Assembly: GCF_000702325.1 (NCBI RefSeq) | Contig: NZ_KL370891.1 | Span: 1,448,917-1,512,916, forward strand | Direction: 5' to 3' | DNA from: Thiomicrorhabdus sp. Milos-T2 | Lineage (GTDB): Bacteria; Pseudomonadota; Gammaproteobacteria; Thiomicrospirales; Thiomicrospiraceae | Length of the DNA stretch: 64,000 bases | Part shown: positions 1 through 64,000 of the stretch, in pieces | Layout: the number at the start of each line of letters is the position of its first letter | Position numbering within the stretch: position 1 is the first letter of the stretch | Made by a program: the position numbers and the translations under genes | Notes under the pieces: generated by a model | Databases searched by the model: none | What the model saw: the letters and a program-made list of their open reading frames with translations, nothing else | What the model was told of the DNA's origin: nothing

Positions 1-360
1 GACGGTTTGTTCGCTCGCAACGAACGCCTTGTAATTCGTTTTAAAAATGAACAAGGTCTATTTTGCCTAGTCATGGTGGGAGCTATTTTTGTTGGTAGCA
101 TGGAGACCGTATGGCAAGGTAAAATCACTCCAGAATATGAACCTAATATCCAACACTGGGATTATGAAGAAGAGTCTATTCATTTTACTAAAGGCGATGA
201 AATTGGACGTTTCAACATGGGTTCAACAGTGGTTTTACTTACCACTGAAGGGCAATTACCAGATTTAGGCAAGATTCATGCAGATACCCCTATTAAAATG
301 GGTCAACTTTTGGCAAAATACCCTAAGAGTTCAAATAGTAATGAACACCTGGAAGCATAA
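1..360 (+). CDS. psd: Phosphatidylserine decarboxylase, C-terminal part (cut by window start)
   Basis: Makes phosphatidylethanolamine from phosphatidylserine at the inner membrane. The frame is open from base 1, so the N-terminal part lies outside the window. What is visible is the end of the family: the [13 protein letters not shown] stretch, the [13 protein letters not shown] block, and [10 protein letters not shown] near the end. The GST in that last motif is where the proenzyme cleaves itself and the serine becomes the pyruvoyl cofactor; the residue before it is Met rather than the commoner Leu. It ends 25 bp before the PII gene on the same strand, so the two may share a transcript. Identification is secure; the full length cannot be judged. 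Confidence 0.93.
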
Positions 361-376
361 ATTCTTAAATGAATAA

Positions 377-724
<348 letters not shown>

Positions 725-750
725 ACCTAGTTAAAAACAATACACTACTT

Positions 751-784
751 AAAACGCTACCTCTGTGTAGCGTTTTGATTTTTA
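751..784 (+). terminator. Terminator after the PII gene
   Basis: A ten-base stem AAAACGCTAC / GTAGCGTTTT around a short CTCTGT loop, followed by a T-rich run. It closes the psd-PII unit. Confidence 0.8.
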
Positions 785-829
785 AACTATAAATAATTTA
801 GCCTTAATAATTTATACCTATCAAGGACT

Positions 830-841
830 ACCAGGCCTGGT
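830..841. repeat. ACCAGGCCTGGT palindrome, intergenic copy
   Basis: Perfect copy of the window's 12-bp palindrome, with matching T/A flanks that extend it to 14 bp (829-842). It lies in the 341-bp gap between the PII terminator and the cold-shock gene, far from either stop codon. Nothing else recognisable is in the gap apart from the AT-rich leader of the cold-shock gene. Confidence 0.9.
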
Positions 842-1125
842 AAATATCAAAGAACGATTGTTCTACCCAATTCTAAATCTGCCCAATTCCTAAATTAACC
901 CGTCAATTAACCCTATTTTTACTAATTAATTCAATTAATACTGGACATTCACCCCTATTCTCTGTACTGTATTCCTCAGCAAGAAAGAAAGCCTAAGTTT
1001 TACAACCTCCATTTCGTCGTTTTATTCGTAACACCGTTCTGAAGTTTTAAAGTATCAGTCAAGATTTCCATGCTACACAAGCCTCTTGAGGCAATACTAT
1101 CAAATTAAAAGTCAGGATAAATATC

Positions 1126-1335
1126 ATGTCAAATACAGTTAAAGGAACCGTTAAGTGGTTCAACGAATCTAAAGGTTTTGGTTTTCTAGAGCAAGAATCT
1201 GGTCCAGATGTTTTCGCACATTTCAGCGCTATCACTGGTTCTGGTTTCAAAACGCTAGCTGAAGGTCAGCAAGTTGAGTTTACAGTTACTCAAGGTCCTA
1301 AAGGTCCTCAAGCTGAAAATATCGTTGCACTTTAA
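1126..1335 (+). CDS. Cold-shock domain protein (CspA family)
   Basis: Single cold-shock domain of 69 residues that binds single-stranded RNA and DNA. Both nucleic-acid-binding motifs are present: KGFGFLEQE (RNP1-like) and DVFAHFSAI (RNP2-like), after the typical [11 protein letters not shown] start. A long AT-rich stretch without genes precedes it, which fits the long 5' leaders of cold-inducible csp genes, but no cold box was identified. Two hairpins follow the stop codon. Which csp paralogue this is cannot be decided. Confidence 0.92.
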
Positions 1336-1387
1336 TCTTTAAGATTAAGTCGTTTAACCAAAAAAGTTAAACGATTGCTAACAATAT

Positions 1388-1422
1388 AAAAAAAGGCAAG
1401 TTATCTTAACTTGCATTTTTTT
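1388..1422 (+). terminator. Terminator after the cold-shock gene
   Basis: An 8-bp stem GCAAGTTA / TAACTTGC with a 3-base loop, preceded by an A run and followed by seven T. A second hairpin (CGTTTAAC / GTTAAACG) lies just upstream at about 1350-1373. Confidence 0.8.
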
Positions 1423-1440
1423 GTATCTAAATCTCTATTA

Positions 1441-1599
1441 GAGACCTTTGCACGAGATAGGTGCGAAAGAAAAATGAGAGAAAATTTGCTTGCTTGCGGC
1501 GGAAAACGTAGGGAATAGCTAGCTATTCGCAAGTTTTTCAACAATAAGCAGGTGAATTTTAACCATTTTTACTCGCGCATACTCTCGTGCAAAGGTCTC
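1441..1599. mobile_element. GAGACC-type miniature element, 159 bp class
   Basis: Ends are inverted repeats, GAGACCTTTGCACGAGA at the left and its complement at the right. The 16-bp palindrome GAATAGCTAGCTATTC is at the core. Flanks TATTA / TATAA differ at one base and may be an aged 5-bp target duplication. It has no coding capacity and is probably a non-autonomous transposon moved by a transposase encoded elsewhere. Confidence 0.8.
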
Positions 1600-1608
1600 T
1601 ATAAACAC

Positions 1609-2157
1609 TTATTGCAGTTCAGACTCTTCCATTTCCTTTAGATTTAAACGCAATAAACGCACTTCTTCTCCTGTTTCATTGTGTTTGTAAACACTATGCA
1701 TAGGTTCTTCTCTTACTAAACGATATTCTTCATGCATATAATGAATACGCTCGTCGTAATAGCGCTTTAATAATGACAACTCTAAACTCCAACCTTTTGG
1801 CATAGCAATACTGTTTATAGCTCCCGTGGAAGCCTTATTAGCCAAACAAATTAACGTACCATCTTTAAGCTTAGTAAATTGAACCGTTAACCAATCACAG
1901 CTCACCTCTTGCTCTCCAAATTGAGTAAGCATTACCATATCTTCAGAAGGCACCAAACCACCACCTTCTAAGGCAGCTAAAAACTCGTTTGCCTGCTTTA
2001 AATCCAAAAAACCTATTCTTAATAAATCTTTATCTGAACAAATTGCAGTTGGATGCAAAGTTCCCTCTACAGAACCCAATGTATCTAAAGCCTTTTGATT
2101 TTTTAATGCTTGAGATTTATTAATCACTATTGAATAGCCTTCAATCAAAACCGCCAT
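1609..2157 (-). CDS. Unassigned conserved-looking protein, 182 aa
   Basis: I do not recognise this family. The product is soluble, with no signal peptide or membrane segment and only two cysteines. The C-terminal third (from about residue 125) is helical and charge-rich, with tyrosines and acidic residues (KRYYDERIHYMHEEYRL). Codon use resembles neighbouring genes and the frame is long and clean, which supports a real gene. It is transcribed away from the next minus-strand gene (2373-3140) with a 215-bp gap between them, so an operon is uncertain. A GAGACC-type element ends 10 bp past its stop codon. Confidence 0.6.
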   Translation of the reverse strand: MAVLIEGYSIVINKSQALKNQKALDTLGSVEGTLHPTAICSDKDLLRIGFLDLKQANEFLAALEGGGLVPSEDMVMLTQFGEQEVSCDWLTVQFTKLKDGTLICLANKASTGAINSIAMPKGWSLELSLLKRYYDERIHYMHEEYRLVREEPMHSVYKHNETGEEVRLLRLNLKEMEESELQ

Positions 2158-2372
2158 CTAGTATCCTTTTTAATTCGTTTTAAATAAATGCTATCACGGC
2201 CTAGGTTAATCTGCTTTTAATAAATACTATGGTAACTATAAACAAGCGTTATACGTAATCACCTGCATCATTTTAAGCAAGCAATCATTAGAGGGGTTTA
2301 CGGTATTTTTACAAGAAGAAAAGGAGACGAATGTGTCTATTTGAAAGGCTAGCTAAAATCTATAAAATCAGC

Positions 2373-3140
2373 TTATAGAAAAGAAACACCAACATGGTTT
2401 TTTTGCCATTTTTTACCCGCTTCGCCTAAAGGCACCACTTCCCACTCCCAAGTAATTTCCGGCTTAGGGGGCTCAACATCCCACCAAGGGTCGAATCGCT
2501 CTATTTCATTACCTTTGTTATCAAATTCAATGTCTAAATAGTCTGCAATTAAACACACTTCTCCAGAAAATTGTTTAAGGTAATTTACATGAGCAAAAAT
2601 CAGTTGTTTTCCGACAATATCAGCAGTTGCTTCTGGTACTTTATAATCATTAAGAAGCCACCTGACGGGGATTAATGGAAGTTGAGTAATTAAGTTTAAG
2701 GAAACCACTAAATCAATATGTGTATCATCTAACCAGGTAGAGGGAGCCTGAACCCAATCCTGACCTTCTGAAATCCATGATAAGGATTCAGTCACATCAT
2801 GCTCAATCAGTTCAACATTGTTAAATTTAGCCACTTTATCTCGGGCTTCTTTTAAAAAAACCAAATCAACCAGCAATACTTTTTCAAACTTTTTGGATAA
2901 TTCATCTAGAGGAACATCTTTTAAAGAACCTGCGCCAAAAATCAATGCCGTTCTGTGTTGAACAGCACGATTTATGGCTTGATTAATCGCCTTTTGGCAA
3001 GATTGATAGTGCTCACCCCATTCCTGCTGGCAGCGATCAGCTCTCGCAGCCATAGCAATGGCTTCTTTTAAATAGCCCATTTTTTTTGCCTGCTCTATTT
3101 GAGTCGGCGTTGTAAGATACTGCCAGAACTCAAAGATCAT
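2373..3140 (-). CDS. Protein with a Rossmann / SAM-binding-like fold, 255 aa
   Basis: After an N-terminal helical part there is a stretch that reads like the SAM-binding site of class I methyltransferases. The beta strand and glycine loop ALIFGAGSLKDVP sit at about residues 65-77, then VLLVDL with an acidic residue ends the second strand, then VELIEHDVTE. Later, LVVSLNLITQLPLIP resembles motif IV. A methyltransferase-like role is inferred from these motifs only; no substrate can be named. It starts 52 bp before the stop of ntrC on the same strand, so it is the likely next gene in that transcript. Confidence 0.6.
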   Translation of the reverse strand: MIFEFWQYLTTPTQIEQAKKMGYLKEAIAMAARADRCQQEWGEHYQSCQKAINQAINRAVQHRTALIFGAGSLKDVPLDELSKKFEKVLLVDLVFLKEARDKVAKFNNVELIEHDVTESLSWISEGQDWVQAPSTWLDDTHIDLVVSLNLITQLPLIPVRWLLNDYKVPEATADIVGKQLIFAHVNYLKQFSGEVCLIADYLDIEFDNKGNEIERFDPWWDVEPPKPEITWEWEVVPLGEAGKKWQKNHVGVSFL

Positions 3141-3192
3141 TGAGTAAAACCCCTAGTGAATTGTAAATCCATCTAACTACCTGATTCTTGAT

Positions 3193-4659
3193 TTAATCGT
3201 CTAACCCTAAAGCTTGGGTTTTACGTGTCAAAGTATTTCTTCCCCAGCCAAGCAAAACAGCAGCCTTTTGGCGATGATTTCCGCTGGCTTTCATTGCCAC
3301 TTCAATCAACACTTTTTCAAAGATTTGTTCTGCCGAGGTATGCAACCCCTCTCTTCCACTTTTCAAAAAGGCTTCAGACCATTTACGAAGTGGTTTTTCC
3401 CAATTATCACCACTTGTTGCCTCACCATCCGTTTCGCTTGGGTTTTGCAGTTCTAGAGGCAAATCTTCCATATAAACCGTTTTATCTGGTGCCATAATGG
3501 TCAGCCAAGTACAGAGACTTCTTAACTGCCTTACATTACCAGGCCAAGCTAAATTAGATAAAAATTGAGTCACTTCTTTGCTTAAAGACTTCTCTTCTAA
3601 ACCGAGTGATTTAGCTTCTTTTTCTAAATAAAAACGCAGCAACAGCGGTACATCTTGTGCTCTTTCTCTTAAGGCTGGTACCTTAATACGAATAATATTT
3701 AATCGATATAGTAAATCTTCTCGAAATTTACCTTCTCTTACAAGCTGTTTCATATTTTGGTGAGTTGCGGCAACAATTCTTACATTGGTCTGAATAGACG
3801 TTTTTCCACCCACTCGATAAAAACTTCCATCATTTAACACACGCAACAAACGTGTTTGCAAATCAACCGGCATATCACCAATTTCATCTAAAAACAGTGT
3901 GCCACCATTGGCTTGTTCAAAACGCCCTTCTCTTTGCGAGTGCGCACCCGTAAAAGAACCCTTTTCATGCCCAAATAGCTCCGACTCTAATAGCTCTCGA
4001 GGAATGGCAGCCGTATTCAATGCAACAAAAGGCCCATCAGAACGTGGACTTAATTCATGAAGTGCTTGAGCCACTAACTCTTTACCCGTGCCGGTTTCAC
4101 CATTAATTAAAACGGTTACATCTAACTGTGAAACCCTACCTAAAACTCTAAACACCTCCTGCATCGCAGGTGCTGCACCAATAATATTTAAAGGCTGTTT
4201 ATCCGTTTTAGGGGAACGCTTAGCTCTTTTAACCCCTCCAGATTGAAAACGCTTAATCGCTCTATCGACTAAAGTCGTGACTTCGTCAATATCAAACGGC
4301 TTTGGCAAATATTCAAACGCTTTACTTTGAAACGATTTAACTGCCGTGTCTAAATCTGCGTGCGCCGTCATGATAATAACAGGAATATTTTTATCTAATT
4401 CATGAAGACCTTCCATAAAAGTTAAGCCATCCATATCTGGCATACGAACATCACTCACCACAACAGAAGGGGGAAAATCGTCATAAGCTTTTAAAGCCAT
4501 TAATGGTGAATCAAAAATTTTCACTAAATAAGGTTTGTCTTCTAAAGCGGCCTCTAAAACCCAACGAATTGAAGCATCATCATCTACAACCCAAACAATC
4601 GGTTCAATCGGTTCAATCGGTTCAACAACTTCCTCAACCTTGTCGTTATTCATGCTCAT
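3193..4659 (-). CDS. ntrC: Nitrogen regulation response regulator NtrC
   Basis: Sigma-54-dependent activator of nitrogen-assimilation genes. Domains in order: receiver (about 22-140, phosphorylated Asp70 in VVVSDVRMPDMDG), AAA+ domain with Walker A GETGTGKE (187-194) and the sigma-54 contact loop GSFTGA (234-239), then a Fis-type helix-turn-helix at the C terminus (KAAVLLGWGRNTL). Its ATG overlaps the ntrB stop as ATGA, showing coupled translation. Oddity: residues 14-21 are a PIEPIEPI run encoded by a 9-bp tandem repeat near 4596-4624, in the short tail before the receiver. Confidence 0.95.
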   Translation of the reverse strand: MSMNNDKVEEVVEPIEPIEPIVWVVDDDASIRWVLEAALEDKPYLVKIFDSPLMALKAYDDFPPSVVVSDVRMPDMDGLTFMEGLHELDKNIPVIIMTAHADLDTAVKSFQSKAFEYLPKPFDIDEVTTLVDRAIKRFQSGGVKRAKRSPKTDKQPLNIIGAAPAMQEVFRVLGRVSQLDVTVLINGETGTGKELVAQALHELSPRSDGPFVALNTAAIPRELLESELFGHEKGSFTGAHSQREGRFEQANGGTLFLDEIGDMPVDLQTRLLRVLNDGSFYRVGGKTSIQTNVRIVAATHQNMKQLVREGKFREDLLYRLNIIRIKVPALRERAQDVPLLLRFYLEKEAKSLGLEEKSLSKEVTQFLSNLAWPGNVRQLRSLCTWLTIMAPDKTVYMEDLPLELQNPSETDGEATSGDNWEKPLRKWSEAFLKSGREGLHTSAEQIFEKVLIEVAMKASGNHRQKAAVLLGWGRNTLTRKTQALGLDD

Positions 4660-5714
4660 TCTTTATCTTCCTTTTGTTTAAGGGGTAAATACACCGTAAA
4701 CACAGTATTACCTGGTTCACTCTCTGCCACGATTAAACCGTCATGTTGACGTAAGACATTTTGAGCTACCGGTAACCCTAAACCTGTTCCTGCTTTTTTA
4801 CTGGTGACCATAGGATAAAATATAGAATCAAATACCGAATCTGGAATTCCCATTCCTTCATCTTTAATACTAATTTTGGCAACCAGGGGATAAGTTTTTG
4901 CTCCAAGCGTAAATTTATGCTCTATACGGGTTTTAATCGTTAAAAACCCACCCGTCTCTTCCATTGCTTGAATACCATTTTGAATTAAATTCAGTAAAGC
5001 CTGAATCATCGCTTCAAAATCCATATAAATATCTGGAATACTCGGATCATAATCTAACTTGATATAGACATTTTCTGGCTTTTCACCTTCAACAACCTGT
5101 AATACATAACGAATTAATTCATGCACATTATGCGGCTCTTTTTCAGCCCTTTTTTCTGGCCCTAACATTCTATTTACAAGATTTTTTAAACGTGTCACTT
5201 CTTTAGAAATAATCTCCAAAAAAGCCGACTCTTTGTCATCTGTGCTAAAACGTTTTTGCAGTAACTGAGTTGCACCTAAAATTCCCGCTAAAGGGTTTTT
5301 AACTTCATGCGCTAAGGTTTTCACTAAAAGATTACCAGCTTCATATTGGTGCCAACGCTCATCCTCTTCCACAATACGGTGATGACGCTCAGTGTTGTAA
5401 ATTTCCACCAACCAACCCATATCCTCACTTAATTCATAAGGTGAAATAGAACAACTAACCCTAATCTTTTCAAAATCTTGAACAGCAACAGTATACTCAT
5501 GAATCGTGATACTCTTATCCACTGATTGGTTTAATGTATCTACCAGGCCTGGTAGTATTATTTTCCATGATTTGCCCAACATTCTTTTAGGACTTACCTG
5601 AAAAATCTCACCTGCAGCGACATTCATAAACTGTATATTTTCATTTTTATCTAACCACAAAACAGCGGTCGTCAGTCCTTCCAAAACTTCGTAATAAAAA
5701 CTTTTAGACATCAT
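4656..5714 (-). CDS. ntrB: Nitrogen regulation sensor kinase NtrB
   Basis: Two-component histidine kinase/phosphatase partner of NtrC, controlled by PII. It has an N-terminal PAS domain (about 5-110), a HisKA domain with the phosphorylated His136 in LAHEVKNPLAG, and an ATPase domain with N box LNLIQNGIQAM and G boxes DEGMGIP and GTGLGLP. There is no membrane segment, as expected for this cytosolic kinase. It starts 5 bp after the metalloregulator gene. An ACCAGGCCTGGT palindrome is built into the coding sequence, read as ...LPGLVD... at residues 54-59 of the PAS domain. Confidence 0.95.
   Translation of the reverse strand: MMSKSFYYEVLEGLTTAVLWLDKNENIQFMNVAAGEIFQVSPKRMLGKSWKIILPGLVDTLNQSVDKSITIHEYTVAVQDFEKIRVSCSISPYELSEDMGWLVEIYNTERHHRIVEEDERWHQYEAGNLLVKTLAHEVKNPLAGILGATQLLQKRFSTDDKESAFLEIISKEVTRLKNLVNRMLGPEKRAEKEPHNVHELIRYVLQVVEGEKPENVYIKLDYDPSIPDIYMDFEAMIQALLNLIQNGIQAMEETGGFLTIKTRIEHKFTLGAKTYPLVAKISIKDEGMGIPDSVFDSIFYPMVTSKKAGTGLGLPVAQNVLRQHDGLIVAESEPGNTVFTVYLPLKQKEDKE
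5542..5553. repeat. ACCAGGCCTGGT palindrome inside ntrB
   Basis: Perfect copy within coding sequence, extended to 14 bp by T/A flanks. It is read in the frame that gives Pro-Gly-Leu. Confidence 0.9.
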
Positions 5715-5719
5715 AATTT

Positions 5720-6388
5720 TTAACTTTTAACTTTACTTACATACAACGCCATTGCTAACCGGTAATCAATCGCATGCAAATTTTCATCTTCAATCTCAAC
5801 TAATAAAGGACCATTCAAAGGAGCCATATTTTTTATTTTTAACGAAACTCCAGTTGTTAAACCAATATTTGCTAAGTAGCGTAATTCTTCAGGGCTTCGG
5901 TTTTTAATTCGGACCACCTGACTTTTTTGTTCAATCGGCACCTCAACTAAAGGCACTAAATCTTGTTTAATTAGTTCGCCCTCAATCGAAGGAATTGGCG
6001 AGCCATGAGGATCATGAGTGGGTTGTTCCAAGTCATCCCACATGCGGTTAGCTAGCTTGTCAGAAATAGCATGTTCAAGCACTTCTGCTTCCTCATCGAC
6101 TTCATCCCACGAATAATTCAAACGTTCAACTAAATAGAGTTCCAAAATTCTATGTTTTCTAACCATATTAAGAGCAATCTTGCGTCCAGACGATGTCAGA
6201 CTCACCCCATAATAAGGTTCGTAAGAGATAAAATCTCTCTCAGCCAGTTTTTTTAGCATATTAGAAACAGAAGCCTGAGAAATGGATAAGCGTTCTGCAA
6301 TCACAGAAGTTTGCACTCCCTTTTCAGAACTATTATCTTCAAGCTTATATATGATTTTTAAATAATCTTCTAAGGCTTTAGATGCCAT
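5720..6388 (-). CDS. DtxR/MntR-family metal-dependent transcriptional regulator
   Basis: Metal-sensing repressor. It has an N-terminal winged helix (about 1-65, recognition helix SISQASVSNMLKKL), a dimerisation/metal domain (about 66-135) and a C-terminal FeoA-like SH3 domain (about 145-220). In the metal site, the EEAEVLEH motif has Glu where iron-sensing DtxR has the key Cys102 (EEAC..EH). That change is typical of manganese-type members, so Mn(II) is the likelier signal; this is inference. It lies directly upstream of ntrB with a 5-bp gap, an odd partner for nitrogen regulators, and no Mn transporter is nearby. Confidence 0.85.
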   Translation of the reverse strand: MASKALEDYLKIIYKLEDNSSEKGVQTSVIAERLSISQASVSNMLKKLAERDFISYEPYYGVSLTSSGRKIALNMVRKHRILELYLVERLNYSWDEVDEEAEVLEHAISDKLANRMWDDLEQPTHDPHGSPIPSIEGELIKQDLVPLVEVPIEQKSQVVRIKNRSPEELRYLANIGLTTGVSLKIKNMAPLNGPLLVEIEDENLHAIDYRLAMALYVSKVKS

Positions 6389-6594
6389 TTATAAGGTATC
6401 TCTTTAGTTGAAAGTGTTGTACGAATAAGATGAAAACATTCACCTAGTTGCCATTGATAAACTTACCAATAGTTCATTATTAAATGATTTTTTTGGTCTC
6501 AATCAGACAATTTACAACACATTATTTTGAACTTTTCTGGTACAGGTTAATCAAACAAAAACTAATCACTTTAGTTTTGTCATACAAACCAATT

Positions 6595-6846
6595 TTACGA
6601 TTGAGTCATCATCTCTCTAACTACTTCAGGGTCAGGAAATGCAAATACATATAAAATTATAAACAGAATATAGAATACAAATCGTCCCACACCTTGAAAC
6701 TGTATTTTAGGGTGACTCAAAATGGCAATCGCCAACCCTGAAACAATTCCACCGACTGTGCCTAATGTTGCAGCTAACATAGCAAGCAAAGCGCCAAACG
6801 CCATCACATAGTAATGCCAGGTAAATTTTGCTTTTGGTTGATTCAT
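6595..6846 (-). CDS. Small two-helix membrane protein, 83 aa
   Basis: Not a family I recognise. There are two hydrophobic segments, about residues 12-42 (rich in Gly, Ala and Leu) and 51-70, linked by a short polar turn, which suggests a helical hairpin in the inner membrane. The tail is short and acidic. It stands alone, about 200 bp from its neighbours on each side, with AT-rich intergenic DNA around it. Confidence 0.55.
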   Translation of the reverse strand: MNQPKAKFTWHYYVMAFGALLAMLAATLGTVGGIVSGLAIAILSHPKIQFQGVGRFVFYILFIILYVFAFPDPEVVREMMTQS

Positions 6847-7051
6847 TGATACTATTCCTACTATTAGTTTTTAGTTGAGGCTTTCTTACAAAAGTCTATA
6901 GTTAATATATTTTACACTTAAAAAAGAATTTAAATACAATACTTACTCCATTTTGGTGCAATTATGCACAGTAAAAGTTATAGAATGCACTTATTATCCG
7001 AATCTACGCATTAATTTAAATTACAAATCAAATCTCTCAAAAGGTGAATAA

Positions 7052-7819
7052 ATGAAAGAACCCATTATTGTTATCGGACTTGGTGAATTAGGTAGCGTTT
7101 TTGCAAGAGGCTTTTTACGTTTAGGCTACCCTGTTCAAGGCGTTACTAGAGATATGAATATCGCAATAGTATCCCAAACAATCCCTAATCCTAAAGCTAT
7201 TCTGATTGCCGTTGGTGAAGCCGATATTACACAAACGCTCAACAGCTTACCTCAAGAATGGAAAGATAAAACCATTCTTTTGCAAAACGAATTACTACCA
7301 AGAGATTGGCATGCTGCTGAAATTAACAATCCGACCGTTATCTCTGTTTGGTTTGAAAAGAAAAAAGGCATGGACAGCAAGGTGGTTTTGCCATCGCCAA
7401 TTTTTGGTGCAAATGCTAAGCTAGTCTTTGATGCTTTATCACAAGTAGATCTTCCTAGCTTTATATTAGATTCAGAAGAAGAATTAACCTATGAATTAGT
7501 GCGCAAAAATCTATATATTTTGACGACTAATATCGCAGGATTAGAAGTGGGTGGTAATGTCGAAAGTCTAGCCAATGACCATGAAGATATTATGATCTCA
7601 GTGGCCAATGACGTATTAGATATTCAGGACTGGCTAACAGACACATCCAATGATCGAAATCGTTTAATGAGTGGTCTATTAGAAGCGATTAATGGAGATT
7701 TGGCTCACGGTTGTATGGGGCGATCAGCACCAGCAAGATTAACTAGAGCAATCCATTTTGCCGACCAAGCCGAGTTAAATGTTCCAACTCTTAGAGATAT
7801 AGCTAAAAAACACCTTTAG
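7052..7819 (+). CDS. NAD(P)-binding protein resembling ketopantoate reductase
   Basis: The N-terminal nucleotide-binding glycine motif is VIGLGELGSVFARGF (residues 7-21), of the GxGxxG type. A second half is helical and resembles the C-terminal domain of the 6-phosphogluconate dehydrogenase/ketopantoate reductase superfamily. At 255 residues it is shorter than PanE (about 300). The usual catalytic Lys and conserved Asn of true ketopantoate reductases cannot be confirmed by eye, so the substrate is open. An AAAGGTG ribosome site precedes the ATG. Two degenerate ACCAGGCCTGGT palindromes follow the stop. Confidence 0.6.
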   Translation: MKEPIIVIGLGELGSVFARGFLRLGYPVQGVTRDMNIAIVSQTIPNPKAILIAVGEADITQTLNSLPQEWKDKTILLQNELLPRDWHAAEINNPTVISVWFEKKKGMDSKVVLPSPIFGANAKLVFDALSQVDLPSFILDSEEELTYELVRKNLYILTTNIAGLEVGGNVESLANDHEDIMISVANDVLDIQDWLTDTSNDRNRLMSGLLEAINGDLAHGCMGRSAPARLTRAIHFADQAELNVPTLRDIAKKHL

Positions 7820-7842
7820 CCTAAAATACCTCCCCCCAACTA

Positions 7843-7886
7843 ACCAGGCCTGGCTATATTAGTTAAAGATTAGATAGAGGCCTGGT
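7843..7886. repeat. Two degenerate copies of the ACCAGGCCTGGT palindrome
   Basis: At 7843-7854 the copy differs from the palindrome only at its last base; at 7878-7886 only AGGCCTGGT remains. The two lie 35 bp apart after the stop of the reductase-like gene. Confidence 0.7.
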
Positions 7887-7910
7887 ACTTTCTCTGATAA
7901 CCCCATTCAC

Positions 7911-7973
7911 TTTATGCTTTATGCTTTATGCTTTATGCTTTATGCTTTATGCTTTATGCTTTATGCTTTATGC
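7911..7973. repeat. Nine tandem copies of the 7-bp unit TTTATGC
   Basis: Uninterrupted perfect repeats totalling 63 bp, between the reductase-like gene and the tRNA terminator. A 7-bp unit in DNA without coding potential is the classic form of a slippage-prone locus, so copy number probably varies between strains. Confidence 0.95.
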
Positions 7974-7995
7974 TTAAACATAAATAATAGGCAAT

Positions 7996-8031
7996 AAAAA
8001 ACCCCGTGAATCAAAAAGAAACACGGGGTTT
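7996..8031 (-). terminator. Terminator of the tRNA-Lys cluster
   Basis: Read on the minus strand: a 10-bp stem AAACCCCGTG / CACGGGGTTT followed by a T run. It lies directly past the last tRNA gene. Confidence 0.85.
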
Positions 8032-8037
8032 AAAATA

Positions 8038-8113
8038 TGGTGGGTCGTGAGCGATTCGAACGCTCGACCAATTGGTTAAAAGCCAACTGCTCTACCAGCT
8101 GAGCTAACGACCC
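8038..8113 (-). tRNA. tRNA-Lys (anticodon TTT), copy 3 in transcript order
   Basis: Complete cloverleaf: the 7-bp acceptor stem starts GGGTCGT and ends ACGACCC, the D-loop motif AGCTCAGCTGGTAGAGC and T-arm core GTTCGAATC are present, and the CCA end is encoded. The anticodon loop reads CTTTTAA, giving anticodon TTT for lysine. Confidence 0.97.
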
Positions 8114-8167
8114 ATAATCGTATATGATAAGCTCAATACTAATTTTTCCAAACAAACCCAAAATAAA

Positions 8168-8243
8168 TGGTGGGTCGTGAGCGATTCGAACGCTCGACCA
8201 ATTGGTTAAAAGCCAACTGCTCTACCAGCTGAGCTAACGACCC
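8168..8243 (-). tRNA. tRNA-Lys (anticodon TTT), copy 2
   Basis: Identical in sequence to the copies at 8038 and 8298, including the encoded CCA. The spacer on each side is also identical, so the unit is an exact 130-bp tandem duplication. Confidence 0.97.
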
Positions 8244-8297
8244 ATAATCGTATATGATAAGCTCAATACTAATTTTTCCAAACAAACCCAAAATAAA

Positions 8298-8373
8298 TGG
8301 TGGGTCGTGAGCGATTCGAACGCTCGACCAATTGGTTAAAAGCCAACTGCTCTACCAGCTGAGCTAACGACCC
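8298..8373 (-). tRNA. tRNA-Lys (anticodon TTT), copy 1 (promoter-proximal)
   Basis: First gene after the promoter at 8390-8417. Its mature sequence is identical to the other two copies, but the DNA just upstream is different, as it is the promoter region rather than spacer. Confidence 0.97.
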
Positions 8374-8389
8374 GCTTGGAATGGGGCGT

Positions 8390-8417
8390 ATTATACAAGT
8401 CTGCAAAAAGTGTGCAA
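8390..8417 (-). promoter_or_regulatory. Promoter of the tRNA-Lys cluster
   Basis: On the minus strand: a TTGCAC -35 box, a 16-bp spacer and a perfect TATAAT -10 box, followed by a GC-rich stretch (ACGCCCC) before the tRNA. GC-rich discriminators of this kind are typical of stable-RNA promoters under stringent control. Confidence 0.75.
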
Positions 8418-8526
8418 GTCCTTTTAACAATTATTTATCATTTATTTAGTTTTTATCTATTGTTGTATTTTTAGCAAACAAAATGAATGCGATTTTGCTA
8501 GAAAACATCTCAAAATTTTGCTTATA

Positions 8527-8562
8527 GAGAACTTTTCACAGATTAGTTACGAAAGAAAAATT
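8527..8562. mobile_element. Truncated left end of a GAGACC-type element
   Basis: Aligns with the first 36 bp of the GAGACC family (GAGAACTTTTCACAGATTAG, then the shared CGAAAGAAAAAT). It stops exactly where the GGGTAT-type element begins, so it appears to have been interrupted by it. No right end is found before queC. Confidence 0.6.
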
Positions 8563-8858
8563 GGGTATCCGTATTTTGTGATTGATTATTCAGTATTGTA
8601 AATATTAATTCCGAAGACACAGAGGCACGAAGATTGAAAAAACAAATAAAAGTGATTAAAAAATCATACCCTAAGAATCTTAAGCCATGCCTATAAGCTA
8701 TGCAGCTCTGCATTTGTAAAGTGTAAAAGCGATTAATTTATTACGTTTAGTTTGGTTATTGGTTAAATTTAAGTTGGTATTAGATATTAGAAATCTTCGT
8801 GCTTTCGTGTCTTCGTGGTTAAAAGATTTGTTTAGTCAATCATAAAATACATAAACCC
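8563..8858. mobile_element. GGGTAT-type miniature element, copy 1 (296 bp)
   Basis: Terminal inverted repeats begin GGGTAT and continue as GTATTTTRTGATTGATTA. A second inverted pair inside reads CGAAGACACAGAGGCACGAAG / CTTCGTGCTTTCGTGTCTTCG. The element is flanked on both sides by the 8-bp direct repeat GAAAAATT. There is no open frame, so it is probably non-autonomous. It fills most of the 504-bp gap between the tRNA cluster and queC. Confidence 0.8.
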
Positions 8859-8877
8859 GAAAAATTGTGATAACAGA

Positions 8878-9579
8878 TTAGGATTGATACAACGTTGGGT
8901 CAGAAACTCCCGCCTCAATAAACCCTTGCTTTCTCAAACGACAAGAATCACAAACGCCACAAGCTAGTCCATTTTCGTCTGCCTGGTAACAGGAGACCGT
9001 TAAACTATAATCAACTCCGTTTTTAATTCCCTTTTTAATAATATCTGCTTTCGTTAAATCAATCAGTGGGGTTTGAATATGCATTTTATGCCCCTCTATT
9101 CCGGCTTTTGTAGCTAAATTAGCCATCTTCTCAAAAGCCGCAATATAATCAGGACGACAATCTGGATAACCAGAATAATCAACGGCATTAACACCAATAA
9201 ACACATTATCCGCCTTTAATACCTCTGCTAAACCAAGGGCATAAGACAAAAATACCGTATTACGGGCAGGAACATAAGTAATGGGAATTTCATTTTCTTC
9301 CACGCCAGAAACCGGCACGTCAATATTATTATCCGTTAACGCCGACCCACCAATCGCTCTCATATCCATATTCATCACACGATGAGTTTTGGCACCTAAT
9401 TTTTTAGCTAGTTTTTCAGCCGCCTTTAATTCAGCTCTGTGACGTTGACCGTAATCAAAACTCATTGTATGGCATTCATACCCTTGAGCAGTCGCAATCG
9501 CTAAAACAGTGGCTGAATCTAACCCGCCAGAAAGCAAAACAACTGCTTTTTGTGTTGTTTGGTTTCGAATATTTGACAT
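8878..9579 (-). CDS. queC: 7-cyano-7-deazaguanine synthase QueC
   Basis: Converts 7-carboxy-7-deazaguanine to preQ0 with ATP and ammonia, in queuosine synthesis. It has the ATP pyrophosphatase P-loop SGGLDS (residues 17-22) and, near the C terminus, the zinc-binding cysteine cluster SCYQ...LACGVCDSC. Length (233 aa) is normal. Its ATG shares one base with the cpoB stop (TAATG), so it is translationally coupled to the end of the tol-pal operon. QueG, a later enzyme of the same pathway, is encoded near 58 kb. Confidence 0.96.
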
Positions 9580-10481
9580 TATTGTTTCTCTAAACGTTTT
9601 TTTGCATTTTTAGCAGCCTTACTATGTGGACGACTATCTATAATGTTTTGATAAAGTGTTTTGGCCGCTGCTTCGTTACCTAACCGAACATAACTATCCG
9701 CAGCTCTTAGCTTAGCATCAGGGACTTTTGTTGAATCTGGGTAACGCTTTATCACCAACATAAAAGAATCTAAAGCAGCTTCATTTTCATCTTTTATCAA
9801 ATAACCTTCACCACTCCAATATGCCGCATTACTGGCTAGATCACTTTCTGGATACTTAGCCAAAAAGCCTTGAAAAGCAGTAATTGACGCTTCATATTTA
9901 GAGGCTCTCATTAACGCAAACGCCTCTTTATACTTATCCTTTTCCACCTGTGTTGGTTTACGGGTTTTAATTGGCGTTAAAAGTGTTTCCTTAGGCTGAT
10001 TATTCTTGCTTTGTATCTCTACTTCTTTAGCGTTAACCGTTAATTCTTGTTTTAAAGTATTCTCTGGTGAGGCTAATTGAGAATCTTTAGGTTGGTCTTT
10101 TTTAGGCTGGTCTTCTTTAGGTTGATCTATCTTTTCAGTAAGTGGTGTCTGTAAAACCTTTTTATCTAGTTGAACTGGTGACTGACCACCTTCCAGAGCA
10201 CTAAACCGTTCATCACTCTCTTTGTAGCGTTTGTCCATCAAGGCTTTAAAATTTCTTAAGTCACGTTTAAGACGATCGTTTTCATCTTGTAAAGTTTGAA
10301 TATCTCGCTGTTGCTCACCTAATCTACGGCTTAACTGCAGTAAAACCGGGTTTTCTAGCATACGTTCTAATCTATTAACACGCTGATCTAACGTTGCTCC
10401 TTGTACCGCCTGAGCCGGTATAGCGACACTTAAACAAAGTGCTGAAACAGTAGACATTAAAACAAATTTACGCATTATCAA
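9579..10481 (-). CDS. cpoB: Cell division coordinator CpoB (YbgF)
   Basis: Periplasmic protein that links Tol-Pal action to peptidoglycan synthesis at division. It has a signal peptide with cleavage near AQA-VQG, an N-terminal coiled coil (about 30-95) for trimerisation, a low-complexity linker with the repeat [16 protein letters not shown], and C-terminal TPR repeats (about 183-298). Start: the second Met (MRKFVL, at 10475) is the better signal-peptide start; the first adds only two residues. It is the last Tol-Pal gene, after pal. Confidence 0.93.
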
Positions 10482-10484
10482 TCC

Positions 10485-11069
10485 TTACTTAATTACGATT
10501 TCTACACGGCGATTTTTTTGCCATGCAATTTCATTACTTTGTATATCTTCGGGTTGTTCTTCACCAAAACTAATCACCTCAATACGGTTTTGTTCAACGC
10601 CAAACAGCATCATGGCCTGTGCAACCGCTTGAGCTCTTTTCTCACCTAGAGCTAAGTTATATTCAGGCGTTCCTCGTTCGTCGGTATGCCCTTTTAGAAC
10701 CACTTTTTGATTTGGATTAGCCATTAATATATCGGCATGATAACGAACCACATCCGTCGCTTTATCATCTAAATCATACTGATCATACTTAAAATAAATA
10801 ATAGGTGGATAGATTGAGTCAACATCAATCATTTTCATTTCATCCAATGATTGACCCGATCCTAAGTTTTCACCACTTGTTTGCGAACCATTAGCAGGAA
10901 TGACTTCAACACCATTTTCTGAACCGGTATCTTTCTGCCCTACTCCAGGAGCGGTATCAGTGGTTACTTCTTGGTCATTTGTGCCAACACCCCCTTTATC
11001 TGGTGTTGAACTACATGCCGCCAACAAAGAAATAGCAGCAACCGAAAAAAGTTTAAGTAATGTATGCAT
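10485..11069 (-). CDS. pal: Peptidoglycan-associated lipoprotein Pal
   Basis: Outer-membrane lipoprotein that binds peptidoglycan and TolB. The signal ends in the lipobox LLAAC. The C-terminal OmpA-like domain carries the peptidoglycan-binding stretch GHTDERGTPEYNLALGEKRA. I chose the ATG at 11069 (protein MHTLLKLF...) because a GAGG ribosome site lies 7 bp before it and it gives a normal lipoprotein signal. An ATG at 11114 in the same frame would add 15 polar residues in front of it. The linker after the cysteine is rich in Gly, Ser and Thr. Confidence 0.95.
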   Translation of the reverse strand: MHTLLKLFSVAAISLLAACSSTPDKGGVGTNDQEVTTDTAPGVGQKDTGSENGVEVIPANGSQTSGENLGSGQSLDEMKMIDVDSIYPPIIYFKYDQYDLDDKATDVVRYHADILMANPNQKVVLKGHTDERGTPEYNLALGEKRAQAVAQAMMLFGVEQNRIEVISFGEEQPEDIQSNEIAWQKNRRVEIVIK

Positions 11070-11165
11070 TTGAAACCTCATTAATTTAGATCTATCATTA
11101 CGTAGTTCAATCATTACGTAGTTTTCTTTAATATTTAGTTCTATTTAAGACGAATTAATCAGTAA

Positions 11166-12557
11166 TTATTTGGCTAAATAGGGTCCCCAAGCCGGTTCAC
11201 GCACTTCACCATTTTTCACTTTAAGTGTTTGAGACGCCTGACCATCAATAGCCACTACAGCCAATTCACCTTTACTGTTTTTATTCATCGCATAAAGAAT
11301 CATTTCACCATTTGGAGAAAAGGTAGGCGATTCATCTAAAAAAGTATTCGTTAATACCGTAAATTCATTAGTGTATAAATCTTGTAAGGCAATATGGAAC
11401 CCTCCATTGCCGTTTACCACTGCTAAGTAACGACCATCTGGTGAAACTTCAGGATTACCATTATATTTACCATCAAAAGTAACGCGACGAACTTCGCCCG
11501 TATCTAAAAACACTTGAAAGACTTGAGGCTGTCCACGACGATCTGAATTAAAGAAAATAGAGTTTCCATTGGCTGCCCAGCTAGCTTCCGTTTCAATTGA
11601 CCAGTTTCGAGTCAAACGACGTAATTTCTTAGTCGCTAAATCCATTATATAAATATCGGCACTTCCCCCTTTAGAAAGGGTCAAAGCCATCTTTGTTCCA
11701 TCTGGAGACCATGCAGGAGCACTATTGAGCCCTTTATAGTTAGCAATGACCTTACGATATTTACCATCCAAACTTTGCACAATAACGTTAGAGCGCCCGC
11801 TTTCAAAAGAGACATAGGCTAACTTTTTGCCATCTGGTGACCAACTTGGAGACATAATAGGCATCTTAGACTTTAGAATGGGCTGTGGATTAAAGCCATC
11901 TGCATCGGCAATTTCTAAAGTATAAAGGCGTTTACCCCCCACTTTACGCAGAGTCACATAAGCAATTTGTGTATTAAAGGCGCCTCTAACACCCGTCAAC
12001 TCTTCATAAATCAAATCACTCATTTGATGTGCAATCTGTCGTAAGTTATCTTTAGGAATACCTGACCAACGTTTACCTATCACTTGCTTTTTACGTAAAA
12101 CATCCATAAAACGCATATCTATTTGGTATAAATCATTGCCCTCAGAAACAATTTTACCAATCAGCATATTATCTAAATCTAGTGATTTCCAGTCCTCAAA
12201 CACAATGCCATCAATATCGGTTGGCAAGGCAGGGAAAGTATCTCTAGAAAGTGGATTAAAACGACCACTTCTGCGCAAATCAGCGGCAACAATAGAAGCA
12301 AGATCAACCGGGGCTGTTTTTGAAACAGGAGCTGCTTGGTTAGTACCGGTTTGAGCAGTTGATGCCGTTAATGCAGGATTAAGAGATTCTTCATAGCCAA
12401 AAGGCACAATTGCAATCGGTAAAGCATTTTCGTAACTCTCATTAATTTCTATTGTGAGTTCAGACCAAGCCGGTAAAGAGAAAACCAATAATACACTCAA
12501 TACCAATGATTGAATTTTAAGATTGCGTTTTAACTGTAAGTTCAAAGGAATCACCAT
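11166..12557 (-). CDS. tolB: Tol-Pal system protein TolB
   Basis: Periplasmic beta-propeller protein that shuttles between TolA and Pal in outer-membrane constriction. It has a signal peptide (residues about 10-32), an N-terminal domain (LPIAIVPFG...) and a six-bladed propeller with repeated PSWSPDGKKLAYVS, PAWSPDGTKMAL, ASWAANGNSIFF and PEVSPDGRYLAVV blades. A small GAGACC-type element separates its start from tolA, 164 bp upstream. Confidence 0.96.
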   Translation of the reverse strand: MVIPLNLQLKRNLKIQSLVLSVLLVFSLPAWSELTIEINESYENALPIAIVPFGYEESLNPALTASTAQTGTNQAAPVSKTAPVDLASIVAADLRRSGRFNPLSRDTFPALPTDIDGIVFEDWKSLDLDNMLIGKIVSEGNDLYQIDMRFMDVLRKKQVIGKRWSGIPKDNLRQIAHQMSDLIYEELTGVRGAFNTQIAYVTLRKVGGKRLYTLEIADADGFNPQPILKSKMPIMSPSWSPDGKKLAYVSFESGRSNVIVQSLDGKYRKVIANYKGLNSAPAWSPDGTKMALTLSKGGSADIYIMDLATKKLRRLTRNWSIETEASWAANGNSIFFNSDRRGQPQVFQVFLDTGEVRRVTFDGKYNGNPEVSPDGRYLAVVNGNGGFHIALQDLYTNEFTVLTNTFLDESPTFSPNGEMILYAMNKNSKGELAVVAIDGQASQTLKVKNGEVREPAWGPYLAK

Positions 12558-12566
12558 TTATTTTAT

Positions 12567-12648
12567 GAGATCTTTGCACGAGTCATGCATGTAAAAAAAG
12601 TGAAAATTATCACCTTTTTGTACATTCATCGACTCTTACAAAAGCCTC
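12567..12648. mobile_element. GAGACC-type miniature element, short class (82 bp)
   Basis: The left end GAGATCTTTGCACGAG is clear and the right end is worn (AAAAGCCTC). Flanks TTTAT / TTTAA differ at one base. It lies between tolA and tolB, so it must be transcribed with the operon. Confidence 0.6.
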
Positions 12649-12684
12649 TTTAAGATATTAAACAAGATTGTTATACGAGACCTT

Positions 12685-12696
12685 ACCAGGCCTGGT
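12685..12696. repeat. ACCAGGCCTGGT palindrome between tolA and tolB
   Basis: Perfect copy with T/A flanks (14 bp), 26 bp past the tolA stop codon. It could form a hairpin in the tol mRNA. Confidence 0.9.
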
Positions 12697-12721
12697 ACTT
12701 TTTAATTAATGATTTTTTTAG

Positions 12722-13762
12722 TTATGGTTTAAACTCAAAAGTAATTTCACGTTCAAAGAGTTCTTTAGCTGGTGGAGCCGGTAATGGCTCCGCTCTATAC
12801 ACCGCTTTTTCAGCAGCCTGCTTAAACTGCTTAGTTGCGTCTTTATTACAGTTTAAAACTTTTACACTTGTTATATTACCACCTGGCGACTGGGTAATTT
12901 TCAAATCACACTGAGCCTCAGGCGAGATTCTAGCCGGAGTTCTCCAGCTATCTTTTACCTTAGCGGTAATCGCAGAGATATAAGATTCTCTTAAAGAAAG
13001 CATTTGCTTACGTTTTTGTGCCGCACGAAGTTCAGCCGCTTCTTCATCTAACTGACGCTGCAAAGCTGCCGCCGCCTCTTGTTGTTTCTTTTTACGCTCC
13101 GCTTCAATCGCAGCCTTCTCTAACACTTTTTTCTGTTTTTCTTTAGCTATTAACTCTTTTTCTAAAGCTTGTTTTTTCTTCTCTTCCGCTAAACGTTGTT
13201 TTTCAGCTTGTGCCGTCTTTTCTTTGGCTTCTTTTCTCTGTTTTTCGGCATCTAAAGCGGCTTTTTTAGCTTTCTCTGCTTTTTTACGAGCGGCATCTGC
13301 CTTCTTTTTTTCAACTAAGGCTAAGCGTTTTGCTTCTTCGATTTTTTTACGTTCAGCATCAGCTTTTCGTTTTTGTTTTTCTGCTAGTTTTTTAGCTTCT
13401 TTAGCTTTTGCTTTTTCAATTTTTTGTTTCTTTTGTAGCTCTTTTAAATGCGCACGTTCTTTATCTGTTTTTGCAGCAAGTTTCTGCTGCTCAAGACGTT
13501 TAGCCTCTTGTTGCTCTTTAAGTTTACTAAGCTGAGCTTGAACTTGACTCGCGTCAACCGTGAATGTTTTCATGGGTTCTAATTGAGCAATCTGACTAAC
13601 CGAATTCTGTTTTAGCGGTTTTTGGAGAGTTTGTTTTCCTTGAGAAGATACTCTGACCTTTTCGGATTCATTCCAATTAATACTAAAAGCGCCAACAATG
13701 GCAATATGGAGCACTAAAGCCAAAAGGACTGATATAGGGTGTTTTTTAATAAAGCTTAACAT
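12722..13762 (-). CDS. tolA: Tol-Pal system protein TolA
   Basis: Spans the periplasm from the TolQR motor to the outer membrane. An N-terminal membrane anchor (about 10-28) is followed by a very long Lys/Ala/Glu/Gln helix (about 75-255) and a C-terminal globular TolA domain (SYISAITAKVKDSWRTP to the end) with a cysteine pair. Its start overlaps the tolR stop as TAATG. The biased composition of the helix creates long false open frames on the other strand. Confidence 0.95.
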   Translation of the reverse strand: MLSFIKKHPISVLLALVLHIAIVGAFSINWNESEKVRVSSQGKQTLQKPLKQNSVSQIAQLEPMKTFTVDASQVQAQLSKLKEQQEAKRLEQQKLAAKTDKERAHLKELQKKQKIEKAKAKEAKKLAEKQKRKADAERKKIEEAKRLALVEKKKADAARKKAEKAKKAALDAEKQRKEAKEKTAQAEKQRLAEEKKKQALEKELIAKEKQKKVLEKAAIEAERKKKQQEAAAALQRQLDEEAAELRAAQKRKQMLSLRESYISAITAKVKDSWRTPARISPEAQCDLKITQSPGGNITSVKVLNCNKDATKQFKQAAEKAVYRAEPLPAPPAKELFEREITFEFKP

Positions 13763-14217
13763 TAGGGTTTCACCAATTCTGGTTCAGTCATTAAAGAGAC
13801 GTTTTCAACACCATTGGCTTTTAGCAATACAAAAATATGCACTACCTTTCCATAAGGTGCAGAACGATCACCTTGAATATAAATAGGCTGTTGATTTAAT
13901 TGAGAGCGAGCCATCACTTCAGCGACTAAACTAGCTAAATCTTTACTGCTTAAACTAATATCAGGCTGTTCAGAGGTTTTATACAAGCCTTCATTTGTAA
14001 CCGTAATCACAAAAGGCTTATTTTCTTCTGTTACGGGGGCTGATGGCTTAGCTATCTCTGGAGTTTGAGGAAGACTGACTGTAACCGCTTGTTGAACAAT
14101 AGGTGCGGTTACCATAAAAATGATTAACAAAACTAAAGTTACATCGATATATGGCACAACATTAATTTCAGCCATTAAGCGTTTTTTGCTTCTATTGTTA
14201 CGAAAACCGTTCTGCAT
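13762..14217 (-). CDS. tolR: Tol-Pal system protein TolR
   Basis: Stator/motor subunit of the proton-driven TolQR complex, ExbD/TolR family. One transmembrane helix lies at about residues 22-44 with the proton-relay Asp at its start (VVPYIDVTLVLLIIFMV), followed by a periplasmic domain. Length (151 aa) is typical. tolQ ends 90 bp upstream rather than overlapping it, which is wider than usual for this pair. Confidence 0.95.
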   Translation of the reverse strand: MQNGFRNNRSKKRLMAEINVVPYIDVTLVLLIIFMVTAPIVQQAVTVSLPQTPEIAKPSAPVTEENKPFVITVTNEGLYKTSEQPDISLSSKDLASLVAEVMARSQLNQQPIYIQGDRSAPYGKVVHIFVLLKANGVENVSLMTEPELVKP

Positions 14218-14251
14218 TGTTTGACCTTGTTATTCCCTTTAAACCCTAGTG

Positions 14252-14291
14252 AGACCTTTGTGAGTCCGTTGACTAAATTGATATAAGACCT
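14252..14291. mobile_element. Possible worn remnant of a GAGACC-type element
   Basis: Starts GAGACCTTTG and ends ATAAGACCT, with about 20 unmatched bases between, in the gap between tolQ and tolR. Weak: only the first ten bases match the family. Confidence 0.3.
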
Positions 14292-14307
14292 TATTGATAT
14301 AAAGTCC

Positions 14308-14994
14308 TTAGCCGTTATTTTTAACCGAATGAGCTTGACGCTGTAAAATGGTTAAAAAGCCTTCAGCAAAGTTTTCGTATTCATTTAGTAAACGGTCAAC
14401 TTTGTTTGATAAACGGTTATAAGAAATAACGGCGGGAATAGCGGCAAACAGACCAATTGCAGTAGCAATCAAAGCTTCAGAAATTCCCGGAGCAACCGCG
14501 GCTAAGGTTGCATGCTGAACATCGCCTAAAGATTGAAAGGCATGCATAACGCCCCAAACGGTACCGAACAGACCAATATATGGCGCTGAAGAACCTACTG
14601 TAGCTAGTAGAGATAAGTGATTTTCTAAGGCATCGGTTTGTTTAGAAAAGGCAATTTTCATTGTACGTTGTGCACCTGAGACCAAATCAGCGGCCTCTTC
14701 AACTCCTTGTTGTTTTGAACGCGCAAATTCTTTAAAACCATCTGCAAAGATTAATGCTAAACCAGAAGCATCTCCGCGACTACTTTCTACTTGGTGATAT
14801 AGACCTGAAAGCTCTTGCGTTTCCCAAAATTTTTTTTCAAAAGCTTTAGCTTGACGCAAGGCTTTGCGAACCTGATAGGATTTTGCAAAAGCAACTGACC
14901 AAGCCGCTAATGACATTAAAGCCAATAATATCATCACTGCCTGAACTACTGGGCTGGCCATTAATATAATTTCAATTAAATCACTATCGTTCAT
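14308..14994 (-). CDS. tolQ: Tol-Pal system protein TolQ
   Basis: Proton-channel subunit of the TolQR motor, MotA/TolQ/ExbB family. Three transmembrane helices are visible: about 13-35, about 130-155 (LLATVGSSAPYIGLFGTVWGV) and about 168-190 (EALIATAIGLFAAIPAVISYN). It is the first gene of the tol cluster; the thioesterase gene ybgC, which usually precedes it, is absent. Instead 165 bp of non-coding DNA separates it from ruvB. Confidence 0.95.
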   Translation of the reverse strand: MNDSDLIEIILMASPVVQAVMILLALMSLAAWSVAFAKSYQVRKALRQAKAFEKKFWETQELSGLYHQVESSRGDASGLALIFADGFKEFARSKQQGVEEAADLVSGAQRTMKIAFSKQTDALENHLSLLATVGSSAPYIGLFGTVWGVMHAFQSLGDVQHATLAAVAPGISEALIATAIGLFAAIPAVISYNRLSNKVDRLLNEYENFAEGFLTILQRQAHSVKNNG

Positions 14995-15159
14995 GAGTTT
15001 CTCTTTTTAAAATCTAGTTAAATTTTATGGTTTATTCTAACGTATTTCTTGCTGGATTTTAAATAATGTAAAATATTTACATTATTATTTATTATGCTTG
15101 GTTTTAGTACTTTAATTTAAGCTATCTAAAACTTAAGCTATCTATTTTCAGAATTCTCT

Positions 15160-16161
15160 CTATGACTCTTCAAAGTTAAGATGTCTATAGGCGTGCGAAG
15201 TCGCCATACGTCCGCGTGAAGTTCTTACCAAAAAACCTTGTTGAACCAAAAAAGGTTCAATCACATCTTCAATTGTGCCACGCTCTTCACCCAAAGCGGT
15301 CGCCATACTGTCAATGCCAACAGGCCCACCTTCAAACTTATGAATAATCGTTTCTAAAAAACGTCTATCCATTTTATCTAAGCCAAGAGAGTCAACCTCT
15401 AAAAGATTTAACCCCAAATCCGCAATAGATTGCGTGATAATGCCATCGCCTTTCACTTGAGCATAGTCTCTAACTCTGCGAAGTAATCGGTTTGCAATAC
15501 GCGGAGTGCCTCTTGAGCGTCTCGCAATCTCTTGAGCCCCTTCAGCTTCAGAGTGCATTCCTAAAATAGAAGCCGAACGAGTAACGATTTGAGTCAATTC
15601 ATCATCACTATAAAACTCTAAACGTTGCACTAAACCAAAACGATCTCGTAACGGAGAAGTTAGTAAACCTGCTCGAGTTGTCGCCCCAACTAAAGTAAAT
15701 GGAGGAATATCTATTTTGACACTTTGTGCTGCAGGGCCTTCACCAATCACAATATCAATTTGAAAGTCTTCCATTGCCGGGTATAGAACTTCTTCAACAA
15801 TAGGACTTAAACGATGAATCTCATCCACAAACAAAACATCATGCGGTTCTAAACGCGTTAATATCGCAGCTAAATCCCCGGGTTTTTCAATGACTGGCCC
15901 AGAAGTTTGGCGCAAAGTCACACCCATTTCTTGAGCAATGATATTGGACAAAGTGGTTTTACCCAAGCCCGGTGGGCCGTAAAGCAATACGTGATCTAAA
16001 GACTCACCACGCATTTTAGCGGCATCCATTGATAACTGCAATTGCTCTCGCACAGCGGTTTGACCAATATATTCGGTTATTTGCTGTGGACGAACAGTAG
16101 GAATACTATAGATGTCATCTTCTGTCTCTTGACTGCCGATAATACGGTCTGTTTCAATCAT
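15160..16161 (-). CDS. ruvB: Holliday junction branch-migration helicase RuvB
   Basis: AAA+ motor that drives branch migration with RuvA. Walker A is GPPGLGKTT (residues 62-70), Walker B is LFVDEIHRL, sensor 1 is GATTRAG, and the C-terminal winged helix ends with [13 protein letters not shown]. 333 residues, standard size. It begins immediately after the ruvA stop codon, so the two are co-translated. Confidence 0.97.
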
Positions 16162-16794
16162 CTAAAGTTTAATTCCTTGTAAGGCTCGTTTAATAATGGC
16201 TTCTAATGTTAACCCCTCTTCGAAGGCCCCTGCAACCATTTTTTCTGCCTGGTTATTTTTGTATCCTAATGCAACGAGTGCTTCACAAGCTGACTGTTGT
16301 ATTGAGCTAGCAAACCCAGCCGTAGGGATTGATTTTTGTGACGAAGAGGCGTCAGCTACAGGTTGATAATTTAGTAAACCAGATTCCACAATCGGCTTAA
16401 GTCGATCACGCATCTCAATCTGTAAACGCTCTGCTGTTTTTTTACCCACTCCAGGTATACGAGTTAACGCTGAAATATCACCGTTATCTACATAACTACA
16501 AAATTCGTTAACCGACATGGCTGACAAAATACCTAAGGCCATTTTTGCCCCCACGCCATTAACTTTAATTAACGTCTTAAACAACACTCTTTCAGATTCT
16601 GTAGCAAAACCAAATAACAACATCGCATCTTCACGAACATGCATATGCGTTAATATCGTCACTTGCTCATCCACAGACTCTAATTGATAAAAAGTCGACA
16701 TGGGCGCTTCAATTTCATAACCCACCCCATTAACATCCAACAAGAGCATGGGCGGTGTTTTCTGAACTAAGTTTCCTCGTAAAAAGCCGATCAC
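16162..16794 (-). CDS. ruvA: Holliday junction DNA-binding subunit RuvA
   Basis: Binds four-way junctions and recruits RuvB. It has an N-terminal OB fold ([12 protein letters not shown]...), two helix-hairpin-helix motifs ([16 protein letters not shown] and [15 protein letters not shown]), a Gln/Ser-rich linker and a C-terminal RuvB-binding domain ([16 protein letters not shown]). 210 residues is usual. Confidence 0.96.
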
Positions 16795-16807
16795 AACTTA
16801 TACTCTC

Positions 16808-17326
16808 CTAAAATTTTGTGCCTTTTGAAAGCAATTCTGCATCAATCCCTAAAGACATATAACGGTCATGACATAATGCACAAGCTAAGGCATCTGCCGC
16901 ATCTTCTTGAGGAGTATCCGTTAACTTTAATAAATTTTGAACCATATACTGCACTTGATCTTTGCCTGCGTGGCCTTTACCAACAATCGTGCTTTTTATT
17001 TGTGTCGGTGTATATTCCATAATATCCACACCTTTAATCGCAGCCGCACATAATATTACGCCACGAGCCTGCCCTAAAGTAATCGCAGATTTAGGATTTT
17101 TATAAACAAATACTTTTTCAACCGCCATCACATCGGGTTGATATTGGTCGATAATCTGGCAAATAGATTCAAAGATATTTTTTAAACGTTGCGCGCCAGA
17201 AAATTTCTCTACACGAATAACACCGCTAACTAAATAAGTGGCTGAATAGCGGCCAGATTCAACGATACCAAAACCGGTTTTACGTGAACCCGGGTCAATA
17301 CCCAAAATACGTTTTAATTTTGCCAA
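16808..17326 (-). CDS. ruvC: Crossover junction endonuclease RuvC
   Basis: Resolves Holliday junctions by paired nicks. Acidic active-site residues are in view: Asp in LGIDPGSRKTGFG, Glu in MAVEKVF, and the C-terminal pair in PQEDAADALACALCH. 172 residues, normal. It is the first gene of ruvCAB; the yebC gene often found just before it is not here, and an ACCAGGCCTGGT palindrome lies 15 bp before its start codon. Confidence 0.96.
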   Translation of the reverse strand: MAKLKRILGIDPGSRKTGFGIVESGRYSATYLVSGVIRVEKFSGAQRLKNIFESICQIIDQYQPDVMAVEKVFVYKNPKSAITLGQARGVILCAAAIKGVDIMEYTPTQIKSTIVGKGHAGKDQVQYMVQNLLKLTDTPQEDAADALACALCHDRYMSLGIDAELLSKGTKF

Positions 17327-17340
17327 ACAATTTACCTCTG

Positions 17341-17352
17341 ACCAGGCCTGGT
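17341..17352. repeat. ACCAGGCCTGGT palindrome between nadA and ruvC
   Basis: Perfect copy, in the leader region of ruvC and just past the nadA terminator. Confidence 0.9.
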
Positions 17353-17369
17353 AGTTTTATACAAGCCAT

Positions 17370-17394
17370 AAAAAAGCGGGCTAAAAGACCCGCT
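17370..17394 (-). terminator. Terminator after nadA
   Basis: On the minus strand: stem AGCGGG / CCCGCT with an 8-base loop, followed by a run of six T. It separates nadA from ruvCAB. Confidence 0.8.
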
Positions 17395-17408
17395 CTATCG
17401 TATTACGT

Positions 17409-18545
17409 TTAATTTGCTGATTTTACCAGGCCTGCTTTTCTAGAAAAATCGAGCATTCTTTGTAATGAAATCAGCGCTTTTTGTCGTATTGATTCAGGAA
17501 CCTGAACTTCTCCGGTTTTATTTTTTAAGCAGTCACGTAAATTTTGCAAACCATTCATTGCCATCCAAGGGCAGTGAGCGCAACTATTACAAGCTTGAGC
17601 CTTACTCCCTGTTGGAGCAATGTAAAGACTTTTATTGGGTGCGACCTGCTGCATTTTATAAAAAATACCATAGTCAGTTGCCACAATAAACTCGTCATCA
17701 GGCATGGTTTCAACTGCATTTAACAGCACTTTAGTTGAACCAACCACATCGGCTAAATCAACCACTTCTGAAGGCGATTCAGGATGTACTAAAACTCTAG
17801 CTTGTGGATATTTTTGCTTTAACGCTTCTAACTCAAAGGTTTTAAACTCATCGTGCACAATACAGTGCCCTTGCCAACGAATCATTTCAATACCGGTTTG
17901 CTTTTCAATCCAGTCACCTAGATGTCTATCCGGTGCCCAAATGATTTTTTTACCCTGTTCTTTAAGATGAGAAACAATCTGTAAAGCATTACCTGAAGTG
18001 ACAACCCAATCCGCAATGGCCTTAACTTCAGCACTGGTGTTGGCGTAAACCACTACGGTGTGATCAGGATATTGAGCACAAAAATTTGCAAATTCATCCG
18101 CTGGACAACCCACATCTAATGAACACGTTGCCTCTAAATCAGGCATAAGTACGGTTTTTTCAGGGCTTAGCATTTTAGCGGTTTCACCCATAAAGCGAAC
18201 CCCACAAACCACCAACATATCCGCATCAGATTGAGCACCAAAGTTGGCCATTTCTAAAGAGTCGGCAACAGTACCGCCAGTCTCTTCGGCTAAAGCTTGC
18301 AACTCATCATCTACATAATAATGGGCAATTAATTTTGCATTATTTTGTGTTAACAGTTGCTTAATTTCAGCTTTTAAATCGGCTTTTTGCTGAGCACTCA
18401 ACCAAGGCTGAGTAGAAGCTTCATTCGCTAACTTTTGAATACGTGATCCAAGTTGAATAGGAATTTCCGACGCTTTAATCAGTAAGTTTTGTTGCGTATT
18501 TTCCGCTAAAATTTGCTCTTCAATTTGCTGTTCAATCTGTGACAT
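17409..18545 (-). CDS. nadA: Quinolinate synthase NadA
   Basis: Condenses iminoaspartate with dihydroxyacetone phosphate to quinolinate in NAD synthesis, using a 4Fe-4S cluster. Cluster cysteines are plausible in [21 protein letters not shown] and [10 protein letters not shown]. The substrate-binding stretch [10 protein letters not shown] is present. The last codons overlap a 10/12 match to the palindrome (17425-17436, read as KAGL). It starts 26 bp after the aspS stop codon, so it is probably co-transcribed with aspS. Confidence 0.95.
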
Positions 18546-18571
18546 TTTAAACTCTTCGCATAAGCTTAGTG

Positions 18572-20356
18572 TTAACTTGCTTCACCACGTACAGGTTTTC
18601 TGAAGCGTAATGCTAAATCTTCCAATTGAGCATTATCTACCAGGCCTGGTGCTTCAGTTAATAAGCAAGCAGCAGATTGTGTTTTAGGGAATGCGATAAC
18701 ATCACGAATGGAATCAATATTACCTAAAATCATGACTAAACGATCTAAACCAAATGCCATACCCGCATGAGGAGGACAACCGTATTTAAGCGCGTTTAAT
18801 AAGAAACCAAATTTCTCTTGTGCTTCTTCATCCGAAATACCCAATAATTTAAATACCGCTGCTTGCATATTTGTATCGTGAATACGAACTGAACCGCCAC
18901 CCACTTCTAAACCATTAATAACAAGGTCATAAGCTTTAGACAACATTTGCTCTGGAGCGTCATGATTTAATATTTCTTCAGTTGTCGCTTTAGGCTGTGT
19001 GAATGGGTGGTGAATCGCAGTCATTCGAGCTGCCTCTTCATCTTCTTCAAACATTGGGAAGTCTACAACCCATACCGGCTTAAATTTACCATTAAGCATA
19101 CCTAAGTCTTCACCAATTTTAACGCGTAAAGCCCCTAAAGCATCGTTCACAATACGGGCTTTATCTGCACCAAAGAACACAATATCGCCGTCTTGAGCAT
19201 GAACACGCTTCATAATTTCCATGACTTGATCAGGGAAGAACTTAACAATTGGAGATTGTAGACCTTCAATGCCTGCAGAAAGATCGTTAACCTTAATATA
19301 AGCTAAACCTTTTGCTCCATAGATGCTTACAAACTTAGTATAGGCATCAATATCTTTACGGCTCATTGAACCCGCACCAGGTACTTTTAGCGCTGCAACT
19401 CGACCTTTTGGATCTTTAGCAGGTGCTGCAAAAACCTTAAACTCAATATCTTGCAATAAATCAGCGACATCAACCAACTGCATATCAATACGCAAATCTG
19501 GACAATCAATACCATACTTTTCAATCGCTTCTGAATAAGGCATACGAGGGAAGTCGCCATCAAATTCATGACCAATCGTTTCTTTAAAAATGGTTTTAGT
19601 CAGACCTTCCATAACATTCATAACCGCTGCTTCTTCCATAAAAGAAGTCTCAATATCTAACTGCGTAAACTCTGGTTGACGGTCAGCACGTAAATCTTCA
19701 TCGCGGAAACAACGGGTAATTTGATAATAACGATCAAAACCAGACATCATTAATAACTGTTTAAACAACTGTGGAGACTGCGGTAACGCAAAGAATTTAT
19801 TTTGATGAGTACGACTTGGCACTAAATAATCACGAGCACCTTCAGGTGTTGATTTGGTTAAGATAGGCGTTTCAATATCCATAAAGTGGTTATCGTCTAG
19901 GTAACGTCGCATAGAACGTGTCACTTTATATCTCAGCATTAGAGTTTCTTGCATCTCGTCACGACGTAAATCAATGTAACGGTATTTAAGGCGTGTTTCT
20001 TCACCTACATTCTTATCATCTAACTGAAAAGGAATAGGTTCAGCCATACTTAATACATTAAGTTCTGAAGCCACAACTTCAATTTTACCCGTAGCCATAT
20101 TTGGGTTAATCGTACCTTCCGTTCTTGGAATAACCTTACCGGTAATTTGTAAAACGCACTCTGCACGAAGACGTTCTGCTTTGGCAAATATTTCTGCGGT
20201 ATCTGGGTTTACAACCACTTGCACCAAACCTTCACGGTCACGCAAATCGATAAAGATAACCCCACCATGGTCACGGCGACGATGCACCCAACCTGCTACG
20301 GTTACGGTTTGGTCAATGAATGATTCTGTAACTTGCCCACAATACTGCGTACGCAT
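18572..20356 (-). CDS. aspS: Aspartyl-tRNA synthetase
   Basis: Class II synthetase. It has an N-terminal OB fold for anticodon binding (about 1-105), the catalytic domain with motif 2 [20 protein letters not shown] and motif 3 [14 protein letters not shown], and the bacterial GAD insert (about 285-420). 594 residues is typical. Near the C terminus the coding sequence contains a perfect ACCAGGCCTGGT read as EAPGLVDN. Confidence 0.96.
18639..18650. repeat. ACCAGGCCTGGT palindrome inside aspS
   Basis: Perfect copy, coding for Pro-Gly-Leu about 20 residues before the end of the protein. Confidence 0.9.
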
Positions 20357-20421
20357 ACTCTTTAATACCTTTAATGAATTAACAGCTTAATTTTAAAAAA
20401 CCAAGCAGTTGTTATTACTTT

Positions 20422-20517
20422 GAGACCTTTGCACGAGGTAGGTGTAAAAGAAAAATGAGTAAAAACTAGGTGATTTTTAACCATTTTTATTCAACGATAC
20501 GCTCGTTCAAAAGACTC
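20422..20517. mobile_element. GAGACC-type miniature element, short class (about 96 bp)
   Basis: Left end GAGACCTTTGCACGAG is intact; the right end is diverged (CTCGTTCAAAAGACTCC). It lacks the central GAATAGCTAGCTATTC palindrome. It sits upstream of aspS. No target duplication is evident. Confidence 0.6.
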
Positions 20518-20625
20518 CTTTGGTTGTAAAATACACAACCTCTAAAATATATTTGTTTTAATCTTTCTTTTAATTCTAGCTAGACAATCTAGTTCGCTAT
20601 ATCGATTAGCAAACTTAGCCAAAAA

Positions 20626-21327
20626 TTATTTCTCACTCAGCGGAGGTGAAACTGGCTTAACACTTTGAGAATTTTGCTGATTTTCTAATTCTTCTAATTC
20701 TTCTGATTTAGCGTTTTTACGTTTCTTCATACCAGGAACAACAACCCCACCTGAAATCACCATTTTTAAAGCATCATCAACACTCATTTCCAGCTCAACA
20801 ATTTCATGACGGTTTGCCATAATAAAAAAACCAGAGGTTGGGTTAGGCGTAGTAGGTACAAATAAATTCACCACATCATTAATCCCCGTCTTTTTCTGAG
20901 CTTCAGCTTGATGTGAACTCGTTTGAAAAGCCAGTGTCCACAACCCTTTTCTTGGGTATTCAATTAAATAAGCTTTTTCAAAGGTTTGATCACCAGAACC
21001 CAAAACTGCCTCAGCAATTTGTTTTACCGCATTGTATATTGAACGAACCAAAGGGATTCTTGATAAGAATGCTTCCCATAATTCTATAAGTTTACTGCCC
21101 AATAAATTAGCAACGAAAATCCCCGTTATTAATATAAGCAAAAAGGATAAAACCACCCCTAACCCAGGAATATTAAAGCCTAGTAGTACTTCAGGTCGAT
21201 AATCATGAGGTATTAGTAACAATGTTTGATCGAAAAAATCGACCAAAAACCTAATGACGGCAATGGTCACACCTAATGGCAACCAAACTAACAAACCGGC
21301 AATCAAGTAACGCTTAAAAAAAGACAC
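20626..21327 (-). CDS. DUF502-family membrane protein
   Basis: Function unknown. Two membrane helices (about 6-30 and about 55-80) flank a loop, followed by the family's ANLLGSKLIELWEAFLSRIPLVRSIYNAVKQ region, a cytoplasmic beta-rich part (FEKAYLIEYPRKGLWTLAFQ) and the NLFVPTTPNPTSGFF motif. The Lys/Glu/Gln-rich tail is variable. Length 233 aa fits the family. In many proteobacteria a DUF502 gene lies next to aspS, as here. Confidence 0.85.
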   Translation of the reverse strand: MSFFKRYLIAGLLVWLPLGVTIAVIRFLVDFFDQTLLLIPHDYRPEVLLGFNIPGLGVVLSFLLILITGIFVANLLGSKLIELWEAFLSRIPLVRSIYNAVKQIAEAVLGSGDQTFEKAYLIEYPRKGLWTLAFQTSSHQAEAQKKTGINDVVNLFVPTTPNPTSGFFIMANRHEIVELEMSVDDALKMVISGGVVVPGMKKRKNAKSEELEELENQQNSQSVKPVSPPLSEK

Positions 21328-21595
21328 TTAACACGACCTAAAGAATTAACAATAAGAAAACAACGTATTATAAAGTAAATCACAACACTTTTAACAACAG
21401 ATTTACACTTTAAGGATAGCTTTTCACAATTATTTTAACCCTTTTAAAAAACAGCCAAAACTCAGGTTAATTAAAGACCTTTATACAAGATAAGAACGAA
21501 AATGCACAAACTGTATAGCCATGGTTTACAATCATCAATAAATCGAAGAACATTGAAACTTATCTCCTTTAAAAACACATTTAAGAGCAAATAAA

Positions 21596-22381
21596 ATGAC
21601 AGAGCTTTCCTCGACACAACTTCTAATATTTAGCGGGATTTTAGGCTTAGTAATAGGTAGCTTTTTATCGATGCTAACCTGGCGACTACCACGCATTATG
21701 ATGCTTGAGGAAGAAGCCCAATTTAAAGAGATCAGTTTAGGCGGTTCAAAATGCCCTAAATGTCATGCCAACCTACCTTGGTATAGACTTATTCCACTTT
21801 TTAGCTGGCTATCCACAAAAGGAAAATGTCACAATTGTCAGGCAAAAATTTCACCACGCTACCCCATAATCGAAACGTCAACGGCTTTACTTACGATTGC
21901 CTGTATGTGGCAATTTGGACTCACACCTGAAGGGATTGCCGCTACTTTATTTAGTTGGATATTAATTGCTATTTTTGTGATTGATTTTGAACATCAACTC
22001 ATTTTAGACAATTTAAGTCTGCCACTGCTTTGGCTAGGACTACTCTTTAATACACAAACCTTATTTGCATCACCCGTTGATGCGATTTGGGGAGCCGCAA
22101 TTGGCTATTTACTGCTTTGGATTGTTTTTCATGCCTTTAAAATGTTAACGGGTAAAGAAGGTATGGGCTATGGTGATTTTAAGCTTTTAGCGGCTTTAGG
22201 TGCTTGGTTTGGCTTCATTGCTTTGCCACAAATTATATTAATAGCAGCCGTAACCAGCATTTTAATTGGCATTATAGGAATGATTTTAAAAACGCGTGGG
22301 CGAGATACCCCTATGGCATTTGGTCCATTTCTAGCCATTGCTGGCTGGGCAACTTTATTCTTAGGTCCTAATATATTTTAA
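21596..22381 (+). CDS. pilD: Prepilin peptidase / N-methyltransferase PilD
   Basis: Inner-membrane aspartic protease that cleaves and methylates type IV pilins and type II secretion pseudopilins. The N-terminal zinc motif has two CxxC pairs (CPKCHANLP and CHNCQ). The two catalytic Asp are in VIDFEHQLILD and GMGYGDFKLL. About seven membrane helices. No pilB or pilC is adjacent, so its partner genes lie elsewhere. A GGGTAT-type element begins 13 bp after its stop. Confidence 0.95.
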   Translation: MTELSSTQLLIFSGILGLVIGSFLSMLTWRLPRIMMLEEEAQFKEISLGGSKCPKCHANLPWYRLIPLFSWLSTKGKCHNCQAKISPRYPIIETSTALLTIACMWQFGLTPEGIAATLFSWILIAIFVIDFEHQLILDNLSLPLLWLGLLFNTQTLFASPVDAIWGAAIGYLLLWIVFHAFKMLTGKEGMGYGDFKLLAALGAWFGFIALPQIILIAAVTSILIGIIGMILKTRGRDTPMAFGPFLAIAGWATLFLGPNIF

Positions 22382-22393
22382 GAAAAATCTTTT

Positions 22394-22697
22394 GGGTATC
22401 CGTATTTTATGATTGATTATCCAGTATTGTAAAAATTAACCACGAAGACACAGAGGCACGAAGGTTAAAAAAACAAATAAAAGTGATTCGAAAATCTTAG
22501 CCCAAAAATCTTAAGTCATGCCTATAAGCTCCGTATTTGTAAAGTTTAAAATTTATAAAGTTTAAAAACGATTAATTTATTACATTTAGTTTGCTTATTC
22601 GTTAAATTTAAGTTGGTATTAGATATTAGAAATCTTCGTGCTTTCCTGTCTTCGTGGTTAAAAGGTTTGTTTAATCAATCATAAAATACATATACCC
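22394..22697. mobile_element. GGGTAT-type miniature element, copy 2 (304 bp)
   Basis: Same terminal and internal inverted repeats as copies 1 and 3. Flanks AATCTTTT / AATCTTAT match at 7 of 8 positions. It makes up most of the 534-bp gap after pilD; the remainder holds a terminator and AT-rich DNA. Confidence 0.8.
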
Positions 22698-22753
22698 AAT
22701 CTTATAAACAAAACTGTAGCAAAATCATAAACTTCAGATTAAAACTTAAATAC

Positions 22754-22780
22754 AAAAAAAGCGCCGATGGCGCTTTTTTT
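22754..22780. terminator. Bidirectional terminator between pilD and the DUF3579 gene
   Basis: Seven A, stem GCGCC / GGCGC with a short loop, then seven T, so it can work on both strands for these two converging genes. Confidence 0.85.
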
Positions 22781-22915
22781 CGTTAACCCATAATCAGGTT
22801 AAGTTTCTAGTTTTTACTTAAAGTTTTTTACTTATAATTTTAACATTTTAAGGTTTTAACATTTCCACCCAAAAACTCAATTCTATTAACTTACTTTTAA
22901 GCTAATAATACTGCA

Positions 22916-23209
22916 TTACTGCCCTATCTTAGACTCAACCAAATCACAAATAGCAGTCATTTGTAACTTATTACTTTTGACAAAATTCATTACATATTGA
23001 AACATACCCGGATTTTTCTCTTCCAAAGCCATATCAATAATCAAGCACTTCTGCCCATCATAAAGCTCAGGATGAAGCATGTCTGAATACACTAAACGCT
23101 GCATCTCATAGGTTGCACCCATAGATGAAATACGGTCAATCCAATCACTTGGTCTAAATTTGCGCCCATCTTCGGTAACGCCTTGAATAATATATTTACA
23201 TTGGTGCAC
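22916..23209 (-). CDS. DUF3579-family protein, 97 aa
   Basis: Small soluble protein of unknown function. The N-terminal phrase IIQGVTEDGRKFRPSDWIDRI and the later GQKCLIIDMALEEKNPGMFQYVMNFV match my memory of the DUF3579 family of beta- and gammaproteobacteria. No catalytic motif is evident. It is a single gene between two terminator-like regions. Confidence 0.75.
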   Translation of the reverse strand: MHQCKYIIQGVTEDGRKFRPSDWIDRISSMGATYEMQRLVYSDMLHPELYDGQKCLIIDMALEEKNPGMFQYVMNFVKSNKLQMTAICDLVESKIGQ

Positions 23210-23331
23210 TTTAACTAGTCCATATCCAGAATTTTTATCCCTCGAATTTTACCACAATAATCACTTTTCTTTCATTTCAAAAAAGAGTTTTTTAGCTCTT
23301 TTTAAATACCTTATTTCAATCAATAACTTAT

Positions 23332-23343
23332 ACCAGGCCTGGT
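23332..23343. repeat. ACCAGGCCTGGT palindrome upstream of the DAHP synthase gene
   Basis: Perfect copy in the 327-bp gap between the divergent DUF3579 gene and aroG. The rest of this gap is AT-rich, with a short inverted repeat (AAAAAGAG / CTCTTTTT) at about 23279-23304 and no gene. Confidence 0.9.
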
Positions 23344-23536
23344 GATTAAGATTTTAAAAAACGCTTAAAACTTAATCAAGCGGAATCAATTATTTGCAAT
23401 TATGTGAATTGATTAAGTAAATCTAAAGCAAACACTTATATAAAATGGCATAATATTCCGTCTTATAAAGTAACCTACAACTAGCTGCATAAGCAGCAGC
23501 AATACTTACCCCAAAACTCAAGATTAAGGTTTAAAA

Positions 23537-24607
23537 ATGACGCAGTATCAAACAGATGACTTACGCATCAAAAACATCACAGAGGTGCGTGCTCCCAGTG
23601 AATTGCATAACGAACTCCCTCTAAGCGAAAATGCCGCTCAGACGGTTTATGATACGCGTCAACAAATTCACAATATTCTCGCTGGACGTGATGATCGTCT
23701 TCTAGTTGTTATTGGGCCTTGTTCAATTCACGATACTGGCGCGGCTCGTGAGTACGCTAAAAAATTAAAAGAACAAATTGAGCTTTACAAAGAAGACTTA
23801 CTCATTGTTATGCGTGTTTACTTTGAAAAACCAAGAACTACTGTAGGCTGGAAGGGTTTGATTAATGACCCAGATTTAAATGACTCTTTTAAAATTAATA
23901 AAGGCTTAGGCTTGGCTCGTGAGCTATTACGTGATGTTAATGACATGGGTGTTCCAGCAGCGACTGAATTCTTAGATTTAATTTCTCCACAATATATTGC
24001 TGACCTTATCTCTTGGGGCGCCATTGGGGCACGCACCACAGAAAGCCAAGGACACCGTGAATTAGCTTCAGGCCTATCTTGTCCAATTGGTTTTAAAAAT
24101 GGAACCGACGGTAGTTTTAAAATTGCCGTTGATGCTATTCGTGCAGCCAATAATCCTCACATTTTTATGTCCATGACTAAAGAAGGTCAATCCGCTATTT
24201 TTGAAACTAACGGTAATGAAGATTGTCATGTTATTTTACGCGGTGGAAATGATGGCCCTAACTATGAAGCTTCTTTTGTGGCTGATGCCGTTAACCAATT
24301 ACAATCGGCTAAAGTTGAAGATAAACTGATGGTTGACTGTAGTCATGCAAATAGCAGTAAACAACATGAAAGACAGTTAATTGTTGCTGATTCTATTGCT
24401 GAACAATTAGCCGATGGCTCTCCATACATTATGGGAGCAATGGTAGAAAGTCATTTAGTTGGCGGTCGTCAAGATGTAGAACCAGGAAAACCCTTAAACT
24501 ATGGTCAAAGTATTACCGATGCTTGTATCGATTGGGATGATAGCTTAACTGTCTTAGAAACCCTCTCGAATGGCGTAAAAGCGCGTAGAAATCATCAAGC
24601 AAAATAA
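23537..24607 (+). CDS. aroG: 3-deoxy-7-phosphoheptulonate synthase (DAHP synthase, type I)
   Basis: First step of the shikimate pathway: phosphoenolpyruvate plus erythrose 4-phosphate. Type I alpha motifs are all visible: VVIGPCSIHD, MRVYFEKPRTTVGWKGL, GARTTESQGHRELASGLS, PIGFKNGTDG and the metal-binding DCSHANSSK. 356 residues. Which feedback class (Phe, Tyr or Trp) cannot be read by eye; the symbol aroG is by analogy. It is followed by a strong terminator. Confidence 0.93.
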   Translation: MTQYQTDDLRIKNITEVRAPSELHNELPLSENAAQTVYDTRQQIHNILAGRDDRLLVVIGPCSIHDTGAAREYAKKLKEQIELYKEDLLIVMRVYFEKPRTTVGWKGLINDPDLNDSFKINKGLGLARELLRDVNDMGVPAATEFLDLISPQYIADLISWGAIGARTTESQGHRELASGLSCPIGFKNGTDGSFKIAVDAIRAANNPHIFMSMTKEGQSAIFETNGNEDCHVILRGGNDGPNYEASFVADAVNQLQSAKVEDKLMVDCSHANSSKQHERQLIVADSIAEQLADGSPYIMGAMVESHLVGGRQDVEPGKPLNYGQSITDACIDWDDSLTVLETLSNGVKARRNHQAK

Positions 24608-24640
24608 ACTTACCTTTCTACATCGCGATTTCAAGTAAAA

Positions 24641-24677
24641 GGCTCAATACTTAAGTTTAAGTATTGAGCCTTTTTTA
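24641..24677 (+). terminator. Terminator after DAHP synthase gene
   Basis: A long stem, GGCTCAATACTTAA paired with TTAAGTATTGAGCC, followed by six T. It lies between the converging aroG and thiL genes. Confidence 0.9.
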
Positions 24678-24698
24678 TCAAACATTCAAAAACCCAAC

Positions 24699-25685
24699 TT
24701 AAAAGTGTAAATAACCTTTTAACCCTTTTTGTGAAAACTCTTCACCATTATGTATTAAAACAAGGTTTTCACTTTTTAGCACTCGACCTATTTCCGTCAC
24801 TGCAACGCCTACTTTTTTAGCTTTTTCCTGCACCTCTACTAAATTAGCTTCTTTTATAGTAAAGCAAATCTGATAATCATCTCCCCCCGCTAAAATTGCT
24901 GACCAATCCTGAGAAGTTTCAATATAATTTTTGGCCGGTTCAGAAAGTGGAATTTTCTGTAATTCAATCTCCGCATTTAACCCGCACGTTGAATGCTCAA
25001 AAATATGCCCTATGTCGGCCAATAAACCATCAGAAATATCAATCGCACTCGTTGCGTAATCACATAAAACCGAACTCAATTCAAGCTGAGGTGTAGGTCT
25101 ATTTAAAGCCTGTAATAAAAAATCTATTTCACTATCATTTAAATCATTTTTAACCAGGCCTGGTAGATTATCTTGCGCCACCTTTAACCCTAATGCACCA
25201 TCTCCAATAGTATTGGTTACACAAATTAAGTCACCTAATTGAGCGCCGGAACGCAATACCGCCTTACCTTGTTCTACCCATCCTTGCGCAGTTACCGTAA
25301 TGGTTAAATGACCTTTTGTGGTATCTCCACCAATCAGCGGAATAGTATAACGTTCACTTATTGCTTTTAAGCCTTTTGAAAATGACTTTAACCAGGCCTG
25401 GTCATTATTAGGTAAAGTCAACGCTAAAGAGAAAAATCCAGGTTTCGCCCCCATTGCTGCTAAATCACTTAAGTTAACAGCCACCGCTTTCCAAGCAATA
25501 TCAAACCCACTGGTCTCTTCAGGAAAATGCACTCCACTAACTAAAGTATCGGTTACGACAACAAGTTGATGATTTGGTGGTACATTCATAACCGCACCAT
25601 CATCACCAATCCCTAATTCATCTAAAGCCAACCCTTTGGATAAAGGTTGAAAACATTCTTTTATTAACTCGAATTCTGATGCCAT
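24699..25685 (-). CDS. thiL: Thiamine-monophosphate kinase ThiL
   Basis: Phosphorylates thiamine monophosphate to the active diphosphate. Motifs: GIGDDGAVM (metal/ATP), VVTDTLVSGVHF, DLAAMGAKP, GGDTTKG and DISDGLLADIGHI. I take the ATG at 25685 (MASEFELIKE). An earlier in-frame ATG at 25757 would place 24 residues inside a repeat element, with sequence unlike the family. No good ribosome site is seen before 25685. Two palindromes occur in the gene, one read as LPGLVK and the other as DQAWLK. Confidence 0.93.
   Translation of the reverse strand: MASEFELIKECFQPLSKGLALDELGIGDDGAVMNVPPNHQLVVVTDTLVSGVHFPEETSGFDIAWKAVAVNLSDLAAMGAKPGFFSLALTLPNNDQAWLKSFSKGLKAISERYTIPLIGGDTTKGHLTITVTAQGWVEQGKAVLRSGAQLGDLICVTNTIGDGALGLKVAQDNLPGLVKNDLNDSEIDFLLQALNRPTPQLELSSVLCDYATSAIDISDGLLADIGHIFEHSTCGLNAEIELQKIPLSEPAKNYIETSQDWSAILAGGDDYQICFTIKEANLVEVQEKAKKVGVAVTEIGRVLKSENLVLIHNGEEFSQKGLKGYLHF
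25153..25164. repeat. ACCAGGCCTGGT palindrome inside thiL (first)
   Basis: Perfect copy read as Pro-Gly-Leu. Confidence 0.9.
25391..25402. repeat. ACCAGGCCTGGT palindrome inside thiL (second)
   Basis: Perfect copy read as Gln-Ala-Trp, a different frame from the copy 238 bp away in the same gene. Confidence 0.9.
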
Positions 25686-25699
25686 AACTTTGTATTTTT

Positions 25700-25987
25700 G
25701 GGTATCCGTATTTTGTGATTGATTATCCAGTATTGTAAAAATTAACCACGAAGACACAGAGGCACGAAGGTTGAAAAAACAAATAAAAGTGATTCAAAAA
25801 TCATAACCTTACAATCTTAAGTCACGCCTATAAACTCGGTATTTGTAAAGTTTAACAGCGATTAATTTATTACGTTTAGTTTGGTTATTCGTTAAATTTA
25901 AGTTGGTATTAGATATTAGAAATCTTCGTGCTTTCGTGTCTTCGTGGTTAAAAGGTTTGTTTAATCAATCATAAAATACATATACCC
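25700..25987. mobile_element. GGGTAT-type miniature element, copy 3 (288 bp)
   Basis: Cleanest copy: terminal inverted repeats and an exact 8-bp direct repeat, GTATTTTT, on both sides. Its edge is only 14 bp from the thiL start codon, so it supplies nearly the whole thiL leader and separates thiL from nusB. The remaining bases up to nusB hold that gene's terminator. Confidence 0.85.
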
Positions 25988-26033
25988 GTATTTTTTAACC
26001 CATATCTAATAGGAGGATGTTGATTCTAACAAA

Positions 26034-26062
26034 TAAAAAAAGCCCTGCTTTAAAGCAGGGCT
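26034..26062 (-). terminator. Terminator after nusB
   Basis: On the minus strand: an 11-bp perfect self-complementary stem AGCCCTGCTTT / AAAGCAGGGCT followed by seven T. Confidence 0.85.
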
Positions 26063-26119
26063 TAAATAATCCGCTTGGTGTAATAATTACCAAAAATCAC
26101 CAAGTAAATTTAAAACACT

Positions 26120-26599
26120 TTAGGCAAACTCAGCTTCACGTAATTCTTTTGCCGCTTTGTCTAAAATACCATTTACGTATTTATGACTCTCTTCAGCACC
26201 AAAACGTTTAGCAAGTTCAACACTTTCATTAATAACCACTTTGTACGGAATCTCGATTTTAGACTGCAACTCATAAACACCCATACGCATAATCGCACGT
26301 TCAACGGGGTCAATGCGTGCTACAGAACGGTCTAAATGTTCACTATATAAAGCATCTAGTGCTTCTGAATTTTGAGAGACATACGAAATAATTTCTTTAA
26401 AGAAATCAAATTCTAACCCTTCCAATAAACCATCTTCATTAAACTGTTTAATAATTTCTGGAATCTCTTCATTAGTCATCTGCCACTGATAAAGTGCTTG
26501 CAGAGCAACCCTACGCGATTGAGTTCTAGGAGTAATTTGGCCTTCATGTTCTGCGACTTCTTCGCCCTGGCCTGGTTGAATATCTTTGATTGTTTTCAT
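26120..26599 (-). CDS. nusB: Transcription antitermination factor NusB
   Basis: Binds boxA RNA with NusE in rRNA antitermination. The helical family pattern is clear: RRVALQALYQWQMT, LDRSVARIDPVERAIMRMGVYEL and VINESVELAKRFGAEESHKYVNGILDK. At 159 residues it has an N-terminal extension of about 25 residues compared with the usual start. A 10/12 match to the palindrome (26565-26576) lies in that extension. Its ATG overlaps the ribH stop by one base. Confidence 0.95.
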   Translation of the reverse strand: MKTIKDIQPGQGEEVAEHEGQITPRTQSRRVALQALYQWQMTNEEIPEIIKQFNEDGLLEGLEFDFFKEIISYVSQNSEALDALYSEHLDRSVARIDPVERAIMRMGVYELQSKIEIPYKVVINESVELAKRFGAEESHKYVNGILDKAAKELREAEFA

Positions 26600-27060
26600 T
26601 AAAGTTGCTTCAACACGTTAACCATTTCAATAGCAGAAACCGTAGCTTCTTCACCTTTATTACCCATTTTGGTACCAGAACGCTCAATTGCTTGTTCAAT
26701 TGAGTTTACGGTTAAAATACCAAAAGCAACCGGTACGCCGTATTTCAACATTACACTGCTAATGCCTTTAGTTGCTTCACCTGCAACATAGTCAAAATGA
26801 GGAGTTCCACCCTGAATCACTGCACCTAATGCAACAATGGCATCGTACTTACCAGAAGCGGCCATTTTTTCCACAGCCAAAGGGACTTCAAATGCGCCAG
26901 GAACGATAACTTGGGTAATGTTATCAGCAGAACCACCATGTCTTTCTACGACTTCAATAGAACCTTTTACAAGGTGGTCAACCACAAAGCTATTCCATCT
27001 TGTTACCACAAAGCCAAGCTTCATTCCTTCAGCATTTAAATTGCCTTGAATCATTTCCAT
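26599..27060 (-). CDS. ribH: 6,7-dimethyl-8-ribityllumazine synthase RibH
   Basis: Penultimate step of riboflavin synthesis, forming hollow oligomers. Active-site motifs: VTRWNSFVVDHL, VPGAFEVPLAVEKMA and ALGAVIQGGTPHFDYVAGEATKGI, the last with the catalytic His. 153 residues is normal. The gene is separated from the ribB-type gene by 396 bp, mostly a GAGACC-type element, where these genes would normally be tightly packed. Confidence 0.96.
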   Translation of the reverse strand: MEMIQGNLNAEGMKLGFVVTRWNSFVVDHLVKGSIEVVERHGGSADNITQVIVPGAFEVPLAVEKMAASGKYDAIVALGAVIQGGTPHFDYVAGEATKGISSVMLKYGVPVAFGILTVNSIEQAIERSGTKMGNKGEEATVSAIEMVNVLKQL

Positions 27061-27135
27061 AATCTACTTCTCTTAAATTCTATTTGTATTAGCCGGTTAT
27101 TTTGCCATAAATTACCGGGTTTAAAAACTTATTCT

Positions 27136-27394
27136 GAGACCTTTGCACGAGATAGGTGCGAAAGAAAAATAGGCGTAAGTACCCTTGAGGGTAAAAAATT
27201 TGCCTGATTCTCGACTTACCCCTTCGGGCGTCGAGTTCTTCGTTTGCGGCGGAAAACGCAGGGAATAGCTAGCTATTCGCAAGTTGTCGCCCAACGGAAG
27301 TGCCCTTGGGGTACAACAAAAATCAGGTGAATTTTTACCCTCAAGGGGCACCTAGAACCATTTTTACTCGTGCCTACTCTCGTGCAAAGGTCTC
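27136..27394. mobile_element. GAGACC-type miniature element, long class (259 bp)
   Basis: Terminal inverted repeats are intact at both ends and the central GAATAGCTAGCTATTC palindrome is present. Compared with the 159-bp class it has extra blocks on both sides of the core. Flanks ATTCT / ATTCC match at 4 of 5 bases. It sits inside the rib operon between ribH and the ribB-type gene. Confidence 0.85.
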
Positions 27395-27456
27395 ATTCCA
27401 ACCAGGAAAACCTAAAACAACCTTTTTTAAATTGATAAGACCTACGTAAAGATCTC

Positions 27457-28572
27457 TTAGTCTTTTTTCTCAATAACTTCGGTAATTTCAAGACCAAAAC
27501 CACTTAAAGCTGTCATGCGCCATGCAGAGCCGATAATCTTTAATTTTTTAATCCCTAAATCGGCAATGATTTGAGCTCCTAAACCATAGGTTTTAGTGTC
27601 ATCTTCAGAGATTCTCTCGGGGGATTTAACCCCCATATCTTTCATCTGATATTGCTGAATTTTGTCTAATAGTTCAGCCGCCTCTTCATTTTTACGCAAT
27701 ACAACAATGGCTCCACAACCTTCTTCTGCGACTTGCTCCATTGCTTTATCTAAAGACCAACCACACTCTTGGCGTTGTGAGCCAAATGCATCGCACAAAG
27801 TATCTAGCATATGAACACGTACAGCGGTGGGTTGCGCACTATCAATATTACCGTAGACCAAAGCAAAGTGTGCTTTCTGTTCTAAGATATCTTGATAGCC
27901 AATCAGTTTAAAATCACCAAATTGAGTTGGAAATTTACATTCTGAAACGCGTTCTATCGTTTTTTCATTTTGCAAACGATACTCAATTAAATCGGCAATC
28001 GTTCCAATTTTTAAACCATGCTCAGCCGCATAACCTTCAAGGTCTTCACGACGCGCCATTGAACCATCTTCATTCATGATCTCAACAATAACAGAAGCTG
28101 CTTCTAAACCCGATAAACGAGCTAAATCACAACCCGCTTCAGTATGCCCTGCACGAGTTAGAACCCCACCGGGTTGAGCCATTAACGGAAAAATATGACC
28201 TGGCGTTACAATATCAGCAGGACCAGCATTCTCCGCCACTGCGGTTTGCACCGTTATGGCTCTATCCGCGGCAGAAATCCCCGTTGTTACCCCTTCAGCC
28301 GCTTCAATTGAAACCGTAAAATTGGTGCCGTTTTGATCAGTATTGTTTGTGACCATCAGTGGTAAGTGCAGTTGATTACAACGCTCTTTGGTAAGTGTTA
28401 AACAAATAAGACCACGGCCATATTTTGCCATAAAGTTAATATCATCAGCACTACATGTACTTGCCGGAACTAAAAGATCACCTTCATTTTCACGGTCTTC
28501 ATCATCCATAAGAATGACCATTTTTCCTTGTTTGTAATCTTCTATAAGTTCTTCTATTGTATTTAATGGCAT
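27457..28572 (-). CDS. ribB: 3,4-dihydroxy-2-butanone 4-phosphate synthase with a degenerate GTP cyclohydrolase II-like domain
   Basis: The N-terminal half (about 1-205) is a complete RibB: metal-binding MDDEDRENEGDL, TRAGHTEAGCDLARL and the closing EGYAAEHGLKIGTIADLIEYR. The C-terminal half aligns with RibA, but the zinc site is broken: the RibA pattern of SEC then RCDC reads here as MLD then RQEC, so two of three cysteines are lost. GTP cyclohydrolase activity is therefore unlikely. This matches proteins described as RibBX. A separate ribA should exist elsewhere in the genome. Confidence 0.88.
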   Translation of the reverse strand: MPLNTIEELIEDYKQGKMVILMDDEDRENEGDLLVPASTCSADDINFMAKYGRGLICLTLTKERCNQLHLPLMVTNNTDQNGTNFTVSIEAAEGVTTGISAADRAITVQTAVAENAGPADIVTPGHIFPLMAQPGGVLTRAGHTEAGCDLARLSGLEAASVIVEIMNEDGSMARREDLEGYAAEHGLKIGTIADLIEYRLQNEKTIERVSECKFPTQFGDFKLIGYQDILEQKAHFALVYGNIDSAQPTAVRVHMLDTLCDAFGSQRQECGWSLDKAMEQVAEEGCGAIVVLRKNEEAAELLDKIQQYQMKDMGVKSPERISEDDTKTYGLGAQIIADLGIKKLKIIGSAWRMTALSGFGLEITEVIEKKD

Positions 28573-28574
28573 GG

Positions 28575-29225
28575 TTATTTGAATCCGTTTTCTGCTAAAA
28601 ATTGTTGGGTTATTGTACCTGTTTGTGATGCCTGCGGTGCGGTCATCATTCTTTCTAAATAGCGCGCCAATAAATCAACTTCTAAATTCACACTTGAACC
28701 AACCTCTAAGTGCTTAATGGTTGTTTCTTGATGGGTATGCGGCACAATATTCACCCCAAAAACGCAATCATCTACTTCATTCACTGTCAGACTAATTCCA
28801 TTAATGCAAATAGAGCCTTTTACGGCAATATATTTAGCGATTTCAAGCGGAGCTTCTACTTCATAACGCCAAGAGCGTGCATCTTGTGAAATTGACTTTA
28901 CCTGGCCAACACCATCAACATGTCCACTGACTAAGTGCCCACCTAATCTATCTTGCAAAGTTAATGCTTTTTCTAAGTTCACAGGCGTTCCTAATGACCA
29001 CTTTCCTGCATTGGTGACATTGAGCGTTTCTCCAGAAACATCTGCTACATAATAATTATCGCCAACCTCAATCGCAGTTAAGCAAATTCCATTTGCCGCA
29101 ATACTATCGCCAATTTGAACATCATGCATGTCAAGTTTGCCCACTTTAATAGTAACTCGCCAATCTCCATCGCGCGGTTCAATGTTTGATATTGCCCCTT
29201 CGGCTTGAATAATTCCTGTAAACAT
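28575..29225 (-). CDS. ribE: Riboflavin synthase alpha subunit
   Basis: Last step of riboflavin synthesis, dismutating lumazine. It has two lumazine-binding barrels: the first starts MFTGIIQAEG and contains IAANGICLTAIE; the second starts after GGHLVSGHVDGVG and contains ICINGISLTVNEV. The C-terminal helix forms the trimer. 216 residues. It starts 12 bp after the ribD stop and ends 2 bp before the ribB-type start. The gene is called ribE or ribC in different species. Confidence 0.96.
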   Translation of the reverse strand: MFTGIIQAEGAISNIEPRDGDWRVTIKVGKLDMHDVQIGDSIAANGICLTAIEVGDNYYVADVSGETLNVTNAGKWSLGTPVNLEKALTLQDRLGGHLVSGHVDGVGQVKSISQDARSWRYEVEAPLEIAKYIAVKGSICINGISLTVNEVDDCVFGVNIVPHTHQETTIKHLEVGSSVNLEVDLLARYLERMMTAPQASQTGTITQQFLAENGFK

Positions 29226-29237
29226 TATTGTTATCCC

Positions 29238-30392
29238 TCAGATTAATGTAGTTTGCTTTGGTACCAAAATAATACGAGCATCTTCACCAAAACGATCCAT
29301 AGATTGAATACTTAAATTAATTTTATCATCCATCGTTTCTAAACCCGGTAAAACAAACATAGGTTTAGCCATATTACCCATTAGCGAAGGTGCAATAAAA
29401 GAATGTATTTCATTGACCAGGCCTGACAGAATGAATGCGCCAGCAACAATAGCACCGGATTCAACCATCACATCATTAATTTGCTCAGCTTCCGCTAAAT
29501 AGCGCAAAATGGATTCAATATCTAAACGATCATTTTCAGCAGAAACCGCAACTATTTCCACACCTTTAGCATGAATTGCATCTACAATTTCTGAACTACG
29601 CTCTACCGTTTCAAGAGAAGTCATTAAAATAGTTCGACCAGGTAAACTCAGCATTTTGGCATCTAAAGGCATGCTTAAATGGGGGTCTAACACAACACGA
29701 ATGGGGTGACAATTGTCTTGATTTAAATTGAGCTTAGCTAATTCATTATCGGTTAAACGTACAGTTAAACTTGGATTATCTGCCAATACCGTTCCTATTC
29801 CAGTAATGAGCGCACCACAACGGGCTCTCATTCTGTGAACTTCTAAACGTGATTCTTCACCAGTTATCCAATAACTTTCACCATTTTCCATTGCGGTACG
29901 ACCATCTAAGCTACTGGCCATTTTTAATCTTACAAATGGTAACTGTTTTTCCATCTTTCTAATAAATCCTAAATTGATTTGTTTAGCTTCCGCTTCCAAA
30001 ACACCCACTAAAACTTCAATACCGGCTTTTCGAATACGCTCTATACCTTGCCCTGAAACCATCGGGTTAGGGTCTTGCATTGCCACCACAACCCTACTGA
30101 CTTGCGCTTCAATTAAGCCATCTGCGCAAGGAGGCGTTCTACCAAAATGTGAACACGGCTCTAAAGTAACATAAGCAGTAGCGCCTTTCGCCTTATCGCC
30201 TGCATTCGCTAAAGCCACTCGCTCTGCATGCGGTTGCCCCGCTTTTTGGTGCCAGCCTTCACCAACCACAACACCGTCTTTAACTAAGACACAACCCACA
30301 GCTGGATTTGGCTTAGTAGAGTACAAGCCCTTTTTTGCTAAATCAATAGCTTGTTGCATATAAAGCAAATCGGCAGAAGAGACTAATGACAT
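29238..30392 (-). CDS. ribD: Riboflavin biosynthesis deaminase-reductase RibD
   Basis: Bifunctional enzyme. The N-terminal pyrimidine deaminase (about 1-150) has zinc ligands in PHAERVALANAG and EPCSHFGRTPPCADGLI. The C-terminal reductase domain (about 155-380) has MASSLDGRTAM and the NADPH-binding VMVESGAIVAGAFI. 384 residues. A 10/12 match to the palindrome occurs at 29416-29427, read as LSGL. Only 13 bp separate it from nrdR upstream. Confidence 0.96.
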   Translation of the reverse strand: MSLVSSADLLYMQQAIDLAKKGLYSTKPNPAVGCVLVKDGVVVGEGWHQKAGQPHAERVALANAGDKAKGATAYVTLEPCSHFGRTPPCADGLIEAQVSRVVVAMQDPNPMVSGQGIERIRKAGIEVLVGVLEAEAKQINLGFIRKMEKQLPFVRLKMASSLDGRTAMENGESYWITGEESRLEVHRMRARCGALITGIGTVLADNPSLTVRLTDNELAKLNLNQDNCHPIRVVLDPHLSMPLDAKMLSLPGRTILMTSLETVERSSEIVDAIHAKGVEIVAVSAENDRLDIESILRYLAEAEQINDVMVESGAIVAGAFILSGLVNEIHSFIAPSLMGNMAKPMFVLPGLETMDDKINLSIQSMDRFGEDARIILVPKQTTLI

Positions 30393-30405
30393 TTATTTTC
30401 CTAAA

Positions 30406-30870
30406 TTATTTGGCTGTAGTGACTTTTACCAAACGCTCTATCTCTTCTCTAAAAGCATTCACATCTTGAAAAGAACGGTACACAGAAGCAAAACGAACAT
30501 AGGCAACCTGGTCTAGCTCACGAAGAGAGTCCATTACCCATTCACCCAATTGCGAAGAAGGAATTTCCCTCACTCCTTCAGACATTAAACGTTTTGTTAT
30601 TTGGCTTGCCACATGATCAATAGCATCACTAGAAACAGGACGTTTTTCAAGGGCTTTTATCAACCCCGCACGAACTTTAGACTCATCAAATTTCTCACGA
30701 TTCCCATCGCTTTTAACCACTCGAGGCAAAGACAATTCAGCAGATTCATAGGTGGTAAAGCGCTCTCCGCAGTGAATACATTCTCTACGACGGCGAACTT
30801 GAACACCCTCTGTTGCCAGACGTGAATCAATGACCTTTGTATCCGCTGCATTACAAAAAGGACAGTGCAT
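30406..30870 (-). CDS. nrdR: Transcriptional repressor NrdR
   Basis: ATP/dATP-sensing repressor of ribonucleotide reductase genes. It has an N-terminal zinc ribbon (CPFC ... CIHCGERF) and an ATP-cone domain ([21 protein letters not shown]). I start it at the ATG at 30870, with an AGGAG site before it. A longer frame back to 30945 would run through the upstream terminator hairpin and add 25 residues foreign to the family. It heads the rib genes, as in many gammaproteobacteria. Confidence 0.95.
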
Positions 30871-30911
30871 AAAAACTCCTCTAATAAACCATTTTTTAAA
30901 TTTTAAAAACC

Positions 30912-30939
30912 AAAAAACCACCAGGCCTGGTGGTTTTTT
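30912..30939 (-). terminator. Terminator-like 28-bp palindrome carrying ACCAGGCCTGGT
   Basis: A perfect 28-bp palindrome: six A, then CC, the 12-bp palindrome (30920-30931), GG and six T. The T run follows the hairpin on both strands. It sits between glyA and nrdR and so probably ends glyA transcription. This is the clearest case of the repeat serving as a terminator stem. Confidence 0.8.
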
Positions 30940-31003
30940 AGTCATTGTTTAGTCATAAACAAGCTAAACTCGGTTTGATTATCCAAACCGAAGTTAGCAT
31001 TCT

Positions 31004-32275
31004 TTACTTATAAACAGGTTTAGCTTCGCATAAAGCAGAAACTTTAGAACGTACTTCAGCAATAACGGCTTCATCCCAAGTTTCTTTTTCTTGGTCACAT
31101 GCATCAATAACATCACACATCCAGGTTGCTAAGTTAGTGCAATCTTCTTCATTAAAATCACGAGTAGTCGCTGCTGCTGTCCCTACACGAATACCTGAAG
31201 TAACGAATGGTGACATTGGATCATTAGGTACTGAGTTTTTATTAACAGTAATGTGAGCTTCATCTAATGCTTTATCAACCAATTTACCGGTTAACCCTTT
31301 TTCAATCAGGCTGACTAAGAACAGGTGGTTTTCTGTACCACCAGAAATAACATCACAACCACGCGACATAAATACTTTAGCCATCGCTTGGGCATTTTTT
31401 ACTACGTTTTCACAATAGCTATTCCAAGATGGTTCTAGACACTCTTTAAAGGCAACCGCTTTAGCTGCCATTACATGAACTAAAGGCCCGCCTTGACTAC
31501 CAGGGAAAATAGCTGAATTGAACTTTTTCTCTAAATCAGGATTTGATTTACAAATAATTAAACCACCCCGAGGTCCACGTAAAGTTTTGTGCGTAGTGGT
31601 CGTACAAACGTCTGCAAATGGAACTGGGCTTGGGTAGACACCACCAGCAACTAAACCAGCAACATGAGCCATATCTACTAACAAGTAAGCCCCAACTGAG
31701 TCTGCAATTTCACGGAACTTTGCCCAATCAACTACTTGAGAATAGGCCGAGAAACCAGCAATAATCATTTTCGGCTTATGCTCATTGGCTAATGCTTGAA
31801 CCTCATCATAATCAATCTTGCCTGAAACGGGATCAATACCGTATTGAACAGCTTTGTATAATTTACCTGAAAAACTCACATGAGAACCGTGAGTTAAGTG
31901 TCCACCATGAGCAAGGCTCATACCTAAAACCGTATCACCCGCTTCTAGAAGCGCTAAATAAACGGCCGCATTTGCCTGAGAACCAGAGTGAGGTTGAACG
32001 TTTGCATAGTCAGCACCAAATAATTCTTTAGCGCGATCAATTGCCGCTTGCTCAGCCACATCTGCATATTCACAACCACCATAGTAGCGCTTACCAGGAT
32101 AACCTTCAGCGTACTTGTTTGTGAAATAGGAACCTTGAGCTTCCATAACACGTGGGCTAGTGTAGTTTTCAGATGCAATTAACTCAATATGAGATTCTTG
32201 GCGTTTTTCTTCATTTTTAATTGCATCCGCAATTAAATCGTCATAGCCAGCGATGGTCATTGATTTTGTGAACAT
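31004..32275 (-). CDS. glyA: Serine hydroxymethyltransferase GlyA
   Basis: PLP enzyme that interconverts serine and glycine and feeds one-carbon units to folate. The PLP-lysine motif [13 protein letters not shown] is present, as are [20 protein letters not shown] and [10 protein letters not shown] use the ATG at 32275 ([12 protein letters not shown]), which has a GGAGA site about 9 bp before it, rather than the upstream in-frame ATG at 32296. 423 residues. Confidence 0.95.
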
Positions 32276-32525
32276 TTTTACGGTTCTCCGTTTCAAAAAG
32301 ATCGAATATTTTCAAAGAGGAAGATTTTACCTTTTTTACAGCAAATAGCCAAATGTAATCTAGCAATTAACCACCATTTAACCACTATATGTAGTGCATC
32401 TGATAAAATCTTCACTGATATAAAGCTTTGTGCTTTATATAATGACTATTTTTAGTTAAAGTTTCTTAAAATAAATTTATACATATCATTTACAAAACAA
32501 ATATCAATCATAGTTAGGAAATTAC

Positions 32526-34196
32526 ATGGCTCAGTTTGTATATACCATGAACCGCGTGGGTAAAGTGGTTCCACCAAACAGACACATATTAAAAGACATC
32601 TCTTTATCATTTTTTCCAGGCGCTAAAATTGGCGTATTAGGTCTAAATGGTTCAGGTAAATCAACCCTATTAAAAATTATGGCAGGGATTGATAGCGACA
32701 TTATCGGTGAAGCACGACCACAACCCGGCATTAAAATTGGGTATTTAGCTCAAGAACCTCAACTTGATGAAAATAAAACCGTGCGTGGCAATATCGAAGA
32801 AGCTGTATCAGAAGTTAAAGATGCACTCGCTGAACTAGATGCGGTTTATGCTGCTTATGCCGAACCAGATGCTGACTTCGATGCCCTTGCTAAAAAACAG
32901 GCCGAAATTGAAGATATTATTCAAGCAAAAGATGGTCACAATATTGAACGTACCTTAGAGATTGCCGCAGAAGCTCTGCGATTACCTGACTGGGACTCAG
33001 AAGTTACACACTTGTCTGGTGGTGAAAAACGTCGTGTTGCATTATGCAAACTGCTTTTAGAAAAACCAGATATGCTTTTGCTCGACGAGCCAACCAACCA
33101 CTTGGATGCAGAATCTATTGCTTGGCTGGAGCGTTTTTTACTGGACTTCCCAGGAACCGTCGTCGCCATTACTCACGATAGATATTTCTTAGACAATGCC
33201 GCTCAATGGATTTTAGAATTAGACCGTGGTGAAGGAATTCCTTACGAGGGTAACTACTCCTCTTGGCTTGATCAAAAAGAGAAACGTTTAGAACAAGAAT
33301 CCAAATCTGAAGCTGCTCGCATGAAAACCATCAAAAACGAACTTGAATGGGTGCGCTCTAACGCTAAAGGTCGCCATGCAAAATCTAAAGCTCGAATGAC
33401 TCGCTTTGAAGAACTAAGCAGTCAAGAGTCTCAAAAACGTAACGAGACCAGTGAAATTTTTATCCCTGTGGCGGAACGCTTAGGTGAAAAAGTAATTGAA
33501 GTTAACCATATCTCAAAAGGATTTGGAGACCGCTTATTAATTGACGACTTAGATTTCCGATTACCACAAGGAGGGATTGTTGGAATTATTGGTGCCAACG
33601 GTGCAGGTAAATCGACCCTTTTTAAAATGTTAACCGGCCAAGAACAGCCCGACAGTGGTTCGATTGAATTTGGTGAAACGGTTAACCTTTCTTATGTTGA
33701 CCAGAGTCGTGATGCTTTAAATGACAAAAAATCGGTATGGGAAGAAATCTCTGAAGGAGATGAAGTTTTTATGGTCGGTAATACGGAGGTAAACTCACGT
33801 GCCTACTGTAGTCGTTTTAACTTTAGAGGTGGAGACCAACAAAAGAAAATTGGCCAACTTTCAGGTGGTGAACGTAACCGAGTACATCTAGCTAAAACTT
33901 TACGCAGTGGCGGTAATTTATTGTTATTAGATGAACCCACAAACGATTTAGACGTTGAAACTTTACGTGCTTTAGAAGAAGCTCTGCTTGAGTTTGCAGG
34001 TTGTGCCGTGGTAATTTCCCACGATCGTTGGTTCTTAGATAGAATTGCAACACATATGCTTGCTTTTGAAGGTGATTCACATGTAGAGTGGTTTGAAGGT
34101 AACTTCTCCGATTATGAAGAAGACTTAAAACGCCGTAAAGGGTCAGATGCAGCACAACCTCACAGAATTAAATACAAGCCCATTTCAAAGGATTAG
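32526..34196 (+). CDS. ettA: Energy-dependent translational throttle protein EttA (ABC-F)
   Basis: Ribosome-associated ATPase that gates the first peptide bond according to energy state. Two ABC domains: Walker A GLNGSGKST (39-47) and GANGAGKST, signatures LSGGEKRRVAL and LSGGERNRVHL, and Walker B with DEPTNHLD and DEPTNDLD. The EttA arm and the linker (EWVRSNAKGRHAKSKARM) are present, with no membrane domain. 556 residues. The PAS-GGDEF gene starts 3 bp after its stop. Confidence 0.95.
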   Translation: MAQFVYTMNRVGKVVPPNRHILKDISLSFFPGAKIGVLGLNGSGKSTLLKIMAGIDSDIIGEARPQPGIKIGYLAQEPQLDENKTVRGNIEEAVSEVKDALAELDAVYAAYAEPDADFDALAKKQAEIEDIIQAKDGHNIERTLEIAAEALRLPDWDSEVTHLSGGEKRRVALCKLLLEKPDMLLLDEPTNHLDAESIAWLERFLLDFPGTVVAITHDRYFLDNAAQWILELDRGEGIPYEGNYSSWLDQKEKRLEQESKSEAARMKTIKNELEWVRSNAKGRHAKSKARMTRFEELSSQESQKRNETSEIFIPVAERLGEKVIEVNHISKGFGDRLLIDDLDFRLPQGGIVGIIGANGAGKSTLFKMLTGQEQPDSGSIEFGETVNLSYVDQSRDALNDKKSVWEEISEGDEVFMVGNTEVNSRAYCSRFNFRGGDQQKKIGQLSGGERNRVHLAKTLRSGGNLLLLDEPTNDLDVETLRALEEALLEFAGCAVVISHDRWFLDRIATHMLAFEGDSHVEWFEGNFSDYEEDLKRRKGSDAAQPHRIKYKPISKD

Positions 34197-34199
34197 AGC

Positions 34200-35111
34200 A
34201 TGACTGAAATTCTTACTACAGCCTCCCATATAGAAGCTATTGCAAATGCAATGCCTGACCCTATTTTTGTTATGGGTCAAGATGGAACTTATCTAGATAT
34301 TGTTGGCGGACAAGCTCGTAACCTTTATGCTGATGGTTCAACTCTTATAGGTAAAAACTACCATCAAGTATTACCAGAACAAATGGCTAACCGCTTTTTA
34401 AAAGTGGTTCAAAGAGCCATCGCTTCAGGACAATTGCAAGAAATCGAATACCAACTTGCAAATGATGAAGTAGAAGGTGTTGAAGCCGGCCCTAAAGGTG
34501 GTCAATGGTATGAAGCGCGTGTATATCCGGTTAGTGATGGAACTTATGAACAACCTGCTGTTATTTGGTTAGCCATTAACATTACCAGCCGTAAATATAT
34601 GGAAGAGCAAATAGAACACCTCTCTTCTACTGACCCGCTAACGAGCCTATTTAACCGTGACTTCTTTTTAGGTTTAGTGGATGAAGAACTCAACAAAGCG
34701 CGCTTAAATAATAAGGCGCTGTCATTAGCTAAAATCAATCTTGATTGCTTTAAACGTATAACGGATGGTCATGGTCATGAAATGGGTGACAAAGCAATAC
34801 TAACCGCCGCTCACGCTATTCAAAACGTAGTTAAAGAGCTGGGCTATATTGGACGCCTAAGCTGTGACCAATTTATGATACTGCTGCCTGAAGTTAAAGC
34901 CGTAGATGCTTTTCGTATTGCAAAACTTGCGCAAGAAACCATCTCATCGCAAACCATTAAACTTGAAGATGGTCAAACCACTTGTTTAACCAGTCATGCA
35001 GGTATCACAGAATTACGCAACAACGAAGAGGACAGCCAAGTATTATTTAAACGTGTTAATGAAGCTATTCAAGCCGCCGAAGGTACTCGTGATATTACTC
35101 GTATTATGTAA
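34200..35111 (+). CDS. PAS and degenerate GGDEF domain protein
   Basis: An N-terminal PAS domain (about 8-133) is followed by a GGDEF fold beginning at STDPLTSLFNRDFF. In place of the catalytic GGDEF the sequence reads SCDQF (RLSCDQFMILLP), so two glycines and the Glu are lost, while the substrate-side TDGHGHEMGD is kept. It is thus probably not an active diguanylate cyclase and may act by binding nucleotide or a partner. No membrane segment. It follows ettA with a 3-bp gap, so they are surely co-transcribed. Confidence 0.85.
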   Translation: MTEILTTASHIEAIANAMPDPIFVMGQDGTYLDIVGGQARNLYADGSTLIGKNYHQVLPEQMANRFLKVVQRAIASGQLQEIEYQLANDEVEGVEAGPKGGQWYEARVYPVSDGTYEQPAVIWLAINITSRKYMEEQIEHLSSTDPLTSLFNRDFFLGLVDEELNKARLNNKALSLAKINLDCFKRITDGHGHEMGDKAILTAAHAIQNVVKELGYIGRLSCDQFMILLPEVKAVDAFRIAKLAQETISSQTIKLEDGQTTCLTSHAGITELRNNEEDSQVLFKRVNEAIQAAEGTRDITRIM

Positions 35112-35188
35112 TGTATTAAGTAATGTACTAACGTAATATAAAGGCATGAATCCAAGTTCTATTATTGACTATAGTTAGGAGAAAAATT

Positions 35189-35680
35189 ATGTTAAAAACA
35201 ATATTAAAAGGCTTTACTGCTTTTAGCTTAAGCCTATTGATGGCTTTCCCTCTAACGACTCAAGCGGCAGATGATGGTGCCAAAGTGGTTTATCATGTAG
35301 ATTTTAAAGATCCTACGCGTTATTCAGCCACCTTAACTTCAATTAATAACATCTTAAACTTCTATGATTCTGAATTAATGGAAGCCGATGTGCATTTAGT
35401 TTTTGTAGGTTACGGCTTACGATTTACAACAGACGATAATTTAAAAGGCACGCCTTATGAAGCTGATAAAGCTCTCTTGGATAGACGAGCTGAACTTAAA
35501 GGTCGTTTAGATGCATTAATTAACGTTCGCGGTGTTAAGGTGGAGTTATGTGATAAAACACGTGATGAAGTTGGCTTACCGCAAAGTAACGTATACAAAG
35601 GAATTGAATTTACACCTTCAGGAGTGGCAAAAATCGCGATTTTACAAAGTGAAGGTTATGCCTATCTTAAAGTTCAATAA
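35189..35680 (+). CDS. Secreted DsrE-like protein
   Basis: Signal peptide of about 25 residues (LKGFTAFSLSLLMAFPLTTQAADD), then a domain resembling the DsrE/DsrF-like family: KVVYHVDFKDPTRYSATLTSINNILNFY, then VHLVFVGYGLRF and a conserved Cys in VKVELCDKTRDE. Periplasmic members are common in sulfur oxidisers, but no function can be given. The ATG at 35189 has a TAGGAG site; an in-frame ATG at 35165 lacks one. A palindrome hairpin 47 bp after the stop may end transcription. Confidence 0.75.
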   Translation: MLKTILKGFTAFSLSLLMAFPLTTQAADDGAKVVYHVDFKDPTRYSATLTSINNILNFYDSELMEADVHLVFVGYGLRFTTDDNLKGTPYEADKALLDRRAELKGRLDALINVRGVKVELCDKTRDEVGLPQSNVYKGIEFTPSGVAKIAILQSEGYAYLKVQ

Positions 35681-35728
35681 TTAAATATAAACACCACTTC
35701 CTTAATTTTAAGGAAGTGAAAAGAAACA

Positions 35729-35740
35729 ACCAGGCCTGGT
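35729..35740. repeat. ACCAGGCCTGGT palindrome after the DsrE-like gene
   Basis: Perfect copy, extended to a 16-bp palindrome (35727-35742) and followed by ATTTTGATT, so it may act as a terminator. Another perfect hairpin (CACTTCCTTAA / TTAAGGAAGTG, 35695-35718) lies just before it. Confidence 0.9.
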
Positions 35741-35926
35741 TGATTTTGATTAACTGATTATTTAGTAGCCGTCAAATAGTAGCCCTCAAAATTAAAAAAG
35801 GCTAATTCAAAATACTTACTACATACTTGAGTTCAGCATAAATTTCACTGTTACCGGTTTCTTTCAGATTACTCCCCCACTATAATAAATAGACAATTTA
35901 CTAAAAAATGTACCCTTTAATAAAAC

Positions 35927-36397
35927 ATGAAATCGATACTAAAACCTATACTTATTATGGCGTTAATTCAACACTCATTACCCATTATGGCAAATGATAA
36001 TAGTGATATTGAAAAACCCATAAAGAGCAATACCTACGATTTAGTAAATAATCTAAACAGTACATTAAAAGAACAACTTCATAGCAATACAATTCCTGGT
36101 ATTAAAGAAGTTTCTACCATTCAAAAAAACCAACAAATCATCGTTCAAATCATCCATGACCCAAAAATTTGCTATAGCAATCTTATTAACGGTATTGCTC
36201 AATCAGCAAGCCGAGTTAATGGCGTAAACTTTCAAAACAGCTTTACGCTCGATATTATTGATAGCTACTGTAAAACAGACCTTTTTTACACCATTCAAAG
36301 CAAAGGTTTAGAGAAAGACGTCGTGGTGCAATACGAAGACCTTGCAGGCAATAACGTAGCGATTCATAAAATTAATAAACAACTATGTCATATTTAA
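35927..36397 (+). CDS. Unassigned secreted protein, 156 aa
   Basis: I do not recognise this family. A hydrophobic N terminus (MKSILKPILIMALIQHSLPIMAND) looks like a cleaved signal peptide with the cut near MAN. The mature part has three cysteines, in KICYSN, DSYCKT and KQLCHI, and no named motif. It may be a periplasmic beta-rich domain. It is single, with a palindrome repeat following its stop codon. Confidence 0.55.
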   Translation: MKSILKPILIMALIQHSLPIMANDNSDIEKPIKSNTYDLVNNLNSTLKEQLHSNTIPGIKEVSTIQKNQQIIVQIIHDPKICYSNLINGIAQSASRVNGVNFQNSFTLDIIDSYCKTDLFYTIQSKGLEKDVVVQYEDLAGNNVAIHKINKQLCHI

Positions 36398-36458
36398 TCT
36401 TATTGCCCTTCTCCTTACTTTCTCTTATTAATTTTCCTTCTTCTTAATTTCATAAACT

Positions 36459-36470
36459 ACCAGGCCTGGT
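36459..36470. repeat. ACCAGGCCTGGT palindrome between two converging genes
   Basis: Perfect copy with T/A flanks (14 bp), 62 bp after the unassigned secreted-protein gene. Confidence 0.9.
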
Positions 36471-36574
36471 AAAATCAATTAATCAACAATAGTTAGCCCT
36501 CGACAAACTCTAAGAAACTTTTTTACCACACTCTTGCCAAGATTTCTCTAACTTTATATCTTAATAGCAGATAC

Positions 36575-36602
36575 AAAAAAACCGGCGTATAGCCGGTTTT
36601 TT
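36575..36602. terminator. Terminator after soxB
   Basis: Stem AACCGGC / GCCGGTT between an A run and a T run, so it can act in both directions. It lies just past the soxB stop. Confidence 0.85.
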
Positions 36603-36626
36603 ATGGTGCGTTAAATAGCTTTTAAA

Positions 36627-38540
36627 TTAAGCCATTTCACCTGGGTATGCTTCGATACCTGGGTTATTTTTAACACCTTTAAGCTTAGGATGGTTAACTT
36701 TCTTAAGCTTAGTTGAACCTTTATGGTTACGTAGGTAGTCAGCAGCAACATCCCACATTAGACGACCTTGGCCCACAGCTTCAACCTGTGCCCAACCAGC
36801 AACCGTATAAGTTTTGTTTGCTTCTAAAGGCGTACCATCATCTAGACGCATTTCAGAGATACGGCTACCTAATTTAGCATTTGGCTCACAAGTATAGTCC
36901 ATACCACCCAAACGAACCATATCACCACCAGATTGTAGGTATGGGTCTTTTTGGAATAGGTTTTCACAGATACCTTCAAGGATATCTTTCATTGCTGCAC
37001 CCGTTACTTCTGACTTATAAGTCTCACCATATGTCATAGATGTTTCATCCATAACACGTTCCATAGTGATCATTTCACCAGCTAATACTGAAGTACCCCA
37101 ACGAACACCGGCAGACATAGCAATTTGAGTATCATGCTCTTCACGTAAAGAGTTTACGATAATCTGATCCCATGTCCCCATGAAGTTACCACGACGGTAT
37201 AGAGTATCTTCTGCTACCGCTAGCTCTTCACCCATAATTTCACCATAAGTCTTACCTAAACGGTCTTTATTTACAGCACGATCAGGGTTACGTGATTCAA
37301 TAATGTTCTCATCATATTTTTTAGTGTATAGGTGATCAAGGTAAGTCTGAACTTCAGGATCTGCTTCTAAAACATTTGAGAAAACAGGTAGTAACTTGTA
37401 GTCAACACCACGTAATTTACCTTTAACGATATCTAAATCCATAACACCAACAAACTTACCGTTAGAACCGGCATTAGTTACGTGACATACGCCACCTTCT
37501 GGAGTTTTAACTGGAGTTGTTTTTGCAACACCATCATGAGTGTGACCACCAAAGATAGCATCGATACCATTGACACGTGAAGCCATTTTGATATCAACGT
37601 CCATACCGTTATGAGAAATCATAACAATTGCCGCTACTTTTTCTTTCTCACGGATTTTATCAACCGTTTCTTGTAAAGCATCTTCACGAAGACCAAAAGA
37701 CCAATCAGGGAAGTTAGATTGAGGGTTAGCGTTAGCAGTACGAGGGAATGCCTGACCAACAACCGCGATACGCTCACCATTTACAATTTTAATGGTATAA
37801 GGCTTGAATGCACGAGCTTCATCTTCATCATAAAGACCAGTACCATTGTTTGCATCAACCATTTCACGATATTCGTCACCAAATAAAGAATCTTCTTTAA
37901 TACGAAGGTTTTGCGCTAAGAACTCACCTTTAAAAGCGTTAACATTCTTAAGCACTTCTTCTTCTTTATAAGTGAATTCCCAGTGTCCAGTCATGATATC
38001 AATACCTAAAAGGTTTGATGCTTCTACCATATCCATACCACGTGTGAATAACGCTGTACCTGAACCGTGCCATAAATCACCACCGTCCATTGTTAAAGTA
38101 TTATTTTGACCACCAGCTTGCTCACGCAACTTGTCTAATAGTGTTTTGATATGTGCAAAACCACCGACTTTACCATACTGCATTGAAGCATCTTGGAAGT
38201 TTAAGTAAGTAAAAGCGTGTGCTAGAGGTGTATTTTCTTTAACACCAATTTCTTTTAATAATTTATGACCTACAACGTGAGGTAATTTACCAAAAGCAGG
38301 TCCTGTACCTAAGTTTACGTTAGGCTCACGGAAGTAAATAGGCTTTAACTGAGCATGTGTATCAGTAATATGTAAAAGACGAACCTTACCTTTCATAGGT
38401 TGGTTATAAATCTCATCAGATGCCTTAAGAGCAGCAGCTTTATCAGCCCCACCAGACATTGCACTAGCTGTACCAGGTAACATCCCTGCAGCTGCAGCCA
38501 TTGACATTACATGAAGAAATTCGCGGCGATTTAAAGACAT
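36627..38540 (-). CDS. soxB: Thiosulfohydrolase SoxB
   Basis: Periplasmic enzyme of the Sox pathway that removes the sulfone group as sulfate from SoxYZ-bound thiosulfate. The twin-arginine signal is NRREFLHVMSMAAAAGM. Di-manganese site motifs of the 5'-nucleotidase fold: HITDTHAQLKP, MDGGDLWHGSG, ISHNGMDVD and GGHTHDG. 637 residues is longer than the usual 560-590. No other sox gene is beside it, as seen in Thiomicrospira-type genomes. It shows that the organism oxidises thiosulfate. Confidence 0.95.
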   Translation of the reverse strand: MSLNRREFLHVMSMAAAAGMLPGTASAMSGGADKAAALKASDEIYNQPMKGKVRLLHITDTHAQLKPIYFREPNVNLGTGPAFGKLPHVVGHKLLKEIGVKENTPLAHAFTYLNFQDASMQYGKVGGFAHIKTLLDKLREQAGGQNNTLTMDGGDLWHGSGTALFTRGMDMVEASNLLGIDIMTGHWEFTYKEEEVLKNVNAFKGEFLAQNLRIKEDSLFGDEYREMVDANNGTGLYDEDEARAFKPYTIKIVNGERIAVVGQAFPRTANANPQSNFPDWSFGLREDALQETVDKIREKEKVAAIVMISHNGMDVDIKMASRVNGIDAIFGGHTHDGVAKTTPVKTPEGGVCHVTNAGSNGKFVGVMDLDIVKGKLRGVDYKLLPVFSNVLEADPEVQTYLDHLYTKKYDENIIESRNPDRAVNKDRLGKTYGEIMGEELAVAEDTLYRRGNFMGTWDQIIVNSLREEHDTQIAMSAGVRWGTSVLAGEMITMERVMDETSMTYGETYKSEVTGAAMKDILEGICENLFQKDPYLQSGGDMVRLGGMDYTCEPNAKLGSRISEMRLDDGTPLEANKTYTVAGWAQVEAVGQGRLMWDVAADYLRNHKGSTKLKKVNHPKLKGVKNNPGIEAYPGEMA

Positions 38541-38649
38541 AGGTCTCTCCGTTTTTATGAAAAATACGCCCTGTTTTTACAAGGACATTAAAATTTTGTC
38601 TGACAAATGTAAGTGGTAGCCCACATAAAGTCAAATAAAGGAAAGTTAT

Positions 38650-38695
38650 CATCTATTAGAAAATACTTATTAGGATTTTCTAATAAACTAGATGA
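38650..38695. repeat. Imperfect long inverted repeat upstream of soxB
   Basis: Arms TTAGAAAAT / ATTTTCTAA around a 10-base loop, with outer arms CATCTA / TAGATG. There is no T run, so it is not an ordinary terminator. It lies about 110 bp before the soxB start, in the 231-bp gap after purL, and might be a regulator site or an mRNA hairpin. Confidence 0.4.
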
Positions 38696-38771
38696 GCAAC
38701 TTTGTTACTTAACTCATTTCTGAAATAACCTGTTTAGAATTTTGCAGGTTTTATCAGTAATGAAAAACGAT

Positions 38772-41700
38772 TTATCCAACCCATTTACGAGCATTTCTAA
38801 ATAAACGCATCCAAGGCGCATCTTCTAACCACTCGTCTGGATGCCATGAGTTTTGCACGGTTCTAAATACACGTTCAGGGTGAGGCATCATAATTGTCAC
38901 ACGCCCATCAGGCGTTGTAAGCCCGGTCATACCCGCTTCTGTTCCATTTGGATTAAATGGGTAAGCTTCAGTTGGTTGGCCAATTGCATCAACATAACGA
39001 ACCCCAACCAAGCCATCTACATCACTTGAAGATCCCTTACCAAAATCCATTCGACCTTCACCGTGGGCAATCGCTACAGGGATTCGAGTCCCTTCCATTC
39101 CTTTTAATAAGATAGAGGGCGATTCTTGAATTTCAACTTGCGAGAAACGTGCTTCAAACTGCTCAGATTCATTTCGTACAAAAGCAGGCCAACCCTGAGC
39201 CCCAGGAATAATCTCTTTTAAATTTGAAAGCATTTGGCAACCGTTACAAACACCTAAAGTAAAGGTATCATCACGATTAAAGAAAGCCTCAAATTCTGCT
39301 CGAGCGGTATCATTAAATAGAATGGAGTTAGCCCAACCTCTTCCTGCACCTAAAACATCACCGTAAGAGAAACCACCACAAGCAACCAAACCTTTATAAT
39401 CTGCAAACTTAACTTCTCCAGACAACACATCTGTCATATGAACATCAATCGCATCAAAGCCTGCACGATTAAATGCTGCTGCCATTTCTTGCTGACCATT
39501 CACCCCTTGCTCACGTAAAATCGCAACCATTGGTTTGGGTTTACCAGCAAACTCAGCGGTAATATCATCGTTAATATCAAAGCTTACTACTGGAGAAATT
39601 TCGGTATTCTCAGAATGTTTAACTGCATCAAATTCCTGTTGAGCACAATTTTCATTATCACGCAGAGCTTGCATGCGGTATGAGGTTTCAGACCACCATG
39701 ATTGAAGTTCAACACGTGATTTATCCAACATGGTTTTACCCTGCGCCACAATTTGAATTTGATCGTTCTCTGCAATTGACCCAATCCAATGTGAAATAGA
39801 CCCGAGAGCGTGTTGATTAAGAATAGCTTCAACCTTTGGTTTGTCAGCCACTTTAACTTGAATTACCACACCCACTTCTTCTGCAGATAATGCCGCTACC
39901 GGTTCAGAACCAAGAGCTGTTACATCAACATTCAAACCACAGTGACCTGCAAATGCCATTTCTAATAGCGTAACTAATAAACCACCATCTGCACGATCAT
40001 GGTAAGCCAGCAGTAAATCATCAGCTATCATTGCTTGCGTAGCATTAAACAAGTTTAATAAATCTATTGAGTTATCCAAGTCTGCAGCAACATCACCCAC
40101 TTGATTATAAACCTGTGCTAAACAACTTGCTCCAACACGGTTTTGACCTTTTCCTAAATCAATCACTAGCAGCTCTGTTTCACCCAGATCCGTACGTAAT
40201 TGTGGTGTAACCGTTTTACGCACATCTTCAACAGGAGCAAAAGTCGTAATATTTAATGAAACCGGAGAAATAACCGCTTTTGATTCACCATCATCTTGCC
40301 AAACGGTCTTCATAGACATTGAGTCTTTACCAACAGGCACGGCAATTCCAAGTTCAGGACACAACTCTAAACCTACCGCTTCAACCGCATCATACAGAGC
40401 TGAATCTTCACCAGGATGTCCTGCTGCTGCCATCCAGTTTGCAGAGATTTTAATATCACTCATTTTTTTAATCTTGGCACAAGCGATATTGGTAATCGCT
40501 TCAGCAATTGACAAACGCGCCGATGCCTTAGGATTAATTAGAGCCACGGGAGGACGCTCTCCAGAAGCCATTGCTTCACCTGTATAACCATTGTAATCCG
40601 CACAAGTTACTGCAGCATCAGCGACAGGAACTTGCCATGGCCCAACCATTTGATCACGAGTCACCATGCCTGTAATACTTCTATCACCAATAGTAATTAA
40701 GAAGTTTTTACTGGCAATAGTCGGTAACTTTAAAAGACGTTCGGTTATATCATTAAAATCTAAATTAGCCGTTTCAAAGCCAGCTTGTGGAATCTGACGA
40801 GTTTCAGCCGTTCTATGCATTTTAGGGGGCTTGCCTAACAATACATTTAATGGCATATCAACTGGGTTATTATCAAAGATGGTGTCATTTACCACCAATT
40901 CTTGTTCTTTTGTAGCTTCACCTACAATGGCATATAAACAACGTTCACGTTTACAAATTTCTTCAAATAGATCAATCTTATCGGGATGGATTGCAATAAC
41001 ATAACGCTCTTGTGATTCATTACTCCAAATCTCCATAGGAGACATTCCAGGCTCATCGTTTGGAACAGAGCGTAAATCAATGCGCCCTCCCTTTCCTGCA
41101 TCATTTACTAGCTCAGGGAAGGCGTTTGAAATACCACCTGCGCCTACATCATGTATTGAAGCAATTGGCGTTTCATCACCTAAATAAGTACAGCGATCAA
41201 TAACCTCTTGAGCACGACGTTCCATCTCTGGGTTTTCACGCTGCACAGAAGCAAAGTCCAAAGCTTCAGAACCTGCACCCGTATCAACAGAAGAGGCGGC
41301 ACCACCACCTAAACCAATCAACATTGCTGGACCACCTAAAATAACCAGTTTAGCCCCAACAGGGATATCGCCCTTTTCTACATGCTCTTCACGAATACTA
41401 CCCAAACCACCGGCAAGCATAATAGGTTTATGATACCCACGAACCTCTTCACCATCATGGGTTATATAGGCATTTTCATAGGTACGAAAATAACCATTAA
41501 TGGCAGGTCGGCCAAATTCATTATTAAAACCAGCCGCACCAAGCGGACCTTCAATCATGATTTCAAATGGCGTTACAATACGTGCCGGCTTGCCATATTC
41601 AGCTTCCCATGGCTGTTTAAAGCCAGGAATATTTAAGTTAGAAACCGTAAACCCAGTTAAACCAACCTTAGGCTTAGAGCCTTTACCTGTTGCCCCTTCA

Positions 41701-42641
41701 TCACGAATTTCACCACCAGAACCTGTAGCCGCACCTGGCCAAGGAGAAATTGCTGTTGGATGATTATGGGTTTCTACTTTAATTTGAAAATGCACTTTTT
41801 CTGGATGCGTTTCATATTCACGAGTTTCAGGATTAGGGAAAAATCTAGAGGCAGAATAACCTTCAACAACTGCAGCGTTATCACTGTAAGCCGACAACAC
41901 GCCTTCTGGGTTCTTTTGATAAGTATTTCGAATCATACCAAACAGAGAGTTCGGCTTATCTTCACCATCAATCGTCCAATCTGCATTAAATATCTTATGG
42001 CGACAATGTTCTGAGTTTGCTTGAGCAAACATCATTAATTCAGCATCGACAGGATTACGCTTTAATCCAACAAAAGCTTCAACTAAGTAATCAATTTCAT
42101 CATCACTTAACGCTAACCCCATTTCAGTATTGGCAACCGCCAATGCATCTCGGCCACCGCCTAAAATATCAACACTCGAGTAAGGCTTAGGCGATTGATG
42201 AGAAAACAGACCTTCAAGCGTTTCAAAATCAACAGAAACCTGCTCAACCATTCGATCATGAACAATAGGAATCATCGCTTTTTGATCTTCCGCGCTCACA
42301 CCACCAAACGTATAAACTACTCCACGCTCAATTCTATGAACATGCTCAATACCGCAAGTATGAGTAATATCCGTCGCTTTTGAAGACCAAGGCGAGATTG
42401 TCCCTAAACGCGGGGTAACAATACAGCTCGTTTTGGACAAAGTTGAGGTTTTATCTTCTTCAGAATTATTTAACAGAACTTGTAAATGCGATAATTCAGT
42501 ACTTGTTAGCTCACCGTCCAAATCTACAAAATAGACATATTGAGACTGCAAACTTTGAATTGAACCGACTTGTTTAAGCTTATTTAACAGTTGATTTAAA
42601 CGATAAGCTGAATGAGCTGGATTACCCCAGATTACTTGCAT
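38772..42641 (-). CDS. purL: Phosphoribosylformylglycinamidine synthase PurL
   Basis: Fourth step of purine synthesis, converting FGAR to FGAM with glutamine and ATP. Large single-chain type (1289 aa): an N-terminal domain, the synthase halves ([42 protein letters not shown] in two pieces), and a C-terminal glutaminase with Cys in [10 protein letters not shown] and the His/Glu pair in [10 protein letters not shown]. All key motifs look intact. Confidence 0.97.
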
Positions 42642-42687
42642 ACTTTTGACCCTTACTACAAAGACCTAAATTTTATTAGGTCTCATA

Positions 42688-42714
42688 AAAAATAAAGCCC
42701 TCTTTAAAGAGGGC
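42688..42714 (-). terminator. Terminator after bamC
   Basis: A 9-bp self-complementary stem GCCCTCTTT / AAAGAGGGC, followed on the minus strand by a T-rich tract. A second inverted repeat (AGACCTAA / TTAGGTCT) lies just past it, at about 42662-42683. Confidence 0.75.
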
Positions 42715-42729
42715 AAAATACTATTTTAA

Positions 42730-43851
42730 TTATTTTGTTAATAATCCCAGACTTTCAAATACATAACGTCTCTGGCTATCATTTAAAGGTGCAGAACCTT
42801 CTGGTGAGCTAACCGTTAAGATAACTTTTTCAGAATCTGTTTCTGATTGCGTTAATTTAAGTTTTAACAAATCAGGTAAGGCTTTTTTACCTGAATCACG
42901 CCAAAAAGCTAAACTCGATAAGAATGAATCATCTTCTTTAGCAGATTTAGGTACTTGAACCCACATTTCATTGGCTGAAGCCTTAACCTTATCAATAGAC
43001 CAGCTTGCGCGATAAATCATCGCCTGTAAATAACTCCAACTCTTGTCCATACTCGCTCTAAAGGCTAGGCCTTCAAGTTCTTCACCCTCTACAACCTCAA
43101 CCATTTGCTCAGTGACTTTCAATTGAGCGAGTGCTTTTTCACTACTTGAACCAAAGAAAACCATCGCTTCATACAAAGCTTGTGCTTCCATAACAGGATT
43201 ATAAGGCTTGATACGCCATTGGCGATCTATTTCACGTGCCTCATTTGCATCAGGAGAATAAAGTTCACTATGATTAATATAGACTCTAACAACCCCATCT
43301 TTAGGATCAGATTCAACCCTTGCAGTAAATTTATCGTAAACGCCATCAGCCAATTCAGGACGCCAGCTATTCAACATTTTAGTCAGTGGACCTACATCAT
43401 CTAAAGGAACTAGCTCTGTACGTTGCAAATAATCCGTTTTTAAAACCCCAATATCTTTACGTTCTTCAGCAATACCAAACCCTTTAGAAATAAAGAAACG
43501 TTTTAAACTAGACCAAACTTGCTCACTATTTGTCGAGTCAATCTCCATCCAACGTTCAGATAGGTTATTTTTAATTGCTAAACCTTTTGATTTAAAGTTT
43601 GGAATATAGTCATAAGTATCTTTTTCAGCCAACGCATCTTGCTCTGCTTTTTTCAAAGCTAAAGGCATCTCAGTTTGAGGTTTTGCGGGATTAAATAAAT
43701 TTGGTGGTATCTCAAGCGTTTTTACTAATTTACCTTCATTATCACGGTAGCTTCCATCTGAACCAAACAGATTCGAAATTGTTGAACAACCACTTAAACT
43801 TATAGTCGCTATAGATGTAGTTAATACAAACGTTTTTGCATAAAGACGCAT
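42730..43851 (-). CDS. bamC: Outer membrane assembly lipoprotein BamC (NlpB)
   Basis: Accessory lipoprotein of the BAM complex. The signal peptide ends with the lipobox SLSGC, followed by the unstructured tail with LEIPPNL that contacts BamD, then two helix-grip domains (about 95-220 and about 255-370). At 373 residues it is slightly longer than the E. coli protein. It starts 62 bp after the dapA stop codon, the same dapA-bamC order as in E. coli. Confidence 0.88.
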   Translation of the reverse strand: MRLYAKTFVLTTSIATISLSGCSTISNLFGSDGSYRDNEGKLVKTLEIPPNLFNPAKPQTEMPLALKKAEQDALAEKDTYDYIPNFKSKGLAIKNNLSERWMEIDSTNSEQVWSSLKRFFISKGFGIAEERKDIGVLKTDYLQRTELVPLDDVGPLTKMLNSWRPELADGVYDKFTARVESDPKDGVVRVYINHSELYSPDANEAREIDRQWRIKPYNPVMEAQALYEAMVFFGSSSEKALAQLKVTEQMVEVVEGEELEGLAFRASMDKSWSYLQAMIYRASWSIDKVKASANEMWVQVPKSAKEDDSFLSSLAFWRDSGKKALPDLLKLKLTQSETDSEKVILTVSSPEGSAPLNDSQRRYVFESLGLLTK

Positions 43852-43913
43852 AAAACTTTTACCTTTAATTGGAGACCGTTAATCAGTTCGTCTCGATAAT
43901 AAAAAAATTTAAA

Positions 43914-44795
43914 TTACTTAAGATTGACACCCGCTTCTAACAAAGCTTTACGCACAATCGGCTGACAACTTGAAGAAAGGGGAGTAAGAGGTAAACGAAT
44001 AGCTAAGCCTATCAAGCCCATTTCAGCTACAGCCCATTTCACGGGAATAGGGCTTGATTCAACAAAGAGATCCTTATGAATTACTTGCAATGGTGCATCT
44101 AACTCACGAGCTTTACTTTCATCCCCCGCTAATGCCGCTGCATAAACATCATGAAGTTGTTTAGGTACTACATTGGCTGACACTGAAATTCCACCATGGC
44201 CGCCAGCTAAAATAAAATCTACCGCTGACGCATCATCCCCGGTATACAAATCAAAATCATCAGATACACCAGCTTTAATTTGAGCCACTCGATTAATTTC
44301 ACCGGTAGCCTCTTTAATACCAATAATATTATTAACTTTCGCCAGGCGAATTACCGTTTCAGGTAATAAATCACAAGCTGTACGACCAGGTACATTATAT
44401 AGAATTTGTGGAATATCGACTGTTTCTGCCACTTTTTTATAATGAAGATACAAGCCTTCCTGGGTTGGTTTATTGTAATAAGGCGTTACCAACAAGCAAG
44501 CATCTGCACCCGAATCTTTGGCACACTGCGTTAAGTCAATAGCTTCGCTAGTAGAATTCGCGCCCGTACCAGCGATAACAGGAATTCGACCATTTACTTT
44601 TTCAACCACAAAACGTACAACTTCACAATGTTCTTGCATGTTTAAAGTCGCAGACTCGCCCGTGGTTCCCATCGCTACAATAACATCTGTTTGAGAAGCT
44701 ATATGAAATTCCACCAATTTTTCTAAGGCGTTAAAATCTACAGTTTCATCTTCTAACATAGGTGTGACTAACGCCACCATACTGCCTCTAAACAC
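43914..44795 (-). CDS. dapA: 4-hydroxy-tetrahydrodipicolinate synthase DapA
   Basis: First committed step of lysine and diaminopimelate synthesis. The Schiff-base lysine is in IIGIKEATGEINR, the catalytic Tyr is in ILYNVPGRTACDLL, and GTTGESATL is present. I start at the GTG at 44795 (protein ...FRGSMVALVTPM), because GGAG lies 9 bp before it and homologues begin there. The in-frame ATG at 44810 has no ribosome site and adds only five residues. About 293 residues. Confidence 0.94.
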   Translation of the reverse strand: MFRGSMVALVTPMLEDETVDFNALEKLVEFHIASQTDVIVAMGTTGESATLNMQEHCEVVRFVVEKVNGRIPVIAGTGANSTSEAIDLTQCAKDSGADACLLVTPYYNKPTQEGLYLHYKKVAETVDIPQILYNVPGRTACDLLPETVIRLAKVNNIIGIKEATGEINRVAQIKAGVSDDFDLYTGDDASAVDFILAGGHGGISVSANVVPKQLHDVYAAALAGDESKARELDAPLQVIHKDLFVESSPIPVKWAVAEMGLIGLAIRLPLTPLSSSCQPIVRKALLEAGVNLK

Positions 44796-45010
44796 GGTGA
44801 ATTTCTCCATTCATTTTACAGTCGTATAAAAAATGTAATATTACCCTTTCCAACCCCACACTTCAACCAAATATTCCCCTTATCCCTCTGTAGCCAAACA
44901 TCATGTTTAAGCTTTCTTATTTATTACTGAATTTAAAGCTTTTTTATACTTGTACATACCAATAAAAGTCGGCATACTAAATCTTAGAAATTAAATATTA
45001 GGACATATTA

Positions 45011-45490
45011 ATGACTTTACAAATAGGCGAAAAACTTCCTTCCTTCTCAGTAACCTCTGTATCGGCTAACTCTCACAAAACCCTCACACAAAACGATTTT
45101 TTAAACCATTACACAGTCATTTATTTTTACCCCAAAGATAGCACCCCTGGCTGCACAACAGAAGGCTTAGACTTCTCAGCCCTAGCGCCAGACTTTCTTA
45201 AACTTAACACCCAAATTTATGGTGCATCGCTCGACTCAATAAAGCGCCATGAAAACTTCATCACAAAACAGAATTTTAGCTTTGAACTTATCTCAGACCC
45301 TGAAACCGAATTTTGCAAACTTTTTGGTGTTTACCAGCTTAAAAAGAATTTTGGAAAAGAGTACATGGGCATAGTTCGAAGCACCTTTATTATCAACAAA
45401 ACCGGTGAATTAATTAAAGAATGGAGAAATGTAAAAGTAAAAGGCCACGCTCAAGAAGTATTAGAAACACTTAAAAATTTACAAAACTAA
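45011..45490 (+). CDS. bcp: Thioredoxin-dependent peroxiredoxin (Bcp/PrxQ)
   Basis: Reduces hydroperoxides. Peroxidatic Cys48 is in YPKDSTPGCTTEG. The second cysteine often found five residues later is Leu/Asp here (CTTEGLDF), so this is a one-cysteine form, or it uses the distant Cys in EFCKLF. 159 residues. It is divergent from dapA and 88 bp before the PhoH-type gene. Confidence 0.93.
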   Translation: MTLQIGEKLPSFSVTSVSANSHKTLTQNDFLNHYTVIYFYPKDSTPGCTTEGLDFSALAPDFLKLNTQIYGASLDSIKRHENFITKQNFSFELISDPETEFCKLFGVYQLKKNFGKEYMGIVRSTFIINKTGELIKEWRNVKVKGHAQEVLETLKNLQN

Positions 45491-45578
45491 AACCTTTACA
45501 CAAATCACATCTTTTTTATTTACTTATGATTCGTGTAAAGAGCTCAAACTAATCAAGCAAATTTTCAAAGGATCTTAG

Positions 45579-46985
45579 ATGACCAATGATTGTAAACGAT
45601 TATTTATTTTAGATACCAACGTATTAATGCACGACCCTATGGCTCTTTTTAATTTTGCAGAGCATGATATCTTTTTATCCATGACGGTATTAGAAGAACT
45701 TGATGCCGGTAAAAAAGGAATGTCTGAAGTTTCACGAAATGTTCGAGAAACGAACCGACTTATCGATCAAATCATTAGTAATGCTAGTTTTGAGGAGATT
45801 AAAGCCGGCTTATCACTAGAACGCATTCACCCCAACCCCAATCAAGAAGAACTTATCTTAGGTAAACTCTTCTTTGAAACTGAACCGCTGGCGGTTGATT
45901 TACCAGATTCCCTACCTAGCCATAAAGCCGATAACCACATTCTACAAACCGGTTTAGCTTTAAAAGAGAAATACAATAATCGTAATGTCACCTTAGTCAC
46001 TAAAGACATTAACATGCGTATTAAGTCCTCGGCAGTAGGCCTGCACTCCGAAGACTATTTTAACGACCGTGTTTTAGAAGATGCGGATTTGCTTTATACC
46101 GGCTGGGAGTATCTTGAAGAAAATTTCTTTGAAACTCACGGAAGCTCGATGAAATCATGGCAAGAAGGAAGCCGAACCTTCTATGAGCTAGAAGCGGATA
46201 AACAATGTAAATGGTTCCCAAATCAAGGGTTAATTAGTCAAAATGATGCCGGATTTAATGCCATTGTCAGAAAAGTTAGTCATGGTAAAGCCACTCTTGA
46301 ATACATGGAAGAGTTTAGAAGCCCTAACAACTCAATTTGGGGCATCACCGCACGTAATGCAGAACAAAACATTGCTTTAAATTACCTTATGGATCCAGAT
46401 ATTGATTTTGTCTCTATACTGGGTATTGCCGGTACGGGTAAAACATTACTGACTTTAGCCGCCGCTCTTGAGCAAACCTTAGATCAAAACCTCTACAATG
46501 AAATCATTATGACTCGAGCCACCATTCCGGTTGGTGAAGACATTGGTTTTTTACCCGGAACTGAAGAAGAAAAAATGACGCCATGGATGGGTGCCTTAAT
46601 GGACAACCTTGAAGTCCTAACGGATTCAGATGGATATACCGACTGGGAAAAAGAGAGCACTCAACAACTACTAAGCAAACGCATCAAAATTAAATCGATG
46701 AACTTTATGCGTGGTAGAACATTCCAGAAGAAATTTATTATTTTAGATGAGGCACAAAACCTAACACCTAAACAAATGAAAACGTTAGTGACAAGAGCCG
46801 GCGAAGGCACCAAAGTGGTATGTTTAGGTAATATTGGGCAAATTGATTCACCTTACTTAACCGAGACAACAACAGGCCTAACCTATGTCGTTGACCGCTT
46901 TAAACATTGGGGACATAGTGCCCACATTACTCTTCAACAAGGCGAGCGCTCAAGATTAGCAGAGTTTGCTTCTGACAATCTTTAA
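45579..46985 (+). CDS. PIN-PhoH family ATPase
   Basis: An N-terminal PIN RNase domain (about 7-150: LFILDTNVLMHDP, LEELDAGKKG, TKDINMRIKS) is fused to a PhoH helicase-like ATPase (about 225-465) with Walker A GIAGTGKTLL and Walker B FIILDEAQNLTPKQMK. Proteins of this architecture are thought to act on RNA, but the role is not settled. 468 residues, close to the YlaK type. It is followed by a strong terminator. Confidence 0.9.
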   Translation: MTNDCKRLFILDTNVLMHDPMALFNFAEHDIFLSMTVLEELDAGKKGMSEVSRNVRETNRLIDQIISNASFEEIKAGLSLERIHPNPNQEELILGKLFFETEPLAVDLPDSLPSHKADNHILQTGLALKEKYNNRNVTLVTKDINMRIKSSAVGLHSEDYFNDRVLEDADLLYTGWEYLEENFFETHGSSMKSWQEGSRTFYELEADKQCKWFPNQGLISQNDAGFNAIVRKVSHGKATLEYMEEFRSPNNSIWGITARNAEQNIALNYLMDPDIDFVSILGIAGTGKTLLTLAAALEQTLDQNLYNEIIMTRATIPVGEDIGFLPGTEEEKMTPWMGALMDNLEVLTDSDGYTDWEKESTQQLLSKRIKIKSMNFMRGRTFQKKFIILDEAQNLTPKQMKTLVTRAGEGTKVVCLGNIGQIDSPYLTETTTGLTYVVDRFKHWGHSAHITLQQGERSRLAEFASDNL

Positions 46986-47002
46986 CACAATATCTGTAAA
47001 AC

Positions 47003-47028
47003 AAAAAAGGCCCTTTCGGGCCTTTTTT
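47003..47028. terminator. Bidirectional terminator between the PIN-PhoH and LysR genes
   Basis: Perfect stem AAAAAAGGCCC / GGGCCTTTTTT with a four-base loop. It serves both converging genes. Confidence 0.9.
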
Positions 47029-47092
47029 GTTTTAATAGAAGATAAAGCTTTTAATTATCTTTTAATGCTCAATCTTTAATTGGTTCTACCCT

Positions 47093-48049
47093 TTATTTAA
47101 TTCTACCCAGAGACTGCTCTTCTTCAGTAGGAATTCTAAAACCTAGCTCAGTTGCTCTATCTAGACAATACTCTACTGCAAACTCAAGTAGCTCACCTAC
47201 CGCTCTATGACGGAACTTGTGTTTTTGGCGAACATGAGAAAATGGACGTAAAATTGGAGGATCTAAAGGGATGGCTTTTAAAGTTCCAAGGCGGAGCTCT
47301 TTTGAAAGCGTAGTTCGAGAAACAACCGCTAAACCAACATCTGATTCTACTGCCATTTTAACCGCTTCAGGGCTACCTAACTCCATAGCCACATTTAAAT
47401 CGCTATAGCTAAAGCCCTGCTCTCTAATATACGAATCAATTACCGTTCTAGAACCTGAACCTTCTTCTCGCGAAATATAACCATATTTACGGAAATCTTC
47501 AACAGTAACTTTATCACGCTTAGCTAATGGATGATCCAAAGGACAAATAAGCTGCATCTCATCAACACGACAAACATCAACTTCTAGGTTTTTATTTTGT
47601 ACTGGTGCCTCTACAAGCCCAAGATCAATCATGTTGTTTTCAACCATGGAAACAATCGCATCTGTATTGCCAACTTGAAGTCGAATATTTACATCTTCAA
47701 ATTGCTTTTTAAATGCGCCTAGTAAACTCGGCAACATATATTCAGCAATGGTAGTACTTGCACCAATTACCAATGTACCGGTAACCTCACCAGTTAACTC
47801 TCTAACTTCACTATTCATTTTCTCGTAATGTTCAAGAATTTGATCCGCATAGTCATAAACTACTTTACCCGCTTCAGTTAAGGTAATTTTATTATGAGTA
47901 CGATCAAAAAGACGAGTATTGAAGAAATCTTCTAATTGTTTAACTTGGAAAGTCACCGCGGGCTGAGTCATATGAAGGGTTTCTGCAGCTTTAGTAAAAC
48001 TCATCACTTTAGCAACAGTGTGGAACACCTGAAGACGTCTATCTACCAT
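47093..48049 (-). CDS. LysR-family transcriptional regulator
   Basis: The N-terminal winged helix-turn-helix (about 1-62, SFTKAAETLHMTQPAVTFQVKQLE in two parts) is followed by a type 2 periplasmic-binding-like effector domain (about 90-300). It resembles CbbR- and CysB-like regulators of carbon or sulfur metabolism, but the target cannot be assigned: no RubisCO or cys genes are adjacent. 318 residues. A GAGACC-type element lies 120 bp upstream of its start. Confidence 0.88.
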   Translation of the reverse strand: MVDRRLQVFHTVAKVMSFTKAAETLHMTQPAVTFQVKQLEDFFNTRLFDRTHNKITLTEAGKVVYDYADQILEHYEKMNSEVRELTGEVTGTLVIGASTTIAEYMLPSLLGAFKKQFEDVNIRLQVGNTDAIVSMVENNMIDLGLVEAPVQNKNLEVDVCRVDEMQLICPLDHPLAKRDKVTVEDFRKYGYISREEGSGSRTVIDSYIREQGFSYSDLNVAMELGSPEAVKMAVESDVGLAVVSRTTLSKELRLGTLKAIPLDPPILRPFSHVRQKHKFRHRAVGELLEFAVEYCLDRATELGFRIPTEEEQSLGRIK

Positions 48050-48169
48050 CCGTAATTTCCTTTATGGTATATAAAAATAATTTGGTGCAATGAATATAGG
48101 ACTTTACCTATTAAATGTCAAATAAGTTAATCACTCTATAAGCTTATTTTGTGCGTTTACTTACTTAAA

Positions 48170-48429
48170 GAGATCTTTGCACGAGAGTATGCACGAGTAA
48201 AAATGGTTCTAGGTGCCCCTTGAGGGTAAAAATTCACCTGCTTTTTGTTTTACCCCAAGGGCACTTCCGTTGGGCGACAACTTGAGAATAGCTAGCTATT
48301 TCCTGCGTTTTCCGCCGCAAACGAAGAACTCGACGCCCGAAGGGGTAAGTCGAGAATCAGGCAAAATTTTTACCCTCAAGGGGTACTTACGCCTATTTTT
48401 CTTTCGTACCTATCTCATGCAAAGGTCTC
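48170..48429. mobile_element. GAGACC-type miniature element, long class (260 bp)
   Basis: In the opposite orientation to the copy at 27136. The 5-bp direct repeat TTAAA flanks it exactly on both sides, strong evidence of transposition. Both terminal repeats and the core palindrome are present, the latter slightly altered. Confidence 0.85.
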
Positions 48430-48457
48430 TTAAAGAGAACTTTGCAATGAAATTTCC

Positions 48458-49342
48458 CTACTTGGTAAGGTCTTCTTCATCTTGAGTGTTTTTAATTTGA
48501 GACGCTGTTTTAATATGCATTTCATTAATTTCTTCACGTAGCATAGCTATCTCTGTACTCATATGGAGAACAATCCTTTCTACTTGGTCTTCATTTAAAG
48601 CTTGTTGTTCGGCTAAGCGTTTTTCAGTCAACTTCATATATGACAAAATATCACTCTCGACTTTACGCTGTTCAGAACCAATTAAAAAAGCAGATATATT
48701 GGCTGTAACCAAAGAGAAAAAAACCACGCCGAAGAGAATCAAAATCACGCCAAAAACTCTTCCCTCATCAGAAACAGGAACCACATCTCCGTACCCTACC
48801 GTGGTGATAGTGACTAGAGCATACCAAACACCATCCCAAACCTGGCGATCTTCTAAATAAGCAAATATCGCCCCTGATCCAATAATAATAAAAGCAAAAA
48901 TCGAAAGAATTTGACCAAAACGATTACGCCCAAGAACAATAATAATATCTTTAAAGAAACCATTAAAGAAGCGTAAAAACAACACTAAACGTAATGAACG
49001 TACAGCGACAATCCAATCGTTGCCCCACTCAACGGCTGGAAAAGCAATTAACACAATTAAAACATTTAGCCAGTTCTCTTTTAAATAACGGATCTTTTTT
49101 TCAACATTAAAGAGATTAAAAACCAACTCAAGAAAAAAGACTAACCAAATAGCGTGAGTAATCCAGTCTGTCTTAACCACACCGTCATTGTAAAAAATAA
49201 GTAAACGTGCAAAAACGACCAAAAGAGCAAGCAAAACTAAAAATTCAAAAATACGTCCAATCTGTCGTGCTTTAAGTCGCTCAGAAGGATTAACGCCTGC
49301 TACGCCTAAAAAGGAATTTATTTTTTGTGTGTTAATAATCAT
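48458..49342 (-). CDS. Voltage-gated-type potassium channel protein
   Basis: Six membrane helices with a pore loop. The selectivity filter TTVGYGD is at residues 180-186, and there is an S4-like segment with spaced arginines (RSLRLVLFLRFF, about 115-126). The C-terminal part (about 235-285) is a predicted coiled coil rich in Glu and Gln, probably for tetramer assembly; no RCK domain is present. 294 residues. Ion choice is inferred from the filter. Confidence 0.9.
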   Translation of the reverse strand: MIINTQKINSFLGVAGVNPSERLKARQIGRIFEFLVLLALLVVFARLLIFYNDGVVKTDWITHAIWLVFFLELVFNLFNVEKKIRYLKENWLNVLIVLIAFPAVEWGNDWIVAVRSLRLVLFLRFFNGFFKDIIIVLGRNRFGQILSIFAFIIIGSGAIFAYLEDRQVWDGVWYALVTITTVGYGDVVPVSDEGRVFGVILILFGVVFFSLVTANISAFLIGSEQRKVESDILSYMKLTEKRLAEQQALNEDQVERIVLHMSTEIAMLREEINEMHIKTASQIKNTQDEEDLTK

Positions 49343-49393
49343 TAAATCCAGCTTAAATTCAGTCTATTTTTTTAAACTTGTTGTTAATCTTCA

Positions 49394-50635
49394 TTAATGG
49401 ATAGATTCACTCTTAGCCAATTTAGGTAAGGCTTCACGTCCATTTAATGCTTGCCCCATCAACCAATTTTTTACCAGAGTCAGTTTATTAGCGAGAGGTA
49501 AAAGTGGTTTACGAATATAGGATTTTAATGCCATATCTTGTTTAAAAAACCAGTCAAAACCTTCCATTGAACGTTGCACTAATGCATTATCACCACGGCG
49601 CCAACGCTCATACTTTCTAAGCACTGAAAAACTTCCCCATGGTTTATTGAGTTGTTTTGCATTTAATATCGTTTCTACTAAAGCCGCCGCATCTAACAAG
49701 CCTAAATTCACGCCTTGTCCTGCTTGTGGATGTATAGTGTGTGCTGCATCACCCACTAATGCTAAATTAGGCTTTACATAATGTTCAGCATGTCTTCTTA
49801 CCAGAGGAAAAGCCCCTCTTTCAGCCACTTCAACAACCTGCCCTAAACGGTAATCAGAAGCCTTAGCAATCTCTTTAGAAAATTCATCATCAGGCAAGTC
49901 TAAAGCCCATTGCATTTTATCGGAAGGTAAATACCACGCAATAGAGCTAACATTATTACCCATTGATAAATAAGCAAACGGCCCATTACTGGTGTAACGT
50001 TGCCAACAGGTGTCCTCATGAGGTAATTCAGTTTTAACGCAACCAACAACGGCACACTGTTCATAATCATGAGTATCTAAACCAATATTGGCCATTTGTC
50101 GTACTTTAGAGAAAGCACCATCGGCTCCCACCAGCAATTCCGTCTTAAATATTCCAATATTATCTACAGACAACCAGGCCTGGTTGTTTTTAAAGACAAG
50201 ATTATCAATATTTACATCAATAAGCGTGGTGATATTTTCACAAGCAAGCACTTGCTCCCAGAGAGAAGCTTGAATAACATTATTCTCAACGATATAACCT
50301 AAATTATCTTCATGCATATCTTGAGCAGAAAAATGAACTTCTCCAGGTGTTACTTCATCCCAAACATGCATTGCTGTAAAAGGGTGAAAACGTCTGTTTT
50401 CAATACCTTGCCATGCCTTTAAGTTTTTAATAATTTTCTCAGAAGCTCGGCTTAGTGCGCTTACTCTGACTTGGTAAGCCGAGTTTTCTTGCCAATCTAA
50501 ATCAACAGGTTGCTTTTCTAAAAGTAGAACTTTCATCCCCTGCTGACCTAAGCCCAAAGCCGTTGCAGAACCAACCATGCCGCCACCAACAACAATTACA
50601 TCCCAAACATCATTCGTTAAATTAGAATTACTCAT
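49394..50635 (-). CDS. ubiI: FAD-dependent ubiquinone-biosynthesis hydroxylase (UbiI/UbiF type)
   Basis: Aromatic-ring hydroxylase of ubiquinone synthesis. FAD motifs: VIVVGGGMVGSATAL near the N terminus and NLALVGDAAHTIHPQAGQGVNLGL. The phrases YQVRVSALSRASEKIIKNL and GYIVENNVIQ are typical of UbiI/UbiF; which ring position is hydroxylated cannot be decided, so the symbol is a best guess. Its start overlaps the ubiH stop (ATGA). It carries a palindrome read as NQAWLS. Confidence 0.85.
   Translation of the reverse strand: MSNSNLTNDVWDVIVVGGGMVGSATALGLGQQGMKVLLLEKQPVDLDWQENSAYQVRVSALSRASEKIIKNLKAWQGIENRRFHPFTAMHVWDEVTPGEVHFSAQDMHEDNLGYIVENNVIQASLWEQVLACENITTLIDVNIDNLVFKNNQAWLSVDNIGIFKTELLVGADGAFSKVRQMANIGLDTHDYEQCAVVGCVKTELPHEDTCWQRYTSNGPFAYLSMGNNVSSIAWYLPSDKMQWALDLPDDEFSKEIAKASDYRLGQVVEVAERGAFPLVRRHAEHYVKPNLALVGDAAHTIHPQAGQGVNLGLLDAAALVETILNAKQLNKPWGSFSVLRKYERWRRGDNALVQRSMEGFDWFFKQDMALKSYIRKPLLPLANKLTLVKNWLMGQALNGREALPKLAKSESIH
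50173..50184. repeat. ACCAGGCCTGGT palindrome inside ubiI
   Basis: Perfect copy, extended to a 16-bp palindrome, read as Gln-Ala-Trp. Confidence 0.9.
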
Positions 50636-51864
50636 GCACGATTGCCTCGCATTGCAAATTTTGAAAATCGACGTTTAACACCTGGCATGGCTTGCATCGC
50701 CATTAAACCAAGACCTCGTAAATGACCTATCATTGGAGATGAGTGCTGAAAAATTTGAATCAAACTATCGGTTAAACCCATAACTTTTTGATGATCTGGT
50801 TTTCGTTTGTTAGCATAATTATTTAACCAGGCCTGGTCACCTAAATCATCGGTTGAATCAACACTATTTAAAAATTCTTCGATATCTCGTATACCTAAGT
50901 TTAATCCTTGCGCAGCCACAGGGTGTTGGGTATGCGAAGCATTACCCATTAGAACAGCTCGTCCTTTGGTCATTTGAGGAACATACGTCTCTTTTAACGG
51001 ATAAACAATTCTTGGACTGACTTTAGTAAAACGCCCTAAACGTTCCCCCATCTTTTCCGCAAATAAATTAATGTAATCCGCATCATTTAAGGCCTTAATT
51101 GCCTCAACCTCTTCTTTAGAGCAAACCATCACGGCTTTATGAAAGTGGTCATGCATGGGCAATAATGCGACAGGACCGTCTTGAGTAAAACGCTCATAAG
51201 CCCATCCTTGGGGATGTTGTTCTGTTTCTATTTGAGCCAATACACCAAAAGCATCATAAGAATTTTCTTCAATCGGTAACTGCAATATTTCACGCACTTT
51301 AGACTGTGTGCCATCTGCACCAACCACTAATTGCGCTTTTATGGTTTGTATCTGTTTTAAACCATCCGAGTCTAATGAAACTTTGACTTCCACCCCAGAC
51401 TCATTTTCCGTAAAGCTTTCTAGACTACCTGGGCATAATAAAGTCATGTTTTCTGATTCAGAGGCAATAGACCACAAAACCCGTCCTAAATCATTAGATT
51501 GAACACTAAAACCAAGCGCATCAACATCAACTTCTGTAGCGTGTAAGGTCGTAATGCCTAAATAGCCCTTTTGTGAAACATGAATATGCTCTATTGCTGT
51601 GGTATGGGGTTTTAGCTTTGACCAAACGCCTATTTTTTCTAATAAAACTTGAGAGCCTTTTGATAAGGCTAAAACCCGACCATCAAATGAATTCTTTACC
51701 TCATCGGGATTATCTGAGCTAGGTGCAAAACGTTCTGCGATAACAACCTTTTTGCCTAAACCAGATAGCCCAATTGCTAACATTAAACCAACCGGTCCTC
51801 CTCCAGCAATAAAGACATCACAACTCAGTTCATCAGAATTTAACGTTAAATCAGAATTAACCAT
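50632..51864 (-). CDS. ubiH: 2-octaprenyl-6-methoxyphenol hydroxylase UbiH
   Basis: FAD-dependent hydroxylase of ubiquinone synthesis. FAD motifs: VFIAGGGPVGLMLAIGL, then VVGADGTQSKVRE and RAVLMGNASHTQHPVAAQGLNLG. It is placed between pepP and ubiI, the classic gammaproteobacterial order. 410 residues. A palindrome is read as DQAWLN close to its C-terminal helices. The 74-bp gap to pepP holds no clear terminator, so one operon is likely. Confidence 0.92.
   Translation of the reverse strand: MVNSDLTLNSDELSCDVFIAGGGPVGLMLAIGLSGLGKKVVIAERFAPSSDNPDEVKNSFDGRVLALSKGSQVLLEKIGVWSKLKPHTTAIEHIHVSQKGYLGITTLHATEVDVDALGFSVQSNDLGRVLWSIASESENMTLLCPGSLESFTENESGVEVKVSLDSDGLKQIQTIKAQLVVGADGTQSKVREILQLPIEENSYDAFGVLAQIETEQHPQGWAYERFTQDGPVALLPMHDHFHKAVMVCSKEEVEAIKALNDADYINLFAEKMGERLGRFTKVSPRIVYPLKETYVPQMTKGRAVLMGNASHTQHPVAAQGLNLGIRDIEEFLNSVDSTDDLGDQAWLNNYANKRKPDHQKVMGLTDSLIQIFQHSSPMIGHLRGLGLMAMQAMPGVKRRFSKFAMRGNRA
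50826..50837. repeat. ACCAGGCCTGGT palindrome inside ubiH
   Basis: Perfect copy read as Gln-Ala-Trp. Confidence 0.9.
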
Positions 51865-51938
51865 TATTATAAATACTCTATCAAATACACATTTATAGAG
51901 GCCTTGTAAAGGACTCTTACCATTTATGCAAATAAAAC

Positions 51939-53246
51939 TTAATTTTTAGCCATCCAAGCTTCAATCTCAGCGACCGTTCTTGGTAAACCTTTAGTTAACA
52001 CTTCGTGACCTTTTGGAGTGACTAAGACATCATCTTCAATCCTAATTCCAATATTATGCCACTTAGCATCAACATCAGAATGCTCACTAGAAATATATAA
52101 ACCCGGTTCTACAGTCAAGACCATTCCGGCTTTAAGTTCACGCCATTCACCCTGCTTTTTATAATCGCCCACATCATGCACATCCATACCTAACCAGTGA
52201 CCCGTACCATGCATAAAAAAGGGTTTATAAGCTTCTCGCTTTATTAAGTCGTTCAGGCTACCTTTTAATATTCCCAACTCTACTAAACCTGCCGTTAAGA
52301 CTTTTAATGTAGTTTGATGCACTTCATCATAAGTCACGCCAGGCTTAATAATTTGTATAGCCGATTGCTGAGCCTTTAATACTAAACTATATAAATTTGC
52401 TTGAGCTTCACAAAACTGTCCACTAGCAGGGAACGTTGTCGTAATATCACCAGCATAACCGTCAATTTCGGCTCCTGCATCAACCAACACCAATGCATTT
52501 TTATCAATTTTGCTACGGTTCTCTGTGTAGTGCAAAATACAAGCGTTATCTGCTGATGCCACTATTGAAGTAAATGCAACTCGTGGTGAACCTTGCTGCA
52601 TAAACTCAGATTCCAATGCAGCCTGCACTTGATATTCATATTTGCTAGATTTAACCGCTTTCATTGCCGCTAAATGACCTTTTACAGAAGCCTGTGCTGC
52701 TTGGCGCATACGATTTACTTCTTCAGATGATTTAAACACTCTCATCTCATGCAAGATTTTATCTAAATCACAAATATTGGAAGGTGCAGCAATACCTTTA
52801 CGTACTTTCTGTTTTAGCTGAGCAATCCAAGCATTAATAGATTCACTCCATTGAGTTAATTGAGAAAAACTTACAAAGATTGAATCCATATTCTCCAATA
52901 AAACTAACGCTTGCTCATCTAACTCGTCAATTGACCAGGCCTGGTCAATTTGCAAAGCTTTACACGCACTATCTACACCTAATCGTCTACCCTGCCAAGT
53001 TTCTTGTTCAGGATCTTTTGGACGTAAAAAGAGAACCGCTTGATTATCATCCGACCGTTTGATTAAAAACAAAACCGAATCGGGTTCAGTAAAACCCGTT
53101 AAATAGAAAAAATCACTTTCTGCACGAAATTCGAACTCCACATCTCGATTACGAATTTGTTCCTCTCCAGAAGCGACGACAGCGACGCTATTCTCTGGCA
53201 TTTGGCTTAAAAGTTTATCTCGGTTTTTAGAATAGAAAGAATCCAT
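51939..53246 (-). CDS. pepP: Xaa-Pro aminopeptidase PepP
   Basis: Removes N-terminal residues next to proline. The N-terminal creatinase-like domain (about 1-160) is followed by a pita-bread catalytic domain with metal ligands in VDAGAEIDGYAGDITTTFP, HGTGHWLGMDVHD, LTVEPGLYI and GIRIEDDVL. 435 residues. A palindrome in its N-terminal domain is extended to 22 bp (52929-52950) and read as DQAWSID. Confidence 0.95.
   Translation of the reverse strand: MDSFYSKNRDKLLSQMPENSVAVVASGEEQIRNRDVEFEFRAESDFFYLTGFTEPDSVLFLIKRSDDNQAVLFLRPKDPEQETWQGRRLGVDSACKALQIDQAWSIDELDEQALVLLENMDSIFVSFSQLTQWSESINAWIAQLKQKVRKGIAAPSNICDLDKILHEMRVFKSSEEVNRMRQAAQASVKGHLAAMKAVKSSKYEYQVQAALESEFMQQGSPRVAFTSIVASADNACILHYTENRSKIDKNALVLVDAGAEIDGYAGDITTTFPASGQFCEAQANLYSLVLKAQQSAIQIIKPGVTYDEVHQTTLKVLTAGLVELGILKGSLNDLIKREAYKPFFMHGTGHWLGMDVHDVGDYKKQGEWRELKAGMVLTVEPGLYISSEHSDVDAKWHNIGIRIEDDVLVTPKGHEVLTKGLPRTVAEIEAWMAKN
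52934..52945. repeat. ACCAGGCCTGGT palindrome inside pepP, extended to 22 bp
   Basis: Perfect copy with five further matching bases on each arm (52929-52950), the longest symmetric copy seen within a gene. Confidence 0.9.
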
Positions 53247-53313
53247 TAAGTGTCCATTATTAGATAATATTATCAGATAGTATTAGGCTTTATAAAATGA
53301 GTAATTGATCAGT

Positions 53314-53901
53314 TTAATGCAATGTATCTGAATCAGGAACCGCATCCATAATAGGCGCAGCCTGAGAAGGGTTTAATTCTTCATTAATCGTCAAAATACC
53401 AATTCTCACAAATTCAACCAACTCCATAAAATCAGATTCTTCTATATCAGTTACTGATTCAGAGTCACTTAAACCTTCAATATCAATACGGGCAATTTGT
53501 CCCAAGTCATCAACAAGTTCCTGAACTTCTCTAGGAATCTCTCGCTCTGCATCATTTAGAGCACCAATTAAACCCAATCCATAAAGCACACCTTCACTTA
53601 ACTGACCCAGCATGGCCGCTCTAAACACTAAAGATTCATTATCATCAGGAATGCACAAATTCAATTCAAACCCAGAACCATTCAAGCCCTTATTGGTCTC
53701 TTGAAAGACCTCATCTAAAACCTTTAAAAACGACTCTTTTACTGATTTAATTTGCGCTTCTTCAATTAACTTTTTTACCCAAACGGCTTCTTGAATATCA
53801 TTATCACCACAGATTAATCCAATCAACATGCCTTGAATAAACGCGGGTGACTCTAATTCAGGAAAAGGCGCAATCGCCTCATTAACTTGTTCAAAATCCA
53901 T
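53314..53901 (-). CDS. ygfB: UPF0149/YgfB-family protein
   Basis: Function not firmly known. An all-helical acidic protein of 195 residues with the family pattern: SPAFIQGMLIGLICG near the start, LGQLSEGVLYGLGLIGA in the middle and MELVEFVRIGILTINEEL at the end. First gene of ygfB-pepP-ubiH-ubiI, conserved in gammaproteobacteria. It diverges from zapA. Confidence 0.88.
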   Translation of the reverse strand: MDFEQVNEAIAPFPELESPAFIQGMLIGLICGDNDIQEAVWVKKLIEEAQIKSVKESFLKVLDEVFQETNKGLNGSGFELNLCIPDDNESLVFRAAMLGQLSEGVLYGLGLIGALNDAEREIPREVQELVDDLGQIARIDIEGLSDSESVTDIEESDFMELVEFVRIGILTINEELNPSQAAPIMDAVPDSDTLH

Positions 53902-54055
53902 TACAACTATCTCTTGTTAAACGTGTATGATTGGGGAATAATATCACAATAAAAGTAAATTACTTTCTAATCAAACTTAGCTATTGATTTAAGATAAATA
54001 ATTCTTGATTAAGTTCAGTAACTTATAAAAACACTTACCGTCTAGGAGTACCATC

Positions 54056-54343
54056 GTGCTAACGCTAACCTTAATGAATCACACTTTTGAAATTCCTTGC
54101 GAAACTCATGAGCGTGAGAGATTAATTGAAGCTGCAACTCTTCTAGAAGATAAACTTGACCAACTTCCAGGTTTAAAGGGTGAAGGTAAAATACTAATGG
54201 TTGCACTAAACCTTTGCTTTGATTATTTACAATTAAAAGATGACACCACTCAATATAGCTTGCGATTAGAAGATCAACTGGATGGGGTTATTAATCAAGT
54301 AGCAAGTGAAGCCACCAAAAAAGCCTCATCCAATCAAGCTTAA
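54056..54343 (+). CDS. zapA: Cell division protein ZapA
   Basis: Binds FtsZ and bundles its filaments. 95 residues: an N-terminal beta part with FEIPCETHERERLIEAATLLEDK and a C-terminal coiled coil. It starts with GTG, supported by an AGGAG site 8 bp before it. The position, divergent from ygfB and upstream of 6S RNA and fthC, is the standard gammaproteobacterial order. Confidence 0.92.
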   Translation: MLTLTLMNHTFEIPCETHERERLIEAATLLEDKLDQLPGLKGEGKILMVALNLCFDYLQLKDDTTQYSLRLEDQLDGVINQVASEATKKASSNQA

Positions 54344-54454
54344 ATCCTAAAACACTAAGCATTACCACCTATCTATCATTGTTTTTTTATCCGCTTTATT
54401 AAAAATTTTAATGAAAAAAAGCCGCTCCGAGCATTTTATCATTCTGCCTTTTGT

Positions 54455-54460
54455 TATAAT
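54455..54460 (+). promoter_or_regulatory. -10 box of the 6S RNA promoter
   Basis: Perfect TATAAT seven bases before the proposed start of the 6S RNA. No good -35 box was found at the usual spacing. Confidence 0.5.
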
Positions 54461-54466
54461 GAACAT

Positions 54467-54640
54467 GCACAAGGTTACTAGGCATAAACCCCGTTCCGAT
54501 AATTACAATATTGGGGTCAGATACTTGAAATGGTGCGCATCTCGTTAGCTTTGCTAACCCGAGAAGCCTAAATTTCTTGAGGAGACTGCCACCTGGACTC
54601 TCTCGGTCTAGGGCTTTTAGTCTAGTAGCTTGTGTTCTTT
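54467..54640 (+). ncRNA. ssrS: 6S RNA
   Basis: Regulator of sigma-70 RNA polymerase that mimics an open promoter. It is placed between zapA and fthC as in most gammaproteobacteria. The sequence has the expected closing helix (GCACAAGGTTACTAG at the 5' end pairing with CTAGTAGCTTGTG at the 3' end) and a stretch similar to E. coli 6S near the middle (GTGCGCATCTCG then CCGAGAAGCCTAAA). Ends are approximate. It probably reads through into fthC. Confidence 0.85.
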
Positions 54641-54730
54641 TAATTCATCAATGTTTCAATAATTGTAAAAACCTTAAAATTAATGAAACACCCAATATTA
54701 TGCTCCCTAAATCATGAAACATCTAAAATC

Positions 54731-55327
54731 ATGAAACCTTCTGAAATTCGCAAACATCTTCGAACGCAACGCAACAACCTTTCCCATTCAGAACAAACTC
54801 ATCACGCTCAAAAAGCTTTTAACCACTTTGTTAACTTACTAAATACCGAAAAAGCCTTTCAAAAAAAACAAAACATCGCCCTGTTTTTATCCCAAGATGG
54901 CGAGCTCAGTACTCAAGAAGCGATTCAATACTTGTGGAACAATACGCAACACAATGTCTATCTTCCGGTTTTAGAAACCAAAGATGAATGGCACATGGCC
55001 TTTGCAAATTACACGCCTAAAAGTGAAATGATAAAAAATCAATTTGGTATTTTGGAGCCACACTTGACTCATAGTCAACATCAAAATGGTCAAGCTATGG
55101 ATTGGGTTTTTATGCCTTTGGTGGGTTTTGACTTAAGGGGAAACAGGTTAGGAATGGGTGGAGGCTATTATGATAGAACATTTGCATTCAAGCTAGATCA
55201 ACCCAACAATTCTACTCAACTAATCGGTTGGGCTCATCAATGCCAACAAACGGCAGAACTCCCACATGAAGAGTGGGATGTGCCATTAAATGGTGTGATT
55301 ACTGAGCAAGGCTATCAGGCATTCTAA
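54731..55327 (+). CDS. fthC: 5-formyltetrahydrofolate cyclo-ligase
   Basis: Converts 5-formyl-THF to methenyl-THF with ATP. Family motifs: EIRKHLRTQRNNLS, VYLPVLETKDEWHMAFA, the C-terminal nucleotide-binding VFMPLVGFDLRGNRLGMGGGYYDRTFA, and the closing WDVPLNGVITE. I start at MKPSEIR; an in-frame ATG at 54683 would add 16 residues unlike the family, and neither has a strong ribosome site. About 198 residues. It follows the 6S RNA gene. Confidence 0.88.
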   Translation: MKPSEIRKHLRTQRNNLSHSEQTHHAQKAFNHFVNLLNTEKAFQKKQNIALFLSQDGELSTQEAIQYLWNNTQHNVYLPVLETKDEWHMAFANYTPKSEMIKNQFGILEPHLTHSQHQNGQAMDWVFMPLVGFDLRGNRLGMGGGYYDRTFAFKLDQPNNSTQLIGWAHQCQQTAELPHEEWDVPLNGVITEQGYQAF

Positions 55328-55396
55328 GATTCACAGAGACGCTTATCTTAGGAAGGCATCGATTAAACCTTGAAGAACTTAAAGCACTTAAAACTC

Positions 55397-57112
55397 TTAA
55401 AGCCCTGCTACAAGCTTTTCTGAGACTGGAATTTTTAACTTTTTACCCACATATAAAGAATTCGCATTCTTAATCCCATTCAACTTCTTAAGGGTTTGCG
55501 TGGTTACCGCATAGTTAGCGGCAATCTGCGAAAGTGTGTCACCTCTTTGCACTTTATACTGAACATACAAGGTTTCACCCCAACGCGTCTTTTTAGTATT
55601 CTGATCCACATACTTAGCTAAACCATCAACAATGGCACCAGCCATTTTCATTTGAAACTTTCGGCTCATTAAATTACGAGCTTCATGCGGGTTAGAAATA
55701 AAAGCGGTTTCAATTAACAATGAAGGCATATCAATTGATTTTAATACTGCAAAACCTGCGGATTGTACTGAATGCTTATGCATTTTTACTTTTTTCTGCA
55801 TTTCACCTAATACGGTTTTAGCTAACTTACGACTCTCTTTAACGGTCGCTTCTCTTGATAAATCACTTAACGCAAAAGCGACATCGTCATCTAAACCATT
55901 TAAACTCACCTCATCTAAAGACGCATTTTCACTTTTTGCTAAAAGTTTCGCCATCGTACTACTAGCGCCACGCTCCGATAAAATATAAACCGAACCACCT
56001 CTTACTGAATGATCATTAAATGCATCGGCATGAATAGAGATAAATAAATCGGCATTTTTTTCTTTAGCAATTTTTACACGTTTTGACAGAGGGATAAAAA
56101 CATCTTTATCACGAGTTAAAACAGCATGCATTCCTGGTTGACCATCAATTATCTTTTTTAACGACTTCGCCATACGCAATGTCGCATTTTTTTCATAAAT
56201 TCGATTATGCCCAATCGCACCGGTATCTTTACCACCATGACCCGCATCGATCGCGACAATAAAATCATGTTTAACAGGAAAAGCCGAACTTTGTTTATTT
56301 AATAGGCTTTCGGTTGCCTTATTCGCCGTTGACGCTTTTTCAGTTTTAGCTTTACTCAGCTGAATAATGGGGGTTGCATTTTTAGATGGCTTAACAAGCG
56401 AGTGTTTAACCGTTTTTTTATTTTCAGCAAATTTTTGTTGCTTAAGCGATTGCTTAACTTCTGTTTTATGAGGTTTTATCACCTTTTTAACCACTTTAGT
56501 TTTTGAAGACTTAGCAATTAAAGGCGATTGGGGTTTTTCATTATGCTTTTCATGATGCTCTTGAACACTGTGATTAACCTTGGCGACATTGGTAGCTTTA
56601 GTGGCTTTGACCTTAACCGCTTGATTTTGTTTTTTAGCTAACTTCTCTTGAGAAACGACAGGTTTTTTCACCAAATCGTTAATTTTTCGAGATGGTTTAA
56701 GTTTTATAGCTTTATCTGTTAAATCAACAACTAAACGTTGTGTACCTTTTGAATTCAAAATAAAAGCTTTATAAACTGGCGTTTTATGTAAGTCTAAAAC
56801 AACGCGAACACGCTTTTTATCATCCGAGACTCTAATTTTAAATAGACGCGGATCAGTGATATGTTTATTTTTAAATGAAAGACCGTTTTTAGTATTAGCA
56901 AAGTCAACAACTAATCTTGAAGGATTACTAAGTTCGATAACTTTGTAATCTTTATTTTGTTTTAAATCAAAAACAATTCTGGTTTTATCTTCTGTTTGAC
57001 CAATGCGCATGCTTGATAGTTGACTACTAGCCACTACCGTTTCCATCCAAAGCAACATTAAGATGCCCAAACTAAAAGAAATTGTTTTTCGAGTTAAATC
57101 TAGCGATTTCAT
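55397..57112 (-). CDS. amiC: N-acetylmuramoyl-L-alanine amidase AmiC
   Basis: Periplasmic zinc amidase that splits septal peptidoglycan. It has a signal peptide (about 1-28), an AMIN domain (about 30-135) for septal targeting, and a long Lys/Ala/Gln-rich linker (about 145-280). The amidase-3 domain starts at VAIDAGHGGKDTGAIG, with the zinc Glu in IYEKNATLRMA and a further His in ISIHADAFN. A C-terminal LysM domain (VQRGDTLSQIAANY...LYVGKKLKIP) follows. The AmiB/AmiC naming is a matter of convention. The linker is unusually long. Confidence 0.93.
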   Translation of the reverse strand: MKSLDLTRKTISFSLGILMLLWMETVVASSQLSSMRIGQTEDKTRIVFDLKQNKDYKVIELSNPSRLVVDFANTKNGLSFKNKHITDPRLFKIRVSDDKKRVRVVLDLHKTPVYKAFILNSKGTQRLVVDLTDKAIKLKPSRKINDLVKKPVVSQEKLAKKQNQAVKVKATKATNVAKVNHSVQEHHEKHNEKPQSPLIAKSSKTKVVKKVIKPHKTEVKQSLKQQKFAENKKTVKHSLVKPSKNATPIIQLSKAKTEKASTANKATESLLNKQSSAFPVKHDFIVAIDAGHGGKDTGAIGHNRIYEKNATLRMAKSLKKIIDGQPGMHAVLTRDKDVFIPLSKRVKIAKEKNADLFISIHADAFNDHSVRGGSVYILSERGASSTMAKLLAKSENASLDEVSLNGLDDDVAFALSDLSREATVKESRKLAKTVLGEMQKKVKMHKHSVQSAGFAVLKSIDMPSLLIETAFISNPHEARNLMSRKFQMKMAGAIVDGLAKYVDQNTKKTRWGETLYVQYKVQRGDTLSQIAANYAVTTQTLKKLNGIKNANSLYVGKKLKIPVSEKLVAGL

Positions 57113-57289
57113 TAAGTTAGCCTTTTAAGATTTTACGGACGATGCCACGTATTACTTTAATTTAACTTTATGTTTTTTCCAAAAAGTTAAGCTATTCTTA
57201 TCAAAAACCATGCCAAACAGGCATGCCATTTAACTGACAGCTGATACAAGTCTTTGCCATTAATACTAAGACGCCATACAACCATTGTT

Positions 57290-57772
57290 TTAAGATAATT
57301 TTTCAACTAAAGATTTACCTTTTTCAGAAACCGCATTCACTTTAACGGTCCGACCAATATCTTCATAAATAAATTCAAATTCGATATCAGCAGCCGGTAA
57401 AATTGGCTTCCCTTTTTGCGGCCATTCGACTAAAGCCACAAAATTTTCATTCAGCAAATCCCTTATAGCTAAATACTCTAACTCTTCTGGATCGCAAAGT
57501 CTATATAAATCAAGGTGATGTATCGTATTTGTAGAAAAATTGTAACTTTCAACTATAGTATAAGTTGGACTTTTCACTTTTTGACCCGGTAAAAAGTGCT
57601 GTACAAAGGCTCGAGAGAAGAATGATTTACCTGCCCCTAAATCCCCATACAAATAGAAAATTAAGCCTTTTTCAAAGCCATTCTCTTTAGCCACTATATT
57701 TGCCACCAGCCCTGCAAAATCAATACTTTCAGACTCATTTAGCAATTTTATTTCTGTCGTTAACTGAGACAT
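57290..57772 (-). CDS. tsaE: tRNA t6A-synthesis ATPase TsaE
   Basis: ATPase of the complex that makes threonylcarbamoyl-adenosine at position 37 of ANN-decoding tRNAs. Walker A is GDLGAGKS (43-50), followed by KSPTYTIVESYNF and HHLDLYRLCDPEELEYL. 160 residues. It lies upstream of amiC, as in E. coli, with a 177-bp gap that holds no clear gene or terminator. Confidence 0.93.
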   Translation of the reverse strand: MSQLTTEIKLLNESESIDFAGLVANIVAKENGFEKGLIFYLYGDLGAGKSFFSRAFVQHFLPGQKVKSPTYTIVESYNFSTNTIHHLDLYRLCDPEELEYLAIRDLLNENFVALVEWPQKGKPILPAADIEFEFIYEDIGRTVKVNAVSEKGKSLVEKLS

Positions 57773-57989
57773 ATCTACCTTAAAATCTCTTACATTGTTA
57801 TAAACGTTTTAACACAAAATCATGCGCGTATTTCGTAGTGTAAAACCCAAAATTTAATTTCATGAATTTATTAGCTTTAAATTCATAAAAAAGAACGCAT
57901 TCTGGATAAAATTCAAAAAAAAGCAACTAAAACAACCTTTATTCAGTCTGTCTGTCTATAATTTTTAGTTATTTGATACACTATGTCAC

Positions 57990-59258
57990 ATGAATTCAGT
58001 ATCTCACCCTTCTCATTCAATCCCTTCTTCAGCAACGTCAAAAACGGTGGCCGATTTAGCGACTCTAATTAAAATCTGGGGTAAAGAACTCGGGTTTGCC
58101 GACATTGGTATTTCAGATACAGATTTATCAGACTATGAAGCGCGCTATTTTAACTGGATAGGTGAAAATTTTCATGGCGAAATGGAGTATATGAAGCGCC
58201 ATGGCACTAAACGCACTCGACCCAATGAACTAGAACCCGGTACAGTAAGTGTAATTAGTGTACGTTTAAACTATTTTGACAATGATGCTGAACTGGCAAC
58301 CAAACAGCTCCATAATCCAGAAAAAGCTTATGTTTCACGTTATGCGTTGGGCAAAGACTATCACAAACTCATTCGTAAACGCTTGCAAGCACTGGCAAAT
58401 AAAATCAATGAACATTGTGATAATTTTCAATACCGTGCCTTTACGGATAGCGCCCCGGTACTTGAACGCCCTCTTGCTGAAAAAGCGGGTTTAGGCTTTA
58501 TTGGCAAAAATAGTTTAATAATTCACCCCCGTGCAGGTTCCTGGTTTTTTTTAGGTGAGATTTACACCAACCTTAATTTACCTGCCGACCCACCTTTTGA
58601 AAAACAAGGCTGTGGCCCTTGCACAGCGTGTATTGATGAGTGCCCAACCCAAGCGATTGTTGGCAACGCCATAGTCGATTCTCGTCGTTGTATTTCTTAT
58701 TTAACCATTGAATTTCAAGGTTCTATTGCCAAAGAACTTAGACCTTTAATTGGCAATCGTATTTATGGCTGTGACGACTGTCAACTCGTTTGTCCTTGGA
58801 ATAAATTTACCCAACCAACGGCTGAAACGGCCTTTAAAGATCAACAAAATTTAGATTCTGCTAGTTTGCTGGAGCTTTGGAGCTGGACAGAAGAGCAATT
58901 CTTAAAAAAACTAGAGGGCTCTACTATTCGTAGAATCGGTTACATTCAATGGAATCGTAATTTAGCCATCGCCATAGGCAATGCAAGAGCAAACACTCAT
59001 TTGCTGAATCAAATGATTGAACAACTACAAAACAAAATGGGCACGCTAAATGACTTGGTAGACGAGCATATAGAGTGGGCAATTAATCAACTATCACAAA
59101 GAATTCATTCACAAAATACTGAAGTTACCAGGCCTGGTAGTTCTGAAATATCAAACATTAACCTTACTCAAGGGATTAAAGACAATCAAACGATTAAACC
59201 GTTTATTGTTAAGAAGTATTACCTTCCAAAAAAACAAACATTAAACGATAAAGATTAA
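57990..59258 (+). CDS. queG: Epoxyqueuosine reductase QueG
   Basis: Cobalamin- and iron-sulfur-dependent last step of queuosine synthesis. Cluster cysteines are in GCGPCTACIDECPTQAI and GCDDCQLVCPWN; the catalytic Asp region is FTDSAPVLERPLAEKAGLGFIGKN. At 422 residues it has a Ser-rich N-terminal extension and a C-terminal tail (after about 365) beyond the family's usual end. The tail carries a palindrome read as VTRPGS. It diverges from tsaE and converges on dgt, with the IS110 element between. Confidence 0.93.
   Translation: MNSVSHPSHSIPSSATSKTVADLATLIKIWGKELGFADIGISDTDLSDYEARYFNWIGENFHGEMEYMKRHGTKRTRPNELEPGTVSVISVRLNYFDNDAELATKQLHNPEKAYVSRYALGKDYHKLIRKRLQALANKINEHCDNFQYRAFTDSAPVLERPLAEKAGLGFIGKNSLIIHPRAGSWFFLGEIYTNLNLPADPPFEKQGCGPCTACIDECPTQAIVGNAIVDSRRCISYLTIEFQGSIAKELRPLIGNRIYGCDDCQLVCPWNKFTQPTAETAFKDQQNLDSASLLELWSWTEEQFLKKLEGSTIRRIGYIQWNRNLAIAIGNARANTHLLNQMIEQLQNKMGTLNDLVDEHIEWAINQLSQRIHSQNTEVTRPGSSEISNINLTQGIKDNQTIKPFIVKKYYLPKKQTLNDKD
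59127..59138. repeat. ACCAGGCCTGGT palindrome inside queG
   Basis: Perfect copy with T/A flanks, read in the third possible frame as Thr-Arg-Pro-Gly, in the C-terminal tail. Confidence 0.9.
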
Positions 59259-59312
59259 CTAATTCAGAATTGGCAATATAGAGTTACCAGATACCGTGTT
59301 TGATTTTCATAG

Positions 59313-60263
59313 TCAAGCACCAATCTTATATTCTGGATCAAAGGGTTTACCACTCTTCAGAATAGCATAAACCAGATGAATTAATTTGCGCATTACCGCG
59401 GCAACTATCTTCTTACCTGCAACCCCTCTTTTTCTCAGATTGTCTGCAAAGGATTTTAAGACAGGGTTGTATGCAATACTATTTACCGCAGGCATGTAGA
59501 GACACTTCCTTAAATTCGCATTGCCCATTTTGGAAAGCGATGAGCGATTTAAACTACTACCCGATTGCTGTATTTGTGGAACAAGACCAGAGTAACAGGC
59601 TAAGGCCTTTGCATTATCAAAACGATAAATGTCTTTGATATGAGTGATGAGTTCAATCGCTGTTTTTTCACCCAGTCCTTTAATGGACTTTAATAATGCC
59701 ATCTGCTTAGCCAATTCAACATCCTGTTGAACGCAGCCTTTCATTTGGGATTGAATCTTTTCAATCTGCTTTTCTAACTGTTTAATCTGAGCTATTTGAA
59801 TTTTCTGTACTTCAATTTCTGTCGAACTTTGCATTTGGTTTTTAATGCGGGTTTTTGTTTGAATTAACAAGGATTGAAGTGCTGAGAACTCTTGTAGCTT
59901 AGCGATAATCGGACTGTCAGGCTGCCAAGGTTTGAGTTTGTGTACTTCACAAAAATCTGCGATGAGCTTAGCATCTTCACTGTCGGTTTTAACACGCTTT
60001 AGTTTGGATTGTGCATGATGTTTGATTTTAAATGGGTTGATCACATACACAGGGTATTCTTGTTCGTAAAGATGCAATGCGAGGCCTAAATAGTATTTCC
60101 CGGTGGCTTCCATCGCGATGTGTGGAGAATCAAAAAGGCTCATCCATTTGATAAACTTTTTAAACCCCGCTGGGGTGTTATTAAAAGTGACACTTTGCTT
60201 TTGAGTTGAAACCGCTACGTCAAAGGTGTCTTTGCTGATGTCTATGCCGATGTATATTTTCAT
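59313..60263 (-). CDS. IS110-family transposase (RNA-guided recombinase)
   Basis: The RuvC-like N-terminal domain (about 1-145) has the DEDD residues Asp8 (IGIDISKD), Glu52 (AMEATGKY), Asp94 and Asp97 (VKTDSEDAK). A coiled coil (about 145-180) and a helix-hairpin-helix (LKSIKGLGEKTAIEL) follow. The C-terminal Tnp domain holds the conserved serine region QSGSSLNRSSLSKMGNANLR (233-252), where the catalytic Ser of IS110 recombinases lies. 316 residues, apparently intact. Known IS110 enzymes use a bridge RNA to choose donor and target. Confidence 0.95.
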   Translation of the reverse strand: MKIYIGIDISKDTFDVAVSTQKQSVTFNNTPAGFKKFIKWMSLFDSPHIAMEATGKYYLGLALHLYEQEYPVYVINPFKIKHHAQSKLKRVKTDSEDAKLIADFCEVHKLKPWQPDSPIIAKLQEFSALQSLLIQTKTRIKNQMQSSTEIEVQKIQIAQIKQLEKQIEKIQSQMKGCVQQDVELAKQMALLKSIKGLGEKTAIELITHIKDIYRFDNAKALACYSGLVPQIQQSGSSLNRSSLSKMGNANLRKCLYMPAVNSIAYNPVLKSFADNLRKRGVAGKKIVAAVMRKLIHLVYAILKSGKPFDPEYKIGA

Positions 60264-60304
60264 GTTCGAAATACCTATTTTATGCTAGGATTTAATTTCG
60301 TTTA

Positions 60305-60510
60305 GTAAGTTCACACTATGGCTATACTAACCTTATGAATACAGGCTAGGAGTCTTGTCCTGCCTAAGATACCGTTCAGTTTATAGTGTGTGGGGATAAA
60401 GGTCTTAATCTGATAACCTGGATCACTCTGGGTGTCATTGGCCTGGTAGCAAGATCTCTTTATCCCTTTACTAAGCGTCCTTAATAAATTCTCCACTTCT
60501 GGAGAACACT
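60305..60510 (-). ncRNA. Predicted bridge RNA of the IS110 element
   Basis: Read on the minus strand from 5' to 3': a small hairpin TTCTCC / GGAGAA (60489-60506); a target loop closed by GGGATAAAG / CTTTATCCC (60393-60466); a donor loop closed by CACACTAT / ATAGTGTG (60312-60390). The target loop holds UACCAGGCC (60440-60448) and GUUAUCAG (60410-60417). These complement the two sides of the target, the second with one G-U pair. The donor loop holds ACGGUAUCUUA (60365-60375), identical to the joined element ends. Ends approximate; folded by hand. Confidence 0.8.
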
Positions 60511-60581
60511 TTCAACATATAAGGCCTGGTAACTCTATGAAAGAATATTGAACGAGGTGATATCCCCCAGCTAATACCCCC

Positions 60582-61946
60582 CTACAAACGATCAAAAATA
60601 GAACCTTCTGTTGGGGTAAAGAGTTTAGCGTAGAGTCTGGATGCATAGGTATTAGTCATGCCTGCAATGTAATCAGAAATAACTCGTTGTTGGGCTTGTT
60701 CATTTTCCGCTTTTAAATATTTTTCATAAGAGCCAGACGGTAACAAGGCCTTTGGGTTTGCTCGTAAAGATTTAAATAACTCTAGAACAATTAACTGCCC
60801 TTTATACTCCATCTGTTTTACTTCAGGAATGGTAATGACATTTTTAAAAACAAAACGTTTCAACAATTCTAAAACGGCGGCTTCTCCCTCTCTTAAAGTG
60901 GCTTGATAACGTAATAAGGGGTGTTCAAAATCATCATTTTCATCCATATAAATAGACTCAACCATAATCCCTACCATTTTACTGACAGCATGCTTTCGCC
61001 CTTTGGATGAATCACTAAAGAGTTTATTTGTCATGTCATCATCCCACAACGCATATTGCTTAAAGATAGGATTATCCATAACCTCTGTTTGCCACAAATC
61101 ACGAGCTACCATTTTCATGGCTAGCGCATCTTCTAAATCGTGAATTCCATAGGCAATATCATCAGCCAGTTCCATAATTGTGGTATCTAAGGCTTTGTAC
61201 TGCGTTTGACGATGGCAACCTTTACAATCGGTTAATTGAGTAAAGCGTAACTTATCTTCTACTGAAAATGGCGCTAGCACCCAATCAAATAACGCTTTTT
61301 CTTCAAGATATAAACTCTTAGGTGGTGACCAACGATTCATTTGTAGGGTTCTAAAATCGTCTACTTGTGGTTCTTGTAGCTGTGCTAAATAGGTTGTATT
61401 GGCGGCAATAACATCATTATAAATGGCAGGATATTTCATCACGCCTAAAGCCGTTCTTCGTGATAAATCCAAACCATTTTTAGGAGTATATTCTCCCAAT
61501 TTAGCTAGAATTCTTAAGGTCTGTGCATTACCCTCAAAGCCACCATAGTGTCGCATCATGTAATTAAGCGCCACTTCACCACCATGACCAAATGGTGGAT
61601 GCCCTAAATCATGGGCTAAACAAATGGCTTCAATCAAATAAAATGACGGCAACCATTCCATATAGGCCGCATCGTCTCCATTTTCATCCATACCAATGGT
61701 AATTAACTGTTCAACTAAGCCTGACCCAATTTGAGCCACCTCCATAGAATGAGTTAAGCGCGTTCTATAAAAGTCTGATTCACTTAAACCAAAGATTTGA
61801 GTTTTGGCCTGTAAACGTCTGAATGAAGCGGCATGAATAACACGAGCTCGATCTCGCTGATAAACAATACGTGCAGGTCTTGAAGGTAACGATTGTAAAT
61901 AATCCGAGTAACGTTGTGTCCACTGTTGCGTTTCGATGGAATCCAT
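60582..61946 (-). CDS. dgt: Deoxyguanosine triphosphate triphosphohydrolase-like protein
   Basis: HD-domain enzyme that splits dNTPs to nucleoside and triphosphate. Metal ligands: His in RLTHSMEVAQIG, the HD pair in LAHDLGHPPFGHGGE, and Asp in LADDIAYGIHDLEDA. I start at the ATG at 61946 (MDSIETQQW), with AGAGAAG before it. A longer in-frame start at 62060 would lie within a GAGACC-type element. 454 residues. The true substrate of dgt-like proteins is often unproven. Confidence 0.92.
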   Translation of the reverse strand: MDSIETQQWTQRYSDYLQSLPSRPARIVYQRDRARVIHAASFRRLQAKTQIFGLSESDFYRTRLTHSMEVAQIGSGLVEQLITIGMDENGDDAAYMEWLPSFYLIEAICLAHDLGHPPFGHGGEVALNYMMRHYGGFEGNAQTLRILAKLGEYTPKNGLDLSRRTALGVMKYPAIYNDVIAANTTYLAQLQEPQVDDFRTLQMNRWSPPKSLYLEEKALFDWVLAPFSVEDKLRFTQLTDCKGCHRQTQYKALDTTIMELADDIAYGIHDLEDALAMKMVARDLWQTEVMDNPIFKQYALWDDDMTNKLFSDSSKGRKHAVSKMVGIMVESIYMDENDDFEHPLLRYQATLREGEAAVLELLKRFVFKNVITIPEVKQMEYKGQLIVLELFKSLRANPKALLPSGSYEKYLKAENEQAQQRVISDYIAGMTNTYASRLYAKLFTPTEGSIFDRL

Positions 61947-61971
61947 AACTTCTCTTTTGATAAGATAATTT

Positions 61972-62232
61972 GAGACCTTTGCACGAGAGTATGCACGTGT
62001 AAAAATGGTTCTAGGTGCCCCTTGAGGGTAAAAATTCACCTGCTTTTTGTTGTACCCCAAGGGTACTTCCGTTGGGCGACAACTTGCGAATAGCTAGCTA
62101 TTCCCTACGTTTTCCGTCGCAAACGAAGAACTCGACGCCCGAAGGGGTAAGTCGAGAATCAGGCAAATTTTTTACCCTCAAGGGGGTACTCACGCCTATT
62201 TTTCTTTCGCACCTATCTCGTGCAAAGGTCTC
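61972..62232. mobile_element. GAGACC-type miniature element, long class (261 bp)
   Basis: Exact 5-bp direct repeat AATTT on both sides, intact terminal inverted repeats and core palindrome. It begins 25 bp before the dgt start codon, so it sits in the dgt promoter or leader region. First of four elements in the next 1.2 kb. Confidence 0.88.
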
Positions 62233-62251
62233 AATTTGAAATTAATTCTAT

Positions 62252-62361
62252 GAGATCTTTGACCTAGTCGGCGATGTAAGAAAAAAGTAAAAGAATTCTT
62301 TAGACTGAAGATAGAGAATTATCGCCTTTTTTAACCATTCATCAACTCTTGAAAAGGTCTC
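62252..62361. mobile_element. GAGACC-type miniature element, short class (110 bp)
   Basis: Ends GAGATCTTTG and AAAAGGTCTC, flanked by the direct repeat TTCTAT on both sides. It lacks the core palindrome. The 165 bp after it contain no gene that I can support. Confidence 0.65.
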
Positions 62362-62526
62362 TTCTATGATACTCAAAAACAACTACTTTTTTTACTTAGT
62401 TAACAACCAATTTACCCTGCTAATCAGTTAACCAAAAAAATAAGCAAAGCATAAACTTTATCAGCACTTCCCAAATAGACCTTTTTTAATTTTAGCGTTA
62501 TGCTTGCTTAGAGAATTTTATACTTT

Positions 62527-62685
62527 GAGACCTTTGCACGAGATAGGTGCGAAAGAAAAATGAGGTAAAATTTGCCTGATTGCGGCGGAAAACGCAGGGA
62601 ATAGCTAGCTATTCGCAAGTTTTTCAACAAAAATCAGGTGAATTTTAACCATTTTTACTCGTACATACTCTCATGCAAAGGTCTC
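62527..62685. mobile_element. GAGACC-type miniature element, 159 bp class
   Basis: Nearly the same as the copy at 1441, with core palindrome and both ends intact. Flanks ACTTT / ACACT do not form a clear duplication. It ends 27 bp before the small lipoprotein gene. Confidence 0.8.
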
Positions 62686-62712
62686 ACACTACTTAAAATG
62701 AGAGGATTGGAC

Positions 62713-62940
62713 ATGGCTTTTTACTCACGCAAATCAAACATTTCTGTTTTTTCATCAATTTCGGCATTAGGTTTTCTTGTTGCAACCTTATCTATGGGGT
62801 TTCTTTTAACAGGCTGTGAAAAATCAGCAGAAGAAAAGTGTATAGATCAACAAAGTGGCCTGTGGGACAACAAAACCAATAACAAAAATGCCAACAAAGC
62901 TTATTGGAATGCCGTTGCTAAGTGTAAAGAAAAATATTAG
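62713..62940 (+). CDS. Small lipoprotein, 75 aa
   Basis: Not a family I can name. A hydrophobic signal of about 20 residues ends with a clear lipobox, LLTGC, followed by a short polar domain with two more cysteines (EEKCIDQQ and VAKCKEKY), which could pair. I start at the ATG at 62713, with GAGAGG 7 bp before it; a longer frame would begin inside the preceding element. It is enclosed by GAGACC-type elements on both sides (62527-62685 and 62967-63127). Confidence 0.65.
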   Translation: MAFYSRKSNISVFSSISALGFLVATLSMGFLLTGCEKSAEEKCIDQQSGLWDNKTNNKNANKAYWNAVAKCKEKY

Positions 62941-62966
62941 GCATTAATTTTAAAATTTTTTTATCT

Positions 62967-63127
62967 GAGACCTTTGCACGAGACAGGGGCACAAGAAAAA
63001 CAAGATAGAATTCTTTAGATTTAGGCTAAAAAATACGCATAATAACCAGTTATTGGGCGGATTTTTTAGCTTGAAGATAGAGGATTATAGCTGTTTTTAT
63101 GTGTTCATGGTCTCGTGCAAAGGTCTC
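62967..63127. mobile_element. GAGACC-type miniature element, variant (161 bp)
   Basis: Both ends are intact and the exact 5-bp direct repeat TATCT flanks it. Its interior differs from the other copies: it has its own inverted repeat around AATAACCAGTTATT rather than the GAATAGCTAGCTATTC core. Confidence 0.8.
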
Positions 63128-63157
63128 TATCTGTATTAACCAAGAGTAAACTGCAAT

Positions 63158-64000
63158 ATGAAGTGGTTAAAAACCATAAGCTTTTCTATGCTTATTTTAG
63201 TGTTAATTATTGGTAGTTTATTTCTATTTGCACGTCTTTGGATAAATGATGCGTTTAAACAACACCAAATTTCTGATATACATTGGCAATTAGGTACTTG
63301 GGGGCTAAATCAGAGTAAAATTAATAGGCTAGAATTTACACTCCAGAATCGTTATAAAATCGAGTTAACTAACCTGGAAATAAGTTGGCTATTTACAAAA
63401 AAAATAAATGACAGTTCTAAGCAAGCAATCCGTATTGAAGAACAGAATCAGTATCAAAATCAAAATCTAAACCACTATATTGATGTCATCAATATTGAAT
63501 CCGCGGTAATTCAAAACCTATCCCCTGCAAATATACAACCCTATTCATCCAATACATCCAATACAAAAACACTCAATCAAGCGATTGCCTCAGCAATTAA
63601 ATTTGTAAAACTAAGTTCACAAGGCATAACACCTAAAGACGAGACTGAAAAGAGCCTCAATACGTTAATGAACGTTTTTCCCTATTTGCCAAATACAATC
63701 AACATAAATCACATTGAATATAGTCAACCCTGTCAATCCCCTTCTAGCCAAAACTGCAGTTTAAGTGGGACAGCCCATTGGAAAAACCAAATAAACGCTC
63801 AACAAGTGGTCAGTCACTTAACTTTTAATATACAAGACAAGAAACACCCCAACCTTAACTTTCATTCAAATACACAACTTTTAGCTGACCTAAAATCACA
63901 ACAATTAATCCGTACTCAATTAGACAGTGCTATTTCTTTATTTAACAAACAAAATAACCAGCCACTTTTCTCTATTGATTGGAAAAATCAAACGTCTACT
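63158..64000 (+). CDS. Membrane-anchored protein, start only (runs off window)
   Basis: Open from the ATG at 63158 to the window end (281 codons, no stop). An N-terminal membrane helix (about residues 8-28, SMLILVLIIGSLFLFARLW) is followed by a large polar region rich in Asn, Gln and Ser. The pattern of a single anchor and long repetitive beta-strand-like phrases (INRLEFTLQNRYKIELTNLEISW) recalls AsmA/YdbH-type lipid-transport proteins, but this is a guess from architecture. Just after the start comes no motif that I recognise. Confidence 0.55.
   Translation, partial: MKWLKTISFSMLILVLIIGSLFLFARLWINDAFKQHQISDIHWQLGTWGLNQSKINRLEFTLQNRYKIELTNLEISWLFTKKINDSSKQAIRIEEQNQYQNQNLNHYIDVINIESAVIQNLSPANIQPYSSNTSNTKTLNQAIASAIKFVKLSSQGITPKDETEKSLNTLMNVFPYLPNTININHIEYSQPCQSPSSQNCSLSGTAHWKNQINAQQVVSHLTFNIQDKKHPNLNFHSNTQLLADLKSQQLIRTQLDSAISLFNKQNNQPLFSIDWKNQTST

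What the first reader, a model, noticed from the sequence alone, without database searches (positions are those of the whole stretch)
30912..30939. The palindrome doubles as a terminator stem
Between glyA and nrdR the 12-mer is extended to a perfect 28-bp palindrome with A6 and T6 ends, a textbook bidirectional terminator. The copy after the DsrE-like gene is 16 bp with T-rich DNA after it, and the split IS110 target was also 28 bp between converging genes. This parallels uptake sequences in Neisseria and Haemophilus, which are often used as terminators, though there they do so as inverted pairs rather than as self-palindromes.
Basis: partly seen in the sequence, partly recalled or inferred. 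Interest (0 to 1): 0.5.

Follow-up and report, generated by a model that had tools for sequence, protein, structure and literature searches.

The report
Terminator hairpin built on repeated palindrome
A short palindromic DNA word repeated about 500 times in this sulfur bacterium's genome sits inside the stop signal behind the glyA gene; the word comes in species-specific versions across the bacterial family and looks like the self-recognition tags that some bacteria use when they take up DNA, although uptake was not tested.

Summary
The 28-bp perfect palindrome at 30912-30939 is real. It lies between glyA and nrdR, which are co-oriented, and folds like an intrinsic terminator (-21.2 kcal/mol, z -4.4). 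Its core ACCAGGCCTGGT occurs 498 times in the genome (reversed-pattern control 0); in 365 genomes outside the order it occurs at most 5 times each. In a 786-kb sample, copies concentrate between genes, most densely between convergent ones. Long-armed copies (>=20 bp) are commoner at gene 3' ends (18 of 67) than in genes (2 of 73). About 9% of copies (13 of 149) lie in a predicted terminator, so termination is a secondary role. Of 30 relatives, 26 keep the CCACC/GGTGG stem and T tail; the gap contains CAGGCCTG in 12 of 15 genomes rich in that word and in 0 of 15 poor ones: the word was probably fitted into an older terminator. Other species carry other 'dialects', one of them non-palindromic. 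The core is intact at 36 of 48 orthologous sites (0.95 expected). Best reading: an uptake-sequence-like repeat, palindromic here, of which some copies double as terminators. Uptake is untested and no receptor was found. An IS110 element lands in the same word.

The parts
30912..30939 (-). 28-bp perfect palindrome; terminator hairpin (A6, stem ACCACCA/TGGTGGT, GGCC loop, T6) 64 nt after the glyA stop
   Evidence: listed on the plus strand only
30920..30931 (.). 12-bp core ACCAGGCCTGGT, one of 498 in the genome and 15 in the window
31004..32260 (-). glyA (serine hydroxymethyltransferase), gene upstream of the terminator
   Evidence: Pfam PF00464
30406..30870 (-). nrdR, next gene downstream in the same direction, start 41 nt after the palindrome
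   Evidence: Pfam PF22811 and PF03477
30969..30992 (-). second terminator-like hairpin, nearer the glyA stop
35727..35742 (+). 16-bp palindrome (core 35729-35740) after the DsrE-like gene, T-rich DNA after it, called as a terminator
36459..36470 (.). core copy between convergent genes
830..841 (.). core copy, intergenic after the P-II gene (convergent)
12685..12696 (.). core copy, intergenic
17341..17352 (.). core copy, intergenic
23332..23343 (.). core copy, intergenic
5542..5553 (.). core copy inside a histidine kinase gene
18639..18650 (.). core copy inside an aminoacyl-tRNA synthetase gene; intact at the aligned site in G044, G046, G040 and G029
25153..25164 (.). core copy inside an AIR-synthase-related gene
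25391..25402 (.). core copy inside the same gene
50173..50184 (.). core copy inside a FAD-binding protein gene
50826..50837 (.). core copy inside a gene
52934..52945 (.). core copy inside an aminopeptidase P gene
59127..59138 (.). core copy inside a queG-like gene
59291..60522 (-). IS110 element inserted in a copy of the palindrome (half-sites at 59286-59290 and 60523-60530; one G at the junction cannot be assigned)

Best explanation
ACCAGGCCTGGT is a species-specific, highly iterated signal of the uptake-sequence type. In this genome the core is a palindrome, and T tracts about one helical turn out are enriched on each side independently. Shown: the core stays while its flanks diverge, so it is kept by selection or molecular drive; related species carry other dialects, one of them non-palindromic with a T tract on one side; and copies collect in DNA between genes, above all at gene 3' ends. 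At some 3' ends a copy lies inside, or has been extended into, a hairpin with a T tract. The glyA copy is one of these: an old terminator stem (CCACC/GGTGG with A/T tails) whose loop and upper stem read CAGGCCTG only in species rich in that word. Transcripts leaving glyA would fold this hairpin and RNA polymerase would release at the U run (inferred). That the signal marks self-DNA for uptake by transformation, through a receptor that reads a CCTGG-type half-site and its T tract and here could bind from either side, is inferred and not shown.
For: Site: palindrome and fold. Genome: 498 copies, control 0; density per kb 1.24 convergent, 0.57 co-oriented, 0.37 divergent, 0.11 genic; arms of 10 or more in 18 of 67 convergent or co-oriented intergenic copies, 2 of 73 genic, 0 of 9 divergent (Fisher p 5e-5 for the first two); 11 of 12 perfect palindromes of 28 bp or more centred on the core. 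Terminator older than the word: 26 of 30 loci keep CCACC..GGTGG plus T4; CAGGCCTG present in the 280 bp before nrdR in 12 of 15 rich and 0 of 15 poor genomes. Dialects: CAGGCCTG at 236-1133 copies in 31 of 60 genomes; ACCGGCCGGT 1025 in G026 and 0-15 in the rest; CCCARCCTGGYAGATT 284, 283 and 337 in G028, G031 and G034 and 0-1 in the rest. Conservation: 36 of 48 aligned sites intact in five relatives against 0.95 expected; core identity 0.81-0.99, flank 0.61-0.69. T tracts: three or more T in the four bases 9-12 from the centre on 107 of 298 sides. Inverted pair with a T tract 3 bp behind a gene in G028 (-36 kcal/mol). ComEC in 55 of 60 genomes, the own one included. Published parallels: DUS highly conserved in more divergent flanks and often inverted pairs in terminators (PMC2397512, passages); extended USS with a downstream T run (PMC12616744, passages); dyad-symmetric DUS (PMC3630211, section 11).
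Against: No uptake or transformation data. No receptor: the GspH-type pilin family PF12019 was not found in this genome and in only 3 of 60. ComEC is present in 21 of the 25 genomes without an identified motif, so it does not discriminate. Genic copies show no bias to gene ends (KS p 0.70), which Pasteurellaceae USS show, and no preference for native-looking genes by codon score (p 0.60). The motif is sparser (0.19 per kb) than DUS in Neisseria (about 1900 in 2.2-2.3 Mb, PMC3630211). The nearest relative by NrdR, G043, has one copy, and no other dialect was found in 160 kb of it. A one-sided form that I first read in G018 (flanks turned by my script) did not hold: its two sides are independent. 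The conserved sites come mainly from the window's neighbourhood. For termination: no transcript data; the generic scan does not list the site on the glyA strand, because the stem runs on through the A/T tails; nrdR starts only 41 nt downstream, so some read-through or a promoter squeezed in between is needed; another hairpin lies upstream.
Confidence: 0.6

Rival explanations
1. Plain terminator: the 28-bp palindrome is an ordinary intrinsic terminator of glyA, and its match to the genomic repeat needs no uptake-like function.
For: Stem and T tail conserved in 26 of 30 loci, 13 of 15 rich in the word and 13 of 15 poor in it; strong fold.
Against: It does not explain why CAGGCCTG is there in 12 of 15 rich and 0 of 15 poor genomes, nor 498 copies of which about half are inside genes (73 of 149 in the sample).
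Confidence: 0.14
2. Binding site of a chromosome-organising or regulatory dimer (nucleoid protein, partition or occlusion factor) spread over the chromosome.
For: Palindromic core with similar flank preferences on both sides suggests a dimer; wide spread, 0-8 copies per 20 kb stretch.
Against: A non-palindromic dialect in three relatives of the same family and enrichment at gene 3' ends rather than at promoters. No DNA-binding protein was searched for.
Confidence: 0.15
3. HIP1-like palindrome kept by a DNA methyltransferase and mismatch repair, as proposed for cyanobacteria.
For: Palindromic, hundreds of copies, contains GGCC and CCWGG (sequence).
Against: No C5 methyltransferase above the Pfam cut-off in 22 of 31 CAGGCCTG-rich genomes; the own genome has one match below the cut-off. 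Copies are rarer in genes than between them. Other methyltransferase classes were not tested.
Confidence: 0.07
4. REP-like mobile repeat or insertion-element footprint.
For: Intergenic palindromes; an IS110 element sits in copies of the motif.
Against: Most orthologous sites aligned through the core show no gap in the core, so copies seem to come and go by substitution; IS110 splits the motif rather than making it.
Confidence: 0.04

Closest known systems
Neisseriaceae DNA uptake sequence (DUS) and its dialects
   Same: Hundreds of copies, one dialect per species, conserved cores in divergent flanks, inverted pairs acting as terminators; dyad-symmetric overlapping DUS in Simonsiella and Kingella (PMC3630211 section 11; PMC2397512 passages).
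   Different: Unrelated letters apart from a CTG; here a single self-palindromic copy makes the hairpin; lower density; uptake not shown; no ComP-like receptor identified (ComP itself not searched).
Pasteurellaceae uptake signal sequence (USS)
   Same: Core followed by a T tract about one helical turn away (extended USS AAAGTGCGGTCAATTTT, PMC12616744 passages; compare CCTGGCAGATTTT).
   Different: USS is described there as not palindromic; here the core is palindromic; no gene-end bias, which PMC2346458 reports for Pasteurellaceae (passages).
HIP1 of cyanobacteria
   Same: Highly iterated palindrome typical of one lineage (PMC4390886, search listing with start of abstract and one passage).
   Different: Prefers gaps between genes; no C5 methyltransferase above cut-off in this genome.
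Intrinsic (rho-independent) terminators
   Same: GC-bearing stem, tetraloop, T tract after a gene.
   Different: The upper stem and loop carry a genome-wide repeat.
IS621/IS110 target in REP elements of E. coli
   Same: An IS110 element using an abundant repeat as target; the IS621 target ATCAGGCCTAC shares CAGGCCT (PMC11208160 passages).
   Different: The repeat here does not look like a REP element, and the bridge RNA was not analysed.

Membership tests
Intrinsic terminator | Stable GC-bearing hairpin followed directly by a T tract | tested here: met
   -21.2 kcal/mol, z -4.43; called on the glyA strand by my scan but listed on the plus strand only by the generic scan
Intrinsic terminator | Located just after a gene 3' end and conserved there | tested here: met
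   64 nt after glyA; hairpin kept in 26 of 30 loci
Intrinsic terminator | Transcripts end at the T tract | not testable with these tools
   No RNA data
DNA uptake sequence (DUS/USS) | Large excess over chance in the genomes of one lineage | tested here: met
   498 copies, reversed control 0; at most 5 per genome in 365 genomes outside the order
DNA uptake sequence (DUS/USS) | Related dialects in related species | tested here: met
   ACCAGGCCTGGT, CAGGCCTG with other outer letters, ACCGGCCGGT, CCCARCCTGGYAGATT; none identified in 25 of 60 genomes
DNA uptake sequence (DUS/USS) | Motif conserved beyond its flanks | tested here: met
   36 of 48 intact, 0.95 expected
DNA uptake sequence (DUS/USS) | Competence DNA channel encoded | tested here: met
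   ComEC in 55 of 60, own included; type IV prepilin peptidase at 21596-22381
DNA uptake sequence (DUS/USS) | Poor in recently acquired DNA, rich in core genes | tested here: inconclusive
   Second contig sparser (4 in 60 kb; one-sided Poisson p 0.007) but its nature is unknown; no codon-score difference
DNA uptake sequence (DUS/USS) | Bias of intragenic copies to gene ends (reported for Pasteurellaceae) | tested here: not met
   Uniform in 70 copies, KS p 0.70; reported for Pasteurellaceae only (PMC2346458 passages), so not a defining feature of all uptake sequences
DNA uptake sequence (DUS/USS) | Specific receptor pilin | tested here: inconclusive
   PF12019 not found in own genome; ComP-type pilins not searched
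DNA uptake sequence (DUS/USS) | Raises uptake or transformation | not testable with these tools
   Needs an experiment; this decides membership
HIP1 | Overlaps the site of a resident orphan methyltransferase | tested here: inconclusive
   No C5 enzyme above cut-off in own genome; N4/N6 enzymes not tested
REP element | Extragenic and spread by insertion | tested here: not met
   73 of 149 copies genic; most aligned sites gapless through the core

The most novel reading that the evidence does not exclude
Thiomicrospiraceae, chemolithoautotrophs outside Neisseriaceae and Pasteurellaceae, have their own DNA uptake sequence system with at least four dialects. In most motif-bearing species found here the core is a perfect palindrome that can be read from either side, so that one copy can serve at once as self-tag, terminator hairpin and landing site for an IS110 element.
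Probability: 0.48. Interest if true: 0.82.

Novelty: new variant of a known kind. Interest (0 to 1): 0.65.

Why it matters
If it is an uptake sequence, it is another origin of self-specific DNA uptake beside the two classical families, in sulfur-oxidising autotrophs. It would let the long-standing questions why uptake sequences evolve, and whether they are selected or driven, be tested on fresh dialects, including close species that lost or switched them. Whatever its function, it shows a terminator being reused as a home for a genome-wide word, with what looks like the older terminator still visible in relatives.

Tried and rejected
Searched for another motif in relatives poor in CAGGCCTG. 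In the stretches then held of G043, G035, G009, G002, G047, G017 and G001, nothing as clear as the dialects appeared; frequent words in G009 and in part of G028 and G031 look like local repeat families. I first read a one-sided form in G018 (CAGGCCTGCTCANTTTT); that listing was turned by a script of mine, only 5 of 23 copies carry CTCA followed by the T-rich run on the side shown, and a count without turning finds the two sides independent (both 4, one 11, none 8; expected 3.9 and 11.2 for both and one). The same count for the own genome (both 19, one 69, none 61; expected 19.2 and 68.6) shows that the T tracts on the two sides are independent, so 'symmetrical extended motif' is a preference on each side and not a joint requirement. 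ComEC presence and absence gave no contrast. The GspH pilin family gave no receptor. Bias toward gene ends or native-looking genes: none; reading frame of genic copies is uneven (39, 25, 6) and was not followed. One search counted palindromes over masked N and was redone. A first estimate of about 34 CAGGCCTG-rich genomes in my notebook is wrong; the table gives 31 of 60 at 236 or more copies. REP-like and HIP1-like origins were considered and set low for the reasons under rivals. Paper searches for the 12-mer, Thiomicrospira with palindrom or DNA uptake and Thiomicrorhabdus/Hydrogenovibrio with transformation terms (15 of 58 listed) showed no title reporting this repeat; the held library lacks most subscription journals, and one genome paper I looked for was not held.

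Full report
WHAT IS THERE. Window 30912-30939 reads AAAAAACCACCAGGCCTGGTGGTTTTTT, a perfect palindrome. It lies between glyA (31004-32260, minus; Pfam SHMT) and nrdR (30406-30870, minus; Pfam NrdR zinc ribbon and ATP cone): 64 nt after the glyA stop and 41 nt before the nrdR start. The two genes point the same way, so the site would serve glyA and does not lie between converging genes. As RNA of the glyA strand it folds to -21.2 kcal/mol; 0 of 200 shuffles fold as well (z -4.43). The fold pairs through the A and T tails (16 pairs) and is followed by UUUUUAAA. The generic scan lists the site on the plus strand only and lists another hairpin nearer glyA, 30969-30992, on the minus strand (3 sites found in the region, 1.8 expected); my own scan calls the palindrome on the glyA strand.

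THE WORD INSIDE IT. ACCAGGCCTGGT occurs 15 times in the window and 498 times in the 2.66-Mb genome, with 0 for the reversed pattern. By base composition 0.012 copies were expected in the 786-kb sample and 151 were found; words with one mismatch were 81 against 0.53 expected, and 63 of the 81 differ at the outer two positions of a half-site, so CAGGCCTG is the strict part. The flanks of 149 copies, made symmetrical, prefer AANYT before and ARNTT after the core, with a further AT-rich patch 15-17 bp from the centre. Counted per side, the T tracts on the two sides occur independently of each other. Outside the order, 365 genomes of the class hold at most 5 copies each.

WHERE COPIES SIT. Genes were called with a simple coding model in 786 kb (window plus 37 stretches). 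Of 151 copies, 149 had enough flank: 73 in genes and 76 between genes, although 84% of the DNA is coding (binomial p 7e-23). Density per kb: convergent gaps 1.24, co-oriented 0.57, divergent 0.37, genes 0.11. Palindrome arms of 10 or more: 18 of 67 in convergent or co-oriented gaps, 2 of 73 in genes, 0 of 9 in divergent gaps. Of 12 perfect palindromes of at least 28 bp in the sample, 11 are centred on the word. Of 674 gene 3' ends, 108 have a predicted terminator within 130 bp (1 after shuffling). In 15 of them the word is in the hairpin; these are 13 distinct copies, because two convergent sites serve two genes each, and one of the 13 pairs with an imperfect neighbour copy. Ends with a copy within 130 bp have a terminator in 24 of 76 cases, the others in 84 of 598 (p 0.0003). 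So the terminator role is real as a tendency, on prediction, but concerns about 9% of copies.

THE TERMINATOR LOOKS OLDER THAN THE WORD. The glyA-nrdR gap was read in 30 genomes of the order, the 30 loci returned by the search, out of 56 genomes with an NrdR match among 60. A hairpin CCACC..GGTGG followed by T4 is present in 26 of 30: 13 of 15 rich in CAGGCCTG and 13 of 15 poor in it. The 280 bp before nrdR contain CAGGCCTG in 12 of the 15 rich genomes: in 10 inside that hairpin, and in two (G010, G019) in a different palindrome without the CCACC stem and T tract. Of the other three rich genomes, G054 and G038 differ from the word by one base and G053 has another loop. None of the 15 poor genomes has it (Fisher p 1e-5, not corrected for kinship); their hairpins read for instance CCACCATATCTGGTGG, CCACCAAATCTGGTGG or carry a longer inner stem. 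In G026, whose word is ACCGGCCGGT, a copy of that word stands between the terminator and nrdR. The simplest account is that an existing terminator, whose stem already supplied ACCA and TGGT, received the word.

DIALECTS. CAGGCCTG is at 236-1133 copies in 31 of 60 genomes of the order and at 0-74 in the other 29. Some of the 31 have few exact 12-mers and so prefer other outer letters (for example G018: 900 CAGGCCTG but 16 ACCAGGCCTGGT). Of the 29, G026 has ACCGGCCGGT 1025 times (0-15 in the other genomes), and G028, G031 and G034 have the non-palindromic CCCARCCTGGYAGATT 284, 283 and 337 times (0-1 elsewhere). In the stretches first held of these three, 17 of 22 matches to the shorter pattern CCTGGYAGA go straight on into TTT. 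These share the right half of the palindrome: CCTGGTARNTT here, CCTGGYAGATTT there. In 240 kb of the three genomes, 30 copies include two inverted pairs (4 copies): one in G028, 3 bp behind a gene, folds to -36.0 kcal/mol and has a T tract; one in G031, between convergent genes, folds to -32.1 without a T tract; none in G034. For 25 of 60 genomes no word of this family was identified; seven of these were sampled.

SELECTION OR DRIVE. Of 147 own copies with full flanks, those that aligned across the core in the stretches held of five motif-bearing relatives gave 48 sites; 36 are intact, where the identity of the DNA 8-30 bp away predicts 0.95. Core identity is 0.81-0.99 per species, flank identity 0.61-0.69. 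In G043, the nearest relative by NrdR, with 1 copy of the word in its genome, 0 of 8 are intact. Most aligned copies show substitutions, not gaps, in the core. Most of these sites come from the window's neighbourhood, because many of the relatives' stretches were chosen there. No sites aligned in G026 or G035. High conservation inside more divergent flanks is what PMC2397512 reports for DUS (passages).

WHAT IT MOST LIKELY IS. Abundance, species dialects, conservation, taste for DNA between genes, T tracts about one helical turn from the centre, and hairpins at gene ends together are the profile of DUS and USS. ComEC is encoded in 55 of 60 genomes and a type IV prepilin peptidase lies in the window (21596-22381), so the machinery is plausible. 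[quoted passage not shown] Against it: no uptake data, no receptor (PF12019 in 3 of 60 and not here), no gene-end bias, no preference for native-looking genes, and ComEC also in motif-less species. A C5 methyltransferase cause is unlikely: 9 of 31 CAGGCCTG-rich and 12 of 29 poor genomes have one above cut-off; this genome has only a match below it.

THE IS110 ELEMENT. The 1.2-kb element at 59291-60522 has seven full-length copies in the genome; with two partial or rearranged ones, nine sites show both ends. All nine read CAG|element|GGCCTGGT and eight read ACCAG|element|GGCCTGGT, so this element lands in the palindrome. IS621 of E. coli uses REP elements with the target ATCAGGCCTAC (PMC11208160 passages). 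The non-coding part upstream of the recombinase holds GGCCTGGTAGC (60440-60450), which may be part of a target guide; this was not folded or tested.

ORGANISM. Contig lengths tie G018, G013, G032 and G038 to Thiomicrorhabdus records and G015 and G034 to Hydrogenovibrio records, so the window, in the same genus group as the first four, is a Thiomicrorhabdus; the species was not identified.

Noticed in passing
window 59291-60522; L260-L270: IS110 element with seven full-length copies; all nine insertion sites with both ends split the iterated palindrome (eight ACCAG|GGCCTGGT, one AACAG|GGCCTGGT).
   Followed up: partly
window 60440-60450: The non-coding region upstream of the IS110 recombinase contains GGCCTGGTAGC, like the right half of its own target; a candidate bridge-RNA target guide.
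   Followed up: no
window 7843-7886: Two imperfect copies of the word close together (ACCAGGCCTGGC and AGGCCTGGT) just before a short tandem repeat and three tRNA genes.
   Followed up: no
window 7910-7975: Tandem repeat of the 7-mer CTTTATG (about nine units) between the imperfect copies and the tRNA genes.
   Followed up: no
window, ATAGCTAGCTAT: A second palindromic 12-mer occurs five times in the window.
   Followed up: no
G043 (L134-L141, L249, L250): Closest relative by NrdR (95%) holds one copy of the word and has altered letters at 8 of 8 aligned orthologous sites: loss or switch of the signal.
   Followed up: partly
G000 contig C2 (L082-L084): The word is three times sparser on the 443-kb second contig (4 in 60 kb sampled) than on the first; the nature of that contig is unknown.
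   Followed up: partly
G009 (L063, L064, L153): A repeat family (9-mers such as CCGCCAAGG and GCTGCCGCC) at about 100 copies in 60 kb, at least part of it between genes; unexplained.
   Followed up: no
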